Assembly: GCF_000184705.1 (NCBI RefSeq)
Contig: NC_014831.1
Location: 1,736,001-1,800,000, forward strand
DNA: 64,000 nucleotides
Reading direction: 5' to 3'
Source of the DNA: Thermaerobacter marianensis DSM 12885
GTDB lineage: Bacteria; Bacillota; Sulfobacillia; Thermaerobacterales; Thermaerobacteraceae
The position numbers and the translations under genes are program-made. The stretch's first letter is position 1; each line of letters opens with the position of its first letter. Below are positions 1 through 64,000 of the stretch, piece by piece. Under the pieces are notes generated by a model, which saw only the letters and a program-made list of their open reading frames with translations, ran no database searches and was not told the DNA's origin.

Positions 1-412
1 CGTGGCCGGTCTTGCCGGGACTGCCGTGGCGACGGGAGACGAAGAAGACCTCCCAACGGTGGCCATCGGGATCGACCACCCAGAACTTGTCCTGCCTGGA
101 GTAGCAGCAGAGGGTGTCCTCCTCGACAGTCGCCGCAAGACCACCGTCCCGCACCCGTTCCAGGGCAGACCGAACCTCCGTGACCGATTCCACCTCAATC
201 CCAAAGTGGTGCGTTGAGGTCGCCGACCCTGCCGCGGACCCGGGTTCCTTCGCCGGACCAGCCTGGGTCAAGGCAAGGTTCAGGCCCGGATTATCGAGGA
301 GGAACTGGGCGTAGCCCGGTAGCATCCGGGCAGGGGGCTTGCCAAAGAAGCGTTCGTAGAACCGGACCGACGCCGGAAGATCGGAGACGGGCAGGGCGAT
401 GTGTACGCGCAT
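1..412 (-). CDS. ArsI/CadI-like VOC-family protein (3' end outside window)
   Basis: 137 codons are visible and the C-terminus runs off the left edge. Translation starts at an ATG with a clean GGAGGTGA Shine-Dalgarno 5 nt upstream. The fold is vicinal-oxygen-chelate (glyoxalase/dioxygenase type): an N-terminal HIALPVSDL strand, a central HHFGIEVE segment (His about 69) and a late WEVFFV strand (Glu about 121) provide typical metal ligands. A vicinal Cys pair (residues 102-103, in DTLCCYSRQDKFW) is the mark of the ArsI carbon-arsenic lyase/CadI group, where the cysteines bind the organoarsenical. Known members degrade methylarsenite or are cadmium-induced; the substrate here is inferred. It lies about 155 bp downstream of trpA on the same strand with no clear terminator between, so read-through from the trp operon is possible. 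Confidence 0.8.
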   Translation of the reverse strand, partial: MRVHIALPVSDLPASVRFYERFFGKPPARMLPGYAQFLLDNPGLNLALTQAGPAKEPGSAAGSATSTHHFGIEVESVTEVRSALERVRDGGLAATVEEDTLCCYSRQDKFWVVDPDGHRWEVFFVSRRHGSPGKTGH

Positions 413-568
413 GCTGATCACCTCCGGGGGATTTCTACCGCCATCGTGCACGGCCATGGCCCCGGGAAAAAGTGAGAGGTTCACCGCAAATCCCGCAAGG
501 TTTCCTCCGCACCCTGCAGGGTCGCCTCACACTTTCCGGGGACAACCCCGCCCGCCCCGTCCCCCGGC

Positions 569-1627
569 TCAGGATGGGGCCTCCGCGACGGCCTGCCGGA
601 GCGCCGCGACGAACGAGGTCGCCGCGTCCACCACGGCACGGATACGGTACTCTTCTTCCTTCCCGACCGGGTCGGCGGCTCCTCCCGCCGCCGCCTCGAT
701 GCGGTCGACCAGCGCCGACCCCACGATGACCGCGTCGGCGTGGGCGGCCAGGGCCCGCGCCTGCTCGGGGCCGGCGACGCCGAACCCGATGGCCACGGGC
801 CGCGGCCCCGCCGCGCGGACCCGGTCGAGCCACGCCGGCAGCTCCTCGGGCAGGTCCTTCCGCGCCCCCGTCACCCCCGTCACCGAGACGCAGTAGACGA
901 ACCCGCCCCGGCCGGCGGTGGCCTGGCGCACGTGTTCGGGCGAGCTGGTGGGGGCCACCATGGGGATCAGGTGCAAGCCGGCCGCCCGGAACGCCGCGTC
1001 CGCCGCCCCCCGTTCCACCAGCGGCAGGTCGGGGATGATCACCCCGTCAAAGCCTGCGGCGGCCAGGGGGGCCGGTTCGTCCAGCAGGCCGCGGGCCAGC
1101 AGGGGGTTGGCGTAGGTCAGCAGCACCAGCGCCCCGTCCACGCCGCCGGCACGCAGGTCCCGCACCAGGTCCAGCACGTCCCCAAGCCGCACCCCCCGCG
1201 CCAGGGCGTGCTGGGTCGACCGCTGGATGGTCGGCCCGTCGGCCAACGGATCGGAGAAGGGCATCCCCAGCTCGACCACGTCGGCGCCGGCCGCAAAGAG
1301 GGCGGGGACCAGCTGGCGGGTGGCCTCCAGGCCGGGATGCCCCGCGGTGACGTACACGATCAGTGCCGCCCGCCCTTCGGCCCGGGCCCGGGCCAGAGCG
1401 TCATCCAGGCGGTTGACCGGCTCCGGCACCGTGCCGCCGGGCGCCACCGCCCCGGCCGGCGCGGCCTCGGCGCCGTTGGCAAATGCCGGGACCGCGGTGG
1501 GAGACGCCGGGACGCCGGCCCCCAGCGCCATCGCCCCCGGGCGCGACGCCGCTGCCCCGGGTCGGGGCTGGGATCCGCCGGCTTCGCCCTCCGCCGCTCC
1601 GGCCGTGGACCGGTTCACGCGGTTCAT
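569..1627 (-). CDS. trpA: Tryptophan synthase alpha subunit
   Basis: Splits indole-3-glycerol phosphate into indole and glyceraldehyde-3-phosphate and passes indole to TrpB. The core starts near residue 70 ([12 protein letters not shown]) and holds both catalytic acids: Glu about 119 in [11 protein letters not shown] and Asp about 130 in LADGPTIQ. The phosphate-binding end ([23 protein letters not shown]) is intact. Its ATG overlaps the trpB stop (ATGA), which supports this start. That start adds about 70 residues rich in Ala, Gly and Pro ahead of the normal N-terminus; an internal start such as the Met near residue 33 cannot be excluded. At 352 residues it is well above the usual 250-270. 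Last gene of the trp operon. Confidence 0.95.
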
Positions 1628-2901
1628 CGCCCTTCCTCCTTTCCCGCGGCGCCGCCGCGGAGCCGCGCCACCTCGGCCACGTCCTTGTCGCCCCGGCCCG
1701 AGAGGCACACCACCACCACGCTGCCCGCCGGCAGCTCGGGCAGCAACCGCCGCAGGTAGGCGATGGCGTGGGCGCTCTCCAGGGCCGGGACGATCCCCTC
1801 CGTCCGGCAGAGGAGCTCGAAAGCCTCCAGCGCCTCCTGGTCGGTCACCGCCTCGTACCGCGCCCGGCCCGTGGCCTTGAGGTAGGCGTGCTCGGGCCCC
1901 ACACCCGGATAGTCGAGGCCCGCGGAGACCGAGTGGGCCGGCCGCACCTGGCCGTCCTCGTCCTGGAGGAGGTAGCTCAGGGCGCCGTGCAGGATCCCCG
2001 GCCGCCCGGCGGTCAAGGACGCCGCGTGACGCCCGGTCTCGAGTCCCTCCCCCGCGGCCTCCACGCCGATCATGGCGACCCCCGCGTCGCCCACGAAGGG
2101 GTAGAACAGGCCCATGGCGTTGCTGCCGCCGCCCACGCAGGCCACCAGCACGTCGGGCAACCGGCCCTCCCGCTCCAGCACCTGGGCCCTGGCCTCCCGG
2201 CCGATCACCGCTTGGAAGTCGCGCACGATGCGCGGGTAGGGATGCGGCCCCACCACCGACCCGATGACGTAGTGGGTCGTCCGGACGTGGGTGACCCAGT
2301 GGCGGATCGCCTCGTTGGTGGCGTCCTTCAGGGTGGCGGTGCCCGAGGTCACGGGCCGCACCCGGGCGCCCAATAGCTCCATGCGGAAGACGTTGAGCTG
2401 CTGGCGCCGCATGTCCTCGGCACCCATGAACACCTCGCACTCGAGGCCCAGCACCGCCGCCGCCGTGGCCGTGGCCACGCCGTGCTGCCCCGCCCCCGTC
2501 TCGGCGATGACCCGCCGCTTGCCCATGCGCCGTGCCAGCAGCGCCTGGCCCAGGGCGTTGTTGATCTTGTGGGCGCCGGTGTGGTTGAGGTCTTCCCGCT
2601 TGAGGTAGACCCGGACCCCGGGGTTGCCGCAGGCCGCCGCCAGCCGGTCGGCCCGGTAGAGGGGCGTGGGCCGCCCGCAGAACTCGGCCAGGTAACCGTC
2701 CAGTTCCGCCCGGAAGGCCGGATCGGCCATGGCCTCTTCGTAGGCCTGCTCCAGTTCCGCCAGGGCCGGGATCACCGTCTCCGGGACGAACCGGCCGCCG
2801 AAGGGGCCGAAGTAGCCCCGGGCATCGGGCACGGCGCCCTCCTGGGCCGGTACCGCCGTCTTTCCCGCCGCCCCGGCGGGATTCGCTGCGACGTTGCCCA
2901 T
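1624..2901 (-). CDS. trpB: Tryptophan synthase beta subunit
   Basis: PLP enzyme joining indole and serine to tryptophan. 425 residues. The PLP lysine is Lys112 in [13 protein letters not shown], the substrate loop [10 protein letters not shown] follows, and the cofactor phosphate is held by GGGSNAMG. Conserved entry motif [12 protein letters not shown] near residues 30-40 fits a TrpB1-type subunit that pairs with TrpA. The start ATG has an AAGGGGAG Shine-Dalgarno, and a 29-nt gap separates it from trpF, the only real gap inside the operon. The stop overlaps the trpA start by 4 nt, consistent with translational coupling of the two subunits. Confidence 0.97.
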
Positions 2902-2930
2902 GGTCACTCCCCTTTTCGCTGAACCCGTTG

Positions 2931-3803
2931 TCAGCGGGCCGGGACCGCCGCCCGCGCCGCCTCGATGAAGCGCACGATCAACTGGGGGTCCTTCACGCCG
3001 CGAGCGCGCTCGACGCCGCTCGAGACGTCGACCCCCCAGGGGCGGACGACCCGGACGGCCTCGGCCACGTTGTCCGGGCGCAGGCCCCCGGCCAGGATCA
3101 CGGGCCGTTGCCGGGCCAGGCGCGCCGCCGCCGTCCAGTCCGCCACGCGGCCCGTCCCCCCGCGCTGGCCCGGCACCGCAGCATCGACCAGGACCAGGTC
3201 CGCCCGGGTTTGGATCGCCCGGGCAGCCACCTCCACCGCGTCCGGGCCGGTGGGCTCCCATGCGATCCCTCTCCGCTCCCCGCCGGCCCCGTGATCTGCG
3301 GCGCCGGCCCGGCCGTCGGGGTGGTGGTCAGCGTGGCGACGGACGCCGGGCGTGCCGCCGTCCGGGTTGTGCCCCCCCGGCTCCCAGGCGTTGGGGCCAG
3401 AGCCCCTGGGGGCCAGGCCCACCGCCCGGATCACCGCGAGCCCCTGCTCCTGCAGCGCCGCCACCACCGCTTCCGGTTCGTCCCCGTGGAGCTGGATGTG
3501 GGTGAGCCCGGCGTGGCGGGCCACCGCCACCATCTCCGCCACGGGGGCATTGACGAACACGCCGACCACCGCCAGCGGCCGCCCCTCTGCCGTCCCGCCG
3601 CCCGGCGCGGTGGACCCCCCCAACACGCCACCTGCCGGCACCGCCCGCCGTACCGCAGCCACGATGCGGCCCGCTGTGTCCGGGTCCACCCGGCGGGGGC
3701 TGGGGGCGAAGACGAAGCCGATGGCGTCGGCGCCCGCCTCCGCCGCCGCCCGGGCGGCGTCCGCATCCCGCAACCCGCAGATCTTGATCCACAGGGGGCT
3801 CAC
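2931..3803 (-). CDS. trpF: Phosphoribosylanthranilate isomerase with low-complexity insertions
   Basis: Converts N-(5-phosphoribosyl)anthranilate to the carboxyphenylamino-deoxyribulose phosphate. The catalytic Cys9 lies in WIKICGL and the general acid Asp207 in [15 protein letters not shown]; the C-terminal phosphate site ([19 protein letters not shown]) is intact. At 290 residues it is about 80 longer than typical TrpF. The excess is a Gly/Ala stretch near 57-77 and a large Gly/His/Pro-rich insertion at about 131-190, both between secondary-structure elements, so the barrel should still fold. GTG start overlaps the trpC stop (GTGA). Confidence 0.93.
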
Positions 3804-4744
3804 GCGCCGCCACCCCCCGGCGCGCCCGCCAGCTGCCGCAGCCACCCGGCGGGGTCGCCGCTCCGCATGAGCGCCTCCCCCACCAGCACCGCGTCAGCCC
3901 CCAGGGCGTGGAGATCCCGGGCCCGCTGGGGGGTGGTGATGCCGCTGGCCGCCACCCGCACCACCGCGTCCGGCAGCAGGGGCACCAGGGCCGCGAACCG
4001 GTCCGGGTCGATGGCGAAGGTATCCAGGTCCCGGTGGTTGACCCCGATGAGCCGCGCCCCCGCCGCCACGGCCGCCTCCACATCCCGGCGGTCGTTGACC
4101 TCGACGAAGGGCTCAAGACCCAGCTCCTCGGCCGCCCGCACCAGGCGGGCCAGCTCCCGGGGCGGCACGATGCGGGCGATGAGCAGCACCGCGTCGGCCC
4201 CCGCCAGCACGGACTCGAGGAGCTGGTACCGGCTGACCACAAAGTCCTTCTGCAACACCGGCAGGCCCAGGGGCCGCACCCGCTCCAGGTCCGCCACGTC
4301 GCCGTGGAAGTGGTCGGGCTCGGTGACCACGCTCAGGGCCGCCGCCCCGCCGGCCTGATACGCCCGGGCCTGTTCCACCGGGTCGAACCCGCCCCGCCCG
4401 GCCCCGGCCAGCCGCCCCGCCGCCGGCGAGGCCCGCTTGATCTCGGCGATGACCGCCGGGACGGGCCGGTGCCGGCCGCCCGCAAGCACCGCCGTCAAGC
4501 TCCGCCGCGGCTGGTGCCGGAGGACCTGCTCCACCGCCCGTTCCAGGGCCGCCTCCGGCCGCCGGGCCTGGCGCTCCGCCAGCCGCCGCTGGACGCTGGC
4601 GACAATGGCCGCCAGCCGCCCGGCCTCCGGCCGCAGACCACCCGGCGCCGGACGAACCGGCCCCCCGGCCGCTCCGGGCCGCACCGGACCGGCCGGAAGC
4701 CCCGCCGCCCCGTCCCGCCGAGGCGCCTGACCCCGGCCCGTCAT
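3800..4744 (-). CDS. trpC: Indole-3-glycerol phosphate synthase
   Basis: Ring-closing decarboxylation of CdRP to indole-3-glycerol phosphate. Recognised by VIAEIKRASPAAG (catalytic Lys), LSVVTEPDHFHGD, VLQKDFVVSRYQL and the C-terminal ASGITTPQRARDL/ADAVLVGEALM phosphate site. 314 residues; about 35-40 residues at the N-terminus are Gly/Pro/Arg-rich and have no counterpart in typical TrpC. The ATG overlaps the trpD stop by 4 nt (ATGA), and the trpC stop overlaps the trpF GTG in the same way. Confidence 0.96.
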   Translation of the reverse strand: MTGRGQAPRRDGAAGLPAGPVRPGAAGGPVRPAPGGLRPEAGRLAAIVASVQRRLAERQARRPEAALERAVEQVLRHQPRRSLTAVLAGGRHRPVPAVIAEIKRASPAAGRLAGAGRGGFDPVEQARAYQAGGAAALSVVTEPDHFHGDVADLERVRPLGLPVLQKDFVVSRYQLLESVLAGADAVLLIARIVPPRELARLVRAAEELGLEPFVEVNDRRDVEAAVAAGARLIGVNHRDLDTFAIDPDRFAALVPLLPDAVVRVAASGITTPQRARDLHALGADAVLVGEALMRSGDPAGWLRQLAGAPGGGGA

Positions 4745-5868
4745 CCCGCCACCTCCCCGGCGGTCCGGGGCGCCAGGGCGCGGGTGAAGCGGACCCATTC
4801 CTCCAGCTTGGCCGCCGCTGCCCCGCTGTCGATGGCCCGGGCCGCCTCCGCCACCCCTTCCCGCAGGTCGGCCGCCCGGCCCGCCGCCACCAGCGCACCG
4901 GCGGCGTTGAGCAGCACCGCATCCCGGTAGGCGCCGGGGCGGCCCTCCAGGACCTGGCGGGCGATGGCCGCGTTGCGGGCGGGGTCGCCGCCGACGATGG
5001 CCTCCAAGGGGTACACCGGCAGGCCGGCGTCGGCGGGTTCGACCTCCATGACCGTCACGTCGCCGCCGTCCACCCGGGCCACCCGCGTCGGCCCGCAGAC
5101 GGACATCTCGTCCAGGCCCGGCGCCCCGTGGACCACCAGGGCCCGCTCGACCCCCAGGTCGACCAGCACCCGGGCCACCGGCTCCACCAGATCGGCGGCG
5201 TAGACGCCCAGCAGCTGGTACTGGGCACCGGCCGGGTTCGTCAGGGGGCCCAGCAGGTTGAAGATCGTCCGCACCCCCAGCTCCCGCCGCGGCCCGGCGG
5301 CATGGCGCATGGCCCCGTGCAGGCGGGGCGCGAAGAGGAAGGCGATGCCCACCTCGTCCAGGCACCGGCCCAGGGCGTCGGGTTCCAGGTCCAGGTTCAC
5401 GCCCAGGGCCTCCAGCACGTCGGCGCTGCCGCAGCGGCTGGAGACGGAGCGGTTGCCGTGCTTGGCCACCGGCACCCCCAGCGCCGCGACCACGACGGCG
5501 GCCAGGGTGGAGATGTTGAAGGTGTGTCGCCCGTCGCCCCCGGTGCCACAGGTGTCCACGACCCCCTGCCGGCGGGTCCGGACGGGCGTGGCATGCCGCC
5601 GCATGGCGCGGGCGGACCCGGCGATCTCGGCCGGCGTCTCGCCCTTCATCCGCAGGGCGACCAGGTAGCCCGCCACCTGGGCGGGGGTGGCCGCCCCCGA
5701 CATGATGACGTCCATCGCCGCTTCCGCCTCGGCGGCCGTCAGGTCGCAGCCCGACAGGACCTTCACCAGCGCCGCCTGCAGCGCGTTGGTACCCGGCTGG
5801 CCGGTCGGGCCCGGCTCCGGTTGGGTCGCCGGGCCCGATGGGCCGGCGGCCGGCAGATTGGCGTTCAT
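4741..5868 (-). CDS. trpD: Anthranilate phosphoribosyltransferase
   Basis: Transfers phosphoribose from PRPP to anthranilate. The PRPP loop CGTGGDGRHTFNIST, the KHGNRSVSSRCGSADVLEALG segment and the FNLLGPLTNPAGA motif are all intact in order. 375 residues including a short Pro/Gly-rich N-terminal stretch before the first helix. The ATG overlaps the trpG stop (ATGA). It is a separate gene, not fused to trpG. Confidence 0.97.
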   Translation of the reverse strand: MNANLPAAGPSGPATQPEPGPTGQPGTNALQAALVKVLSGCDLTAAEAEAAMDVIMSGAATPAQVAGYLVALRMKGETPAEIAGSARAMRRHATPVRTRRQGVVDTCGTGGDGRHTFNISTLAAVVVAALGVPVAKHGNRSVSSRCGSADVLEALGVNLDLEPDALGRCLDEVGIAFLFAPRLHGAMRHAAGPRRELGVRTIFNLLGPLTNPAGAQYQLLGVYAADLVEPVARVLVDLGVERALVVHGAPGLDEMSVCGPTRVARVDGGDVTVMEVEPADAGLPVYPLEAIVGGDPARNAAIARQVLEGRPGAYRDAVLLNAAGALVAAGRAADLREGVAEAARAIDSGAAAAKLEEWVRFTRALAPRTAGEVAG

Positions 5869-6578
5869 TCAAGACCCCTCCTCAACCCATGCGGAAGCAC
5901 CCGGCCGTCCGTTGCGGCCTCAGCCTGCTCGACCACCTCGCTGGCCTCAGCCACCGCAGTCGCGTCCGTTGCCCCATGGCCCCGCCGAACCTCCCGCATC
6001 TTCCGGGCGATGGCGAGGAACCGGGCCAGGATGTGCCGCCCCTGGGGCGTCAGCACCGATTCCGGGTGGAACTGCAGCCCGTACACCGGGCGATGGCGGT
6101 GGCGCAAGCCCATGATCAGGCCGTCCTCCGTCCAGGCGCAGACCTGGAGATCGGGCGGCAGGGAGCCCGGTTCCACCACCAGGGAGTGGTAACGGCCGGC
6201 CTCCAAGGGCGACGGCAGCCCCGCCAGCAGGCCGGTGCCGTCGTGGTAGATGGGCCAGGCCATGCCGTGGACGGGCTCCGGTCCCCGCACCACCCGGGCC
6301 CCCAGGGCGGCGGCGATGGCCTGGTGTCCCAGGCAGACCCCCAGCAGGGGACGGCGGGGATCCAGCTGCCGGACCACGTCGACGGAGCAGCCCGCCTCCG
6401 CCGGGGTACAGGGGCCGGGCGAGAGGACCACCCCGTCGGGGTCCCGTTCCTCGACCCCCGCCGCGTCGATGGCGTCGTTGCGGAAAACTTCCACCTCCGC
6501 CCCCAGCTCGGCCAGAAGCTGGACCAGGTTGTAGGTGAAGGAGTCGTAGTTGTCGATGACCAGCACCCGCAGGCTCAT
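5865..6578 (-). CDS. trpG: Anthranilate synthase glutamine amidotransferase subunit
   Basis: Class I glutamine amidotransferase that feeds ammonia to TrpE. Starts with the usual LVIDNYDSFTYNLVQ strand; the nucleophile is Cys82 in LLGVCLGHQAIAAALG and the His-Glu partners lie in LQFHPESVLTPQG. 237 residues, slightly long because of a 35-residue tail. Could also serve para-aminobenzoate synthesis as PabA, since no other amidotransferase is visible here. ATGA overlap with trpE. Confidence 0.96.
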   Translation of the reverse strand: MSLRVLVIDNYDSFTYNLVQLLAELGAEVEVFRNDAIDAAGVEERDPDGVVLSPGPCTPAEAGCSVDVVRQLDPRRPLLGVCLGHQAIAAALGARVVRGPEPVHGMAWPIYHDGTGLLAGLPSPLEAGRYHSLVVEPGSLPPDLQVCAWTEDGLIMGLRHRHRPVYGLQFHPESVLTPQGRHILARFLAIARKMREVRRGHGATDATAVAEASEVVEQAEAATDGRVLPHGLRRGLE

Positions 6579-8293
6579 GCCGAGACCTCCCTGTCGCCGC
6601 TCCCGGCCACCACCGGGGACGAACCGGCCCGGCCGCCGGCGTCACTCGCCCCGCTGGCGGTGCTGACGGCCGGCATGGCGATCCCGCTGCCCCCGCCGGC
6701 CGCGGTCCCTTCGCCTCCCGGGCCGCCCCTGCGACCGAGACCGCCCAGGGCCAGGGCCAGGGCACGGAGCCCCGACCGGGCCTTGGCTTCCGTCTCCTCC
6801 CACTCCGCCTCGGGCCGGGATCCGGCCACCACCCCGGCGCCCACCTGCAGGAAACCCCGGCCCCGATGGAGCACCAGGGTCCGGATGGCGATGCACATGT
6901 CCAGGTCGCCGTTGTAGCCCAGGTACCCCACGGCGCCGCCGTAGGGCCCGCGGGCCACGGGCTCCAGCTCGTCGATGATCTCCATGGCCCGCACCTTGGG
7001 GGCGCCCGTCAGGGTCCCCGCGGGGAAGCAGGCGGCCAGGGCGTCCACCGCGTCGCGGCCGTCGGCCAGCTCGCCCGTTACGTCGGAGGCCAGGTGCATC
7101 ACGTGGGAGTAGCGCTCCACGTACATCAGCCGCTGGACCCGCACCGTGCCCGGCCGGCAGACCCGGCCCAGGTCGTTGCGGCCCAGGTCGACCAGCATGG
7201 TGTGCTCGGCCCGCTCCTTGGGGTCGGCCAAGAGCTCCCGCTCCAGGGCCTGGTCCTCGTCGTCGGTGGCGCCCCGGCGGCGGGTGCCGGCCAGGGGCCG
7301 GGTCAGGGCCCGCCGCCCCTCCACCCGCACCAGCAGCTCCGGCGATGCCCCCAGCAGCGTGGTGTCCCGGTCGAAGCGGAGGAAGAACATGTAGGGCGAG
7401 GGCGACACCACCCGCAGGGCGCGGTAGAGGTCGAGGTCCGAGGGAACCTCCGGCTCGGCCAGGGCCCCGGGCCACGGGAACTCGAACCGCCGGGACAGCA
7501 CCACCTGGAAGGCGTCGCCCGCCCGGATGTAGCCCTGGGCCTGCCGCACGGCAGCCAGGAAGGTCTCGCGGTCCACGTTGCTCCGCAGGGCGGCAAGCAA
7601 ACCGCCACGCCCGCCGCCCGCCGGCGCCGCCGTGCCGGCCCCGTCCAGGAAGATCGGTGGCCGCGGGGGCAGGGGCTCCGCCAGGCGGCCCAGGGCCGTC
7701 TCCAGCCGCCGGAGGGCGGCCCGGGTGGCCTGGCCGCCCGCACCATCCGCCGAATCGGTCCGTGGTCCACCCTCCGCCCCGTTGCCCTCCCGGGCGGCCA
7801 CCGGCAGGAGCGGGGCGATGAGCCGTAGCCGGTGGGTGACGTGGTCGAGCACCGCCAGCAAGGCGCATTCCATGAACCGGGCGACGGGCAGCAGGGGGTC
7901 CGCCGGCGGGCGGGCCGGCAACCGCTCCAGGAAACGGACGGCATCGTACCCCACATAGCCCACCGCCCCTCCGGCGAACCGGAGCCCGGCCGGGACGGGG
8001 CGGCGGGGGACGAACTGGCGCAGCGCCTCGAAGGGGTCGGCCGGCCCGGGCGTGACATCCACCACGGCACCGCCGGGTTCGTCCCGGTGGTAGATGGCCG
8101 ACCCTGAACCGGTGCAGACCAGTTCCCGCAGGGGCATGACACCCACGTAGGAATAACGGCCCGACCGCTCGCCCCCGCCGAGGCTCTCCAGGATGAAGCC
8201 GGGTCCGTCACCGGCCAGCCGCCGGAACAGGGTGACGGGGGTCTCCTGGTCCAGGGCCAGTTCGAGAACCAGGGCGCCGGTGGCGTCGTCCAT
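6575..8293 (-). CDS. trpE: Anthranilate synthase component I
   Basis: Chorismate to anthranilate, the first committed step. 572 residues. The N-terminal domain carries FILESLGGGERSGRYSYVG (the LLES-type element of the tryptophan feedback site). The C-terminal catalytic domain shows FQVVLSRRFEF, SPSPYMFFLRF, RPLAGTRRRGA, HTMLVDLGRNDLGRV and FPAGTLTGAPKVRAMEII. About 55 C-terminal residues are Gly/Ser/Ala-rich filler. The ATG follows GGGAGAGGAGACCGCC. It is the first gene of the operon, directly behind the T-box leader. Confidence 0.96.
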   Translation of the reverse strand: MDDATGALVLELALDQETPVTLFRRLAGDGPGFILESLGGGERSGRYSYVGVMPLRELVCTGSGSAIYHRDEPGGAVVDVTPGPADPFEALRQFVPRRPVPAGLRFAGGAVGYVGYDAVRFLERLPARPPADPLLPVARFMECALLAVLDHVTHRLRLIAPLLPVAAREGNGAEGGPRTDSADGAGGQATRAALRRLETALGRLAEPLPPRPPIFLDGAGTAAPAGGGRGGLLAALRSNVDRETFLAAVRQAQGYIRAGDAFQVVLSRRFEFPWPGALAEPEVPSDLDLYRALRVVSPSPYMFFLRFDRDTTLLGASPELLVRVEGRRALTRPLAGTRRRGATDDEDQALERELLADPKERAEHTMLVDLGRNDLGRVCRPGTVRVQRLMYVERYSHVMHLASDVTGELADGRDAVDALAACFPAGTLTGAPKVRAMEIIDELEPVARGPYGGAVGYLGYNGDLDMCIAIRTLVLHRGRGFLQVGAGVVAGSRPEAEWEETEAKARSGLRALALALGGLGRRGGPGGEGTAAGGGSGIAMPAVSTASGASDAGGRAGSSPVVAGSGDREVSA

Positions 8294-8363
8294 GGCGGTC
8301 TCCTCTCCCTTCCCATCCAGCGCAGGTGGCAGCTTCCGTCCCTTCGCCCGCGTCAAAGCAAGC

Positions 8364-8393
8364 GGCGCCTTCCGTCCGGGGACGGAAGGCGCC
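8364..8393 (-). terminator. Second T-box-controlled terminator, weak U-tract
   Basis: Perfect 13-bp stem with a 4-nt loop (arms 8364-8376 and 8381-8393), directly after the second T-box core. The following RNA is GCUUGCUUUG, so the U-tract is broken by G and C. It may act as a weaker terminator or a pause site than the first module. Confidence 0.75.
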
Positions 8394-8462
8394 GTTCCGT
8401 GGTGCCACCCCAATTAGGCCCACCGCGTTCGGAGCCCGGCCAGACCGGGTCCGCGCCCAAAC

Positions 8463-8494
8463 AAAAAACCCTTCCGCCTTCGGGGCGAAAGGGT
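8463..8494 (-). terminator. First T-box-controlled terminator
   Basis: Minus strand: ACCCTTTCGCC and GGCGGAAGGGT pair over 11 bp (one G-U) and are followed by six T residues. Its 5' arm follows the first T-box core, as expected for mutually exclusive terminator/antiterminator pairing. Confidence 0.9.
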
Positions 8495-8825
8495 GCTTCC
8501 GCGGTGCCACCCGACTTAGGCCGGTGGGCCTCACTCTTCCGGGTACGGGCGCAAGGCCGATACCCTCCCCCGGGTCACGGTGGGGGCTCCGGCAGGGCCT
8601 ACTGGCTGGCGCCACCGGTCCCGCCCCGTCAGCCCGCTGAGCACGGTTCCGCTGCGGGTGCCGTCGCGCCTGCGTTCGGCCTGCGGCTTGCGGGTCCATT
8701 CGGCGTGCCCTCTGGCGGGCCGGCCTCGCACCCTCCCGGACGAACCGGGCTGCCGGCTCGCTGGCCGCCGGTACACGCCTACTCGTCCCGCGCATCGCCT
8801 TTGGCGTGCTGGGCTGTTGCCTCGG

Positions 8826-8854
8826 ATTTTAGAGGGGCCGGGGCCGGCTGTCAA
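8826..8854 (-). promoter_or_regulatory. sigma-A promoter of the trp operon
   Basis: On the minus strand, TTGACA (8854-8849) and TAAAAT (8831-8826) are separated by exactly 17 bp. Only one mismatch to the consensus hexamers exists in this very GC-rich sequence. Predicted transcription start is near 8819, just before the T-box stem I. Confidence 0.88.
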
Positions 8855-8937
8855 CGGGAGGCGGGCCCGTCCGGTTCGCCGGCCGGCGTCATCCCCCGCC
8901 ATCGGCCTGGACCGGGGGGAAGGATCCGTCACCCCCC

Positions 8938-10386
8938 TTACTCGCCCCTCAGGTCGTCGGGAAAGGCGCCGAGCACCACGGGGACCTGCAGCTCGCGGCC
9001 GTCCCGGTTGACCTGCAGGGTGACCCGGTCGCCCACCCGCCGCTGGTCCAGGTAGGCCACCAGCTCCGGCACGTCCCGGACGGGCTGGCCGTCCACCGCC
9101 ACGATGACGTCGCCGCCCACGGGCACCACCTGCCCGGCGACCCGCTGCTGCCGGGCCGGTTGCAGGCCCGCCCGGTCCGCAGGGCCGCCGGGGACGACTT
9201 CCACGACCTGGATGCCGCGGTCGACCGCCAGGCCGCGCTGCCGGTAGCTGTCCGCGTCCACGGCGATCCCGCCGATGCCCAGCCACGGGTGCTGGACCGT
9301 CCCGCCGGCCAGGAACAGGTCCATCTCCCGCTTCAGAATGTTGATGGGCACGGCGAAGCCGATGCCGATGGAGCCGGGCCGCGAGTCGACGTTGGACAGG
9401 ATGGCGGTGTTGATGCCGATGACCTCCCCGCGGGCGTTGACCAGCGCGCCGCCCGAGTTGCCGGGGTTGATGGGCGCGTCGGTCTGGATCACCTCGCGGA
9501 TGATCCGGCCGTTGGGCGCCTGCAGGTTGTTGCGGTGCAGGCCGCTGATGACACCCGTGGTGGCCGTCTTGGGCAGCCCGAAGGGATACCCCACCGCCAT
9601 GACGGGCTCGCCCACCTGCACGGTGTCTGAGTCGCCCAGGCGGGCGGGCTGGACCTTGTCCGCCGGCAGGTCGGCCTGCAGCAGGGCCAGGTCATGGCTG
9701 GGGTCCTGGGCCAACAGCCGGGCCTCCACCTGGGTGCCGTCATCCAGGACGATGATGAGCCGGTCGGCGCCTTCCACCACGTGGTAGTTGGTCACCACGT
9801 GCCCCTGCTGGTCGATGACCACGCCCGAGCCGGAGCTCTCCTCTTCCACCACGCCCAGCCAGGGGCTGACGCCGCGGGCGGTCCGCACCACCTGCACCAC
9901 GGCGGGCGCCACCCGCCGGTACACTTGGGTGAAGTCCACGCCCTGACCGGTGGGGATGGACGGCGGGGGCGCCGTGGAACCCGCCGGGCCCGTGGTGCCC
10001 GGGCCGGCGTCGCCGGAGCGGCCCGCACCGCCGGGAAGGGCCGAGGCCAGGGGGCCCGCGGTCACGGCGTAGAGCATCAGGCCGGCGCCCAGCAGGCCGC
10101 CCAGCAAGGCCGTGGCCAGGCGCGACCACCAGCCGTGGCGCGCCGGACCACGGTACGGCCCGCTGGCGGAACCGGGGTTGCCGGTCCAAGCGGACTCGCC
10201 GGTGGGGCCGGCGTCCCTGGCCGGGCCGGGCTCGTAGACGACCCACTGCCCGTCGTCCCCGGTGGCAACGGTGCTCCGGGAGGGCGCGCCCTGCACGGGC
10301 TGTCCGCCGGTTCCACCTTCCCCATCGCCGTCACCCTGCGGGCGCCGCGGGGCGTCCTGCGGAAGGATCAGGTCGTCTCGATCCAT
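8938..10386 (-). CDS. htrA: HtrA/DegP-like membrane-anchored serine protease with PDZ domain
   Basis: Envelope quality-control protease. 482 residues: a Gly/Pro-rich cytoplasmic N-terminus, one membrane segment at about 89-110 (ATALLGGLLGAGLMLYAVTA), a linker, the chymotrypsin-fold protease domain at about 155-350 and a PDZ domain to the end (WLGIGGIAVDADS... PVRDVPELVAYL). The catalytic triad is His202 (TNYHVVEG), Asp232 (SHDLALL) and Ser311 (NPGNSGGAL). Start ATG with AGAGGAGCC upstream. Stands alone between fdhF and the trp promoter; the upstream direct repeats at 10531-10560 may be its control site. Confidence 0.95.
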   Translation of the reverse strand: MDRDDLILPQDAPRRPQGDGDGEGGTGGQPVQGAPSRSTVATGDDGQWVVYEPGPARDAGPTGESAWTGNPGSASGPYRGPARHGWWSRLATALLGGLLGAGLMLYAVTAGPLASALPGGAGRSGDAGPGTTGPAGSTAPPPSIPTGQGVDFTQVYRRVAPAVVQVVRTARGVSPWLGVVEEESSGSGVVIDQQGHVVTNYHVVEGADRLIIVLDDGTQVEARLLAQDPSHDLALLQADLPADKVQPARLGDSDTVQVGEPVMAVGYPFGLPKTATTGVISGLHRNNLQAPNGRIIREVIQTDAPINPGNSGGALVNARGEVIGINTAILSNVDSRPGSIGIGFAVPINILKREMDLFLAGGTVQHPWLGIGGIAVDADSYRQRGLAVDRGIQVVEVVPGGPADRAGLQPARQQRVAGQVVPVGGDVIVAVDGQPVRDVPELVAYLDQRRVGDRVTLQVNRDGRELQVPVVLGAFPDDLRGE

Positions 10387-10791
10387 GGTGCCAGGCTCCT
10401 CTCGTGTCCGGTCGTCCGGCGGGTCCGCCGGGCATCCCGGGGCCCGCCGGAAACCGGTGCGGTGGGGGAATCACCGGAATTCATTGTAACCGCAGCGGCG
10501 GCGGGCGCCGTGGCGGAAAGGGCACGAGGCTGTAAACATTCCGTAAACACATTCCGTCAACCAGCGCGCAGGCGGCCCCCACCAGGGGCCGCCCCGCGCT
10601 GTTCCGCCTTCGACTGCTCCGGCACCCGTTTCTGCTGCCGCGCCCGCTTCCACTCCCGCTGCGCCGGTACCCGCGGCCGTGCCACCCGCGGCCGAACAGC
10701 GCCACCGCCATGGTCACGGCCATGACGTGCAGCGCCGTGGTGCAGCGGCCCTTCAGCCCGCAATCGCGGGCGATCATCGGCTTCCCGCACC
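10387..10791. other. 405-bp gap between fdhF and htrA
   Basis: No convincing gene. It holds the direct repeats near 10531-10560, a 9-bp perfect stem at 10571-10593 (GGCGGCCCC, loop CACCA, GGGGCCGCC) that could end fdhF transcription although no U-tract follows, and otherwise featureless GC-rich sequence. Confidence 0.6.
10531..10560 (-). promoter_or_regulatory. Direct repeats and candidate promoter upstream of htrA
   Basis: On the minus strand the motif T(G/T)ACGGAATGT occurs twice, about 12-13 bp apart, in an unusually AT-rich patch: TTGACGGAATGTG then TTTACGGAATGT. Spaced direct repeats of this period are typical of OmpR-family response regulator sites, and htrA genes in Bacillota are often under the CssRS two-component system. 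The match to any known CssR site was not tested. TTGACG may also serve as a -35 element. Confidence 0.4.
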
Positions 10792-13170
10792 TTACGGCGC
10801 CGCCGGCGCCCCCTGGACCGGCACCCCGGCCGCCTCCCCTTCCCGCAGCGGGATCAGCTCGCAGATGGCGTTGTAGTCGGGCTCGCCGCAGTAGGGGTCG
10901 CACACCCCCGCCCCGATCAGCACGTTCCCCTCCGGCCAGTGGACCTGCAGGTTGCCGGGCCGGATACGGCTGATGCGCGCCCGTCCCCGGTACTCGCCGT
11001 GTTCGGACCGGAGCAGCACCGGGTCGCCGTCCCGTAGCCCGAGGCGCTGGGCGTCTTCCCGGGAGATGAAGACGTTGTCCCGGCGCGCTCCCGTCAGCGG
11101 GTCCACCTCGTCCCACACCATGCTGTTGAACTGCTTGCCCCGCCGCGTGCCGACGCGGAACTTGCCCTCCGGCACGTCCTGCTCGGGCAGCGGTGCCACC
11201 ACGAAGTGGGCCTTGCCGTCGGGGGTGTTGAACCGGTTCCCCGCGCAGAGCAGCGGCCCGCCCCATTGGAACTGGTCGCCCTTCTTCTTGAGGTGCTGGA
11301 TGCCGTCGTAGAGGGGCACCGTGCGGGCGATGTCCTCCCGGATCTGGTGGGTGTTCTCGTAGCGGATCAGGTGCGCCCGCTCAGGGAAGACCCGCTCGGC
11401 GATGCGCACCGGGATCTCCCACTCGGGCCGGGCTTCGCCGATCCGCCGCCCCGGAATCTCCGGACTGAAGATCACCCGCCGCTCGGTGGTGGTCTGGGTC
11501 ACGCCGCCCGGGGTCTCGTAGCGGGTGGCCGCCGGCAGGATGACGTTCACGTCGGCCGGCTCCAGCAGCATCATCGGGCTGATCACGATGTCCTGGAACA
11601 CCTTGACCGGTACCCGCTCCAGCGCCGCGCGCACGTAGGCCGGATCGGGCAGGGTCTCCAGGAAGTTGCCGCCGGCGCTGTAGAGCACGTCGATCTCGCC
11701 GCGGTACATGGCGTCGATGGCGGCGGTGGCCGTCAGGCCGGGTTCTTCCGGCACGTCGAAGCCCCAGATCTCCCGCATCGCCGCCATGGTGGCCGGGTCG
11801 CCCACCGGCCGGCCCATGCCGTAGCTGTTGGGCACGGCCCCCATCTCCGCCCCGCCCTGGACGCCCGAGTGGCCGCGGATGGGCATGAGGCCGCAGTGGG
11901 GCTTGCCGATGCGCCCCAGGGCCAGGGCCAGGTTGGTGATGGCCAGCACGTTGTGGGTGCCGTGGCGGTGCTGGGTCACCCCCATGCTCCAGACGGTGAT
12001 GGAGGTGCGGGCGGAGGCGTAGAGCTCCGCGAAACGGCGCATCTCGGCGGCCGGGACGCCCGCCGACCGCTCGAGGTCCTCCCACGACAGCTCCCGGAGG
12101 AAGGCGGCCAGCTCGTCGAAGCCGGCGGTGTGGTGCCGGATGAAGTGGTGGTCCAGGCGACCCGTCTCCACCAGGTGCTTGAGCACCCCGTTGAAGAACG
12201 CCACGTCGCCGCCCTGGTTGATCTGGAAGAACTCGTCCATGATCCGGGTGCCGAAGAGGGCGCTCTCCACGCTGGACGGCACCCAGTAGCGCTCCAGGCC
12301 CTCCTCCTTGTAGGGGTTGACCACGGCCACGCGGGTTCCGGCCTTCTTCGCCTCATAGAGGTACTTGGTGGTCACGGGCTGGTTGTTGGCCAGGTTCGTC
12401 CCCACCAGCACGATCAGGTCGCAGCCGATCCAGTCCTTGTAGGAGACGGTGGTGGCGCCGTACCCGATGGTCTTGGCCAGAGCCCACGTGCTGGGCGCGT
12501 GGCAGATGCGGGCGGCGTTGTCGATGTTATTGGTCCCTAGGAAACGGGCCACCTTCTGGAAGGCGAAGTAGGCCTCGTTGGGCATCCCGCGGGAGGTCAT
12601 GTAGAAGTACAACCGGTCGGGGTCGCGCTGGACCGTCGCCCGGATGCGCTCGGCCACCAGCTCCAGGGCCTCGTCCCACGCGACCCGCCGGTAGCCGGGC
12701 TCGCCCCGCCGCCAGATCATGGGGTAGGGCAGCCGCCCCAGCTCCCGCAGCTCCCGGCTGGTCTTGCGGCGCAGGGCAACTGGATCTTCCAGGATCCGCG
12801 GATCCACGGCTGGCATGGTGTTGAGGCGCAGCATCTTCAGGCGGATGGTGCACAGGTGGATGCCGTCGATGGTCCAGTCGCGCATCCCGGTGGTGCCCAG
12901 CGAACAGCCGTCGCAACAGCCGTCCCGCAGGATGCGCCAAGCGTAGCCCAGCTGGTCGCGGTTCTCCCAGATGGCCTTGAGGATCTCCTTGTAGTGGTTC
13001 GGCCTCTGCTGACCGAGGCCGTAGGGCGCCAGCCCCGCCCAGTGTTGGGGGTCGAACCGGCGGCGCCGGCCGCCCGCCGGCACCCCGGTGGCGCTCCGGC
13101 CGGCGCCGCTCCCGGGCCCGCCCGCCGGTCCCGGCGCGGCGCCGCCGGGCTGTTGATGCTCGACAGCCAT
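10792..13170 (-). CDS. FdhF/YdeP-family molybdopterin oxidoreductase
   Basis: 792-residue catalytic subunit of the bis-MGD molybdoenzyme superfamily. Near the N-terminus a Cys cluster (Cys85, 86, 89 and 107: GCCDGCSLGTTGMRDW ... HLCTIR) resembles the cluster site of the FdhF/YdeP branch, not the classical four-Cys motif of formate dehydrogenase H. Then come the Mo-domain segments ICHAPSTWALAKTIGYGATT, VWSMGVTQHRHGTHNV and GVTQTTTERRV, and a C-terminal MGD-binding domain (RKGKQFN-like RRGKQFNSMVWDE). Substrate is uncertain; YdeP in E. coli is linked to acid stress. The neighbours fdhD and mobA supply sulfur insertion and MGD formation. Stop TAA; start ATG behind GGGGAGGACG. Confidence 0.9.
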   Translation of the reverse strand: MAVEHQQPGGAAPGPAGGPGSGAGRSATGVPAGGRRRRFDPQHWAGLAPYGLGQQRPNHYKEILKAIWENRDQLGYAWRILRDGCCDGCSLGTTGMRDWTIDGIHLCTIRLKMLRLNTMPAVDPRILEDPVALRRKTSRELRELGRLPYPMIWRRGEPGYRRVAWDEALELVAERIRATVQRDPDRLYFYMTSRGMPNEAYFAFQKVARFLGTNNIDNAARICHAPSTWALAKTIGYGATTVSYKDWIGCDLIVLVGTNLANNQPVTTKYLYEAKKAGTRVAVVNPYKEEGLERYWVPSSVESALFGTRIMDEFFQINQGGDVAFFNGVLKHLVETGRLDHHFIRHHTAGFDELAAFLRELSWEDLERSAGVPAAEMRRFAELYASARTSITVWSMGVTQHRHGTHNVLAITNLALALGRIGKPHCGLMPIRGHSGVQGGAEMGAVPNSYGMGRPVGDPATMAAMREIWGFDVPEEPGLTATAAIDAMYRGEIDVLYSAGGNFLETLPDPAYVRAALERVPVKVFQDIVISPMMLLEPADVNVILPAATRYETPGGVTQTTTERRVIFSPEIPGRRIGEARPEWEIPVRIAERVFPERAHLIRYENTHQIREDIARTVPLYDGIQHLKKKGDQFQWGGPLLCAGNRFNTPDGKAHFVVAPLPEQDVPEGKFRVGTRRGKQFNSMVWDEVDPLTGARRDNVFISREDAQRLGLRDGDPVLLRSEHGEYRGRARISRIRPGNLQVHWPEGNVLIGAGVCDPYCGEPDYNAICELIPLREGEAAGVPVQGAPAAP

Positions 13171-13299
13171 GTCACGTCCTCCCCTCTCGCATCCGCCTCC
13201 CGCCCCCGCCAGGTCCTGACCGGCGTCAGGATGGTGAAGGCTCTTTCCAGGGAAAACATGGGTCCGGCACGCCGTTACCCGCCACCGGATCGGCCGGCC

Positions 13300-14241
13300 C
13301 TACGCGCCCCCCGCCGCGGAGGCTGCCTCGGGGTTCCCCACCCGCGCGGCGCCGGTGTAGACGTTGAACCGGTCCCCGCGGGCGAAGCCGATCAAGGTCA
13401 AGCCGAACTCGCGGGCGGCATCGCACGCCAGGCTCGACGGGGCGGAGACGGCCACCACCACGGGGATCCCCGCCACCACCGCCTTCTGGACGATCTCAAA
13501 GCTGGCCCGCCCGCTGACCATGAGGATCGTGTCGGTCAGGGGCGTTCGCCCCTCCAGGAAGAAATGGCCGATGAGCTTGTCGGTAGCGTTGTGGCGGCCC
13601 ACGTCTTCGCGGAGCTCAAGGAGCCGCCCCTCCAGGTCGAAGAGGGCCGCGGCATGGAGGCCGCCCGTCCGGTCGAAGAGCGCCTGCTGCCGGCGCAAGG
13701 TCTCGCCCAGGGAGGCGATGACCTCCGGCCTTACCACCGGCCCCGCCGGCTGGGGCAGGGGGCAAGCGCCGCGGCTGTGGATCGCCTCCACGGACGCCTT
13801 GCCGCACACGCCGCAGCTGGAGGTGGTGTAGAAGTTGCGCTGCAGGGCCCGGGGTTCCACCCGCACACCGGGCCGGAGCCAGACGTTGACGATGTTGTAC
13901 GCCTGGTCGCCGTCCACGCCGGGGTCGGTGCAGTAGCTGATGGCCGCGATCTGGTGGGGGTCGTCGAGGACGCCTTCGGTGAAGAGGAACCCACCGGCCA
14001 GCTCGAAGTCATGGCCGGGGGTGCGCATGGTAACGGCCACGCGGACCGGTTCGTCCTGACCGGCGGGCCGCAAGCGAATCTCCAGGGGTTCTTCCGTCAC
14101 CAGCACGTCGTCGGTCCAGCGGGGGCAGCCCCGCTGCCAGCGCTGCACCCGCCGCCGCACGGTGCTGGCCCGCACCGCCTGCACGGCCTTCCCCTCCCCC
14201 AGAGACGTGAGCGCGGCGCCGTCGGGTTCCATGCGGCGCAC
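13300..14241 (-). CDS. fdhD: Formate dehydrogenase accessory sulfurtransferase
   Basis: Carries sulfur from the cysteine desulfurase to the molybdenum centre of FDH-type enzymes. 313 residues. Family hallmarks: TEEPLEIRL, MRTPGHDFELAGGFLFTEG, the catalytic cysteine pair in SSCGVCGKAS, EDVGRHNATDKLIG and VSGRASFEIVQKA. Start is GTG at 14241 or ATG at 14232 three codons later; AGGGTG six bases before the ATG slightly favours it. Upstream in the same direction as fdhF, about 130 bp apart, so probably co-regulated. Confidence 0.95.
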   Translation of the reverse strand: MRRMEPDGAALTSLGEGKAVQAVRASTVRRRVQRWQRGCPRWTDDVLVTEEPLEIRLRPAGQDEPVRVAVTMRTPGHDFELAGGFLFTEGVLDDPHQIAAISYCTDPGVDGDQAYNIVNVWLRPGVRVEPRALQRNFYTTSSCGVCGKASVEAIHSRGACPLPQPAGPVVRPEVIASLGETLRRQQALFDRTGGLHAAALFDLEGRLLELREDVGRHNATDKLIGHFFLEGRTPLTDTILMVSGRASFEIVQKAVVAGIPVVVAVSAPSSLACDAAREFGLTLIGFARGDRFNVYTGAARVGNPEAASAAGGA

Positions 14242-14332
14242 CCTGGATCGCTGCCGCGGTGCGTGTCCGGACCGGCGTTGCAGCCTCGATGGTCGTCGTC
14301 GTCGAGTTGCCTTTCATGATGACCTTACGTTA

Positions 14333-14361
14333 AGTTTACCAGCAGGCACCAGTCGTGCAAA
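14333..14361 (-). promoter_or_regulatory. Candidate promoter of fdhD
   Basis: Minus strand TTTGCA (14361-14356) and TAAACT (14338-14333), spacing 17 bp, in the AT-richest part of the fdhD-mobA divergent region. Each hexamer has two mismatches. Confidence 0.4.
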
Positions 14362-14436
14362 CTTGCCACAGCGGTCACCAGCGGCCTGCAACGCCCGGGT
14401 GAAGGACCGGAATGGTGCCTCAAGGGGGAGTTCCCC

Positions 14437-15234
14437 GTGATGCCCACGCCCCCTTCCGCCCCCACACCCGTTTCGATGCGCCTCCCGGTTTCGGCACGGG
14501 ATGACGGCCCCTTGGAGCGGGACGGCGCCTCCTCCAGCGGGAACTCGCCGCACGGGTCGGCGACCGCGGTGCAGTGGGGAACCCCGTCACCCAGGGGCTC
14601 TGCGGCGGCTCCGCTCCCCGCCTCCGGCATCATCCTCGCCGGTGGGGAGAGCCGCCGCATGGGGCGGGACAAGGCGATGCTCCCAACGGCGCAAGGCCCC
14701 CTCCTGCTCCACGTCGCCCGCACCCTCGCCGCCACCTGCGCCGAGGTGCTGGTGGTCGACCGGCCCCCCGGACGCTACCGTCACCTGGGCTTGCCCCTGG
14801 TGCTGGACCGCTTCCCCGGCCGCGGGCCCCTGGCCGGGCTCCATGCCGGGCTCGAGGCCATGACGTACCCCTACGGGCTCGTGGTCGCGTGCGATATGCC
14901 CGGCCTTGCCCCGGCCGTGGCCCGCTTTCTGGTCGAGCAGGCCCTTGCCGCGGAACGGCGCGGAAGCCCCGTGGACGCCGTGGTCCCGCTGCGCAACGGC
15001 CGCCCCGAGCCGCTGCTGGCCGTCTACGCCCGGCGGCTGGCACCCGTGGCGGAGGCGCTCCTCGAGCAGGGCAGCCGCCCGCTCCGCGCGCTCCTTGAGG
15101 CCCCGGGGGTGCGGGTGATCTGGGTGGACGAAGCCGACCTGCGCCAGGTCGATCCCGACCTGCGCAGCCTCGTCAACGTCAACACACCCGCCGAGTGGGC
15201 GGCGTGGCAACGCGCCCGGGATTCATCCGGCTGA
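14437..15234 (+). CDS. mobA: Molybdenum cofactor guanylyltransferase
   Basis: Adds GMP to molybdopterin to form MGD, the cofactor of the neighbouring FdhF-type enzyme. Signature ILAGGESRRMGRDKAML at about residue 66, then VVDRPPGRYRHLGLPLVLDRFPGRGPLAGLHAGL and the metal site VVACDMPGL. 265 residues, with about 60 Ser/Pro/Gly-rich residues ahead of the nucleotide-binding motif. Starts GTG-ATG in tandem behind AGGGGGAG. Divergent from fdhD. Confidence 0.93.
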   Translation: MMPTPPSAPTPVSMRLPVSARDDGPLERDGASSSGNSPHGSATAVQWGTPSPRGSAAAPLPASGIILAGGESRRMGRDKAMLPTAQGPLLLHVARTLAATCAEVLVVDRPPGRYRHLGLPLVLDRFPGRGPLAGLHAGLEAMTYPYGLVVACDMPGLAPAVARFLVEQALAAERRGSPVDAVVPLRNGRPEPLLAVYARRLAPVAEALLEQGSRPLRALLEAPGVRVIWVDEADLRQVDPDLRSLVNVNTPAEWAAWQRARDSSG

Positions 15235-15606
15235 TCGCCCCCTTCGGATGCCCAGGCCCCGTGGTACCACCGCGTCCTGCCTGGCGCGTCCAACCCCGCG
15301 ACGGTCCCCCCGGGAAGGTCCCACCCCCTCCCGCGCGGAACTCCCTCCCGCCCTCTACCGCCTGGAAGTGCGCCGGCGGCTGGGCGGCCGTCTGGTGGCG
15401 GCCGGGCACGGCCGGGTCTTCCGGGGATGAGAGGCTCACCTGGGCCCCCGACCCGCAGCCCAGGGCCGGGGTTTGGGACCGCCTCGGGGTCGTCCCGGCA
15501 GGCGGCCGCCGGCCCGAACGGGAAGCGAACGGTGCGGATGGGCGTGGCGCAGGCAGGATGCCCGGCGGATGGACGGCGTACCAAAGAGGCAGAAGGAGGT
15601 AAGGGC
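15235..15606. other. 372-bp gap between mobA and the quinone oxidoreductase
   Basis: No supported gene; the open frames here are GC-rich shadows. A strong AGGAGG just before 15607 belongs to the next gene. A GGTGGTACCACGG string on the minus strand (about 15273-15261) resembles a T-box core but lacks the rest of such an element. Confidence 0.5.
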
Positions 15607-16590
15607 ATGAAGGCGGTTCTGGTGCGACAACCGGGAGGCGCGGAAAACCTGGTGCTGGGCGAGTTCCCCACGCCCGAGCCCGGCCCGGGGGAGCTGCGCA
15701 TCCGCGTCCGGGCCACGGCCCTCAACCGCGCCGACATCCTCCAGCGCCGGGGCCTCTATCCCCCGCCCCCCGGCAGCAGCCCCCTGCTGGGGCTGGAAGC
15801 GGCGGGGGAGGTGGACGCCCTGGGAGAGGGATGTCAGGGATGGCGGGTGGGCGACCGGGTGTTCGCCCTGCTGCCCGGCGGCGGGTACGCCCAGTACGTC
15901 ACGGTACCGGCCGCCATGGCGCTGCCCATCCCCCCAAATCTTTCCTTTGAAGAGGCCGCTGCCATCCCCGAGGCGTTCTTCACCGCGTATCAGGCGCTGT
16001 TCTGGATCGGGCGCCTGCAGCCCGGGGAGTGGGTGCTGATCCACGCCGGAGCCAGCGGAGTGGGCACCGCCGCCATCCAGCTGGCCCGAGACGCCGGTGC
16101 CCATGTGGCGGTGACGGCGGGCACGGAGCCCAAGCTGGAGACCTGCCGGCAACTGGGCGCGGAGGTGGCGGTGAACTACAAGCAGGGCCCCTTCGCCCGC
16201 GCCATCCGGGAGGCCGTGGGCGACCGGGGCGTGGACCTGGTCCTGGACTTCGTCGGGGCGCCGTACTGGGACCAGAACCTGGAGTGTCTGGCCACCGATG
16301 GGCGCCTGGTGCTCATCGCCACCATGGGCGGCGGCGTGGTGGACCGGTTCGACCTGCGGCAGCTGATGGCCAAGCGGCTGCAGGTGACGGGGACCACCCT
16401 GCGGTCGCGTAGCCCGGAGTACAAGGCCCAGCTTACCCGGGAGTTCGCCGCGCGGGTGCTGCCGAAGCTGGCCAGCGGCCGGATCCGGCCGGTCATCGAC
16501 CGGGTCTTCCCCTGGGACCGGGTGCAGGACGCCCACCGCTACATGGAGCGCAACCTCAACACCGGCAAGATCGTGCTGCGGGTCGACTGA
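15607..16590 (+). CDS. Zeta-crystallin-like NAD(P)H:quinone oxidoreductase
   Basis: 327 residues, medium-chain dehydrogenase/reductase superfamily without the zinc ligands. N-terminal GroES-like domain (MKAVLVRQPGGAENLVLGE, ALNRADILQRRGLYPPPPG) and Rossmann domain with LIHAGASGVGTAAIQLARDAGA. Probable NADPH-dependent one-electron reduction of quinones, as in the TP53I3/QOR group. ATG preceded by AGAAGGAGGT. Monocistronic, closed by a strong terminator. Confidence 0.92.
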   Translation: MKAVLVRQPGGAENLVLGEFPTPEPGPGELRIRVRATALNRADILQRRGLYPPPPGSSPLLGLEAAGEVDALGEGCQGWRVGDRVFALLPGGGYAQYVTVPAAMALPIPPNLSFEEAAAIPEAFFTAYQALFWIGRLQPGEWVLIHAGASGVGTAAIQLARDAGAHVAVTAGTEPKLETCRQLGAEVAVNYKQGPFARAIREAVGDRGVDLVLDFVGAPYWDQNLECLATDGRLVLIATMGGGVVDRFDLRQLMAKRLQVTGTTLRSRSPEYKAQLTREFAARVLPKLASGRIRPVIDRVFPWDRVQDAHRYMERNLNTGKIVLRVD

Positions 16591-16650
16591 AACGCCAGCC
16601 GCCGGCCCACGGCCCATGCCGCCCGCTATCGGACGCGCCCACCACCTGAC

Positions 16651-16678
16651 GGTTCCCGCCATGGGAACCGCTTTTTTT
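16651..16678 (+). terminator. Rho-independent terminator
   Basis: GGTTCCC and GGGAACC pair across a 5-nt loop and are followed by GC and seven T residues. It ends the quinone oxidoreductase transcript before the IclR regulator. Confidence 0.92.
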
Positions 16679-16761
16679 GTGACCAAATCTTGACCAAACC
16701 GGACGGACCAGAAGGAATCGCGGCGAAGGCCGCGAATAGGCGAATCCAATCTCCCGGGAGA

Positions 16762-16786
16762 GAAACGTCGTTTCCTATGAGGAAAC
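16762..16786 (+). promoter_or_regulatory. Overlapping palindromes, candidate IclR operator
   Basis: Two palindromes share an arm: GAAAC-GTC-GTTTC (16762-16774) and GTTTCC-N5-GGAAAC (16770-16786). They lie about 20-40 bp before the IclR start codon, the usual place for autoregulation by this family. Binding is inferred. Confidence 0.55.
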
Positions 16787-16802
16787 ATCCGGGGCGGCCG
16801 CG

Positions 16803-17675
16803 ATGGTGGCGGCCGCCGGGCCGGGCGGGGAGGTGAGGGTCGCGCCACGCGCCACCGTTCAGTCCCTGGGACGCGCCTTGCGGCTGCTGCAGCATTTTTC
16901 CGCCTCGACGCCCGAGTGGAGCGTCGGCGAGCTGGCGGCGGCGACGGGGCTACCCAAGGGGACGGTCTCCAAGATCCTGGCCACGTTCCAGGAGCACGGT
17001 TACCTGCTTCAGGATCCGGTGACCCGGCGGTACCGGCTCGGGCCGGCTTTCCTCGTCGCCGGACGGATCGCGGAGAGCGGGCTCGACATCGCTCGCTTGG
17101 CGCTGCCCCTGCTGCAGCGGGTGACGGCGGCCAGCGGCGAGACGTCGGTCCTCATGCTGCGGGCGGGCTGGCGCAGCGTCTGCGCGGCCAAGGTCGACAG
17201 CCCCCATCCGGTGCGGATGGCGGCGGAGGTGGGCCGGTTCGCCTCCCTGCACTCGGGGGCGTCCAACAAACCCATCCTGGCCTACCTGCCGGAGGAGGAC
17301 ATCGACGCCTACCTGCGCTCGCCCTACTTCGTCCGGCGGGGTCCGCGCACCATCACCGACCGGCAGCACTTGCTGGCCAACCTGGCGGAGATCCGCAGGC
17401 GGGGTTATGCCGAGAGCGACTCGGAGGTGGAGGTGGACATTCAGGCCTTCGGGGCCGCCGTCTTCGATGCCTTGGGATACGTCACCGGCGCCATCAGCAT
17501 CGTCGGACCACGGCAGCGGCTGGCGCAACGCCCGGTGGACGAGATGGTGTCGGCCGTCCAGGCGGCGGCCCGAGAACTCAGCCAGCTCCTGGGCTGGCGG
17601 GGTCCCTGGCCGGCCCCCTGGCCTCCCACCCCGCCGGGACGGCAAATCCAGGCGGCTTCGGCCCGGACTCCGTAG
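16803..17675 (+). CDS. IclR-family transcriptional regulator
   Basis: 290 residues. N-terminal winged helix-turn-helix (ATVQSLGRALRLLQHF, WSVGELAAATGLPKGTVSKILATF) and C-terminal GAF-like effector domain (VCAAKVDSPHPVRM, LHSGASNKPILAYL, RGYAESDSEVEVDIQAFGAAVFD), as in IclR and KdgR. A 30-residue Pro-rich tail is atypical. The next gene, the ABC transporter binding protein, starts 55 bp downstream on the same strand, so this is the likely regulator of the peptide transporter operon. Start chosen at ATG 16803; the GTG at 16833 in the same frame is an alternative. Confidence 0.93.
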   Translation: MVAAAGPGGEVRVAPRATVQSLGRALRLLQHFSASTPEWSVGELAAATGLPKGTVSKILATFQEHGYLLQDPVTRRYRLGPAFLVAGRIAESGLDIARLALPLLQRVTAASGETSVLMLRAGWRSVCAAKVDSPHPVRMAAEVGRFASLHSGASNKPILAYLPEEDIDAYLRSPYFVRRGPRTITDRQHLLANLAEIRRRGYAESDSEVEVDIQAFGAAVFDALGYVTGAISIVGPRQRLAQRPVDEMVSAVQAAARELSQLLGWRGPWPAPWPPTPPGRQIQAASARTP

Positions 17676-17730
17676 GCGAGACCACCGGAGCCGCGGCAGG
17701 AGCACGCGACGTCGGAAAGGAGGCGTTTTC

Positions 17731-19374
17731 ATGACCTGGTTCTCTGGGTCTTCCTGGGCCCATCCCAATCCCGCCCCCGCTTCCCGCGGCCGGGCCCGGG
17801 TCCACCGCACGGGGCGTGGCCGTCGCTGGCTGGCCTTGTTCGCCCTGGTGACCCTGGTGCTGGCCGGATGCGGCAGCGGGGCCACCGGCGGCGGGGGCGG
17901 TGAAAGCACCGGCGGTTCATCCGGAGGAACCGGCGCGGCAGGCCCCGTGACCATCACCATCGGCATCAACGCCGATCCGCCGAACCTGGATCCGGCCATG
18001 TCCAGCGCCCTGGTGGACCGGTACGTGCAGAACAGCATCTTCGACAAGCTCTACGAGCTGGACGAGAACCTGCAGGTGGTCCCCGAGCTGGCGGAGGCCT
18101 TGCCGGAGGTATCGGAGGACGGCAAGGTCTACACCATCCGCCTGCGCCAGGGCATCACCTTCCACGACGGCACGCCGGTCAACGCGGATGCGGTGGTGTT
18201 CAACCTCGAGCGCTACCTGAACCCCGACTCCGCGCGTTACAGCGAGCTGTCCGCGGTGGACCGGGTGGAAAAGGTCGACGAGTACACCGTCCGCATCGTC
18301 CTCAAGCAGCCCTACAGCCCGCTGCTCTACACCCTGACGGACCGGGCGGGCATGATCGCCTCGCCCAAGGCGATCCAGGAGGCCGGGGACCAGTTTGGCC
18401 AGCATCCCGTCGGTTCGGGTCCCTTCAAGTTCGAGAGCCGGATCAAGGGCGACCAGATCGTCCTGGTCAAGAACCCCAACTACTGGCGGGAAGGGCTGCC
18501 TAAGGCGGACAAGATCGTGTGGAAAGTGGTGACCGACGACAACGTCAAGGTGGTGAACCTCAAGGCCGGCCAGCTGGACATCATCGACACGGTGCCGGCC
18601 CAGTCCATCGCCGACCTGCAGTCCAATGCCAACCTGAAGGTCGACATCGGCCCGGGCCTGGGGTTCCAGGGCATCTACCTGAACACCGAGAAGGAGCCCT
18701 TCAACGACCCCTACCTGCGCCGGGCCGTGGACCTGGCCATCGACCGGGCGACCCTGGTCCGGGTGGTGTTCCAGGACACGGCCGACCCCGGCTACGGGCC
18801 CTTCCCGCCCGGCAGCCCGGCGGCTGAAGCCTCCGGCGAGCCGCCCCAGCGGAACCTGGACGAGGTGAAGAACCTGCTGGCCCAGGGCGGGCAGCCTGAC
18901 GGCTTCCGCTTCACCCTCAAGACCGGGACCGGGCCGGTGACCCAGCAGATCGCCCAGGTCATCAAGGACATGCTGGCCGACGCCGGCATCGAGATGGAGA
19001 TCCAGCAGGTGGAGTTCGGCAGCCTTCTGGACGACACCGACAGCGGCAACTTCCAGGCGGCGGCACTGGGTTGGAGCGGGCGGCCCGATCCCGACGGGAA
19101 CATCTACCCGTGGTTCTACACCGGCGGGAGCCAGAACGACTCCCGTTACAGCAACCCCCAGGTGGACCGGCTGCTGGACCAGGCGCGGCAGGTCCTGGAC
19201 ATGAACCAGCGGCTGGAGCTGTACCGGCAGGTCATGGAGCAGGTGCACCGCGACGCGCCGTACATCTACCTGTACTACCCGAAGAACGTCAAGGCGTATT
19301 CGGCCAAGGTGCAGGGCTTCGTGAACTACCCGGACGGCATCATCCGCACGGAGAACCTGACCAAGGCGCCGTGA
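17731..19374 (+). CDS. ABC transporter solute-binding lipoprotein, peptide (SBP_bac_5) family
   Basis: 547 residues. Basic N-terminus, hydrophobic segment and lipobox LVLAGCGS with the acylated Cys at residue 47, then a Gly/Ser-rich linker and the DppA/OppA-type domain: PPNLDPAMSSALVDRYVQNSIFDKL, GITFHDGTPVNADAVVFNLERYL, PVGSGPFKFE, KNPNYWREGLPKADKIV, RRAVDLAIDRATLV, RQVMEQVHRDAPYIYLYY. ATG behind GGAAAGGAGG. First structural gene of a complete importer; ligand (peptide, glutathione-like or other) cannot be read from the sequence. Confidence 0.95.
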   Translation: MTWFSGSSWAHPNPAPASRGRARVHRTGRGRRWLALFALVTLVLAGCGSGATGGGGGESTGGSSGGTGAAGPVTITIGINADPPNLDPAMSSALVDRYVQNSIFDKLYELDENLQVVPELAEALPEVSEDGKVYTIRLRQGITFHDGTPVNADAVVFNLERYLNPDSARYSELSAVDRVEKVDEYTVRIVLKQPYSPLLYTLTDRAGMIASPKAIQEAGDQFGQHPVGSGPFKFESRIKGDQIVLVKNPNYWREGLPKADKIVWKVVTDDNVKVVNLKAGQLDIIDTVPAQSIADLQSNANLKVDIGPGLGFQGIYLNTEKEPFNDPYLRRAVDLAIDRATLVRVVFQDTADPGYGPFPPGSPAAEASGEPPQRNLDEVKNLLAQGGQPDGFRFTLKTGTGPVTQQIAQVIKDMLADAGIEMEIQQVEFGSLLDDTDSGNFQAAALGWSGRPDPDGNIYPWFYTGGSQNDSRYSNPQVDRLLDQARQVLDMNQRLELYRQVMEQVHRDAPYIYLYYPKNVKAYSAKVQGFVNYPDGIIRTENLTKAP

Positions 19375-19393
19375 CGTCCCGGGCTTGCGGGAC

Positions 19394-19527
19394 CCGGACC
19401 CTTCAGGCGGCCCGCGGTGGCGCAGGACGGCCCCCGGCGGCACACCGTCCACGGCGGCGGAGCACCGCCCGCGGCGGCAAGGGACCGCCCGCGGCCGCGG
19501 CAGCGCCGCCCGGCCTGAAGGGTCCGG
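19394..19527 (+). repeat. 15-bp inverted repeat enclosing a GC-rich intercistronic structure
   Basis: Perfect arms at 19394-19408 and 19513-19527 (CCGGACCCTTCAGGC and its complement) bracket 104 nt containing several repeats of CCGCCCGCGG type. It fills the 229-nt gap between the binding-protein gene and the first permease gene. Such structures commonly protect the upstream message and lower permease expression. Confidence 0.7.
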
Positions 19528-19603
19528 CGCCTTGCATCCCACAGGCCGGCGGGGGGCGGGAGGACGACCTCTCGCCCCCGCCCGGCGGCGGGGAGGTGAG
19601 CCT

Positions 19604-20563
19604 TTGCTGCAGTTCGTGGTTCGCCGCTTGCTGCTCAGCATCCCCGTGCTGATCCTCGTCACGCTGCTGGTGTTCATCCTGATCCACGTGGTGCCGGGCA
19701 ACCCCGGGCGGGCCATTCTGGGTCCCGAGGCGTCGCCCGAGGCCGTGGCCGCCTTCAACCGGGCCCACGGTCTCGATCGGCCGCTGCACGTCCAGTACCT
19801 GACGTGGCTGGCCGGCGTGCTACGCGGGGACCTGGGGCGGTCCCTGGTGGACGGGACGCCCGTGGCCACCCTGATCGCCCAGCGCCTGCCGGCGACGGTC
19901 GAGCTGGCCGTCGGCGCCATGCTGGTGGCCATGCTGGTCGCCATCCCGGCGGGCATCCTCGCCGCCACGCGGCGGGGCACCGTGGCCGATCACGCCGGGA
20001 CGGTGCTGGCCCTGGCGGGGTTGTCGGTTCCCCAGTTCTGGCTCGGCATGCTCCTCATCATCTTCTTCGCCGTGCGGATGAACTGGCTCCCCGCCTCGGG
20101 GTACGTGCCCCTCACCGTGAACCCGGTGCAGAACCTCAAGACGATGATCCTTCCCATCATCGTCACCGGCCTGCGGGAGTCGGCGGTGCTGATGCGAATG
20201 ATGCGGTCCAGCCTGCTTGAGGTGTTGCGACTGGATTACGTCCGCACCGCCCGGGCCAAGGGCCTCGGGGGCTGGGGGGTCGTGGTCCGCCACGCCGCCC
20301 GCAATGCCCTGGTGCCGGTGCTCACCGTCAGCGGCTTGCAGCTGGCCGGTCTGCTGGGTGGGTTGGTGATCACCGAGCAGATCTTCGTGATCCCGGGATT
20401 CGGCCGGCTAATCGTCGACAGCATCTTCAGCCGCGACCTCATCACCCTCAAGGGCGCCGTGCTGGTCGCCGCCACGCTGGTGGTGGTGGTCAACCTGGTG
20501 GTCGACATCCTCTACGCCTGGCTGGATCCGCGCATCAAGGTGACGGGAGGGAGCCGGGCATGA
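19604..20563 (+). CDS. Peptide ABC transporter permease (DppB type)
   Basis: 319 residues from a TTG start placed 4-6 nt behind GGGAGGTGAG; no better start exists. Begins LLQFVVRRLLLSIPVLILV as DppB proteins do, has six predicted membrane segments, HGLDRPLHVQYLTWL, PATVELAVGAMLVA and the EAA-type loop YVRTARAKGLGGWGVVVRHAARNALVPV. Heterodimer partner is the next gene, which overlaps it by 4 nt (ATGA). Confidence 0.94.
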   Translation: MLQFVVRRLLLSIPVLILVTLLVFILIHVVPGNPGRAILGPEASPEAVAAFNRAHGLDRPLHVQYLTWLAGVLRGDLGRSLVDGTPVATLIAQRLPATVELAVGAMLVAMLVAIPAGILAATRRGTVADHAGTVLALAGLSVPQFWLGMLLIIFFAVRMNWLPASGYVPLTVNPVQNLKTMILPIIVTGLRESAVLMRMMRSSLLEVLRLDYVRTARAKGLGGWGVVVRHAARNALVPVLTVSGLQLAGLLGGLVITEQIFVIPGFGRLIVDSIFSRDLITLKGAVLVAATLVVVVNLVVDILYAWLDPRIKVTGGSRA

Positions 20564-21492
20564 GCCTGCAGCCGGAACCCGCGCCGGTGCCGGGCCTCGA
20601 ACCCGACGGCGCCGGCAGTGCCGCCATGCCGACCGGCGGCCCCCGGGCGGTGCCGGGATGGCGCCGGCTGGTGCGCCGGTTCGTCCGGCACCGGCTGGCG
20701 GCGGTGGGCGCCGTGGTCGTCGTCATGCTGGCCGTGGCCGCCATCCTGGCGCCGGTATTGGCACCGTACGATCCCGAGGAACCCGACTACGGCGCGGTGC
20801 TCCAGCCGCCGTCGGCCGGGCACCCGCTGGGCACTGACGAGCTGGGCCGCGACATCCTCTCCCGCCTGATCTACGGCGCCCGGGTGTCGCTGCTGGCCGG
20901 CCTGATCTCCGTCGGCCTGGCCCTGGCCATCGGCCTGCCCATCGGCCTGGTGGCCGGGTACTTTCGCGGGTTCTGGGACGAGTGGGTCATCATGCGCCTG
21001 ACCGACGCCCTGATGGCCTTCCCGTCCCTGGTGCTCGCCCTGGCCATCGCCGCGGTGCTGGGGCCGAGCTTCGGCAACGCCATGATCGCCATCGGCATCA
21101 GCCTCGCCCCCACCTTCATCCGGCTGGTGCGCGGGCAGGTGCTGGCGGTCCGCGAGCTGGAATACGTGGAAGCAGGGCGGGCGGCGGGCGCCGGCCATCT
21201 GTGGCAGATCGGGCGGCACATCCTGCCCAACATCCTGAGCCCCGTGCTGGTGCAGGCGACGCTGAGCCTCGCGGCCGCCGTGATCAGCGAGGCCAGCCTG
21301 AGCTACCTGGGCCTGGGGACGCAGCCGCCCAACCCGAGCTGGGGCTACGATCTGCGGACCGCCCAGGGCTACCTCAGCGTGGCGCCGTGGATGGCCTATT
21401 GGCCCGGCCTGGCCATCTTCGTCACGGTACTGGCCTTCAACCTGCTGGGGGACGGCCTGCGGGACCTGCTGGACCCGCGCCTGCGCTCGTGA
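20560..21492 (+). CDS. Peptide ABC transporter permease (DppC type)
   Basis: 310 residues. Cytoplasmic N-terminus, RRFVRHRLAAVGAVVVVMLAVA first membrane segment, HPLGTDELGRDILSRLIYGARVSL motif of DppC/OppC, and the EAA-type loop YVEAGRAAGAGHLWQIGRHILPNILSP. Ends with LLGDGLRDLLDPRL. Start overlaps the DppB-type gene. Confidence 0.94.
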   Translation: MSLQPEPAPVPGLEPDGAGSAAMPTGGPRAVPGWRRLVRRFVRHRLAAVGAVVVVMLAVAAILAPVLAPYDPEEPDYGAVLQPPSAGHPLGTDELGRDILSRLIYGARVSLLAGLISVGLALAIGLPIGLVAGYFRGFWDEWVIMRLTDALMAFPSLVLALAIAAVLGPSFGNAMIAIGISLAPTFIRLVRGQVLAVRELEYVEAGRAAGAGHLWQIGRHILPNILSPVLVQATLSLAAAVISEASLSYLGLGTQPPNPSWGYDLRTAQGYLSVAPWMAYWPGLAIFVTVLAFNLLGDGLRDLLDPRLRS

Positions 21493-21535
21493 CGCCCCGG
21501 GCGGCCACACCGCGGGACGGCAAGGAGGGACCGAG

Positions 21536-22063
21536 GTGTCGTGGGAACGGTTGTGGCAACTGGCGGTGGCCTTCGGACAGAGCGGTCTTCTGGGGTTCGG
21601 CGGCGGCCCCGGCGTCGTTCCCTTCATTAAAGAACAGGTCGTCGACCGGTACCAGTGGATGGACGAACCCGGCTTCGCCGAGACGCTGGCCCTGGGCAAC
21701 GCCCTGCCCGGCCCCATCGCCACCAAGCTGGCCGCCTTCGTCGGTTTCAAGGTGGCGGGCCTGACGGGCCTGTTGGTGGCGACCACCGCGGCGGTGGCAC
21801 CCACCGCCGTCGCCATGATCGCCCTGGTCGGGATCTTTCAAGCCTACCGCCACTCGCCGGCGGTGGCCGGCGCTCTCAATGCGGTCAAGCCCGTGGCGGT
21901 GGCCCTCATGCTGCAGGTGGCGTGGGACCTGGGCACCCGTTCTTTCCCCAGCGCCGCCACCTGGGTCATCGGCGCCGCCAGCGCCGTGCTGCTCTTCGCC
22001 GGGGTCAATCCGGCCCTGGTGGTGGCGCTGGCCCTGGTGACCGGCGCGGTGCTCCGGATCTAG
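21536..22063 (+). CDS. chrA: Single-domain chromate-transporter (CHR) family protein
   Basis: 175 residues, five to six hydrophobic segments, with the CHR motif [46 protein letters not shown]. This is the short, one-domain CHR form. Short CHR proteins usually occur as adjacent pairs that form an antiparallel heterodimer; no partner is seen here. GTG start behind AAGGAGGGA. It lies within the peptide transporter operon, between the permease and the Ntn-hydrolase gene, which is an unusual place. Export of chromate is the family role, but the substrate here is open. Confidence 0.88.
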
Positions 22064-22176
22064 CGCCCGATGCCGCTTAGGGGACGTCGGGGGTGGCGGT
22101 GCGGGCCGGTGACACCGTTGTCCCAAGGCCCATTCCTAGATCCCACCGTCGAAGCATGCATCGTGAGGTGAGCGTC

Positions 22177-23901
22177 ATGATCGATCCCGCGCTGACGTCG
22201 GATCCCGGGCGACCCGTCTGGGCTCGGAACGGCATGGTGGCGTCCGGGCAGCCCCTGGCCACGGCGGCGGGCCTTGAGGTCCTGGCCCGGGGCGGCAACG
22301 CCGTTGACGCCGCCCTGGCCATGGCCGCGGTGACCAGCGTCACCATGCCCGAGATGTGCGGCCTGGGTGGCGACGCCTTCGCCCTGGTCTACGACGCCCG
22401 CACCCGTACGGTCACGGCCTTCAACGGCAGCGGCCCGGCGCCCATGGCCGCCACCGTGGAGCGGTACCGGGCCGCGGGCCACACCGAGATGCCCTTCGAA
22501 GGCTGGTGGTCCGTGGCGGTACCCGGCGCCGTCGGCGTCTACCTTGAGATGCACGCCCGCTTCGGCTCCAAGCCCCTGGAGGAGCTCTGGGCCCCGGCCA
22601 TCCGCTACGCCCGGGAGGGCTTTCCCATCGACGCCCGGCTGGCCGCCAACATCGCCGCCGGGGCGGCCAAGCTGGCCCAGGATCCCGCGGCGGCGGCCGT
22701 CTTCCTGGCGGCGGGGCCGCAACCCAAGCCGGGGACCGTGCTGAAGAACCCCGACCTGGCCCGCAGCTTCGAGCGGGTGCTCGCGGACGGTGCCGAGGGG
22801 TTCTACAAGGGCGAGCTGGCCCGGGCCATCGGCGATGCCTCCCGCGCCGCCGGCGGCCTGCTGACGGCCGAAGACATGGCCGCGTTCGAGGTCGAGGTCT
22901 ACCGGCCGCTGGTCACCACCTACCGCGGCTACCGGGTCTTCGAGACGGCGCCGCCCTCCCAGGGCCTGATCCTGCTGGAGATGCTGAACCTCCTGGAGGG
23001 CTTCGACCTGGCCGGCCAGTCCCCCACGGACCCCGACGTGGTGCACCTGCTGGTGGAGATCAAGAAGCTGGCCTTCGCGGACCGCAACGCGTATCTGGGC
23101 GACCCCAGGTTCGTCCAGGCGCCCGTCGAGCGCCTGCTCAGCAAGGAGTACGCCGCCCGGCGGCGCCGGGACATCGACCCGGAGCGGGCCAACAACGCGC
23201 CGGCCGGCGGGGAGCTGGACGGCGACACCACGTCCTTCGTGGCCGTGGACGCCGAGGGGAACGCCGTCTCCTTCATCCACAGCATCTCGGCCCTGTGGGG
23301 GGCCGGCGTGATGGTGCCCGGCACCGGCTTCCTGATGAACAACCGCGCCGGGCGCGGGTTCGTCCTGAGCGAAGAGCACCCCAACGGCCTGGCTCCGGGC
23401 AAGCGGACGATGCACACCCTGAACACCTACCTGGTGACCCGGATACCGGCCGGGGACGGCGAGCCCGGCACGGCCGGCGGTCCCGGCAGCGGCGAGACGG
23501 ATGGTGGCGGGACGGGCGACGCCGCCAACCCGGCCCGCGACGACGGTGAACTGGTCCTGGTGGGCAACACCCCGGGCGGCGACGGCCAGCCCCAGTGGAA
23601 CCTGCAGGTGCTGGTCAACGTGCTGGACTTCGGGATGAACGCCTACCGGGCCGTGGCGGCACCCCGCTGGACCAGCTTCCCCGGCACCGACCCCATCAAC
23701 CTCAAGGCGCCGCTGGAACTGCGTCTGGAATCCCGCTTCCCGGCGGAGACGGCCGCGGAACTCTTGCGGCGCGGCCACGTGCTGCGGGGCGTCGGACCCT
23801 GGGCGGCGGGCGGCTCGGCCATGCTGATCCGGGTCCTGGAGGACGGGGTGTACGAGGGAGCCGCCGACCCGCGGGATGGCGGCGTCGCCCTGGGGCTGTG
23901 A
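22177..23901 (+). CDS. Gamma-glutamyltransferase-superfamily Ntn-hydrolase
   Basis: 574 residues with the autocleavage nucleophile Thr351 in [19 protein letters not shown] and the downstream [36 protein letters not shown] segment. The large-subunit motif [14 protein letters not shown] is present, but where true GGTs carry a DxRExAP element with the Arg that holds the glutamate carboxylate, this protein reads [12 protein letters not shown]. That pattern fits the YwrD-like branch, which includes acylases and the oxamate amidohydrolase HpxW, more than glutathione hydrolase. Low-complexity insertion near residues 430-455. ATG at 22177 chosen because of GAGGTGAG 4-6 nt upstream. Lies between transporter genes, so it may process the imported substrate. 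Confidence 0.9.
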
Positions 23902-23971
23902 ACCGCACGTTCCGGCAACCGCGGGTTCCGTCCGGAGGGGTGAAACCCTGGCCCAAAGGAGGTGTGATGGC

Positions 23972-25096
23972 GTGACGGAACGGGCTGGACAAGCCCTGGC
24001 GCCGGAGCGGGACGAACCCGGCGCACCGGCCCCGCAAGGCCGCGACGCTCCCGCCCGGGAGCCCGGGAAGGCGGCACCGGAGGCGCCCGGCGCCGGTGCC
24101 ACCGTGCCGGTGCTGTCCGTCGAGGACCTCTGGGTCCGCTTCCAGACCGAAGACGGGCCCTTCGACGCCGTCCGCGGCGCCACCTTCCAGGTACGGGAAG
24201 GCGAGACGGTGGCGCTGGTCGGCGAGAGCGGCTGCGGCAAGAGCGTCACGGCCCTCTCCATCATGCGGCTGCTCCCCGAGCCCCAGGCCCGGATCCACCG
24301 CGGCCGCATCCTCTTCGACGGGGCCGACCTGGCGCGGGCCGGGGAGCGGGAGATGCGGCGGATCCGTGGCAACCGCATCGCCATGGTCTTCCAGGAACCG
24401 ATGAGCAGCCTGAACCCGGTGTACACCTGCGGGGAGCAGGTGGCCGAAGCCATCCGCATCCACCGCCGCTGCAGCCGGCAGGAAGCCCGGGCGCTGGCCC
24501 TGGAGGCCTTCCGGCAGGTGGGCATCGCCGATCCGGAACGGCGCCTGGACCAGTTCCCCCACGAGCTCTCCGGCGGGCTGCGCCAGCGGGTGATGATCGC
24601 CATGGCCGTCGCCTGCCGGCCGCGGCTGCTCATCGCCGACGAGCCCACCACGGCGCTGGACGTCACGATCCAGGCCCAGATCCTCGACCTGCTGCGGGAG
24701 CTGCAGGATCGGCTGGGCACCAGCATCCTGTTCATCACCCACGATCTGGGCGTGGTGGCCGAGATGGCCGACCGGGTGGTGGTGATGTACGCCGGCGAGG
24801 TGGTGGAGGAAGGTCCCGTGCGGGCGATCTTCCGCGATCCCGGGCACCCCTACACGGCGGGACTGCTCCGCTCCATCCCCCGGCGGGACACGCCGCGCAA
24901 GACGCCGTTGCCGGCCATCGAAGGGGCGGTGCCCCACCCGTCCCGCCGGGCGCCCGGCTGTCCCTTCGCGCCCCGGTGCCCCGAGGCCATGGCCGTGTGC
25001 CGCCAGGAGGCGCCGCCCTGGATGGCGATCGAGCCCGGCCGCGGAGCCCGGTGCTGGCTGCACGCCGAGCCGGTCCGGGAGGTGACGGCGCCGTGA
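23972..25096 (+). CDS. Peptide ABC transporter ATPase (DppD type)
   Basis: 374 residues. Walker [14 protein letters not shown]-loop [13 protein letters not shown], signature [13 protein letters not shown], Walker [13 protein letters not shown], switch His in FITHDLGVV, and the C-terminal oligopeptide/dipeptide cysteine motif [14 protein letters not shown], which binds an iron-sulfur cluster in some DppD proteins. GTG start 8 nt behind AAAGGAGGT; about 45 low-complexity residues precede the nucleotide-binding domain. Confidence 0.95.
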
Positions 25097-26145
25097 CATC
25101 CCAACCTCACGCGGCCGCCGCGGGATTCGGCTCGTCCGGTGCGACACCCCTGCTGGAGGTCCGCGACCTCAAGAAGTACTACCCCATCCGCCGTGGAGTG
25201 TTCGGCCGGGTCGAGGGGTTCATCCGGGCCGTGGACGGGGTCTCCTTCACGCTCCATGAAGGGGAAACCCTGGGCCTCGTGGGCGAGAGCGGCTGCGGCA
25301 AGACCACCACAGGCCGGACCATCCTGCGACTGCAGGAGCCGACGGCGGGGCAGATCCTCTACCGCGGCCAGGACCTGACCCGGCTGCCGGCCGCGGCCAT
25401 GCGCCGGTTGCGGCGGGAGATGCAGATCATCTTCCAGGATCCCTTCGGCTCCCTGGACCCCCGCATGACGGCGGGCCAGATCGTGGCGGAGCCGCTGGTG
25501 GTCCACGGCGTGCCCCGCCGGGAACGGGAGCGGCGGGTGGCGGAACTGCTGGAGCGGGTGGGCCTGTCGGCCCGGGACGCGCGCCGGCTGCCCCACGAGT
25601 TCTCCGGCGGCCAGCGCCAGCGCCTGAGCATCGCCCGGGCCCTGGCCCTGAACCCGCGGCTCGTGGTGTGCGACGAGCCCGTCAGCGCCCTGGACGTCTC
25701 CATCCAGTCGCAGATTCTCAACCTGCTGATGGAGTTGCAGCGCGAGTTCGGGCTGACGTACCTGTTCATCGCCCACGACCTCAACGTGGTCCGGCACGTC
25801 AGCGACCGGGTGGGCGTCATGTACCTGGGCCGGCTGGTGGAACTGGCCGGTGCCGACGAGCTCTATTCCTGGCCCGCCCATCCCTACACCCAGGCGCTGC
25901 TGTCGGCCATCCCGGAGCCGGATCCGGAGCGCCGTCGCGAACGGATCGTCTTGCAGGGCGACGTGCCGAGCCCCGCCCGGCCGCCCAGCGGGTGCCGCTT
26001 TCACACCCGCTGCCCCCTGGCCCAGGATCGCTGCCGCCAGGAAGAACCCGCCTGGCGGGCCATCCGCCCGGGCCACTGGGTGGCCTGCCACTTCGCGGAG
26101 GAGGCGATGGGGCGGGTCGGCACCGTCCCAGGGTCGAAAGGATGA
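25093..26145 (+). CDS. Peptide ABC transporter ATPase (DppF type)
   Basis: 350 residues. [26 protein letters not shown] entry typical of DppF/OppF, Walker [14 protein letters not shown]-loop [13 protein letters not shown], signature [13 protein letters not shown], Walker [13 protein letters not shown], and C-terminal [17 protein letters not shown] start overlaps the previous stop (GTGA). Completes the importer of two ATPases, two permeases and a binding protein. Confidence 0.95.
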
Positions 26146-26244
26146 GGGGCCAGGCCGGCCCAACCCGGCGCCAGCGGCACCGGCCGGGCGCGGAGCGCTG
26201 AACCGGCCGGACGGCACACCGGGACCGAGAGGGAAGCCTGGCAT

Positions 26245-26279
26245 GGCAAGGCGAGGGGCTGGCAGCCCCTCGCCTTGCC
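26245..26279. terminator. 16-bp perfect hairpin between convergent genes
   Basis: Arms 26245-26260 and 26264-26279 (GGCAAGGCGAGGGGCT and complement) with a 3-nt loop. It sits between the plus-strand transporter operon and the minus-strand arcC, and could stop transcription from both sides, although neither side has a U-tract. Confidence 0.65.
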
Positions 26280-26351
26280 GTTGGATCCCGTTGGACCGTT
26301 GGATGGTCAACGGCGGCGGCAGGGTCACGGCGGCCTCGAGACCGGCCCGCT

Positions 26352-27332
26352 TCACGCCACCGTGGCCGCAGTGGCAGGCAGCACCTGGGTTCCCGCCCGG
26401 CCGTCCACCACGTCGGCCGCCCGCTCCAGCGGGCCGATGGCCGCCCTCCGGCCGGTGGCCTCGACGAACCGGAGCACCGCCTCCACCTTGGGGCCCATGC
26501 TCCCCGCCGCGAAGTGGCCGGCGTCCCGGTACGCGGCCAGTTCCGCAGCGGTCACCCGCTCCAGGCTGCGCTGGCGGGGCGTTCCCCAGTCCAGGGCCAC
26601 GTGCGGCACGTCGGTCAGGATGAACAGGCCCGCCGCTCCCAGGTCGACGGCCAGCCGGGCGGCGGCCAGGTCCTTGTCGATCACGGCCTCCACCCCGCCG
26701 TCCCCGGTACAGGGGATCCCGCCCCCGCCCACCGCCACCACGGTGACCCCCGCCGCCACCAGTTGCGCGATCACGTCCAGTTCGGCGATGGCCAGAGGGT
26801 CGGGCGAGGCGACGCGCCGCCGCCAACCGCGACCGGCGTCTTCGGCGACGTGCCAGCCCCGCTCGCGGGCCAGGGACCGTGCGACCTCCTCCCGGTAGAA
26901 GGGACCCACGGGCTTCGAGGGCTGGGCGAAGGCCGGATCGTCCGGCCGGACCCGCACCCGGGTGATCAGCACCGCCGTTCGGGGGTGGAGGCCCCGGCGG
27001 GCCAGTTCCCGGTCCAGGGCCTGCTGCAACATGAAGCCGAGCAGGCCCTGGGTCATGGCCACGCAAGCGTGAAGCGGCATCGGCGGGACCTGGCCGGCCG
27101 CCCCCTCCTGCTGGATCAGCAGGTTGCCGACCTGCGGGCCGTTGCCGTGGACGATCACCAGGCGATCGCCGCGGGCGACGAGGCCGGCCAGCTGTTTGGC
27201 CGAGGCGGCCAGGTTGGCGACTTGTTCCTCGTACGTCCCCCGCTGGCCCCGGCGCAAGAGGGCGTTCCCGCCCAGGGCCACCACCCACAGGGCCCCTGAC
27301 GCGCCCGGGGCACCCGGCCCGTGACCGTCCAT
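26352..27332 (-). CDS. arcC: Carbamate kinase
   Basis: Carbamoyl phosphate + ADP to ATP + carbamate (CO2 and ammonia). 326 residues from ATG 27332. Amino-acid kinase fold with VVALGGNALLRRGQRGT, VIVHGNGPQVGNLLIQQE, VGGGGIPCTGDGG, VIDKDLAAARLAVDL and ILTDVPHVALD, and the carbamate-kinase GHFAAGSMGPKVEA segment. A TTG further upstream (27401) would extend it by 23 residues but has no ribosome site. Last gene downstream of the cyclase gene. With AllF, AllG and AllH nearby, its likely role is ATP recovery from a carbamoyl phosphate made by phosphorolysis, not arginine fermentation, since no arcA or arcB is seen. Confidence 0.94.
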   Translation of the reverse strand: MDGHGPGAPGASGALWVVALGGNALLRRGQRGTYEEQVANLAASAKQLAGLVARGDRLVIVHGNGPQVGNLLIQQEGAAGQVPPMPLHACVAMTQGLLGFMLQQALDRELARRGLHPRTAVLITRVRVRPDDPAFAQPSKPVGPFYREEVARSLARERGWHVAEDAGRGWRRRVASPDPLAIAELDVIAQLVAAGVTVVAVGGGGIPCTGDGGVEAVIDKDLAAARLAVDLGAAGLFILTDVPHVALDWGTPRQRSLERVTAAELAAYRDAGHFAAGSMGPKVEAVLRFVEATGRRAAIGPLERAADVVDGRAGTQVLPATAATVA

Positions 27333-27407
27333 GGGATCCAAAGACGCCGCGCCCACGTCACGCCGCCCCCTGACAACGAGCTGCGTTCTTCCGCCTGGCA
27401 ACGGGAC

Positions 27408-28235
27408 TCACTTCTTCACAAAGGCCACCACGCGGCAGAAGGCCGCCTCGCCGCCCTCGAACTTCCACGGGAAGCAGCCGATCCAGACCCGCTGGTTCAG
27501 CACCCGGTCGATGTCCCCGCCCACGTTCTCCACGTGGACCAGGTCGTGGGGGAACAGGAAGTTGTGCATCAGCTGGAACTCGTGGTCGGGGAAGATCTCG
27601 TCCAGCGGCCGGCCCAGCTTGCGCTCCGCCTCCCGGGCCAGGTCGGGGCGCAGCTTGCGGATCACCGTGTTCATCGGGTGGTCGGCCGAGCCGGCGTCGA
27701 CGCCGATCCAGCGCAGCTCCATGGACAGCGCCCACTCGGCGAACTCCCGCGTCGGGCCCGGATGCTTGCAGAAGTAGCGTTCCTCGTCGGGCCGGTCACC
27801 GTGGTTGTAGAAGTGGTGGTAGCCGGTGTGGATGATCAGGATGTCCCCCTTGCGCACTTCCACCTTGCGGGTGATGTGCTCCGGGGTATAGATGTCGTAA
27901 TCGCCCACCTCGTCGCTGATGTCGACCACCACCCCCGGGCCGAAGAGGCGGTCCAGGGGAAGGCTGGCAATGTCCTTGCCCCCCGTGATGAAGTGGATGG
28001 GCGCATCCAGGTGGGTCCCCACGTGCAGGGTGGTCTCGATCTTCTGCCCGCCCACCCGGTCGAAGGCGGGCCGCTTGATCCACTTGACCACCGGGCCGTC
28101 GTAGCCGGCAAAGGCCGGTGTGTGGACGCTCCAGGGGTGGGAGAGGTCGATCAGCTCGACGTGGCTCAGGTCCACGGGCTCGACGGGCGGGAAGCCCGGG
28201 AAGCCGGCAGACTCGCGCGGCGGGTTCGCGGTCAT
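27408..28235 (-). CDS. Cyclase-family (kynurenine formamidase-like) metal hydrolase
   Basis: 275 residues. The metal site motif HVGTHLDAPIHF (HxGTHxDxPxH) at about residues 70-82 places it in the cyclase/kynurenine formamidase/isatin hydrolase family of Mn- or Zn-dependent amide hydrolases. IDLSHPWSVHTPAFAGYDG, DILIIHTGYHHFYNHGD and HNFLFPHDLVHVENVGGD are further family landmarks. No tryptophan-degradation genes are near. The context of nucleobase genes, and the known opening of a lactam by isatin hydrolase, suggest it opens a cyclic amide. Start ATG 28235 behind GGGAGGC. Confidence 0.88.
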   Translation of the reverse strand: MTANPPRESAGFPGFPPVEPVDLSHVELIDLSHPWSVHTPAFAGYDGPVVKWIKRPAFDRVGGQKIETTLHVGTHLDAPIHFITGGKDIASLPLDRLFGPGVVVDISDEVGDYDIYTPEHITRKVEVRKGDILIIHTGYHHFYNHGDRPDEERYFCKHPGPTREFAEWALSMELRWIGVDAGSADHPMNTVIRKLRPDLAREAERKLGRPLDEIFPDHEFQLMHNFLFPHDLVHVENVGGDIDRVLNQRVWIGCFPWKFEGGEAAFCRVVAFVKK

Positions 28236-28549
28236 GGGATTGCCTCCCTTGCTCTGGCGGTCGATGACGGTGTCGCAGCGGCGCGCCTCGTGGCCAGGAC
28301 GTGCCGCCTTGCGAGGGCATGCCGTGTCTCCACGGCGTGCCGTGCCAGCGACTCGACGGCGTGCGTTGCACCGGCTCGACGACGTGCCTGTCCGCCAGGC
28401 CGTGCCTCGGCATGGCGGGTTTGTCGGCTTGGGTTTTACACGGAAGGCGTTTAGGATTCACCGAGGGGCTTCCCTTTGTGGCAGGTTCACAAGGGGTGTA
28501 GCATGTTCTTGTGCATCGTCACCCGGGACGAACCCGCCGCCCGGCCCTC
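28236..28549. other. 314-bp gap between allH and the cyclase gene
   Basis: No supported gene. It contains a patch of imperfect GTGCC/GGCATG-rich repeats (about 28300-28420) and a group of inverted TTGTG/CACAA elements (28476-28513) that could mark a separate promoter for the cyclase-arcC pair. Confidence 0.5.
28476..28513. promoter_or_regulatory. Inverted TTGTG/CACAA repeats
   Basis: TTGTG-N7-CACAA at 28476-28492, and CACAAG...CTTGTG at 28488-28513, sharing the middle element. The patch is AT-rich compared with its surroundings and lies upstream of the cyclase-arcC genes. Candidate operator; the binding protein is unknown. Confidence 0.35.
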
Positions 28550-29749
28550 TTACCGGTCGCCCGCGTCAAGGAGAGCGGCCATCCATAATCCCCACGCCAG
28601 GTCGATCCCCGATGAGTGGCCGGTGCGAAAGACCCGGCGGGCGGCGACCGGCACCGCCGCCGCGTCTCCCGCCCACAGGGCCGCCAGCAGGCTGGCCGCA
28701 GGCTCGGGCAGTTCCCCATCGAGGGCGGCGTCCAGCAAGGCCCTGCTGACGGGTCCGGTGCGGCGGCGGGCTTCCCCGCGAAGGGTCCGACGCCACGTCC
28801 CAAACCCTAAGGGCCAGCCGGTAGGTGCAGGCTCGCCGGACCGCCTCGCCGCCCTGGGGGACCGGCCGGCCCCCGTTTCCACGGAGCTGTGCGCGCGTCG
28901 GACCGGCCCGGGGACGGCTTCCCTCAGCCAGGCGGGTGGTTCGCCACCGGCCACCGGGTCCCTCCCCGCCCCCACCGGCGGCGGCAAAGCCTCCGCAGCC
29001 CGCCAGGCGCCGTAGGCAGCCCAGCCGGCCAGCCAGTCGTCGCCCGAAGGGGTCAGTCCCGGGCCAGCCCCCAGAAGGCGGACGGCGGCTTCCGCAGCGC
29101 CGGCCCAGTCCCCTGCGGCCGCCGCCCGCTGCACGGTGCCCACATCCCGTTCCCATGGCCTCCAGCCGGGCCGCGGTGCGACGGCCAGCAGGTGCCCCAG
29201 CACGGACGCCGCCCGGCGACGGCTTGCAGCCGGCCCCCGGCCCGGCCGTGGCGGGCGCCAGCGACGCCAGGTCGCCGGGGGCGGGACCTCCACGGCGCCC
29301 GGCCCTTCGCCCAGGAAGCCCCCCGCATCGGTCCACCTGGCGGGATCACCGACGGATAGCCGCCATCCCTCCTCACCGCGCGGGCTGGCCGGGCCCCCGG
29401 CACCGTAGTGGGGCACCGCCCCAGCCCAGGCTGCCGCCCCGCCCACCGGGCGCCCCCCCTGCGGCGGCACCAGGGGCGCCAGACCCGCTTCCAGCGGAGC
29501 CGGTACCGGGACGCCGGACGCCTGGTGGCCGGTTCGTCCCGAAGAACCGGCGGGCAGGCGCAAGTGCCATGGGCCCGGCGGCCACCGCCCCCCTCCCACG
29601 GCGACCACCACCTCCAGCCCGCCTCCCGGCGTCCCCTGCGCCGGTTCCACGCAACCTTGGACGTAAACGCCCCACCGGTGCACCACCACCACGCGCCCCG
29701 TAAAACTTGAGGGCACCCGGGTCCCGGCTTCGGGCAAGCCGCCGTCCAC
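28550..29749 (-). CDS. allH: DUF2877 protein, AllH-like oxamic transcarbamylase subunit
   Basis: 399 residues, GTG start. The C-terminal half carries the DUF2877 signatures LLGAGPGLTPSGDDWLAGW and RTGHSSGIDLAWGLWMAALL. In E. coli the three genes allF, allG and allH (formerly fdrA, ylbE, ylbF) encode the oxamic transcarbamylase that splits oxalurate with phosphate into oxamate and carbamoyl phosphate. This is the AllH-type part; AllF and AllG are encoded on the opposite strand 2-5 kb away. The N-terminal 150 residues are Gly/Pro/Arg-rich and weakly conserved. It sits 100 bp downstream of the permease gene. Confidence 0.82.
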   Translation of the reverse strand: MDGGLPEAGTRVPSSFTGRVVVVHRWGVYVQGCVEPAQGTPGGGLEVVVAVGGGRWPPGPWHLRLPAGSSGRTGHQASGVPVPAPLEAGLAPLVPPQGGRPVGGAAAWAGAVPHYGAGGPASPRGEEGWRLSVGDPARWTDAGGFLGEGPGAVEVPPPATWRRWRPPRPGRGPAASRRRAASVLGHLLAVAPRPGWRPWERDVGTVQRAAAAGDWAGAAEAAVRLLGAGPGLTPSGDDWLAGWAAYGAWRAAEALPPPVGAGRDPVAGGEPPAWLREAVPGPVRRAHSSVETGAGRSPRAARRSGEPAPTGWPLGFGTWRRTLRGEARRRTGPVSRALLDAALDGELPEPAASLLAALWAGDAAAVPVAARRVFRTGHSSGIDLAWGLWMAALLDAGDR

Positions 29750-29849
29750 CGTCCGAGCACCCCCTCTGCGCCGGTCTACGCAGTCGGTCTACGCAACCCG
29801 TGGTCTTCGCTAACGGGCCCGCGGCACCCCGCCGGGCGGCGAAGGCAGG

Positions 29850-31202
29850 TCAGTCGTCGCCTCCCGCCGGCGCCGGCGCCGGGCCCGACGGCACGCCCTG
29901 TTCCCGGTCCGCCGCACGGTTCCGGTCGAAAGCCAGGAAGACCAGGTTCAGCAGGATCCCCGCCACGGCGGCGGTGGCGATGGCGGGCAGGTGCAGCCCC
30001 CAGATGGGGATGTTGCCGCCCTCGAAGGCATTGCCGCCCAGCCCGATCACCAGGATCACGGCACCAATGGCGAGCTGGCGCGGGTCGAACAGGTTCACCC
30101 GCTCGGACATCATCAGCGCGATGCCCTGCATGCCGATGACGCCGAACAGGTAGATGGCCAGGCCTCCGGTGACGAACTCGGGGATGGTGCCGACCAGGGC
30201 CGAGAGCTTGCTGAAGAACCCAAGGATCATGGCGATCACGCCGGCCGCCACCAGCACCGCCGTCGAATAGTTGCGGGTGATGGCCATCAAGCTGTTGTTC
30301 TCGCCGTAGTTCGTCCCCGAAGACGCCCCCAGCAGGCCGTGCACCATGTCCGCCAGGCCGTCCAGGATCAGGTTCAGGCCGATCAATTCCTTGATCCGGA
30401 GGGGCGGCCGCTTCATCTCCTCCGCCAGCCGGTCGATGTAAAGGCTGATCTGGTAGAGGTGGGCGGTACTCTCGGGGATGGTCGCGATGGCGATGGGCGC
30501 GATGGCCAGCACCGCCTGCCACGCCCCCGGCGCCGTGAAGGCCGGCAGCTGGAACTTGGGGATCGCGAACCACGGCGCCTCCCTCACCGGCGCGAAGTTG
30601 ACGTGGCCCGTCGCCGCCGCGATCAGGTAGCCGCAGGTCGCGCCCAGCAGGACCGGCAGCATCCCCAAGAGCCCCCGTCCCTGCAGGTACACCGAGAAGA
30701 GGATGGTGAGCAGCAGGGTGATCAGGGCGATGCTCCAGTTCTTGGCCGCCATGTCCATGGCCGCCTTGGCCAGGGCGATGCCGATGACGATGGCCACGGA
30801 TCCGGTCACCGCCGGCGGCAGGACCCGGTCGAGCCGCGCCTTGCCGGCCCGCTGGATCAGCCACCCGCAGATGGCGTTGAGCACGCCCGTGGCCACCACG
30901 CCCACCTGGGCGACCTGCAGCCCGCCCCAGCTGGCGCTGGCCACAGCCTTCACCGGCGCGATGTAGGCGAAGCTGCCGCCGTAATAGAGGGGGATCCGCC
31001 CGCCGGAGCCCAGGACCGCCACGATGGTGGCCAGGCCCGAGGCGAACAGCGTCACCCCCACGTCGAACCCCGTCAGGATCGCCACCAGGACGGTGGCCGG
31101 GAACATGGTCAGCACGTGCTGGAAGCCCAGGCTGACCAGGGCTCCGAAGGGCGGCCGGTCCTGGGGCAGGTACCCGATGATCCGGTCCCGCTCTGCCGCC
31201 AT
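29850..31202 (-). CDS. NCS2-family nucleobase permease, uracil (UraA) type
   Basis: 450 residues, about 14 hydrophobic segments. Motifs follow UraA: FQHVLTMFPATVLVAILTGFDVGVTLFASG, PLYYGGSFAYIAPV, IPESTAHLYQI (Glu and His four apart, like Glu241/His245 of UraA) and GTNYGENNSLMAITRNYS (Glu like Glu290 in the YGEN motif). Purine-specific members such as XanQ have Gln in that place, so a pyrimidine is the better guess. ATG 31202 behind GGGGGGCG. First gene of the minus-strand group permease-allH-cyclase-arcC and divergent from allF. Confidence 0.92.
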   Translation of the reverse strand: MAAERDRIIGYLPQDRPPFGALVSLGFQHVLTMFPATVLVAILTGFDVGVTLFASGLATIVAVLGSGGRIPLYYGGSFAYIAPVKAVASASWGGLQVAQVGVVATGVLNAICGWLIQRAGKARLDRVLPPAVTGSVAIVIGIALAKAAMDMAAKNWSIALITLLLTILFSVYLQGRGLLGMLPVLLGATCGYLIAAATGHVNFAPVREAPWFAIPKFQLPAFTAPGAWQAVLAIAPIAIATIPESTAHLYQISLYIDRLAEEMKRPPLRIKELIGLNLILDGLADMVHGLLGASSGTNYGENNSLMAITRNYSTAVLVAAGVIAMILGFFSKLSALVGTIPEFVTGGLAIYLFGVIGMQGIALMMSERVNLFDPRQLAIGAVILVIGLGGNAFEGGNIPIWGLHLPAIATAAVAGILLNLVFLAFDRNRAADREQGVPSGPAPAPAGGDD

Positions 31203-31553
31203 AGCGCAACGCCCCCCTGGGCGGAGTGGAGCGCCGCCCCACCCCTTAATGTGGAAGAACCCGCCGTACCCCACCCGGCGCGGGCGGGTGGGCCACAGCC
31301 CGCGTCCGGGCCGGCCGCCGGCACCGCCGGCGCCACCCGAGCCCGGACGCCGTCACCACCAGAGCCGCACCCGATGGCGGGGCGGCGGGGAGGCCGCACA
31401 CACCTTCCGCGCCATTCGCGATACGCCGTGCACTTCCTTCCGGGTTGCCGGGTGCTACCGGGCCGTCCCCGGCTGCCATCGACCAACCGGGCCGGAAGCT
31501 TTCGCGGGTCGCACCCTTGGTGCCAAGCCTTCGCCCGGCCCACGAGGCCGCCT

Positions 31554-31573
31554 TTGTTGAAGACCCCCAACAA
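31554..31573. promoter_or_regulatory. TTGTTG-N8-CAACAA palindrome upstream of allF
   Basis: Perfect 6-bp arms spaced by 8. A near-identical element with the same spacing (CTGTTG-N8-CAACAA) lies upstream of coxM at 59441-59460. Candidate operator. Confidence 0.45.
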
Positions 31574-31624
31574 GTTACCAGACACTTTATGCGATTTTCA
31601 CCAAAGAGCCCGCACCCTCCAAGG

Positions 31625-31638
31625 GGAAAGGGCTTTCC
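31625..31638. promoter_or_regulatory. GGAAAGGGCTTTCC palindrome upstream of allF
   Basis: Six-bp arms with a GG centre, about 50 bp before the allF start. The 12-mer GGAAAGGGCTTT recurs at 42463-42474 in the control region of the PucR-type regulator. Candidate site for that regulator. Confidence 0.4.
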
Positions 31639-31688
31639 ACGGCGGCCTGGATGGAAGCGCGGTCAAGGCCGCCGTAGGAGGCGCGACC

Positions 31689-33716
31689 ATGACCACCCCG
31701 GACGCGGCCGGCGTCATCCGCACCCTGGTGCGGCCCGGCGCCTACTATGACTCCATCACCCTCATGCAGTTGCAGCGGCACCTGCGCCAGCTGCCCGGCG
31801 TGGACGAAGCCGGCGCCGTCATGGCCACCGATGCCAACAAGGAGCTGCTGGCCATGGCCGGCCTTCTGGGGGCCGAGGCCGCGGCCGCCGGCCCCGGCGA
31901 CCTGGTGGTGGCCGTGCGGGGCCCCGATCCCCGGCAGCTGGACCAGGCCTTGGCCCAAGCGGAGGGCCTCCTCCAGCGCCGGTCGGGCCCCCTGGTCCCG
32001 CAATCCGGTGCCGGGTACGGCGCCGGTTCCGGCCCCGGAGGGGGACCCGCTGCCCGCCAGCGCACCCTCTCCCAGGCGGTGGCCGCCCTGCCCGGGGCCA
32101 ACCTGGCCCTGATTTCCGTCCCGGGCCGTTTCGCCCGCTGGGTGGCGGAGGAGGCCCTGGACCTGGGCCTGCACGTGTTCTGCTTTTCCGACAACGTGCC
32201 CCTGGCCGACGAGGCCGCCCTGAAGACCCGCGCCGCCTCCCGGGGGCTGCTGTTCATGGGGCCCGACTGCGGCACCGCCGTGGTGGCGGGCACGGGGCTC
32301 GGGTTTGCCAACGCGGTGCGGCCGGGACCCGTGAGCATCGTGGCGGCGTCGGGTACCGGCCTGCAGGAGGTGGCCTGCCAGCTGGACCGCCTGGGCACCG
32401 GCGTGCGCCACGCCATCGGCACCGGCGGCCGCGACCTGCACGACGAGGTCGGCGGCGCCACCTTCCTGGCGGCCATCGCGGCCCTCGCCCGGGACCCCGG
32501 CACCCGGGTCATCGTGGCCCTGTCCAAGCCGCCGGCCCCGGCCGTCCGCCAGCGGGTGGCGAAGGCGCTGGCCGCCAGCGGCAAGCCGTTCGTGTTCCAC
32601 ACCCTGGGGGACGAACACCAGCCCTGCCCCACCCTGGCCGCCACGGCCCGGGCGGCGGCCCTCCTGGCCCGGCAGGTGACGCCCGAGGCGCAGGCGGGCG
32701 GGGGCGGCAAGCCCGCCCCCGGCGCCGCGGATCGGGAGGCGGTGCCCCCCGCCGGCGGGCCCACGGGGGCGCCCGAGGGCGACCTGGAACCCCACCCGGC
32801 GTCCCGCCGCCAGCGGGAGGTGCAGCTGCAGGCCGAGGGCCTGCTGGCCCGGGCGCGGCAGCTGGCGGCGGCCCTGGGCAGCGGCCAGACCTGGGTCCGG
32901 GGCCTGTACGGCGGCGGCACCCTGTGCTACGAGGGGCAGTTGCTGGTCCACCACCTGGCGGGTCCGGTGGCCTCCAACGCCCCCTTGCCCGGGATGGCGG
33001 CGTACCGGGCGGGGGACCCCCTGCCCCCCGCCCACTTGCTGCTGGACCTGGGGGCCGACGAGTTCACCGCCGGCCGTCTCCACCCCATGCTGGACGCCGA
33101 AACGCGGCTGCGCTACCTGGCCACCGCCGCCCGGGACCCGAAGGTTGCCGTGGTGCTAATGGACGTGGCGCTGGGGTACGGCGCCCACCCCGACCCCGCG
33201 GCCGAACTGGCGCCGGCCATCGTGGCCGCCCGGGCTGCCGCGGCCGCCGAAGGTCGTCACCTGGTGGTGGTGGCGGCCCTGTGCGGAACCGAAGCGGACC
33301 CCCAGGGACTGGACCGCCAGGCCCGCAGGTTGGAGGCGGCGGGGGCCGTGGTGCTGCCTTCCCACGCCGAAGCGGCGCTGCTGGCCGGTGCCGTGGCCGC
33401 CCTGGCAGCCGGCCGTCCGGTGGAACCTGCCGCCCTGAGTCGCTGGCTCCTCCCCCGCCCGGTGGAGGACCGGGACGGTGACGGGGGCGGGGGCGGGACC
33501 GTCACCGGTGCCGTCTCCGACGATCGTCCGGCCACCGGGCCCGGCGATCCCATCGACCGGCTGCTGGCTGGCGGCGTGGTGGCCGTCAACGTCGGCGTGC
33601 CCATGTTCGCCGAGAGCCTGACGGCCCAGGGAGTGCCGGTGGTGCACGTGGACTGGCGCCCGCCGGCGGGGGGCAACCCGCGGGTGCTGGAAGCCCTGCG
33701 GCGCCTCCGCGGCTAA
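31689..33716 (+). CDS. allF: FdrA/AllF-like acyl-CoA-synthetase-related transcarbamylase subunit
   Basis: 675 residues, ATG behind GTAGGAGGC. Related to the succinyl-CoA synthetase alpha/ligase fold without the classical active His loop: RPGAYYDSITLMQLQRHL at the N-terminus, KTRAASRGLLFMGPDCGTAV and SIVAASGTGLQEVACQLDRLGTGVRHAIGTGGRDLHDEVGG as in FdrA, and a second CoA-ligase-like half (LLDLGADEFTAGRLHPMLD, VVLMDVALGYGAHPDPA). E. coli FdrA/AllF has about 555 residues; the extra length is low-complexity linkers near 110-135 and 335-375 plus a C-terminal segment. Forms an operon with allG (84 bp gap). Confidence 0.9.
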   Translation: MTTPDAAGVIRTLVRPGAYYDSITLMQLQRHLRQLPGVDEAGAVMATDANKELLAMAGLLGAEAAAAGPGDLVVAVRGPDPRQLDQALAQAEGLLQRRSGPLVPQSGAGYGAGSGPGGGPAARQRTLSQAVAALPGANLALISVPGRFARWVAEEALDLGLHVFCFSDNVPLADEAALKTRAASRGLLFMGPDCGTAVVAGTGLGFANAVRPGPVSIVAASGTGLQEVACQLDRLGTGVRHAIGTGGRDLHDEVGGATFLAAIAALARDPGTRVIVALSKPPAPAVRQRVAKALAASGKPFVFHTLGDEHQPCPTLAATARAAALLARQVTPEAQAGGGGKPAPGAADREAVPPAGGPTGAPEGDLEPHPASRRQREVQLQAEGLLARARQLAAALGSGQTWVRGLYGGGTLCYEGQLLVHHLAGPVASNAPLPGMAAYRAGDPLPPAHLLLDLGADEFTAGRLHPMLDAETRLRYLATAARDPKVAVVLMDVALGYGAHPDPAAELAPAIVAARAAAAAEGRHLVVVAALCGTEADPQGLDRQARRLEAAGAVVLPSHAEAALLAGAVAALAAGRPVEPAALSRWLLPRPVEDRDGDGGGGGTVTGAVSDDRPATGPGDPIDRLLAGGVVAVNVGVPMFAESLTAQGVPVVHVDWRPPAGGNPRVLEALRRLRG

Positions 33717-33800
33717 GGCCCGGCGGTCGCGTTCTGGCGGTCGCCTCGCGCCGGCCGCATCCCCCGGCGGTCGCCTTCGAACTTCAGGAAGGTGAGCAGG

Positions 33801-35087
33801 ATGGTCAGCGTCGATCAGGCCAACGCCGAAGCCCTCCGCCGCATCCTGGCCGCCCGGCCGGTGCTGGTGGGCGTCGCGCCGGCTGCGGAGGTGATCCCGG
33901 GCCTGGAGGAGGGGGTCATCCTTCATGCCGGCCCGCCCATCACCTGGGACCGCATGTCGGGGCCCCTGCGGGGGGCGGTGATCGGGGGCATCCGGTTTGA
34001 GGGCTGGGCCCGGACCGAGGCGGAAGCCGTGGCCCTGGTGGAAAAGGGGCAGATCCGTTTCGATTCCTGCCACCACCACCAGGCGGTGGGCCCCATGGCC
34101 GGGGTCACCACACCCTCCATGCCGGTGTACGTGGTGGAGAACCGCGCCTTCGGCAACCGGGCGTTCTGCAACCTGAACGAGGGGCTGGGCAAGGTCCTGC
34201 GCTACGGGGCGTACAGCGAGGAGGTCCTCCGGCGCCTGGCCTGGATGCGGGACGTGCTGGGCCCTGCCCTGGCCGCCGCCTTGGAACGGATGCCCGACGG
34301 GCTCGACCTCAAGCACCTCATCGCCCAGGCCCTTCACATGGGGGACGAGGGCCACAACCGCAACAAGGCGGGGTCGGCCCTGCTGCTGCGGGCCCTGGCG
34401 CCGGCCCTGACCCGCACGGGCCTGACCGGGCAGCCCGGCTATGGTCAACGGGTGGCGGAGGTCTTGGACTTCCTGGCGACCAACGAGATGACAGCCCTGA
34501 ACGTGGTGATGGCCGCCTGCAAGGCGACCATGGACCCCGCCCACGGTATCCCCGGCAGCTCCGTCGTCACGGCCATGGCCCGCAACGGGACGGACTTCGG
34601 CATCCGGGTCAGCGGCCTGGGGGACCGGTGGTTCACCGCCCCCTCCCGCGTGCCCCAGGGCCTGTACTTCCCTGGCTTCAAGGCCGAGGACGCCAACCCC
34701 GACATCGGCGACAGCACCATCACCGAGACCGCCGGCCTGGGCGGCTTCGCCATGGCCGCGGCCCCGGCCATCGTCCAGTTCGTCGGCGGCAGCCCCCGCG
34801 ACGCCCTGCAGGCGACCCTGGACATGTACGCCATCACCGTTGGGGAAAACCCCGCCTTCGGGATCCCGGTACTGGACTTCCGGGGCACCCCGACCGGCAT
34901 CGACATCCGCAAAGTAGTGGAAACGGGCCTGCTGCCCCGCGTCAACACCGGCATCGCCCACAAGGACGCCGGCATCGGCCAGATCGGCGCCGGGCTGGTG
35001 GAACCGCCCATGGAGTGTTTCGAGGAGGCCATCGTGGCACTCGCCGAAGCGGTCGGCCCTGCCGGACAAGACACCACGACAACTTGA
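33801..35087 (+). CDS. allG: DUF1116 protein, AllG (YlbE)-like transcarbamylase subunit
   Basis: 428 residues. DUF1116 landmarks: ITWDRMSGPLRGAVIGGI, FDSCHHHQAVGPMAGVTTPSMPVYVVEN, NLNEGLGKVLRYG, ALHMGDEGHNRNKAGSALLLR, VVMAACKATMDPAHGI, NTGIAHKDAGIGQIGAG. ATG 33801 with GGAAGGTGA at good spacing; a GTG three codons earlier is possible. Directly downstream of allF. Together with AllF and AllH it should form the transcarbamylase. Confidence 0.92.
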   Translation: MVSVDQANAEALRRILAARPVLVGVAPAAEVIPGLEEGVILHAGPPITWDRMSGPLRGAVIGGIRFEGWARTEAEAVALVEKGQIRFDSCHHHQAVGPMAGVTTPSMPVYVVENRAFGNRAFCNLNEGLGKVLRYGAYSEEVLRRLAWMRDVLGPALAAALERMPDGLDLKHLIAQALHMGDEGHNRNKAGSALLLRALAPALTRTGLTGQPGYGQRVAEVLDFLATNEMTALNVVMAACKATMDPAHGIPGSSVVTAMARNGTDFGIRVSGLGDRWFTAPSRVPQGLYFPGFKAEDANPDIGDSTITETAGLGGFAMAAAPAIVQFVGGSPRDALQATLDMYAITVGENPAFGIPVLDFRGTPTGIDIRKVVETGLLPRVNTGIAHKDAGIGQIGAGLVEPPMECFEEAIVALAEAVGPAGQDTTTT

Positions 35088-35143
35088 CATGACACAGGTG
35101 TAGGTGACCCGCACCGCGCCCCAGCAGGACGGGAGCCGTGCCA

Positions 35144-35180
35144 GCGGGATGCGCCGGGGTCGTCCCCTTGCGCATCCCGC
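35144..35180 (+). terminator. Terminator-like hairpin after allG
   Basis: 11-bp perfect stem (GCGGGATGCGC at 35144-35154, complement at 35170-35180) with an inner GGGG/CCCC pairing, followed by CGTCCTTTATC. Lies between convergent allG and codB, at the edge of the lower-GC island. Confidence 0.65.
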
Positions 35181-35211
35181 CGTCCTTTATCTCGTGGACC
35201 TTCCCTTGGTG

Positions 35212-36573
35212 TCACGCTGGTTCCGGCGGTATGGGCTCCTCGGCAATCCGATGGTCCTGTGCACGCCCCAAACCCAAGAAAACGGCCCGCAACGCAGGCA
35301 CCGCCAGCGCAGCAATCACGATGCCCACCAGGGGAGGCACCAGAATACCGGCACTGCTGCTCCACTGGGCTGCCTCCGTCCCAAGCAGATAGGCCAGAAC
35401 GGCGTCCCAGCGAACTGCCCGGAATTGGACGCGGTCAAGACTGGGCAGTTGCTGCCTCCACACGAAGAAGTAGTCTCCTATGATCGCCCCACCCAACGGT
35501 GGGATCAGCACACCGAGTGCAACAAGCCATGGGATAAGGGCCTGATCGATACCTGCAACAGCCAACAGTGTGCCAATCGCCACTCCGGCCACAACGAAAG
35601 GCTTCTTATTCGGCACATTGAAGAATTCGGCACCTGCTACCCCGAACGCGTATGCGGCGTTATCATTCGTCGTCCACAGATTGAGAACAAGGAAAATCAC
35701 ACCCCACACGATGAGTCCCATTTCGTACAAAATGTTGACGAAGTCTCCCTGAGAGTCTGGGTAAGCCGTGCTTCCCACGGCACCAAAGAACAACATCGCG
35801 CCGTTCCCAAAAAGGAAGGCGATCACCGCCGCCCAAAACGCAATACCGGAAGTACGGGCAAAACGCGTCCAGTTCGGTGCTTGCGTACCCCCGCTGGCGA
35901 AGGTGCCGACGATTACCGTAATCGCTGCAGCCAACGACATTGAGTTTTGAGGTTGCATGGCAAGCAGTCCGGTCCACCCTCCTACTTCGGCGACGGCACG
36001 GAGAGTGACCCATACTGCCATGATGAGCAGGAGGGGAACCGATACGGCACTAAGAAGCTCCATACCCTTGTAACCGTAATAGGCTGTGATTCCCATCAGC
36101 ACCCCTGCAAGGATCACCAGCATCTTCGTGACGACAATCGACTCGGCACCCAAGGCCACCGCAACCAGCGACCCCATGACACCCGCTGTCACACCATACC
36201 AACCCACCTGGGTGCCTCCTAGAAGCAGGTCCGCCCATTTCGCCCCATAGTGGCCCAGCGTATAGCGACTCATCAGCACCGTGGTGAGGCCGGTACGCGC
36301 CCCGATCACACTGAGCACCCCAACGTATCCTGCGAGAAGAAGGCTGCCAAAGATAATGATCTGCAGAAGTTCTGCGAAGGGGAAGGCAGTGGCCAAGCGT
36401 GCTCCGGCCAGCATGGTTGGTGTAAAGAAGGTGAATCCAAGAAGAATGATGCTCACGGACCATAGACCTTGCCGTGCCGTTGCAGGAACGTGAGTGAGCG
36501 GGAAATCGGGGTCCACACGACCCTTGCTGCTTCCCCCGTCTTGCATCACACCCGTTCCACGGTTCATACCCAC
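35212..36573 (-). CDS. codB: Cytosine permease (NCS1 family)
   Basis: 453 residues with about 12 membrane segments; reads like CodB: PLTHVPATARQGLWSVSIILLGFTFFTPTMLAGARL, GGTQVGWYGVTAGVMG, GTFASGGTQAPNWTRFARTSGIAFWAAVIAF, LWTTNDNAAYAFGVAGAEFF, LPSLDRVQFRAVRWDAVLAYLLGT. GTG 36573 or ATG 36567, both behind GGGGAGAGGGG. Base composition is about 55% GC with abundant A/T-ending codons, against roughly 72% around it, which indicates recent acquisition together with codA. Confidence 0.94.
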   Translation of the reverse strand: MGMNRGTGVMQDGGSSKGRVDPDFPLTHVPATARQGLWSVSIILLGFTFFTPTMLAGARLATAFPFAELLQIIIFGSLLLAGYVGVLSVIGARTGLTTVLMSRYTLGHYGAKWADLLLGGTQVGWYGVTAGVMGSLVAVALGAESIVVTKMLVILAGVLMGITAYYGYKGMELLSAVSVPLLLIMAVWVTLRAVAEVGGWTGLLAMQPQNSMSLAAAITVIVGTFASGGTQAPNWTRFARTSGIAFWAAVIAFLFGNGAMLFFGAVGSTAYPDSQGDFVNILYEMGLIVWGVIFLVLNLWTTNDNAAYAFGVAGAEFFNVPNKKPFVVAGVAIGTLLAVAGIDQALIPWLVALGVLIPPLGGAIIGDYFFVWRQQLPSLDRVQFRAVRWDAVLAYLLGTEAAQWSSSAGILVPPLVGIVIAALAVPALRAVFLGLGRAQDHRIAEEPIPPEPA

Positions 36574-36611
36574 GCACCCCTCTCCCCAGTCAGGGATGAT
36601 CGATCCAACTG

Positions 36612-37886
36612 CTACATCCGAAAGGTAACGTCCCGCACGTCGCCGCTCGCCTCGTACACCCGGCTCTGCGATGGTACCGTCTCGGCCACAACGCGTCCGC
36701 GGTGCAGTACGTAGCGGGCCACCGCCTGACGCCGTAAAGCATCGATCTCGTCGACGGCGTCAAGGACGACGAGATTGGCAGGTTTACCAACCCCAATGCC
36801 GTACTCGTCCGCAATTCCTAGGCACCGAGCGGCATTGTCCGTGATGGTGTCAAACACCTTCTTCATCTCCCTACGACCACTCATATGCGCCACATGTAAC
36901 AACAACCACGCAGCCTGTAGCATATTTCCCGTGCCGAGAGGGTACCATGGATCCATGATGGAATCATGACCTGTGGCCACGTTGACGCCCATCTCGAGAA
37001 GTTCCTTGACGCGAGTCAAACCACGTCGCTTCGGATAGGAATCGAATCGTCCCTGGAGAATGATGTTGTCTAGCGGATTGGTAATCACGTGGAGTTCGGC
37101 CTTCGCCATGAGACGCATCAATTTAAAGGCGTATGCGTCGTTATAGGAGCCCATGGCTGTGGTATGGCTCGCCGTCACCCGCCCTTCCAAACCGTCCCGT
37201 ATGGTCCGTGCAACCATTGTCTCAACAAAGCGCGAGTGTGGATCGTCGGTTTCGTCACAATGAATATCGATAAGACGATCAAACTCAAGCGCCAGGTCAA
37301 AGGCGGCGTGGACGCTGGCCACCCCGTCTTCGCGGGTATACTCGTAATGAGGAATCCCGCCGACCACGTCGGCACCCATGCGTAAGGCTTCCCGCATGAG
37401 GTCGAGACCGCCCGGATATGCAAGGATGCCCTCTTGGGGGAACGCCACGATCTGAATGGCGCAAAGATGCCGCACCCGTTCCTTCACTTGCAGCAGGGCC
37501 TTTAGGGCGGTAAGGTTCGGGTCGCACACGTCGACGTGGGTACGGATGAACCCGACGCCCTGGGCCACCTCCCAACGCACAGCCTCCGTGGCCCGGCGAA
37601 TGATATCCTCTTCGGTCAACATGGCCTTGCGCTCGGCCCAGATGGCGATGCCCTCCAGTAACGTTCCGCTCTCGTTGAAGCGCGGCTGACCGACGGTGAG
37701 CACGGCATCAAGATGCAGATGCGGATCGACCAAGGGCGGTGTCACCAGGCGGCCCGCGGCATCGATTTCCTCCCCCGCCGGGCCCTCGTACCGAGGTTCG
37801 ACGGCCGCGATGATCCCGTCCCGGATGGCGATATCGACGAGATCGGAACGGTCCCGGAGCTTGCAATGCCGGATCACGATGTCCAC
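36612..37886 (-). CDS. codA: Cytosine deaminase
   Basis: Hydrolyses cytosine to uracil and ammonia. Amidohydrolase superfamily, close to E. coli CodA: metal ligands in PPLVDPHLHLD, IDIHCDETDDPHSRFVET, VTASHTTAMGSYN and GHDSIMDPWYPLGTGNML, and YPKRRGLTRVKELLEMGVNV. The residue matching Asp314 of E. coli CodA (GHDD) is Ser here. Start set at GTG 37886 because GGGAGGCGGGG precedes it; GTG 37922 would add 12 residues. 424 residues. codA is upstream of codB with 38 bp between, reversed from E. coli codBA. GC about 55-60%, lower than the neighbouring genes. Confidence 0.95.
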   Translation of the reverse strand: MDIVIRHCKLRDRSDLVDIAIRDGIIAAVEPRYEGPAGEEIDAAGRLVTPPLVDPHLHLDAVLTVGQPRFNESGTLLEGIAIWAERKAMLTEEDIIRRATEAVRWEVAQGVGFIRTHVDVCDPNLTALKALLQVKERVRHLCAIQIVAFPQEGILAYPGGLDLMREALRMGADVVGGIPHYEYTREDGVASVHAAFDLALEFDRLIDIHCDETDDPHSRFVETMVARTIRDGLEGRVTASHTTAMGSYNDAYAFKLMRLMAKAELHVITNPLDNIILQGRFDSYPKRRGLTRVKELLEMGVNVATGHDSIMDPWYPLGTGNMLQAAWLLLHVAHMSGRREMKKVFDTITDNAARCLGIADEYGIGVGKPANLVVLDAVDEIDALRRQAVARYVLHRGRVVAETVPSQSRVYEASGDVRDVTFRM

Positions 37887-38274
37887 TTTCCCCCGCCTCC
37901 CATCCCAGTTCCGCCGCGACACGCAGCTTCAATACTGAAACCTCGTTCCGAAATACGACACATGGCGTGATTGTCTGACCGATTACCGTATATTCATCTG
38001 CACTACCTACGTAAAATCGGACCAAACATCGCAATGGCTTTTTGTGTTCTGTGCATAGGGCCGCTCCACCGGCAGCTCGTGCCACTCCGGCATCACAACG
38101 GTTACGGCCCCCGCGGGCATCCAGGAACCCAGGTCCCGGCAAGGCCGGGAGTCACCGCCCAGGACCGTGCCCTGGCGAACCAACGGCGGCGGGCCCTTAC
38201 GGGGACGCGCCCCGCAACAACCCGCCGCCGTTCGTCACCTGCCTTTCGGGGCCGAGCTGCCGCCCTGCGGAGAT
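37887..38274. other. 388-bp upstream region of codA
   Basis: The first 170 bp (to about 38060) are AT-rich like codAB, then composition returns abruptly to high GC. It should hold the codA promoter. I looked for a purine or preQ1-type riboswitch and saw none. The high-GC part, next to the end of the Mo-hydroxylase gene, shows no gene. Confidence 0.6.
37987..38015 (-). promoter_or_regulatory. Candidate promoter of codA
   Basis: Minus strand TTTACG (38015-38010) and TATACG (37992-37987), spacing 17 bp, each 4/6 to consensus, about 100 bp before the codA start. Confidence 0.35.
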
Positions 38275-40617
38275 TCACCGGGCCTCCTGCACCCGTGCCC
38301 TCGCCTCCCGGATCCGCTCCGCCAGCCAGTTGGGGTCGATCGGCATATGGTCGATCCGGATCCCGAAGGGTGCCAGGGCGTCTTCAATGGCGTCGGCGAA
38401 GAGGGCAGGTACGGGGATCACCCCCGCCTCCCCGGCCCCCTTGATCCCCAGGGGGTTCAAGGGCGACGGCGTCTCGATGTGGGCCGTCTCGATGGGCGGG
38501 ATCTCGGTCGCCGTGGGCAGCAGGTAGTCCATGAAGGACGCGTTGAGCAACTGGCCGTGCTCGTCGTACACCAGCCGCTCGTAGAAGCAGCCGCCGATGC
38601 CCTGGGCCACACCCCCATGGATCTGCCCGTCGAGGACCAGGGGGTTGATCACCCGACCGCAGTCGTGGACCACCACGTAGCGGAGGAACCGGACCATGCC
38701 CGTCTCGGGGTCGACCTCGACGATGGCGGCGTGGCACCCCGCCGCGAAGGTGCCCCGGGGCGGGGCGAAGTACCCCGAGGCCTCCAGGCCCGGGCCTTCC
38801 CACTCCTCCGGGATGGTCCCCCGCAGCGGGTTGGCCGCCCGGGCCACCTGGCCTAGGGAGACGGCGCGCTGGGGCGCCCCCTTGACCCGGACCATGCCGC
38901 CCGCCAGCTCCAGGTCCTCCGGCCGGGCCTCCAGCAGGCCGGCGGCCACCTGCAGGGCCTTCTCCCGCACCTTCACCGCCGCGTTGTAGCAGGCGTTGCC
39001 CGCCACCACCGCCCCGCGGCTGGCGAAGGTCCCCGTCCCCCAGCCGAAGAGGGCCGTATCCCCGGTGACCACCGTGACGTCGGCCGGGTCGACCCCCAGC
39101 TGGTCGGCCACGATCTGGGCGAAGGTGGTGGCGTGGGATTGGCCCTGGGTGCCCACACCCGTGGCGACGAAGACCTTCCCGGTGGGTTCCACCGTCACCC
39201 GGGCGCCCTCGTAGGGGCCGATGCCCGTCCCCTCCACGTAGAAGGCCACGCCCAGGCCCACGTAGCGGCCCTCCGCCCGATACTGTTCCCGGACCTCCGG
39301 CCAGCGGTCGTAACCGATCATCTCCAGGCACTTCTCCAGCACCGCCGGGTAGTTGCCGCTGTCGTACACCAGAGGCGCGTTGTCCTGGTAGATCAGGCCC
39401 ACGTCGTAGGGGAACTCGCCGGGCTGGATGAAGTTGCGCCGCCGCACCTCGTTGGGGTCGAGTCCCAGGTGTTCGGCGATGCGCTTGATCACCCGCTCCA
39501 TGACGAAGACCCCGTGGGGCCGGCCGGCGCCCCGGTAAGGGCTGGTCTGGGTCTTGTTGGTGTACACGGCCTTGAACTCGGCGCGGTAGTTGGGGATCTT
39601 GTAGGGCCCCGGCAGCGTGCACTCGGCCACGATGGGGATGATCAGGCCGTAGGCGGCGAAGGCCCCGCAATCGTGGAGGAACACCGTCTGCAGCGCCAGG
39701 ACGCGGCCTTCGTCGTCGAACCCCACCTCCACGTCGTGGATCTGCAGCCGCTCGTGGTTGGTGGCAACGAAGTGCTCCTTGCGGTCCTCGATCCACTTGA
39801 CGGGCCGGCCCAGGCGCATGGCCGCCAGGGGGATCAGCACCTCTTCCGGGTAGAACATCATGACCTTGGGGCCGAACCCGCCGCCCACGTCGGGGGCGAC
39901 GACCCGCACCCGCTGCTGGGGCAGGCCCAGCATCTCCGCCAGCCCGTTGCGGATGGGGATCGGCGCCTGGGTGGAGTCCCACACCGTCAGGCTGCCGTCC
40001 TGGGGGTCGAACCGGGCCACCACGCCCCGGGTCTCCAGGGGCGAGGCCGCCCCCCGCTCCAGGGAGAAGCGGGCCCGGAGCACGTGGGGTGCCTGCCGGA
40101 TCGCCTCCTGGAAGTTGCCTACCTCCTGGACGTAGTGGGCGGCGATGTTGTCGCCCAGGTCGGGGTAGATGACGGGCGCCCCCGGCCGGACCGCCTCTTC
40201 CAGGTCGACCACCGCGGGCAGCGGCTCGTATTCCACCTCGATGAGCTCCAGGGCATCTTCTGCCAGGTAGCGGCTCTCCGCCACCACCAGGGCCACCGGC
40301 TCCCCCACATGGCGCACGATGCCGGGGGCCAGGGCGTACTGGGTCTTCGCCCGCAGGGCCGGATGGGGGATCAGCAGGGGCAGGGGCCCCGCCAGCGGCC
40401 CGAGGTCCTGGTTCGTCCAGACCAGGTGGACTCCGGGCAAGGCCTGCGCCCGGCGGGTGTCGATGCGCCGGATCCGGGCGTGGGCGTGGGGGCTGCGCAG
40501 GACGGCGGCGTGGAGCATGCCCGGCAGGTGGACGTCGTCCACGTAGGTGCCGCGGCCGGTTAACAGCCGCGGGTCCTCGTTGCGCCGCACCGGCTGGCCG
40601 AAATGCCGTGTTGCCAT
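38275..40617 (-). CDS. Molybdenum hydroxylase large subunit (xanthine dehydrogenase family, form II CoxL-like)
   Basis: 780 residues. Mo-binding domains with VGEPVALVVAESRYLAEDALELIEVEYEPLP, APDVGGGFGPKVMMFYPEE, the active-site loop SPYRGAGRPHG (residues about 359-368, the AYRGAGR form II pattern), VGTQGQSHATTFAQIVADQLG, VVVHDCGRVINPLVLDGQIHGGVAQGIGG and the catalytic Glu in IKGAGEAGVIP. Form II proteins are not CO dehydrogenases; they hydroxylate heterocycles or aldehydes. In this locus uracil or a purine is the natural candidate. The ATG lies 1 nt after the stop of the iron-sulfur subunit gene (TGACATG). Confidence 0.93.
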   Translation of the reverse strand: MATRHFGQPVRRNEDPRLLTGRGTYVDDVHLPGMLHAAVLRSPHAHARIRRIDTRRAQALPGVHLVWTNQDLGPLAGPLPLLIPHPALRAKTQYALAPGIVRHVGEPVALVVAESRYLAEDALELIEVEYEPLPAVVDLEEAVRPGAPVIYPDLGDNIAAHYVQEVGNFQEAIRQAPHVLRARFSLERGAASPLETRGVVARFDPQDGSLTVWDSTQAPIPIRNGLAEMLGLPQQRVRVVAPDVGGGFGPKVMMFYPEEVLIPLAAMRLGRPVKWIEDRKEHFVATNHERLQIHDVEVGFDDEGRVLALQTVFLHDCGAFAAYGLIIPIVAECTLPGPYKIPNYRAEFKAVYTNKTQTSPYRGAGRPHGVFVMERVIKRIAEHLGLDPNEVRRRNFIQPGEFPYDVGLIYQDNAPLVYDSGNYPAVLEKCLEMIGYDRWPEVREQYRAEGRYVGLGVAFYVEGTGIGPYEGARVTVEPTGKVFVATGVGTQGQSHATTFAQIVADQLGVDPADVTVVTGDTALFGWGTGTFASRGAVVAGNACYNAAVKVREKALQVAAGLLEARPEDLELAGGMVRVKGAPQRAVSLGQVARAANPLRGTIPEEWEGPGLEASGYFAPPRGTFAAGCHAAIVEVDPETGMVRFLRYVVVHDCGRVINPLVLDGQIHGGVAQGIGGCFYERLVYDEHGQLLNASFMDYLLPTATEIPPIETAHIETPSPLNPLGIKGAGEAGVIPVPALFADAIEDALAPFGIRIDHMPIDPNWLAERIREARARVQEAR

Positions 40618-40618
40618 G

Positions 40619-41446
40619 TCAGGGCCCCTCCCCCGTCACGGGCCGGTGGCTTGCCGGCGGAGCGGTCGTCCGGGCGGGCTCCCCTGCAGGGGCACCGGGA
40701 TTGGGATTCCCGGACCATCCGGATCCCCCGGCGGCATCCGCCATCCCCGCGGTACCGGCGGCGCGGGCCTGGCCGTCCGGCGGGACCGGTCCGCCGGTTC
40801 CGGCGAGCACCGGTTCGGTGCCCCCGGGCGCAGGGTCGGCGGGCCCCGGCACCTTGGGCACGGCGGGCACCGCCGGTGCACCCGTCTCCGCCAGCCGCCG
40901 GGCCGCCCGCTTGACGGCCTCGACGATGTGCTGGTAGCCCGTGCACCGGCAGAGGTTGCCGGAGAGGGCCTCGCGAATCGCCGCGTCGTCCAGGTCGGGA
41001 CCGGGCTGGTCGCGGAGGAACGCGGCCACCGTCAGCAAGAACCCCGGGGTGCAGAACCCGCACTGGAGGGCATGGGCCTCACGGAACGCCTCCTGGATCG
41101 GGTGCAGGGGCCCTTCCGCCGGCGCCAGGCCCTCCACCGTGGTGAGGCGGGCGCCATCGGCCTGCACGGCCAGCAACAGGCAGGAGCGCACCGGATCGCC
41201 GTCCCAGAGGACGGTGCACGCCCCGCACACGCCATGCTCACAGCCGACGTGGGTACCCGTCAGGCCCAGCTCGTGGCGGAGGAAGTCGGCCAGCAGCATG
41301 CGCACGGGCACCCGGCGCCGGTACGGGGTACCGTTGACCCACACGGTGATCTCCCGGCAGGGCTCGAACTCCCCGCCGCCCAGCGGCCCGATCCCTGACG
41401 GCGCCCCGGTGCCGGACCCCGGAGACCCGTGGTGCGCGCCCGTCAT
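40619..41446 (-). CDS. Molybdenum hydroxylase 2[2Fe-2S] subunit
   Basis: 275 residues. First cluster GCEHGVCGACTVLWDG with a further Cys at RSC, second cluster LQCGFCTPGF and [17 protein letters not shown]. The conserved part ends near residue 180; the remaining about 95 residues are a Pro/Gly/Ala-rich tail not seen in CoxS-type proteins. Start ATG overlaps the stop of the FAD subunit gene by 4 nt (ATGA). Confidence 0.93.
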   Translation of the reverse strand: MTGAHHGSPGSGTGAPSGIGPLGGGEFEPCREITVWVNGTPYRRRVPVRMLLADFLRHELGLTGTHVGCEHGVCGACTVLWDGDPVRSCLLLAVQADGARLTTVEGLAPAEGPLHPIQEAFREAHALQCGFCTPGFLLTVAAFLRDQPGPDLDDAAIREALSGNLCRCTGYQHIVEAVKRAARRLAETGAPAVPAVPKVPGPADPAPGGTEPVLAGTGGPVPPDGQARAAGTAGMADAAGGSGWSGNPNPGAPAGEPARTTAPPASHRPVTGEGP

Positions 41447-42345
41447 CCCCGTTCACCTCCACGGCCGGCCGAGACCGCGGCCGCAGCACGCCGGGCAGCC
41501 CGGTCCAGGGCGCGGCGGGTCAGGACGCCCGCCAGGCGGCGCCGGTAGGCCGCGCTGGCATGCAGGTCCGATTCGGGTTCGACCTCTTCTTCCACCAGGG
41601 CCGCCGCCTCCCGCCAGGTCGTCTCGCCCGGTTCCCGCCCGGCCAGGAACGCCTCGACGCTCCGGGCCCGCAGGGGTACCGGTCCCACACCGGCCAGCCC
41701 CAGCCGCACCCGGGCGATCCGGCCGGTTTCGTCCAGTTCCACGACGGCCGCTGCGGCCGCCAGGGCGAAGTCCCCGTGGCGACGGGCCACCTCTTCGAAG
41801 GCCCATCCCGCCCCGGGCGGAAGGACGGGGAGCGTCGCTTCCACCACCATCTCCGCCGGGTCCAGGGCCGTGGTGAAGTAGGTGAGGAAGAACTCGCCGG
41901 CCGGCACCTCCCGCTCGCCCGCCGGCCCGCGGGCGCGAACGGCACCGTCCAAAGTCACCCATACCGCGGGCAGTTCCGCGGCCGGGTCGGCGTGGGCCAG
42001 GCTGCCGCACACGGTGCCGCGGTGGCGGATGGCCGGGTGGCCGACCCAGCCCAGGGCTTCGGCCAGCAGGGGGCAGTGGCGCCGAACCGCCTCCGCCCTC
42101 TCCGCCTGCCGGTGCCGCACCAGGGCCCCGACGCGCAGCCGGCCGCCTTCCACCACCAGGGTATCGAGGCCCGGAATGCGGTTGACGTCGACCAGCGCCG
42201 CCGGGCGGGCCAGCCGGAAGTTGAGCAGGGGGATCAGCGACTGCCCGCCGGCCAGGACCTTGGCCTCGCCGCCGTAGCGGGCCAGCAGGTCGACGGCCTC
42301 TTCGACGGTCCGGGGGTCGTGATAGGCGAAGCGCGGCGGTTTCAT
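41443..42345 (-). CDS. Molybdenum hydroxylase FAD-binding subunit
   Basis: 300 residues, CoxM/XdhB-like. FAD sites [21 protein letters not shown] and [24 protein letters not shown]; substrate-side segments EVARRHGDFALAAAAAVVELDE and RIARVRLGLAGVGPVPLRA. ATG behind GAGAGGGACGTGG. First gene of the FAD-FeS-Mo order typical of coxMSL-type operons. Divergent from the PucR-type regulator. Confidence 0.93.
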   Translation of the reverse strand: MKPPRFAYHDPRTVEEAVDLLARYGGEAKVLAGGQSLIPLLNFRLARPAALVDVNRIPGLDTLVVEGGRLRVGALVRHRQAERAEAVRRHCPLLAEALGWVGHPAIRHRGTVCGSLAHADPAAELPAVWVTLDGAVRARGPAGEREVPAGEFFLTYFTTALDPAEMVVEATLPVLPPGAGWAFEEVARRHGDFALAAAAAVVELDETGRIARVRLGLAGVGPVPLRARSVEAFLAGREPGETTWREAAALVEEEVEPESDLHASAAYRRRLAGVLTRRALDRAARRAAAAVSAGRGGERG

Positions 42346-42648
42346 TCCACGTCCCTCTCTCCCGTACCCGCCAAGGTGACGCCACCTTCGTCCCGCGCCG
42401 GTCCGGGACCTTTGGTGGCTTTCCCTAAAGAACTCCCGGATGAATTGGCGAATTTCCACCACGGAAAGGGCTTTGGAGGAAGGAACCCGGTACCGGAAGG
42501 GCCAATGTCCAGGAGAAACCATGGCGGCTCTCGATCCCTCGGTCCCCACCCGGCGGAGGCGGGGCGGATGCGGCAAGCGGACGGGTTGCCAGGTGCCGGC
42601 CCGGATCTCGGGCCGCCGGGTCACGGCGGGCACGCGGGAGGGATCTTG
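42346..42648. other. 303-bp divergent control region, Mo-hydroxylase / PucR regulator
   Basis: No gene. An AT-richer patch at 42415-42480 contains GAATTGGCGAATTTCCACC and GGAAAGGGCTTT (42463-42474), the latter shared with the allF upstream region. Promoters for both directions should lie here; I could not assign hexamers. Confidence 0.55.
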
Positions 42649-44850
42649 GTGGAACGCCACGAGGAGACATGGACCGGCGCCGGGTTCGGCGGAGACGGCC
42701 GCGCTCGGCCGGAGGGGGCCCCGACCGGCGGGGGCGATGCCGACGCCGTCACCCTGGCCGACGTCCTGGGGCTGGAACCCCTGCGGGACGTCAAGGTCCT
42801 GGCCGGGCACCGGTCGCTGCACCGGCCGGTTCGTCTGGTCAACGTCATCGAGGTGCCCGATATCGTCGACTGGGTCCTGGAGGGCGAGCTCCTGCTGACC
42901 ACCGGGTTCACCTTCCGGGACGACCCGGCCCACCTGGCGGCCCTGATCCCCGGCCTCGCCGCCAAGGGAGCCGCGGGCCTGGGGATCAAGCCGAAGCGCT
43001 ACATGGCCGAGATCCCGCCCGAGGCGGTGGCGGCGGCGGACCGCTGCGGCCTGCCGCTGCTGGAGATCCCGTTCCACCTCTCCTTCTCCGAGGTCATCGG
43101 GCCGGTGATGCAAGCCATCGCTCACCGGCAGGCCGCCGCCACCCTGGCCGCCGACCGGCTGCAGCGGGACCTCTTGGACCAGGTCCTCCGGGGTGCCGGG
43201 CTGGACGAACTCTGCGCCACCATAGCCCGGCACCTGGGCCGCGCCGTGTGGATCGAAGACGCCGCGGGCGCCGTGGTGGCCCAGAGCATCCCCACGGCCG
43301 ATGCGACCGGCCCGGCCGAACCGGCCGGCCCAGCCTGGCGGGTGCCCATTGCATCGGGCACCCGGTTCTTCGGGTCCCTGTGCGCCAGGTCCCCCGGCCG
43401 GGCTCCCTTGCCCGTGGAGGCCGGGCTTCTGGAACGGGGGGCCGCCATCCTGGCCCTCGAGTGGGGCAAGCAGGAGGCGGTCATCGAGGTTCAGCGGCGC
43501 TATCGCAAGGAGTTCCTCGACCGGCTGCTGGCGGGCGAGTTGCCGCATCCCGACGAGGTCCGGGAGCGGGCCCGCGCCCTGGGGTGGAACCTGGACCGCC
43601 CCCAGACGGTGGTGGCTTTCGCGCCGGTGACGCCGGGGGTGCGGCCGGCCCCGGGAGCCTCGGCGGCCCGAGCGGGGCCGGCGGGAGCCGCGGCGGCAGG
43701 GTTCGGGGCCGGACCCGCCTCCGAGCCCCGGGCCCTGCAGGCCCTGCTGCGGGCGGTGGAGATGGTCCTGTCCATGGAAGGCGGGGAACCCGTGGTGGGC
43801 ATCCGCGAAGGGGTGGTGGTGGCCCTGGTGCCCGGCGACCCTGCGGACCCGGCCGGGCGGCACCGCATCCTCACCGTGGCCAAGGCCGTGCTGCGGTCCT
43901 TCGCCTCCAGCGCGGGCGTCCCCCGCGGGCCCCATCCCGGGGTGGGGACGAAGCCGGCCGCCCGGGGCGGCGTCGCGCCCCAGCCCGGTCCGGCCGGCTC
44001 GCGCCGGACCACGCCGGTGCGGGCCCCGGCGGACGGGCCGCGCGGGCCGGGCGGTTCGTCCGGAAGGGAAGGTCCCCCCGCGACGGCGGCCGTCGCGGGG
44101 GTGGGCCGCGTGGCCCGCCATCCCGGCGAGCTGGCCCGCAGCTTCCGCGAGGCGCGTACCGCCCTGCACGCCGCCCGGGCTGTGGTCGCGCCGGCTGCCG
44201 GTGGGGGCATGACGGGCCGTGCCGGCTTCGCCGTGACGGTGGCCGGGGAGACCGGGGCGCCGGCCGTCGCTTCGCCCCCCTCCCAAGCCGCGTCGGCGGG
44301 CCGCCCCCAACCCGGCACCCCGGCATCCGCCGCGGGCCCGGGCCCGGCTCCCGGCCGGTCCCGCCCGGCCGCCGGCGGGCCGCTGCCCCGCCGTGAGCCG
44401 GTGCAGTTCTTCGCCGATCTGGGCGTGCTGCGGCTGCTGCACCACCAGCCGCCGGAGGAGCTGGCCGGGTTCGTCGCCGACTATCTGGGACCCCTGCTGG
44501 AGTACGACCGGCGCCACGACGGGAAGCTGGTGGAGACACTGGCCGCGTTCTTCCGGTACGGCGGCAACATGAAGCGCATGGCCCGCGCCCTGTACACCCA
44601 CTACAACACCGTGGCCTACCGGCTGCAGCGGATCCGGCAGATCACCGGCCTGGACCTGAAGAACCCGGACCACCTGCTCAGCCTGCAGGTCGCGCTGGAG
44701 GCGCTGCCGCTGCTGGATATGATCCGGCCTTGGGCGGCCTCTCCGGCCGGCCCCGGGCTCCCGCCCGCCGCCCCCGCCGCGTCCGGACCGGCCGGGAGCC
44801 CCGGCGACGCCCCGCCCTGCGGCCCCGCGGTCCCTTCGAGCAGCCGTTGA
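42649..44850 (+). CDS. PucR-family transcriptional regulator with long low-complexity insertion
   Basis: 733 residues from GTG 42649 (GGGAGGG upstream). N-terminal PucR ligand domain at about 25-150 (VTLADVLGLEPLRDVKVLAGH, VIEVPDIVDWVLEGELLLTTGF), a middle GAF/GGDEF-like region, and a C-terminal PucR helix-turn-helix at about 640-690 (ETLAAFFRYGGNMKRMARALYTHYNTVAYRLQRI). Typical members have about 530 residues; the excess is Gly/Ala/Pro/Arg filler near 340-365 and 425-590. Family members control purine catabolism (B. subtilis PucR) and similar nitrogen genes. Divergent from the Mo-hydroxylase operon, its likely target. Confidence 0.9.
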   Translation: MERHEETWTGAGFGGDGRARPEGAPTGGGDADAVTLADVLGLEPLRDVKVLAGHRSLHRPVRLVNVIEVPDIVDWVLEGELLLTTGFTFRDDPAHLAALIPGLAAKGAAGLGIKPKRYMAEIPPEAVAAADRCGLPLLEIPFHLSFSEVIGPVMQAIAHRQAAATLAADRLQRDLLDQVLRGAGLDELCATIARHLGRAVWIEDAAGAVVAQSIPTADATGPAEPAGPAWRVPIASGTRFFGSLCARSPGRAPLPVEAGLLERGAAILALEWGKQEAVIEVQRRYRKEFLDRLLAGELPHPDEVRERARALGWNLDRPQTVVAFAPVTPGVRPAPGASAARAGPAGAAAAGFGAGPASEPRALQALLRAVEMVLSMEGGEPVVGIREGVVVALVPGDPADPAGRHRILTVAKAVLRSFASSAGVPRGPHPGVGTKPAARGGVAPQPGPAGSRRTTPVRAPADGPRGPGGSSGREGPPATAAVAGVGRVARHPGELARSFREARTALHAARAVVAPAAGGGMTGRAGFAVTVAGETGAPAVASPPSQAASAGRPQPGTPASAAGPGPAPGRSRPAAGGPLPRREPVQFFADLGVLRLLHHQPPEELAGFVADYLGPLLEYDRRHDGKLVETLAAFFRYGGNMKRMARALYTHYNTVAYRLQRIRQITGLDLKNPDHLLSLQVALEALPLLDMIRPWAASPAGPGLPPAAPAASGPAGSPGDAPPCGPAVPSSSR

Positions 44851-44865
44851 GTCGTTGCCCCCGCG

Positions 44866-45669
44866 TCAACCCTCCTCCTTCCGCGGCGGCGCCGGTCGCC
44901 GGAACCGGGGGGCACGCCGTTCGAGGAAGGCCTGGACGCCCTCGCGGAAGTCGTCCTCGTCGATGTAGTACGGGACGGGCTCGCCCGCCGGGTCAGGCGG
45001 CGGCGCCGGCTGGGAGAGCAGCACCGACCGCTTGGCCGCCCGGATGGACGAGGGCGACAGGGCCGCCATGGTCTCGGCCAGGCGCCGGGCGAAGGGATCG
45101 ACCTCCTCGTGGGGCACCACGTGGGTCACCAGCCCCAGGGCCCGCGCCTCGGCCGCGTTGAGCAGCCGGCCGGTGAAGAGCAGGTCCTTGGCCTGGTTGG
45201 GACCCATCAGGGCGACCAGCCGCTTGGTGAACTCGGGGCTCAACATGATGCCCAGGCGCGCCACGGGCATGCCCACCTGGGCCCGCTCGGAGGCCACCTG
45301 GAGGTCGCAGGCGCAGGCCAGCTCGAAGGCGGAGCCCAGGGCATAGCCGCCGATGGCGGCGACGACGGGATACGGCAGGCGCTCCACCTTGCTGATGGTC
45401 TGCTCCATGGTGAGGAAGCAGCGCCGCACCTCGTCGATGGTCATGGTTGCGAACTCCTTGAGGTCCGACCCCGCCGAGAAGGCGCGGCCGCCCTCGCCCC
45501 GCAGGATCACCACCCGCAGGCCGTCGTAGCGGCGGGCTTCTTGGGCCAGGTCGTCCAGGATGGAACCCAGCTCCCGCCACATGGCGAAGTTGATGGCGTT
45601 ATGCTGTTCGGGACGGTCGATGGTGACGGTCACCACGGCACCGTCCTCCTCGACCCGCAAAAAGCTCAT
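44866..45669 (-). CDS. Enoyl-CoA hydratase/isomerase (crotonase) family
   Basis: 267 residues from ATG 45669 (GGGGAGAGGGGC upstream). Crotonase fold: VTIDRPEQHNAINFAMWRELG, oxyanion-hole segments FSAGSDLKEF and PVVAAIGGYALGSAFELACACDLQVASERAQVGMPVARLGIMLSPEFTKRL. The classical hydratase glutamates are not both in their usual place: the motif GSAFELACACDL keeps one Glu, and the second position reads LGIMLSPEF. The exact reaction is open (hydratase, isomerase or hydrolase). Convergent with the PucR gene (15 bp apart) and divergent from the acyl-CoA synthetase gene. Confidence 0.88.
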   Translation of the reverse strand: MSFLRVEEDGAVVTVTIDRPEQHNAINFAMWRELGSILDDLAQEARRYDGLRVVILRGEGGRAFSAGSDLKEFATMTIDEVRRCFLTMEQTISKVERLPYPVVAAIGGYALGSAFELACACDLQVASERAQVGMPVARLGIMLSPEFTKRLVALMGPNQAKDLLFTGRLLNAAEARALGLVTHVVPHEEVDPFARRLAETMAALSPSSIRAAKRSVLLSQPAPPPDPAGEPVPYYIDEDDFREGVQAFLERRAPRFRRPAPPRKEEG

Positions 45670-45862
45670 GCCCCTCTCCCCTTCGACCAAGTTGCTCCGC
45701 TGGTTTTCCACCGCAGAGGTTCAAGACCCTTGTGGTCCCTTCACAATCCGCCCCCTGGGAGACCTGCAAGGAGCGAGTGGCAGGATCTGCCGGGTGCGAC
45801 CCCGAATGGGCGCCCCAGCGACATCATGCGGGGGCGGCCCGCCCCCGCCAGGGGGGAGCGTC

Positions 45863-47824
45863 ATGGGTGAAGGGCCTTCCGGCGCCGTCCCGGCCGCCCT
45901 GTCCGGGATGAACCCGCTGGTTCGGCGCCGCGTCGAAGAGGGCCTGGAGGATTGGGAGGCCTTCTGGGCCCGCGAAGCGCGCCGGCTGCCCTGGTTCCGC
46001 CTGTGGGACCGGGTCTTCCAGCCGGACCCGCCGTCCTTCCGCTGGTTCGTGGGCGGCCTCACCAACCTGGCCTACAACGCCCTGGACGTCCACGTGGATC
46101 GGGACTGGGGCGGCCACGCCGCCTTGATCGCCCTGAACGAGCGGGGCGAGCGCCAGGTGTTCACCTACGCCCAGCTCTGGCACCGGGTGCGGCAGGTGGC
46201 CGCGGCCCTGCGGGGCCTCGGCCTGCAGCGGGGGGACCGGGTGGCGATCTACATGCCCACCATCCCCGAAGCCATCTGCACCATGCTGGCCTGCGCCCGG
46301 ATCGGCGCCATCCACATGGTGGTCTTCGCCGGGTTCGGCAGCGCGGCCCTGGCCCAGCGCATCCAGCTGGCGGGGGCGCGGGTGCTGGTGACGGCGGACG
46401 TCACCTGGCGCAAGGGCCGGGAGGTCAACCTCTGGGACCTGGCCCGCGAGGCCCTGGCGAGCCCCGGCTGCCCCGTCGAGCGGGTGGTGGTGCTGGCCCG
46501 CAGCGGCCGCGACCTGCCCCTGGTGCCCGGCCGGGATATGACCTGGGACCAGTTCCTCTCCCTGGCCGCCGACGGCTCGCCCGAGGTGGAGGTCATGGAG
46601 GCCAACGAGCCCGCCTTCATCCTGGCCACGTCGGGGACCACGGCCCAGCCCAAGCTGGTGGTCCACAGCCAGGGGCCGTACCAGGTCGGCGTGTACAACG
46701 CGGCCACCATGGGCTTCGGCCTGCGGCCTGGCGACGTGTGGTGGTCCACTTCCGACATCGGCTGGATCGTCGGGCACGGCTACATCGTCTACGGGCCGCT
46801 TCTGGTCGGATGCACCACCATCGCCTACGAGGGGGCCCTCGACTACCCCGGCCCCGAGACCTTCTACCGGATCCTTGAGGAGAACCGGGTGACGGGAGTC
46901 TTCACCGCGCCCACGGCGGTGCGGATGCTGATGGCCTACGGCACCGAACCGGCCCGCCGGTTCGACCTACGTTCGGTGGAGCGGGTGTTCTGCGCGGGAG
47001 AGGTGCTCAACCCGCCGGCCTGGGATTGGTTGCAGAACCAGGTCTTCGGCGGGCGGGTGCCCGTCATCGACCACTGGTGGCAGACGGAAACGGGGGCACC
47101 GGTGATCGGCAACCCCTACGGCATCGGCCTGCTGCCCATCAAGCCGGGCTCGGCGGGCATCGCCCTGCCGGGGCGCCAGGTGGAGGTGCGGACGCCCGAG
47201 GGCGACCCCTGCGGCCCCGGAGAGAAGGGCGTCCTGGTGATCCCACGGCCCTTCCCCGGGCTGGCGGCGGGGCTCTGGGGCGATCCGGAGCGGTACGCCA
47301 ACGACTACTGGGGCCGCATCCCCGGCCTGTACTTCACCGGCGACGCCGCGACCATGGACGAGGACGGGTACGTCTGGTTCAGCGGCCGCTCCGACGAGCT
47401 GATCAAGATCGCCGGCCACCGCATCGGCACCATCGAGGTGGAGACGGCCTTCCTGCGCCATCCCGCCGTGGCCGAGGCGGGGGTGACGGCCCGGCCCGAC
47501 CCGGTGCGGGGGGAGGTGATCGTCGCCTTCATCGTGCTGAAGAAGGGCCACGAGCCGTCCGCCGCCCTGCGGGACGAGCTGGTGGCCACGGTGCGGCACC
47601 ACCTGGGCCCGGTGGCCGTGATCGGCAACGTGCACTTCGTGCCCATGCTCCCCAAGACCCGCAGCGGCAAGATCATGCGGCGGGTGCTCAAGGCGGTGGT
47701 GCTGGACCGCGATCCCGGCGACATCTCGACCATCGAGGACGAGGGGGCGGTCGAACAGGCCCGCCAGGCGTGGCAGGCCATGCAGGCGAGCATCGGCGCG
47801 GAGGCGGAAGCGGCAGGACGATGA
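45863..47824 (+). CDS. Acetyl-CoA synthetase-like AMP-forming ligase
   Basis: 653 residues, ATG behind GGGGGGAGCG. Adenylation domain: TNLAYNALDVHVDR, ILATSGTTAQPKLVVHSQG (P-loop-like, with Ala in place of the second Gly), WWSTSDIGWIVGHGYIVYGPL, WWQTETGAPVIGNP (the Trp that limits the acyl pocket in Acs), YFTGDAATMDEDGYVWFSGRSDE and the C-terminal acetylation-site Lys in LPKTRSGKIMRR. Acetate, propionate or another short acid is the likely substrate. Next to a crotonase gene in the opposite direction, which hints at a short acyl-CoA route. Confidence 0.92.
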   Translation: MGEGPSGAVPAALSGMNPLVRRRVEEGLEDWEAFWAREARRLPWFRLWDRVFQPDPPSFRWFVGGLTNLAYNALDVHVDRDWGGHAALIALNERGERQVFTYAQLWHRVRQVAAALRGLGLQRGDRVAIYMPTIPEAICTMLACARIGAIHMVVFAGFGSAALAQRIQLAGARVLVTADVTWRKGREVNLWDLAREALASPGCPVERVVVLARSGRDLPLVPGRDMTWDQFLSLAADGSPEVEVMEANEPAFILATSGTTAQPKLVVHSQGPYQVGVYNAATMGFGLRPGDVWWSTSDIGWIVGHGYIVYGPLLVGCTTIAYEGALDYPGPETFYRILEENRVTGVFTAPTAVRMLMAYGTEPARRFDLRSVERVFCAGEVLNPPAWDWLQNQVFGGRVPVIDHWWQTETGAPVIGNPYGIGLLPIKPGSAGIALPGRQVEVRTPEGDPCGPGEKGVLVIPRPFPGLAAGLWGDPERYANDYWGRIPGLYFTGDAATMDEDGYVWFSGRSDELIKIAGHRIGTIEVETAFLRHPAVAEAGVTARPDPVRGEVIVAFIVLKKGHEPSAALRDELVATVRHHLGPVAVIGNVHFVPMLPKTRSGKIMRRVLKAVVLDRDPGDISTIEDEGAVEQARQAWQAMQASIGAEAEAAGR

Positions 47825-48254
47825 GGGCGCCGGTGCCGGAGCCGCACCAGCCCGCGGGAGCCGACGGACACCCGGCCGCCTGGACGGGCGGGCGCAGGTA
47901 CGATGGGGCCTCCGGCGCCGGCCGAGACCAGCACTGCACCGCCCCGCCGCCTGGACCGGCGGGCGCAGGGGCCCCGTCGCCAGGCCGGGGAAGCCGGACG
48001 CCCCGCCCCCACGGCCGAAGGGTGCCGCGGGACGCCCGCTTCCCGGCCGAACCGGTCTTCGGGTCTTCCGGACGAACCGGCGGCCGCGATCGCCGGCCAT
48101 GCCCGCGGGGGTCCGGCGGGCCGCCGCCCCGGGTGGTCACGACCCGGCTTCTCGTGCGCCCGACACGGCGGCGGGAACCCGCCGGATCGCAGCCGCCGGA
48201 CCGCGGCCCCGCCCGCCGGTACCGGCCGGGCCTCGAGTGCGCCGGTCCCGGCCG
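47825..48254. other. 430-bp gap between convergent genes, with a 24-nt direct repeat
   Basis: Lies between the acyl-CoA synthetase and the MFS gene. A 24-nt sequence (GCCGCCTGGAC[G/C]GGCGGGCGC...) occurs at 47875-47898 and 47945-47968 with one mismatch. An ATG overlaps the synthetase stop, but the frame it opens has no conserved pattern. No terminator with a U-tract was seen. Confidence 0.5.
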
Positions 48255-49568
48255 TCAATCGCGGGCCTCGCCCGCCCCGGTGGCCCCGCCGGGGCGCTGG
48301 GCGCGGCCGCCCGCGCCCAGCGCCCCGAGGGCGAACACCGCCGCCGCGGCCACACCCAGGCCGGCCATGGCCGGCCACAGCAGCCTGGGCCCGCCCGCGC
48401 CCAGCAGGGCCCCGCCCACGGCGGGGCCCAGGCTCCACCCCATGCCGAACAGCAGGCTGGCCGCCGCCTGGTACCGCCCGCCCTGGCCGGGGGGCGCCAT
48501 GGCGGCCACGCTCGCCTGCAAAAGGGGGGTGAAGATGATCTCCCCCGCCGTCAGGACCGCAAAGGCCAGCAGAAAGGGCACCACGGGCTTCGCCACCAGG
48601 ATCATCAGCGCCGCGGTGGCATAGAGCAGCGCCGCCGCCACCCTCCGCGGCCGCGGGCTGTAACGCTGCAGCCACCGGGTCGCCGGGTACTGGAGGGTGG
48701 CGATCATGGTCCCGTTGAGCGTCCACAACCAGCCATACCACGTCGCTTCGCCGAAACGCTGGTTCAGGTCCAGGGGCAGGCTCGAGCCCATCTGGCTGTA
48801 GATCAGGTTCATCGCCAGGGCACCGGCGGCCAGTTGCCAGAAGGCCGCATGGGAGAGGGGCGGGAAGAAGCCCAGGATCCCCCGCAGCGCCCGCCGGCCC
48901 AGCCCGCCCGGTTCCGCCGCCCGCTGCGCCGGCCCGGCAGCGGCCGCGTTCGTCCGCGAGGGAATGGAATCCCCCACTGCCCGTCCCTGCCCTTCCCCCT
49001 GCGCCACCCGCAGCCCGGGCTCTCGCAAGGCCGGAACCCACCGCGCCACGATGGCCGCGAACGTCAGGAACGACAGCCCGTCCAGGAGGAAGATCAGCCG
49101 GATGTCCCGCTCGACCACGTAGGCGCCGAGCACCGGCCCGATGGCGATGGCCGCGTTGGACAGCAGATTCAAGATGCTGTACGCCTCTTCCCGGCGGCGC
49201 GGCGGCACCATGAGCCCCGCCCCGTGCAGGAGCGCCGGGAAGGAGCCCCACACCATGGCGCTCATCACCGCGTAACAAAAGGCAAAGGCCCACGGGCCCG
49301 GCGCCCAGCCGGCCAGCATGACCGCCACCCCGGCCCCCGCCAGCCCGGCCACCACCACGGGCTTGAAGCCCCAGCGGTCCGTCAGCCACCCTGCCGGCAG
49401 GCGCGCCACCAGGGAGCACAACCCCGCGGTGGTCATGATGAGCCCCACCTGCGACGGGGCCAGGCCATGGACCTGCTGCAGGAACATCGCAATGAAGGGA
49501 AAGAAGAAGCCGTCACCCAGCGCGCTGACGAACCGGCCGGCGGCCAGCGCCCAGAAGGCCGTGCTCAC
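48255..49568 (-). CDS. MFS transporter (DHA-type efflux or sugar-like)
   Basis: 437 residues, 12 predicted membrane segments. MFS motif A-like loop LPAGWLTDRWGFKPVVVAG between TM2 and TM3, ILNLLSNAAIAIGPVLGAYV in TM5, and a Pro/Ala-rich central loop near 190-220. GTG start at 49568; GGGGG lies 6 nt upstream. Substrate unknown; the architecture resembles drug:proton antiporters such as the YfmO/MdtG group. Confidence 0.87.
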   Translation of the reverse strand: MSTAFWALAAGRFVSALGDGFFFPFIAMFLQQVHGLAPSQVGLIMTTAGLCSLVARLPAGWLTDRWGFKPVVVAGLAGAGVAVMLAGWAPGPWAFAFCYAVMSAMVWGSFPALLHGAGLMVPPRRREEAYSILNLLSNAAIAIGPVLGAYVVERDIRLIFLLDGLSFLTFAAIVARWVPALREPGLRVAQGEGQGRAVGDSIPSRTNAAAAGPAQRAAEPGGLGRRALRGILGFFPPLSHAAFWQLAAGALAMNLIYSQMGSSLPLDLNQRFGEATWYGWLWTLNGTMIATLQYPATRWLQRYSPRPRRVAAALLYATAALMILVAKPVVPFLLAFAVLTAGEIIFTPLLQASVAAMAPPGQGGRYQAAASLLFGMGWSLGPAVGGALLGAGGPRLLWPAMAGLGVAAAAVFALGALGAGGRAQRPGGATGAGEARD

Positions 49569-49641
49569 GATGGACCCCCGTCTCCTCTCCCGCCCTGCCG
49601 GCACGCGAACGGCATGACGCCGCCGGCGGGGCACACGCCCC

Positions 49642-49670
49642 ATGGTAGTCCAACGGCCCACCGCAACCAA
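49642..49670 (-). promoter_or_regulatory. Candidate promoter of the MFS gene
   Basis: Minus strand TTGGTT (49670-49665) and TACCAT (49647-49642), spacing 17 bp; the -10 hexamer keeps the key TA and T positions. Confidence 0.42.
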
Positions 49671-49875
49671 TGGGAACGGGTACCCAGCCCCGGACCGTCG
49701 TGCCGCGGCGCCCAGACCCCCACCCCGCCCCGCCGCGCGCCGCCGACGCCGGGGTCCGGGCCGGTGGCGTGCCGCCCGGGGGCGTGTGGCCTCCCGCGTC
49801 GCGCCGGGTGCCCGGCGGCGGGCGGGCCGTCCCTCGGCAGGCGGGCCGTTCCTGGGGGCGCGGCCCGCCCCTGGG

Positions 49876-49881
49876 TATAAT
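49876..49881 (+). promoter_or_regulatory. Perfect -10 box upstream of korA
   Basis: TATAAT, 53 bp before the korA ATG, in sequence that is otherwise almost pure G+C. No good -35 hexamer at 16-18 bp, so an activator or an extended contact may help. Confidence 0.55.
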
Positions 49882-49934
49882 CGGCCCCCGTTTCGGCATC
49901 CTGACCAATGCGAGCGCGTTGGGGAGGGTTGCCC

Positions 49935-51794
49935 ATGCCGGCCCACCACGACCAGCATCCGCGCAACGGGCGCGCCGGCGCGGCCCTGGCCGCAACCCCG
50001 GAACCGGGTACCGGCGCCGGTCCGGGCGCCGGCACCTTGGACCTGAGCATCACCATCGGCGGCGACGCCGGCCAGGGTGTGGAATCCAGCGGTGCCGGCT
50101 TCACCAGGGCCCTGGCCCGCAGCGGCCTGCACGTGTTCAGCATCACGGACTACCGGTCCCGCATCCGTGGCGGGCACAACTTCTACCAGATCCGCGTGGC
50201 CGACCGGCCCCTGTACTCCCACGCCGACCCCGTCCACGTGCTCATCGGCCTGACCGAGGAGACCATCAAGATCCATCTGGACAACCTGGCGCCCCGGGCC
50301 GCCGTGATCTACGACCAGGAGTTCCGGCACGTGGACGCCGAGGCGCTGCGCCGCCACCATGTCCGGCCCGTGCCCCTGCCCCTGGCCCAGGTGGCGAAGA
50401 AGCACGGCAGCAAGGTGATGATGAACACGGCCGCGCTGGGTGCCGCCGCCGGGCTGATGAACTACAACGTCGAGTACCTGGAGTCGGTGATCAAGGAGAA
50501 CTTCGCCAGCAAGGGCGACCGGGTGGTCGAGGCCAACCTCAAGGTGGTGCGGGAGGGGTGGAAGCTGGCCCGCGACGCGGCCGGCGACTTCCCCTACACC
50601 CTGCCCGACCCCGGCGGCCGCCCGCGGCGCATGGTGCTGCACGGCAACCACGCCTTCGCCCTGGGCGCTGTGGCCGCCGGCTGCCGGTTCATCGCCGCCT
50701 ACCCCATGACGCCCGGGACCAGCCTGTTCGAGTGGATGGTGGCCCACTCCCAGGAACTGGGCATCGTCGCCAAGCACGCCGAGGACGAGATCGCCGCCAT
50801 CTGTATGGCCATCGGCGCCGGCCACGCCGGGGCCCGGGCCATGATCAGCACGTCGGGCGGCGGCTTCTCGCTGATGGTCGAGGCGCTGGGCATGGCGGGC
50901 ATGGTGGAGGTGCCCGTGGTCCTGGTGGTCTCCCAGCGCGGAGGCCCCTCCACGGGGCTGCCCACCCGCACCGAACAGGGCGACCTCCTGTTCGCGATCC
51001 ACGCCTCCCAGGGCGAGTTCCCCCGCATCGTCCTGGCCCCGGGCACCGTGGACCAGTGCTTCGAGGCCGCGGTGCGGGCCTTCAACCTCGCCGAACACTA
51101 CCAGACCCCGGTGATCGTCCTGCTGGACCAGTTCCTCTCCACCCACCTGCGGGCGGTGGAGCCCGACACCTTCCGCTGGGAGGACGTGCGTCACGACCGG
51201 GCCACCACCCTGACCCACCCGCAGCTGGACCGGCTGGACGGACCCTACCTGCGCTACCGGGACACCGACGACGGCATCTCGCCCCGGGCCATCCCCGGCC
51301 ACCCCAGGGCCGTGTACGCCATCAGCACCGACGAGCACGACGAGGAAGGCCACATCAGCGAGGAGATTCGCAACCGGCGCCAGCAGATGGAGAAGCGGAT
51401 GCGCAAGCTGGACACGGCTCAGGCGGAGATGCGGGGGCCCGCGTGGTACGGGCCGGAGGACGCGGACCTCACCCTGATCTGCTGGGGATCCACCTACGGC
51501 CCCTGCCGCGAGGCGGTGGACCTGTTCAACCGGGACAAGGGCGAGGGAGGGCGGATCAACCTGCTCCACTTCAGCGACCTGTGGCCCTTTCCGGTCGAGC
51601 AGACGTTGCCGGAACTGCGGAAGATCCGGCGCGCGGTGGCGGTGGAACAGAACTACACCAGCCAGTTCGCCCGCTTGCTCAGGATGATGACCGGCTTTGA
51701 GGTCCACGCCACCGTCAACAAGTTCGACGGGCGACCCATGTCGCCCCAGGAGATCTTGACCCACGTGGAAGGGGAGGTGCCAGTCCGTGCCTGA
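49935..51794 (+). CDS. korA: 2-oxoacid:ferredoxin oxidoreductase, gamma-alpha fusion subunit
   Basis: 619 residues. N-terminal gamma domain (LSITIGGDAGQGVESSGAGFTRALARSGLHVF, YRSRIRGGHNFYQIRVAD), then the alpha domain (HGNHAFALGAVAAGCRFIAAYPMTPGTSLFEWM, STSGGGFSLMVEALGMAGMVEVPVVLVVSQRGGPSTGLPTRTEQGDLLFA) and a C-terminal transketolase-like part. Oxidative decarboxylation of a 2-oxoacid, most likely 2-oxoglutarate, to the acyl-CoA with reduction of ferredoxin. ATG behind GGGGAGGGTT. Partner korB overlaps by 8 nt. Confidence 0.93.
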   Translation: MPAHHDQHPRNGRAGAALAATPEPGTGAGPGAGTLDLSITIGGDAGQGVESSGAGFTRALARSGLHVFSITDYRSRIRGGHNFYQIRVADRPLYSHADPVHVLIGLTEETIKIHLDNLAPRAAVIYDQEFRHVDAEALRRHHVRPVPLPLAQVAKKHGSKVMMNTAALGAAAGLMNYNVEYLESVIKENFASKGDRVVEANLKVVREGWKLARDAAGDFPYTLPDPGGRPRRMVLHGNHAFALGAVAAGCRFIAAYPMTPGTSLFEWMVAHSQELGIVAKHAEDEIAAICMAIGAGHAGARAMISTSGGGFSLMVEALGMAGMVEVPVVLVVSQRGGPSTGLPTRTEQGDLLFAIHASQGEFPRIVLAPGTVDQCFEAAVRAFNLAEHYQTPVIVLLDQFLSTHLRAVEPDTFRWEDVRHDRATTLTHPQLDRLDGPYLRYRDTDDGISPRAIPGHPRAVYAISTDEHDEEGHISEEIRNRRQQMEKRMRKLDTAQAEMRGPAWYGPEDADLTLICWGSTYGPCREAVDLFNRDKGEGGRINLLHFSDLWPFPVEQTLPELRKIRRAVAVEQNYTSQFARLLRMMTGFEVHATVNKFDGRPMSPQEILTHVEGEVPVRA

Positions 51795-53109
51795 TCACAG
51801 CGACTTCCGTGGCGCCGTCAAGCGGCCCGCGTCGCCCCACGGCGGCGGCTGGGGCCGGGAGCAGCGGGTCGATCCCGACCTGCCGGGCGGGCGGCCTGGC
51901 GGCACGATGGCCCCCGCAGAGGGCCCGGAGACGGGCGACGGGCGATCAGGAGGCCACGGCGCGGCCCCGCCGCCGGGTGCCGGCCACACCGCGGCGGCCG
52001 GCGGCGAGGACCTTCGCGGTGCGCCCGCGACCGGTTCCGTCGCAGGCGGCGTGGACAGCCGGGTGGCCCGGCCGGGCGGGGCGACGGGCCGTGCGCCCCG
52101 CGATGGCACGGAACGGCGGACCGCCGCCTTGCGGGGCGGTGAAGCCGGCGGCACCGGCACGGGCCTGGGCGGGGCGCGGCCGGCAGCGGGAGGCGGCGAG
52201 GCCGGCCGCCGGGCGGCCATCGCCGACCGGGCGGAGCGGCTGACGGTCAAGGCCTACGCCAGCGACCACCGGCCCACCTGGTGCCCGGGCTGCGGCGACT
52301 TCGGCATTCTCAACGCCCTGAAGAAGGCCCTGGTCGACCTGGAGATCTGGCCCCACGAGGTGATGATCGTCTCGGGCATCGGCTGCGGCAGCAAGCTGCC
52401 CGACTACATCAACGCCAACGGCTTCATGACCATCCACGGGCGGCCCCTGGCGGTGGCCACCGGCATCAAGCTCGCCAATCCCAAGCTGCACGTGGTCGTG
52501 GTCCACGGCGACGGCGACGGCTACGGCATCGGCGGCAATCACTGGCTGCACACCATGCGCCGCAACATCGACCTGACGGACATCATCGAGAACAACCAGA
52601 TCTACGCCTTGACCAAGGGCCAGTACTCGCCCACCAGCGAGCGCGGCTTCCGGACCACCACCTCGCCGGCCGGCGCCCCCGAGGACCCGGTGCTGCCGAC
52701 GCGCATCGCCTTCGCCACGGGCGCCACCTTCATCGCCCGCGCCTTCGCCGGGCAGCCCAACCAGATGGCCGACATCTTCGCGGCGGCCATCCGGCACAAG
52801 GGGTACGCCCTGGTGGACGTGCTCCAGCCCTGCGTCACCTTCAACAAGGTCAACACCTACGACTGGTACGCAGAGCGTGCCTACTCAGTGGAGGAGGAGG
52901 GGCACGACCCCACCGACCCCGTGGCGGCCTGGGAGAAGTGCAACCAGTGGGGAGACCGGATCCCCATCGGCATCCTGTGGCGGAACGACCAGGCGCTGCC
53001 CTTTGAGGAGCGGATCCCCGGCCTCACCGAGCGCCCGCCCGTGGTGGAGCGGCCGCTGGACGAGCTGGGCGAGGACGGGCTCGAGCGGCTCAAGGCGGCG
53101 TTCTTCTAG
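51787..53109 (+). CDS. korB: 2-oxoacid:ferredoxin oxidoreductase beta subunit with long N-terminal extension
   Basis: 440 residues. The enzyme proper starts near residue 150 (LTVKAYASDHRPTWCPGCGDFGILNALKKAL) and shows the cluster cysteines CPGCGD, SGIGCGSKL and the TPP motif GDGDGYGIGGNHWLHTMRRN ... IENNQIYALTKGQYSPTS. The preceding about 145 residues are Gly/Ala/Arg/Pro-rich without hydrophobic clusters. The GTG start at 51787 has a strong GGGGAGGTG and overlaps korA, so the extension is probably translated; typical KorB proteins have about 290 residues. Confidence 0.93.
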   Translation: MPDHSDFRGAVKRPASPHGGGWGREQRVDPDLPGGRPGGTMAPAEGPETGDGRSGGHGAAPPPGAGHTAAAGGEDLRGAPATGSVAGGVDSRVARPGGATGRAPRDGTERRTAALRGGEAGGTGTGLGGARPAAGGGEAGRRAAIADRAERLTVKAYASDHRPTWCPGCGDFGILNALKKALVDLEIWPHEVMIVSGIGCGSKLPDYINANGFMTIHGRPLAVATGIKLANPKLHVVVVHGDGDGYGIGGNHWLHTMRRNIDLTDIIENNQIYALTKGQYSPTSERGFRTTTSPAGAPEDPVLPTRIAFATGATFIARAFAGQPNQMADIFAAAIRHKGYALVDVLQPCVTFNKVNTYDWYAERAYSVEEEGHDPTDPVAAWEKCNQWGDRIPIGILWRNDQALPFEERIPGLTERPPVVERPLDELGEDGLERLKAAFF

Positions 53110-53125
53110 AGGAGGCGTCCTGCCC

Positions 53126-53557
53126 GTGCGTGCCCGGGAAATCTACCAGGAGGTCCAGCAGCGCGGCCGCCTGGGGTCCCTGGAGGAGGCGGCCACCGTC
53201 ACCCGGATGACCTTGCAAAGCCTGGCGGAGGTGCTGGGCCGGCAGGCTGCGGAGGCGCTGGCCGCCGCCCTGCCACCGGAGCTGGCTGCCGAGCTGGGCC
53301 GTGCCCCCGACAGGCCCGACCCGTTGATCGACCGCGAGGTGTTCGTCGGTCGGCTGGTCAACCACATGGATACCGAGTACGGCTACGACCAGACCGTGGG
53401 CGGCCTCGATCTGGTCTCGGCCTACATGGACGACGACGCCGCCACCCGGATGCAGGCCGTGTTCGCCGCCCTCAAGGGGCACCTGGACGAGGGCACCCGG
53501 CAGGCGGTGCGCAGGGCCCTGCCCCCCGAGATCCGCCACTGGTGGGACGGGGCTTGA
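53126..53557 (+). CDS. DUF2267 family protein
   Basis: 143 residues, GTG start behind AGAGGAGGCG, 16 nt after korB, so part of the same operon. All-helical pattern of DUF2267: two repeated helical units with TRMTLQSLAEVLGRQAAEALAAALPPEL in the first and DLVSAYMDDDAATRMQAVFAALKGHLDEGTRQAVRRALPPEI in the second, split by a DREVFVGRLVNHM segment. Function of the family is unknown. Its link to a ferredoxin oxidoreductase is noteworthy. Confidence 0.85.
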   Translation: MRAREIYQEVQQRGRLGSLEEAATVTRMTLQSLAEVLGRQAAEALAAALPPELAAELGRAPDRPDPLIDREVFVGRLVNHMDTEYGYDQTVGGLDLVSAYMDDDAATRMQAVFAALKGHLDEGTRQAVRRALPPEIRHWWDGA

Positions 53558-53681
53558 CGCGCCGCGCCGCCGGTCCTCCCGCCCCGCGCCGCGGCGTGCC
53601 GCAGGCGCGAGGACCGGCCCCCGGTCCCCCGGCGGACGGCCCCCGGCAGGCGGCCCGCTCACAACCCGCTCGCCCACGACC

Positions 53682-54845
53682 TCAGGCGCCGGCCGCGTAG
53701 GCTGCCGGGTCGCGCAGGAAGGCAGCCTTGCAATGGGCACAGCAGAAGTAGTAGCGCCGGCCCGCGTGTTCGGCCACGTGACGCGCCTCCGCGACCCGGA
53801 CCTGCATCCCGCAGACCGGATCGCGGGCCACCACCAGTGGGAACCCCTCCGCGCCCTCCGGCCCCACCGCCGTCCCGGCATCCCCGGGTACCGCGGCCGG
53901 CGCAGCCGCCGGCTCCGGGTGCCCGGACCCCGCCCCCACCGCCGGCCCGGGCTCCGCGCCGCCGGCCACGGCCAGCCCGGTGCGTGCCCCCAGACCGGTC
54001 CGCCGCTGGCGAATGATGTCGGCCAGGATCGCTACGGCGATCTCCTCCTGGGTCACCGAACCCAGGTCGAGCCCGGCCGGATTGCGGATGCGCTCCAGAT
54101 CCGCCGCGGGAACCCCTGCCGCCGCCAGCACCTCCTTGACGGCCGCCGCCCGGCGCCGGCTGGCCACCAGGGCCACGTAGGGCACGCCGGCCGCCAGCCA
54201 GCGTTGCAGGCACTCCTCGTCGAAGTGGCCCATGGAGGCGACGACCGCGTAGGCTTCCGGCGCCGGGTCGAAATCGGCCAGGGCGTCCACCGGGATCGCC
54301 CTGCCTCCGGGCAGGGTCGCCTCGGCGGGCGCCTCGCGCCCGTAAACCAGGACCGGCTCGAAGCCCACCATCGCCGCCAGCTGGGCCAGCGTCACGGCCA
54401 GGGGCGTGTCCCCGCAGGCGATCAACTGCGGGGGCCGGACGAAGGGCTCGATGTACACGTCCACCTCGCCACCGCTGGGGCAGGTCATGGCCACGGTGAC
54501 CACCCGGGCGTCACCCGCCCCGGCATCCGTCGCGGCGCCGTGATCGTGGCCGGTGGCGTCCCCGGCCGGGGCCTCGAGCCGGATCTGGACCAGCCGCGGC
54601 CGCCCGTCCGCCAGCGCGGCCAGGGCCTGCTCCCGTACCACCGACTCGGAGCAGCTGCCTCCGATCCACCCTTCCAGGTGGCCGTCGGCAGTGACCAGCG
54701 CCTTGTCCCCGGCGCGGGACGAGACCGGCGGCCGGCGCCGGATCACCGTCGCCAGGGCAAAGGACCGGCCCTGGGCGCGGAGCTCTGCCGCCCGCACCAG
54801 CACGGCGTCGGAACGCACCGCCACTCCCGGTGCCACCGGGCTCAC
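53682..54845 (-). CDS. XdhC/CoxI-family maturation protein fused to a YHS domain
   Basis: 387 residues, GTG start overlapping the coxG stop (GTGA). Residues 10-100: XdhC N-domain (RSFALATVIRRRPPVSSRAGDKALV, EGWIGGSCSESVVREQALAAL). Residues 135-270: XdhC C-terminal Rossmann domain (PQLIACGDTPLAVTLAQLAAMVGF, VVASMGHFDEECLQRWLAAGVPYVALVASRRR, RIRNPAGLDLGSVTQEEIAVAILADI). After a Gly/Ala/Pro linker, residues about 342-387 form a YHS domain (DPVCGMQV, then YYFCCAHCKAAFLRDPAAY) with four Cys able to bind a metal. XdhC proteins insert sulfurated Mo cofactor into hydroxylases. Last gene of the CO dehydrogenase operon. Confidence 0.9.
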   Translation of the reverse strand: MSPVAPGVAVRSDAVLVRAAELRAQGRSFALATVIRRRPPVSSRAGDKALVTADGHLEGWIGGSCSESVVREQALAALADGRPRLVQIRLEAPAGDATGHDHGAATDAGAGDARVVTVAMTCPSGGEVDVYIEPFVRPPQLIACGDTPLAVTLAQLAAMVGFEPVLVYGREAPAEATLPGGRAIPVDALADFDPAPEAYAVVASMGHFDEECLQRWLAAGVPYVALVASRRRAAAVKEVLAAAGVPAADLERIRNPAGLDLGSVTQEEIAVAILADIIRQRRTGLGARTGLAVAGGAEPGPAVGAGSGHPEPAAAPAAVPGDAGTAVGPEGAEGFPLVVARDPVCGMQVRVAEARHVAEHAGRRYYFCCAHCKAAFLRDPAAYAAGA

Positions 54846-55336
54846 GCCCCCTCGCTTGCGGCACTGGAACCGGCCGGGCCGGTACGGGCCCCGTTTTCCA
54901 GGCTGGCCCGGATCGAGGCGAACAGCTGCTCGGTGACCTTCCGGGCCTGGTTGTCCAGCAGCCGGCCGCCGACGGTCGCCAGCGGCCCGCTGACATCCGC
55001 GTCGGCCTCCCAGCGAAAACGGGTGGTCCCGTCACCCGCGGGCTCGAGCTCGATGCGGGCCTGCAGCTGCAGCCCGCTGCCCATGCCGCTGCCCCGCAGG
55101 CGCAGCCCCCCGCGCCGGGGCGCCTCCTCGGGCTGCAGTTCCACCTCCATCCGGAACCGCCCCCGTACCGGTCCGACGCCGATCCGGACCACTGCGTCGA
55201 AGTGCCGCTCATCCTTGATGTCCAGCTGCTGCAGGTCGGGCAGGCAAGGGCCCACCCGGGCCGGATCGTTGATGAACTCCCAGACCTTCTCCTGCGGGGC
55301 CGCGATGGTCAGTTCCCCGTCGTAGTGCAGGTGCAC
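54842..55336 (-). CDS. coxG: CO dehydrogenase accessory protein CoxG (SRPBCC fold)
   Basis: 164 residues. YDGELTIAAPQEKVWEFINDPARVGPCLPDLQQLDI is the typical opening; FRWEADADVSGPLATVGGRLLDNQARKVTEQLFASIRASL matches the CoxG C-terminus. Start set at GTG 55336 because GGGGAGG lies 8 nt upstream and homologues begin here; ATG 55369 would add 11 residues without a ribosome site. In Oligotropha, CoxG anchors CO dehydrogenase to the membrane, and related proteins bind menaquinone, so it may link the enzyme to the respiratory chain. About 100 bp downstream of coxL. Confidence 0.9.
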   Translation of the reverse strand: MHLHYDGELTIAAPQEKVWEFINDPARVGPCLPDLQQLDIKDERHFDAVVRIGVGPVRGRFRMEVELQPEEAPRRGGLRLRGSGMGSGLQLQARIELEPAGDGTTRFRWEADADVSGPLATVGGRLLDNQARKVTEQLFASIRASLENGARTGPAGSSAASEGA

Positions 55337-55439
55337 TGCGGTTGCCTCCCCACTGGTAGCGACCGGCATGCTTGGGGGGATGCCGCCCCCGGGGGCCGGC
55401 CGGACGAACCCGGCCGGCCCCTCCCGCGCCCCGTACCCT

Positions 55440-57784
<2,345 letters not shown>

Positions 57785-57785
<1 letters not shown>

Positions 57786-58333
57786 CAGTCGCTCCCCCCT
57801 CTCGTGTTCGGCTCCGCCGCGGCTGCCACGCCCTCCGCCGCCGGCGCCGCGGCCGGTACCTCGCCCCGCAGCTCGGCCGCGGCCTGCTGGATCGCCTTGA
57901 CGATGTTCTGGTAGCCGGTGCACCGGCACAGGTTGCCGGAGATGGCGAGGCGGATCTCGGCCTCCGTGGGATTGGGGTTGCGCTGCAGCAGTGCGTACGC
58001 GCTCATCAGCATGCCGGGCGTGCAGTAGCCACACTGAAGCCCGTGCTGGTCCCAGAAGCCCTTCTGGAGGGGGTGGAGTTCCCCGTCCCGGGCCAGCCCT
58101 TCCACGGTCAGGATCTCGCTGCCGTCCGCCTGCACGGCGAACACCGTGCACGACTTCACGGCCCGCCCGTCCATCACCACCGTGCAGGCGCCGCAACTGG
58201 TGGTGTCACAGCCGACGTGGGTACCGGTCAGGCCGAGGTCCTCCCGCAGGAAGTAGACCAGCAAGCGCCGGGGCTCCACCTCGCGCTCGTACCTCTCCCC
58301 GTTCACCGTCACCGTGATCCGTCGGGTTCCCAC
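57785..58333 (-). CDS. coxS: Aerobic CO dehydrogenase small (2[2Fe-2S]) subunit
   Basis: 182 residues from GTG 58333, 8 nt after AGGAGG; the GTG at 58342 overlaps that ribosome site and is unlikely. First cluster [16 protein letters not shown] and KSC, second [18 protein letters not shown] and [21 protein letters not shown]. The tail of about 20 Ala/Pro residues is short compared with the paralogue at 40619-41446. Confidence 0.95.
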
Positions 58334-58346
58334 CCACCACACCTCC

Positions 58347-59219
58347 TCACGCTGCCCGGGCCCGTTCCACGGCCTGTTGCAACGCCCGGCGGGTCAGCAC
58401 CCGCACCATGTCCCGCTTGTATTCCGCCGGCCCGCGCTGGTCGGAGACGGGGTCCGCCTCCTCGGCCGCCACGGAGGCCGCCTCGGCGAGGACGTCTTCG
58501 GTCAGGGTCCGGCCGAGCAGGTATTCCTCGGCCTGCCGGGCCCGTAGGGAGATGGACCCCACGCCGCAGAGCCCGATCCCGGCCCGCGTGCACTCGCCCG
58601 CCGCGTTGAGGGTGACCTGCACCCCCACCGCCGCGATGGCGAAATCACCCACCTTGCGCTCCAGCTTGAGGTAGGCCCCTCCCGTCCGCTCCGGCGGGAC
58701 GGGAACCCGCACCTCGGTGAGCAGCTCGTCCTCCCCCAGGGCCGTGGTGAAGGTGTCCAGCAGAAAGTCGTCGACGGACAGGGTCCGGGAACCGTCGGGG
58801 CCTGTGAGCACCACCTGCGCCCCGGCCGCCAGCAGGGCCGCCCCCCAGTCGCCGGCCGGGTCGGCGTGGGCCAGGGACCCGGCCACGGTGCCCCGGTTGC
58901 GGACCAGGGGATCGGCGACCACCCGCGCCGTCGCCACCAGCAGGGGATACCGGCGTTCGAGACCGGGCGCGAACTCCACGTCGGAGTGCCGGGTGAGGGC
59001 CCCCAGGCGGAGGAACCCGCCTTCCTCCCGGAAATACGCCAGTTCCTCGATCCGGTTGATGTCCACCAGCAGGGCCGGCTCCAACAGGCGAAACCGGAGC
59101 ATGGGGATCAGGCTCTGGCCGCCGGCGATCACCTTGGCCTCGTCGCCGTGCCGGCGCAACAGCTGCACGGCCTCGGCAACCGTCTGAGGTGCGACGTAGT
59201 CGAAGGGCGGCGTGATCAT
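58347..59219 (-). CDS. coxM: Aerobic CO dehydrogenase medium (FAD) subunit
   Basis: 290 residues. FAD sites [21 protein letters not shown] and [44 protein letters not shown] and [18 protein letters not shown] downstream. ATG 59219 behind GGAAGAGGGGGAG. First gene of the cox operon in the order M-S-L-G-XdhC/YHS. Confidence 0.95.
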
Positions 59220-59768
59220 GACACTCCCCCTCTTCCGGGCCGGTCCGGCCAGGCGATGGCAGGCCGCACCCGGTGGTCCGAGCGGGGAACAGGCAGCCCG
59301 CGTGGGCACGGGGTGGGATGGTTGCATGGAGGGTGAGAACTGGTTGTGCGCGCTGGCATCGCCCGCCGCACCGTGACCCGCCTGCCCCCAGCGTCAAGGC
59401 GGTCTCTCGATGATGATGTTCGGCCCTTCAAGGGGGATTCCTGTTGGATATCCTCAACAACTTTACGATATGACGATGATCATCGCATGTTGATCGACAA
59501 CAATCGTCACCGGCCGGACCCCGGCCAAGGCCGGCCTGGACGCGATGCCGGACCGCGGGCACCGGCCGCACCGAGGCGGCCCCGATGTCACGGACCCGCT
59601 GCCCGCGACAACCGGCGGCTGGAAGCGGATCCTCCGGACGCCCCTCTCACCCGCAGAGACGCGTTGGGACGCGGGGTCGTCGCTGCGCCTCGGCAGGGTC
59701 GTCCACGCAAGCGGGCCCGCGGCCCACGCCAGATCCCAGGTGCCGCGAGCCGCCCAGGCCCCCTTCCG
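59220..59768. other. 549-bp region upstream of the cox operon
   Basis: Between coxM and the PH-domain gene, both read leftwards. An AT-rich patch at 59400-59510 carries three palindromic elements (59441-59460, 59474-59485, 59487-59503) and is the likely promoter and operator region of coxMSL. The rest is GC-rich without a convincing gene. Confidence 0.65.
59441..59503 (-). promoter_or_regulatory. Cluster of palindromes upstream of coxM
   Basis: CTGTTG-N8-CAACAA at 59441-59460, the perfect 12-bp palindrome CGATGATCATCG at 59474-59485, and ATGTTG-N5-CAACAA at 59487-59503. The TGTTG/CAACA half-sites repeat across about 60 bp. No clear sigma-A hexamer pair could be assigned, which fits activator-dependent expression. 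Confidence 0.5.
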
Positions 59769-60146
59769 TCAGCGCAGCACGTAGGTCGCCAACAGCCGCT
59801 GGACGTGGTAGATGTCCAGATCCCGGTGGAAGGTCTTGACCAGCGGCTCCCTGCTGCCCGCCAGCCAGATCTTGAGCTCGGCTTCCAAGTCCAGGTGCCC
59901 CGCCGTCTCCACGGCGAAGCGGTTGATGCTGCGGTACGGGATGGACAGGTACTCCACCTTCTTGCCGGTGAGGCCCTGCTTGTCGACCAGGATCAGGCGC
60001 TTGTTGGTGAAGATGAAGAGATCACGGATCACCTGGTAGGCCGCCTCGATGTGCTCTCCTTCCGTCAGCAGGGGGGCATACTCCTGCTGCACCCGCTTCA
60101 GGTCGGCCTCCCCGGCGTGGCCCATCATCCGGCCGATCCAGCTCAC
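59769..60146 (-). CDS. PH domain-like protein (bPH_3/DUF1696 type)
   Basis: 125 residues. Strong family pattern: YQVIRDLFIFTNKRLILVDKQGLTGKKVEYLSIPYRSINRFAVETAGHLDLEAELKIWLAG, then VKTFHRDLDIYHVQRLLATYVL. GTG start with GGAGGGGG upstream at longer than ideal spacing. Bacterial pleckstrin-homology-like proteins of this group are of unknown role and form oligomeric rings in known structures. Monocistronic by context. Confidence 0.88.
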   Translation of the reverse strand: MSWIGRMMGHAGEADLKRVQQEYAPLLTEGEHIEAAYQVIRDLFIFTNKRLILVDKQGLTGKKVEYLSIPYRSINRFAVETAGHLDLEAELKIWLAGSREPLVKTFHRDLDIYHVQRLLATYVLR

Positions 60147-60466
60147 GGAGCGCGGTCCCCCTCCCTTTCCATCCGCGATGTCGTGACAGCCCGATCCCCG
60201 GCGCCCGGCGGAAGATCCGGCCCCGGGCCGCGGGCGCGCGGCGACTCCGTTGGTCCCCGGCGGCGGCCCGGACGCACCGGTTCCACCGCCGGGCGTTCCG
60301 TGGCCGCCGCCCCGGTGGCCGCCGGAGGCCCGCCCGCAGCGGGGGTGTTCAAGACCGTCGGAAACCGCTTTTGTACCTAACAAATACAGCGAACGAGGGT
60401 CGCCATGACAGGCGATCCCCCACCATCCCCCATCCCGACCGCCCCCTGCGGGGAAGCGTACTGGCC
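60147..60466. other. 320-bp intergenic region
   Basis: Upstream region of the PH-domain gene (minus) running into a possible small gene (plus). GC-rich filler, then a short AT-richer stretch CGCTTTTGTACCTAACAAATACAG at about 60367-60390 in the centre that may contain promoters for either side. Confidence 0.4.
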
Positions 60467-60631
60467 GTGCGGACGAACCCGGGGTGCCGGATACCCGGAG
60501 TGGTGGTGCGGTGGGAAGACGGCACGGTGGTAGAGCTGGACGCGCTCCGCTGGGTTCTTCGGGAGGATAGGCCCGCCGGTGAGGGCGACGGCTTGGAGCC
60601 GCACCCGGCGGTCCCACCCGGCCGGCGGTGA
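60467..60631 (+). CDS. Possible small protein, 54 residues, unrecognised
   Basis: GTG start about 10 nt after GGGGAAG. The translation begins VRTNPGCRIPGVVVRWEDG and continues TVVELDALRWVLRED before a Pro/Gly tail; the alternation of Val-rich strands and charged residues looks more protein-like than the surrounding frames. No family recognised. Could be spurious. Confidence 0.3.
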   Translation: MRTNPGCRIPGVVVRWEDGTVVELDALRWVLREDRPAGEGDGLEPHPAVPPGRR

Positions 60632-60682
60632 GCCCACAAAGTCCCCGGTCCTTGGTGGGCCCGGCTTCCGTGCCGGCCCGCC

Positions 60683-60698
60683 TGTGACGGCCGTCACG
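60683..60698 (+). promoter_or_regulatory. CRP/FNR-superfamily-like binding site
   Basis: TGTGACGGCCGTCACG, a perfect 14-bp palindrome (GTGACG-GC-CGTCAC) with the TGTGA-N6-TCAC spacing of the CRP/FNR superfamily. Its centre is about 41-42 bp before the start expected from the weak -10 box TAGGCT at 60721-60726, a class II activator position. Lies upstream of the membrane protein/DUF59 pair. Confidence 0.5.
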
Positions 60699-60916
60699 GC
60701 GCCCCCGTTGTCCCCTTGCCTAGGCTCAAGATGACGACGGATCCCGCTGGCGGTGCGGCCGGAGCCATGGCCCAACCTGGGCCCTTTTGGGCGGATGATC
60801 CGGTCGCAGCCGCGGGCTGGAGGGACCGGCTCACCGCACGCACCGCACGTCGCGGTGCCCGCCGGCCCCACCTGCCGCCCGCCACCCGGGCACCCGCGGG
60901 GAAGGGAGGCATGCCC

Positions 60917-62629
60917 ATGGGCGTTCGCGTCTCCCGCTGGACCCTTGCGTACTTTGCCGCTGCCCTCGCGTGCTTCATGCTGGCCCAGGCGGCGATGGCC
61001 CTGGGCTGGTCGTACCCGGTCCAGGGACTGTTCGCGCCGACCACGCTGGCGGTGGTGCACCTGTTGACCATCGGCTGGCTCAGCCTGCTGATCCTGGGCG
61101 CGTTGCAGCAGTTCGTCCCCGTGATCACCAGGCGCTCCCTGGCCAGCGACGCCGCCGCGGCGTGGGCCCTCGGCCTCATGGTGGCGGGCCTGGGTGGCAT
61201 GGTGACCGGGTTCCTCGCCCTGCCGGGCGGCCCGCTGCCGCCCGGTGGCGCGGCCCCTGCCGGTGAGCCGGCTGGGGCCCTGGCGGTGGCGCTGCCCGCG
61301 GGTGGCGCGCTGGTGTTGGCCGGCTTCACCGTGGCGGCGGTCAACCTGGCCGTCGGCCTCTGGTGCGCCCGGCCGCTGGTCCTGCCCGCGCGGTTCGTTG
61401 CCGCCGGCCTCGCCTTTCTGCTGGTGACGGGCGGTCTGGGGGTGACCCTGGCCCTCATCCTGGCCCACTCCGCCGGTGCCGCGCGGTACCTGCCCGCCCC
61501 GCTGACCGCCCGGCTGTTGGGACAGGGGCTCCCGCTGCACATGGCGGCGGGCATCGGCGGCTGGTTCACCCTGACGGCCATGGGCGTCGCCTACCAGCTG
61601 TTGAGCATGTTCACCCTGGCGCCGGAAGAACGCGGCGCCACCGGCCGATGGGTCCTGCGCCTGGCCGGGGGCGGGCTGGCGGCGGCGTGGCTTGGCGGTC
61701 TCGCGCGCCTGCTGCTGGCCGGTGGAACGGCCGCCGGTGCGGCGGCCGGGGCCGGGTTCGTCCCGTGGGTCCTGCAGGGGCTCTCGTGGCTGGCGACCGC
61801 CGGCTCGGTGGCCGCAGTGGCGGGCGTCGCGCTGTACCTGGCGGACATGGCCCGCCTCTACCGGCAGCGGAGGCGCCCGGTGCTGGAGCTCAACGCCCGC
61901 TACGCGCCGGCAGCCTTGGTCGCCCTGGGCCTTGGGCTTGCCCTGACGGCCGCCGGCGCCGTGACCGGTCGCCTGGCGGCCTGGACACCGGCGCTGGTAT
62001 ACCTTCTGCTGTTCGGCTGGCTATCGGGACTCGGCCTGACCCAGCTCTACAAGATCGTGCCCTTCCTGACCTGGCTGGAGAAGTTCGGGCCGCGCCTGGG
62101 GCGGGGACCGGCGGTGCGGGTGCAGGATCTGGTCGACGAACCGCGGGCACAACCCTGGTTCTGGCTCTACTTCGGCGCCGTGGCCGTGGGAACGGCCGCG
62201 GCCCTGGGCGGCTGGCAGGGCCCATGGCGAGTGGCCACCACTTTGACCCTGGCCGCCACCTGGGGCGTGAGCGTCGAACTCTGGCGCGCGCGTCACGCTG
62301 AACCGAAGCCCTGGGCCGGTCCGGTGACCCCGCCCTGGTTGGGCGGGGCGGCGCGGGCGGGAACCACAAGGAGGGCGACCGGCATGGCCCAGAGCGGGCC
62401 CGTCGGGAACGCGACCGGCGTGACCCTGCGGGCCGCGAGTGGGACGCCTCCCGCCCTGGCTCGACCCGTCCCGCCGGTTCGTCCGGCCAACGAACCGGAA
62501 GCACCTTCGGCGCAGTCCGCACGCCGAGCCGCTGCGCCCGAGGCTGGCCATACGGACCCGCAGGGGGAACGGGACGCGGCGGCGATGGCGAAGGCCGGCA
62601 CGACCCACGCCGGCCCTGCGGGGAGGTGA
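60917..62629 (+). CDS. Polytopic membrane protein, NnrS/heme-copper subunit I-like
   Basis: 570 residues; ATG 60917 chosen because GGGAGG lies 7 nt upstream (ATG 60911 is too close). About 12 membrane segments. Conserved-looking segments with membrane His: LAVVHLLTIGWLSLLILGALQQFVPVITR, LPLHMAAGIGGWFTLTAMGVAYQLLSMFTLAPEERG, FGWLSGLGLTQLYKIVPFLTWLEKFGPRLG. These resemble membrane proteins found beside DUF59 and DUF2249 genes in denitrification or NO-stress clusters of Bacillota, sometimes annotated as cytochrome oxidase subunit I-like. Function not established. The last about 100 residues are a hydrophilic Pro/Ala/Arg tail. GTGA overlap with one possible start of the next gene. Confidence 0.8.
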   Translation: MGVRVSRWTLAYFAAALACFMLAQAAMALGWSYPVQGLFAPTTLAVVHLLTIGWLSLLILGALQQFVPVITRRSLASDAAAAWALGLMVAGLGGMVTGFLALPGGPLPPGGAAPAGEPAGALAVALPAGGALVLAGFTVAAVNLAVGLWCARPLVLPARFVAAGLAFLLVTGGLGVTLALILAHSAGAARYLPAPLTARLLGQGLPLHMAAGIGGWFTLTAMGVAYQLLSMFTLAPEERGATGRWVLRLAGGGLAAAWLGGLARLLLAGGTAAGAAAGAGFVPWVLQGLSWLATAGSVAAVAGVALYLADMARLYRQRRRPVLELNARYAPAALVALGLGLALTAAGAVTGRLAAWTPALVYLLLFGWLSGLGLTQLYKIVPFLTWLEKFGPRLGRGPAVRVQDLVDEPRAQPWFWLYFGAVAVGTAAALGGWQGPWRVATTLTLAATWGVSVELWRARHAEPKPWAGPVTPPWLGGAARAGTTRRATGMAQSGPVGNATGVTLRAASGTPPALARPVPPVRPANEPEAPSAQSARRAAAPEAGHTDPQGERDAAAMAKAGTTHAGPAGR

Positions 62630-62634
62630 GGACG

Positions 62635-62952
62635 GTGGCGGAGCCCCTCGTCACGGAAGAGGACATCCGCGAAGCGCTGATGGACGTGATCGACCCCGAG
62701 CTGGGGTTCAACATCGTCGACCTCGGGCTGGTCTACGGCATCACCGTCGAGGACGGCAGGGTCGAAATCGTGATGACGACGACCACCCCGGGCTGCCCCG
62801 CGACCCACTACCTCCAGGAGGGGACGCGGGAGCGGGCCCGGGCGGTGCCGGGCGTCAAGGACGTCGACGTCACCGTGGTCTGGTCGCCGCCGTGGACGCC
62901 CGACATGATGAGCGACCGTGCGAAGCGGTTCTTCGGGCTGCTGGAGGGATGA
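62635..62952 (+). CDS. MIP18/DUF59 family metal-sulfur cluster assembly protein
   Basis: 105 residues (GTG 62635; GTG 62626 possible, overlapping the previous stop). ITEEDIREALMDVIDPELG-type opening, VDLGLVYGITVEDGRVEIVMTTTTPGCPATHYL with the conserved cysteine, and VVWSPPWTPDMMSDRAKRFFGL. Family members (SufT, PaaD, yitW-like) help iron-sulfur cluster maturation. Coupled to the membrane protein gene, so probably matures or repairs an FeS or metal protein in the same process. Confidence 0.92.
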   Translation: MAEPLVTEEDIREALMDVIDPELGFNIVDLGLVYGITVEDGRVEIVMTTTTPGCPATHYLQEGTRERARAVPGVKDVDVTVVWSPPWTPDMMSDRAKRFFGLLEG

Positions 62953-63056
62953 GGGGCGACGCCGGCGCCGCAACGGCACTCCTTCTCTCCCCGACGGTCC
63001 CCTCCGATGGTGCGGTCAGCCGGCGGGTGGCCGCCGGTGCAAGGCCTACTCGTGCC

Positions 63057-63698
63057 TTAGGCGCGTTGAAGGGCGTACAGGCTATCCGCCGCCCGTGCCA
63101 TCGCCTCGTCGTGGGTTGCCACCACCACGGTCCGTCCCTGGCGCGCCAGGGACACCAGCAACTCGATGACCCGGGCCCGGTTCCGCTCGTCGAGGGAGGC
63201 TGTCGGCTCGTCGGCGAAGATCACGCGAGCGTCCTTGTAGAGGGCCCGGGCGACGCCGAGGCGCCGTTTCTCGCCGCCGCTCAACCGAACGGCCGGCTCC
63301 CGTTCCCTTCCCTCAAGCCCCGTCGCCGCCAGAACGGCTCGCAACCTCTCGGGATCGCCCGCCACCCGCCCCCTCAGGAGGCTCGCCCGCATGGTCACGT
63401 TGAAGGCGACCGACTCCTCTTCGATCACTCCGTAATCCTGCAGGATGAACGCGGCGTGGTCGCGCCAAAAGCGTCGCCGTTGCCGGGATCCCCATCCCGT
63501 GGCGTCGGTGCCGCCAACCCGCACCCGGCCGGCGGTGGGCCGGAGGAGAAGCCCCATCACGTTGAGCAGCGTGGTCTTCCCGGCCCCGCTGGGTCCCACC
63601 AGGGCCGTCACCGTCCCGGGCCGGCACGCCAGGCTGACCCGGTTGAGGATGGTCCGGCCGTCGATGACCACCGTCAATTGCTCCACCCCGATTTCCAA
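63057..63698 (-). CDS. ABC transporter ATPase (MacB/LolD-like)
   Basis: 213 residues, TTG start (a GGGAGGAG lies about 15 nt upstream; GTG codons a few residues later are alternatives). Walker A VGPSGAGKTTLLNVMG, Q-loop LQDYGVIEEESVAFNV, signature RLSGGEKRRLGVARAL, Walker B VIFADEPTASLDERNRARV, switch VVATHDE. The LQDYGVI...V Q-loop resembles bacteriocin or lantibiotic export ATPases of the MacB class. Partner membrane gene lies upstream. Confidence 0.92.
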   Translation of the reverse strand: MEIGVEQLTVVIDGRTILNRVSLACRPGTVTALVGPSGAGKTTLLNVMGLLLRPTAGRVRVGGTDATGWGSRQRRRFWRDHAAFILQDYGVIEEESVAFNVTMRASLLRGRVAGDPERLRAVLAATGLEGREREPAVRLSGGEKRRLGVARALYKDARVIFADEPTASLDERNRARVIELLVSLARQGRTVVVATHDEAMARAADSLYALQRA

Positions 63699-63716
63699 AC
63701 TGAATCCACTCCTCCC

Positions 63717-64000
63717 TCACAACCGCCGGAGGCCCACCCGGATGAACACCCAGCGCGCGGCGGCTCGGTGGAACCAGGGGAGCGCCAGAATGGCCGTCGC
63801 CGCGGCAGCGGCGGCATAGCCGGCGTCGGAGAAACTCGAGCCGAGGTCGGGGTTCCGGGCGGCCTGCACGAGCATCACCAGCACGGACAGGACCACCCCG
63901 GCCAGCCCCTCCCGCACCACCCGCGGGCGAACGACGGTCCACCATGACTGCCCCGCCAGGCGCAAGACGAAGTCCCGCCGCGCGTTGAGCACCGCCGTGA
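63717..64000 (-). CDS. Membrane protein, C-terminal fragment (5' end outside window)
   Basis: About 94 codons visible; the frame stays open to the right edge. Two hydrophobic segments (VVREGLAGVVLSVLVMLVQ and GYAAAAAATAILALPWFHRAAA). It ends 19 bp before the ABC ATPase and is its likely permease partner, perhaps of the bacteriocin-associated membrane protein type. The true start is not visible. Confidence 0.6.
   Translation of the reverse strand, partial: TAVLNARRDFVLRLAGQSWWTVVRPRVVREGLAGVVLSVLVMLVQAARNPDLGSSFSDAGYAAAAAATAILALPWFHRAAARWVFIRVGLRRL

Follow-up and report, generated by a model that had tools for sequence, protein, structure and literature searches.

A YHS domain at the C-terminus of CoxF, the form I-specific XdhC-family maturase, as candidate copper-handling module of Mo-Cu CO dehydrogenase

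Mo-Cu CO dehydrogenase lets bacteria live on carbon monoxide. In the window analysed here, a stretch of 64,000 nucleotides from the genome of Thermaerobacter marianensis DSM 12885, a set of genes for this enzyme is laid out on the minus strand in the order coxM-coxS-coxL-coxG-xdhC(coxF)-YHS, with no coxDE adjoining. The operon comprises coxM, coding for the FAD subunit (58347..59327, an open reading frame the start of which is possibly further in), coxS, coding for the [2Fe-2S] subunit (57785..58342), form I coxL (55440..57785) and coxG (54842..55369, with an inferred start). CoxL displays the active-site motif AYRCSFR and scores 1257 bits with TIGR02416, the cut-off being 991. The last gene of the operon, a coxF-type xdhC (53682..54845, minus strand), codes for 387 amino acids and starts with GTG, its start overlapping the stop of coxG by 4 nucleotides. 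The genome, a single 2.84-Mb contig, has no other form I coxL, the remaining Mo-hydroxylase large subunits having AYRGAGR or PYRGAGR, or no motif. A second Mo-hydroxylase set (M, S and L), also on the minus strand and with PYRGAGR, is located at about 38305-42339 of the window.

The product of this last gene combines three domains in a single chain, all of them above the Pfam cut-offs, and all coded on the minus strand. An XdhC_CoxI domain (PF02625, residues 23-87, 54585..54779, E 6.7e-20), within which C65 of the GGSC motif is invariant, is followed by the CoxF signature MTCPSGG (residues 120-126, 54468..54488), where C122, S124 and G126 are invariant, and by an XdhC_C Rossmann domain (PF13478, residues 141-277, 54015..54425, E 5e-26), with 2we7/2we8 as its fold matches. 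An unstructured, fast-changing linker (residues 294-334, 53844..53966, pLDDT <50) then leads to a YHS domain (PF04945, residues 341-385, 53691..53825, E 2.4e-13), which scores 50.3 bits for a Pfam cut-off of 30.3, so that its assignment is not due to chance. Neither is the fusion an assembly artefact, since another genome of the genus has a 75%-identical coxF-YHS gene next to its coxL. The preliminary description of this DNA had proposed an XdhC-type protein fused to YHS in the operon of a Cu-Mo enzyme, and both the Pfam domains and the AYRCSFR motif of CoxL bear this out. The XdhC equivalogs remain below their curated cut-offs for this protein (23.6 versus 161.6 bits with TIGR02964, 106 versus 350 bits with NF045664).

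Which XdhC this is can be read from its relatives. The cox cluster of Oligotropha carboxidovorans encodes two XdhC-like proteins, CoxF and CoxI (PMC2997495). Using profiles built from annotated plasmid cox clusters we scored every locus, and 84 XdhC cores were placed in a maximum-likelihood tree, the root of which is not fixed. All CoxI or form II-type proteins fall on one side of this tree (100/99) and the CoxF-type proteins on the other (100/99), including the window protein, which groups with O. carboxidovorans CoxF and apart from CoxI. A motif of the core loop divides the family in the same way: C-x-S-x-G is present in 50/51 CoxF-type proteins versus 0/48 of the CoxI type, which mostly have C-x-G at that site. 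The sole exception on the CoxF side is a second, YHS-less XdhC in the form I cluster of a member of the Chromatiaceae (L018:11693-12544), which branches outside all other CoxF proteins. On account of its position in the tree and of its CxSxG core motif, the window protein is CoxF, the form I-specific maturase of the XdhC family, with a YHS tail. Its counterpart encoded by plasmid pHCG3 of O. carboxidovorans (280 amino acids) belongs likewise to a form I cluster, has the same XdhC_CoxI and XdhC_C domains as well as CxSxG, falls in the same clade and is 36% identical to the window protein over the XdhC part; unlike the latter, however, it has neither linker nor YHS and is placed after coxDE, whereas the window has the order M-S-L-G-F without adjacent DE. 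Similarly, the CoxI or PaoD-like XdhCs found beside form II CO dehydrogenases and other Mo-hydroxylases share the two XdhC domains, but make a separate clade with C-x-G and are never fused to YHS in our sample. It has been proposed that MCPSHGTM is the copper motif of O. carboxidovorans CoxF (PMC4240915). In the window protein, MTCPSGG occupies the same place. Because the loop cysteine of CoxF aligns with that of CoxI-type proteins, the proposed motif holds a family-wide cysteine in a CoxF-specific setting.

The YHS tail has a putative metal site made of D342, C345, C368 and C372, the assignment of one Asp and three Cys following previous work (PMC4626032). This ligand set, D-x2-C-x22-C-x3-C, is near-invariant across the fusions. 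Conservation was read from alignments A1 and A2, a count by residue pattern probably mis-registering 2/38 rows, and the four residues are invariant in 30/30 rows of A2, where identity to the window protein goes down to about 31%. The four YHS cysteines that had been pointed out at the outset are indeed all present (C345, C368, C369 and C372), but only three of them are conserved, together with D342, while C369 varies. The structure of the domain, modelled from A2 with the plasmid rows left out, is predicted with a pLDDT of about 90, and its nearest solved folds, with weak E-values, are eL24 (TRASH) and the YHS of toluene/phenol hydroxylase. Matches of the isolated domain to zinc fingers in the PDB were discarded, as no single domain among them was significant. 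Between the two fusion-bearing genomes of one pair in the genus, dN/dS amounts to 0.26 for YHS, 0.45 for the linker and 0.10 for the core, and identity between two genomes falls to 30% in the linker; the YHS domain is under purifying selection. The genome has three YHS domains in all. Besides that of CoxF, one makes up a stand-alone protein of 103 amino acids (L036:4294-4605, minus strand) and one belongs to a P-type ATPase (L037:2087-4813, minus strand, at 1.88 Mb). The latter shares DPVCGM...FC...C with CoxF-YHS, but there the YHS is at the N-terminus of a membrane pump that also has HMA and that we read as copper-type from its CPC and GMHCASC motifs.

The company kept by the fusion is almost perfectly constant. 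Among the four genomes of the genus, both of those with form I coxL carry it (at 100 and 75% identity) while the two without form I coxL do not, yet keep a CoxD that is 95% identical. We extended the search to 154 genomes of the class, 25 of them above the form I cut-off, plus one (G400) with a fragmentary form I coxL recognized by AYRCSFR. A profile built from 35 fusions gave scores of 374-440 bits for 25 full-length fusions; the best-scoring XdhC after these reached 150 bits and ends before YHS. All 25 fusion genomes have form I coxL, and no full-length XdhC-YHS is found in the 128 class genomes without it. The sole form I genome of the class lacking a full fusion (G429) has the gene on a 3.1-kb contig that ends inside coxF. 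Five families contain these fusions, and several genera include both genomes with and genomes without one. Across 398 genomes of the phylum, one further full-length fusion came up outside the class, in G497, again beside form I coxL. Form II has AYRGAGR in place of the Cys motif (PMC13240472), as do the form II loci examined here, and 0/19 of their XdhC neighbours are fused to YHS. The fusion thus tracks form I coxL, as had been anticipated, and equal occurrence in form II-only genomes is not what is seen. To be sure, if the entire operon is inherited as one block, this could account for part of the co-occurrence. In the genome with a fragmentary form I coxL, the gene is in pieces (L137, G400:C52), the adjoining CoxF-YHS, coxG, coxD and coxE being intact.

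Outside the phylum we scanned the GTDB collection with exact patterns from the window protein, which makes the following a sample. All nine full-length fusions recovered from other phyla (Acidobacteriota, Actinomycetota, Eremiobacterota and Gammaproteobacteria) are in cox context, seven of them with AYRCSFR adjoining. As for the other two, similarity places the coxL of L017 with form I (62-73%, against 41-50% for form II), its motif falling in a run of N, and the fusion of L016 lies near a contig end, where no form I coxL is readable. Plasmid-borne fusions exist in Thermomicrobium, Paraburkholderia, Caballeronia and Natronorubrum, which places them also in haloarchaea. Deinococcus has a degenerate version (L044:7986-9047, SPVDGE...YYFTCANC), perhaps on its way to loss. 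CoxF without YHS, for its part, comes from nine alphaproteobacterial clusters and from one cluster of the actinomycete Nonomuraea. On the tree, the presence of YHS needs three changes, for example one gain and two losses; this pattern suggests that the domain is likely ancestral in CoxF and was probably lost in Alphaproteobacteria, O. carboxidovorans included, and in Nonomuraea. Proteins of the MHYT type accompany all nine YHS-less alphaproteobacterial clusters (L045, L078-L085), the only other form I locus with MHYT being L018, with a weak match. We considered MHYT as a substitute for YHS and rejected it: CoxC acts as a regulator that responds to CO and depends on copper (PMC11347149), and in view of this role the association is lineage-bound and no evidence of substitution.

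What could a YHS domain do on this particular maturase? A copper role of YHS-less CoxF, which the preliminary description had overlooked, is already in the literature: CO dehydrogenase from coxE or coxF mutants of O. carboxidovorans contains sulfurated Mo species and no copper (PMC4240915). Each of these mutants lacks both proteins (PMC4240915), hence the copper defect cannot be assigned to CoxF alone. Elsewhere, a C-terminal YHS mediates the specific activation by Cu2+ of an adenylyl cyclase of Mycobacterium phlei; as in the window protein, the domain is C-terminal with one Asp and three Cys as ligands, but it is attached to a cyclase, where it is reported to be a Cu2+ sensor (PMC4626032). 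From these cases, and with another YHS of this genome seated on the copper-type pump, we infer that the YHS of CoxF binds copper, and within our survey it is the best candidate for the copper-handling part. The reading that we favour, and hold to be reasonably probable, is that of a two-module CoxF. Its XdhC core would dock on the folded apo-enzyme, or on Moco, and protect the sulfurated Mo, while the YHS, on its flexible linker, would bind copper and pass it to the Mo-bound sulfur, perhaps via the MxC of the core, giving [CuSMoO2]. CoxD and CoxE would act beside CoxF where they are present, without being replaced by it. In Alphaproteobacteria, where YHS is missing and probably lost, copper would have to reach CoxF in another way. 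This touches upon the main counter-evidence, namely that O. carboxidovorans CoxF works without YHS. As it is the sole CoxF to have been tested genetically, YHS is not generally required for copper insertion, and the degenerate domain of Deinococcus also counts against a copper role.

The alternative that survives best, while unlikely in our view, keeps the protein as CoxF but denies its YHS any copper: the domain would either hold zinc or iron in a structural role or serve for docking to CoxL, CoxE or the membrane. Its fold matches, eL24 (TRASH) and subunits of toluene/phenol hydroxylases, are in keeping with this. The metal of a YHS/TRASH domain may also be another one, as with Cd in L24e, or be absent, as in the crystal of toluene-4-hydroxylase, which demonstrates that a YHS need not be metallic (PMC4626032). 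Specificity for form I would also be expected of a domain recognizing the form I enzyme. However, conservation is higher for D-x2-C-x22-C-x3-C than for the remainder of the domain, the residue directly following the second Cys among it, and the domain tracks precisely the form of the enzyme that has a copper-ligand cysteine motif. Much less probable is an involvement of the YHS cysteines in sulfur chemistry, as a persulfide relay or in protection of Mo=S, rather than in copper delivery. XdhCs do take part in the sulfuration of Moco, with one nearly universal cysteine (PMC2997495), and the domain supplies extra thiols; yet other enzymes of the xanthine oxidase family need sulfurated Mo as well (PMC2997495) and the form II neighbours have no YHS, whereas what the coxF mutant keeps is sulfurated Mo and what it lacks is copper (PMC4240915). 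We give just as little credit to the idea that YHS is a copper sensor gating the activity of CoxF and not a donor. The mycobacterial cyclase, where YHS switches a catalytic domain on Cu2+ (PMC4626032), provides a precedent, but a tethered metal site in the vicinity of a copper-dependent apo-enzyme is more simply a donor, and a long, disordered and fast-evolving linker is more what one expects of a mobile carrier than of a rigid switch.

There remains the relationship with CoxD and CoxE, which, in the preliminary description, the fusion was suggested to replace. Among form I fusion loci, coxD and coxE are both near coxL in 25/37 and not so in 12/37, a few of which are cut by contig ends; L153 is an additional fusion locus with both genes. 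A coxD homologue exists in 24/25 class genomes above the form I cut-off and in 5/6 genomes tested outside the class. None is found on the plasmid of Thermomicrobium roseum, the plasmid alone having been searched. The window genome itself has both genes, at a distance of some 45-60 kb from its cox genes: coxD with its CoxI-type XdhC (L034:6310-8949, genome 1834309-1836948) and a coxE-like VWA gene (L035:3506-5530, genome 1848505-1850529), separated by about 12 kb in which an IS transposase and genes for sugar transport lie. This CoxD, 51-67% identical to annotated CoxD proteins, may serve another enzyme, since CoxD is also present where form I coxL is absent. Because the adjoining XdhC, too, is conserved in those members of the genus, the two genes probably serve another Mo enzyme. 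With both genes so widely retained, a takeover of their functions by XdhC-YHS where they are missing is almost certainly wrong, even though several operons have no adjacent coxDE (those of the window, T. roseum, G055, G425, G331, G387, G388 and G379), and the fusion does not follow the absence of coxDE.

CoxF and YHS are each known already. What is new is a distribution exclusive to form I that extends over several phyla, with a likely loss in the model lineage; among the papers searched, none joins XdhC or CO dehydrogenase with YHS, while domain databases may show the architecture. A bolder proposal goes further than the two-module CoxF, and we consider it somewhat improbable: all Mo-Cu CO dehydrogenases would ancestrally have been loaded with copper by the YHS-tailed CoxF, the textbook model of maturation would derive from a lineage that lost YHS, and most CO oxidizers would load copper via an undescribed tethered YHS carrier. 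On the practical side, the fusion together with AYxCSFR makes a marker separating form I from form II cox clusters. As to the route of copper to the Mo-Cu site, the only model that we found rests on one alphaproteobacterium and on a guessed motif. In most of the other lineages sampled, the copper maturase carries a domain whose family includes a member reported to respond to copper, and this domain is absent beside the copper-less sister enzymes, which opens the question of copper delivery to a direct test.
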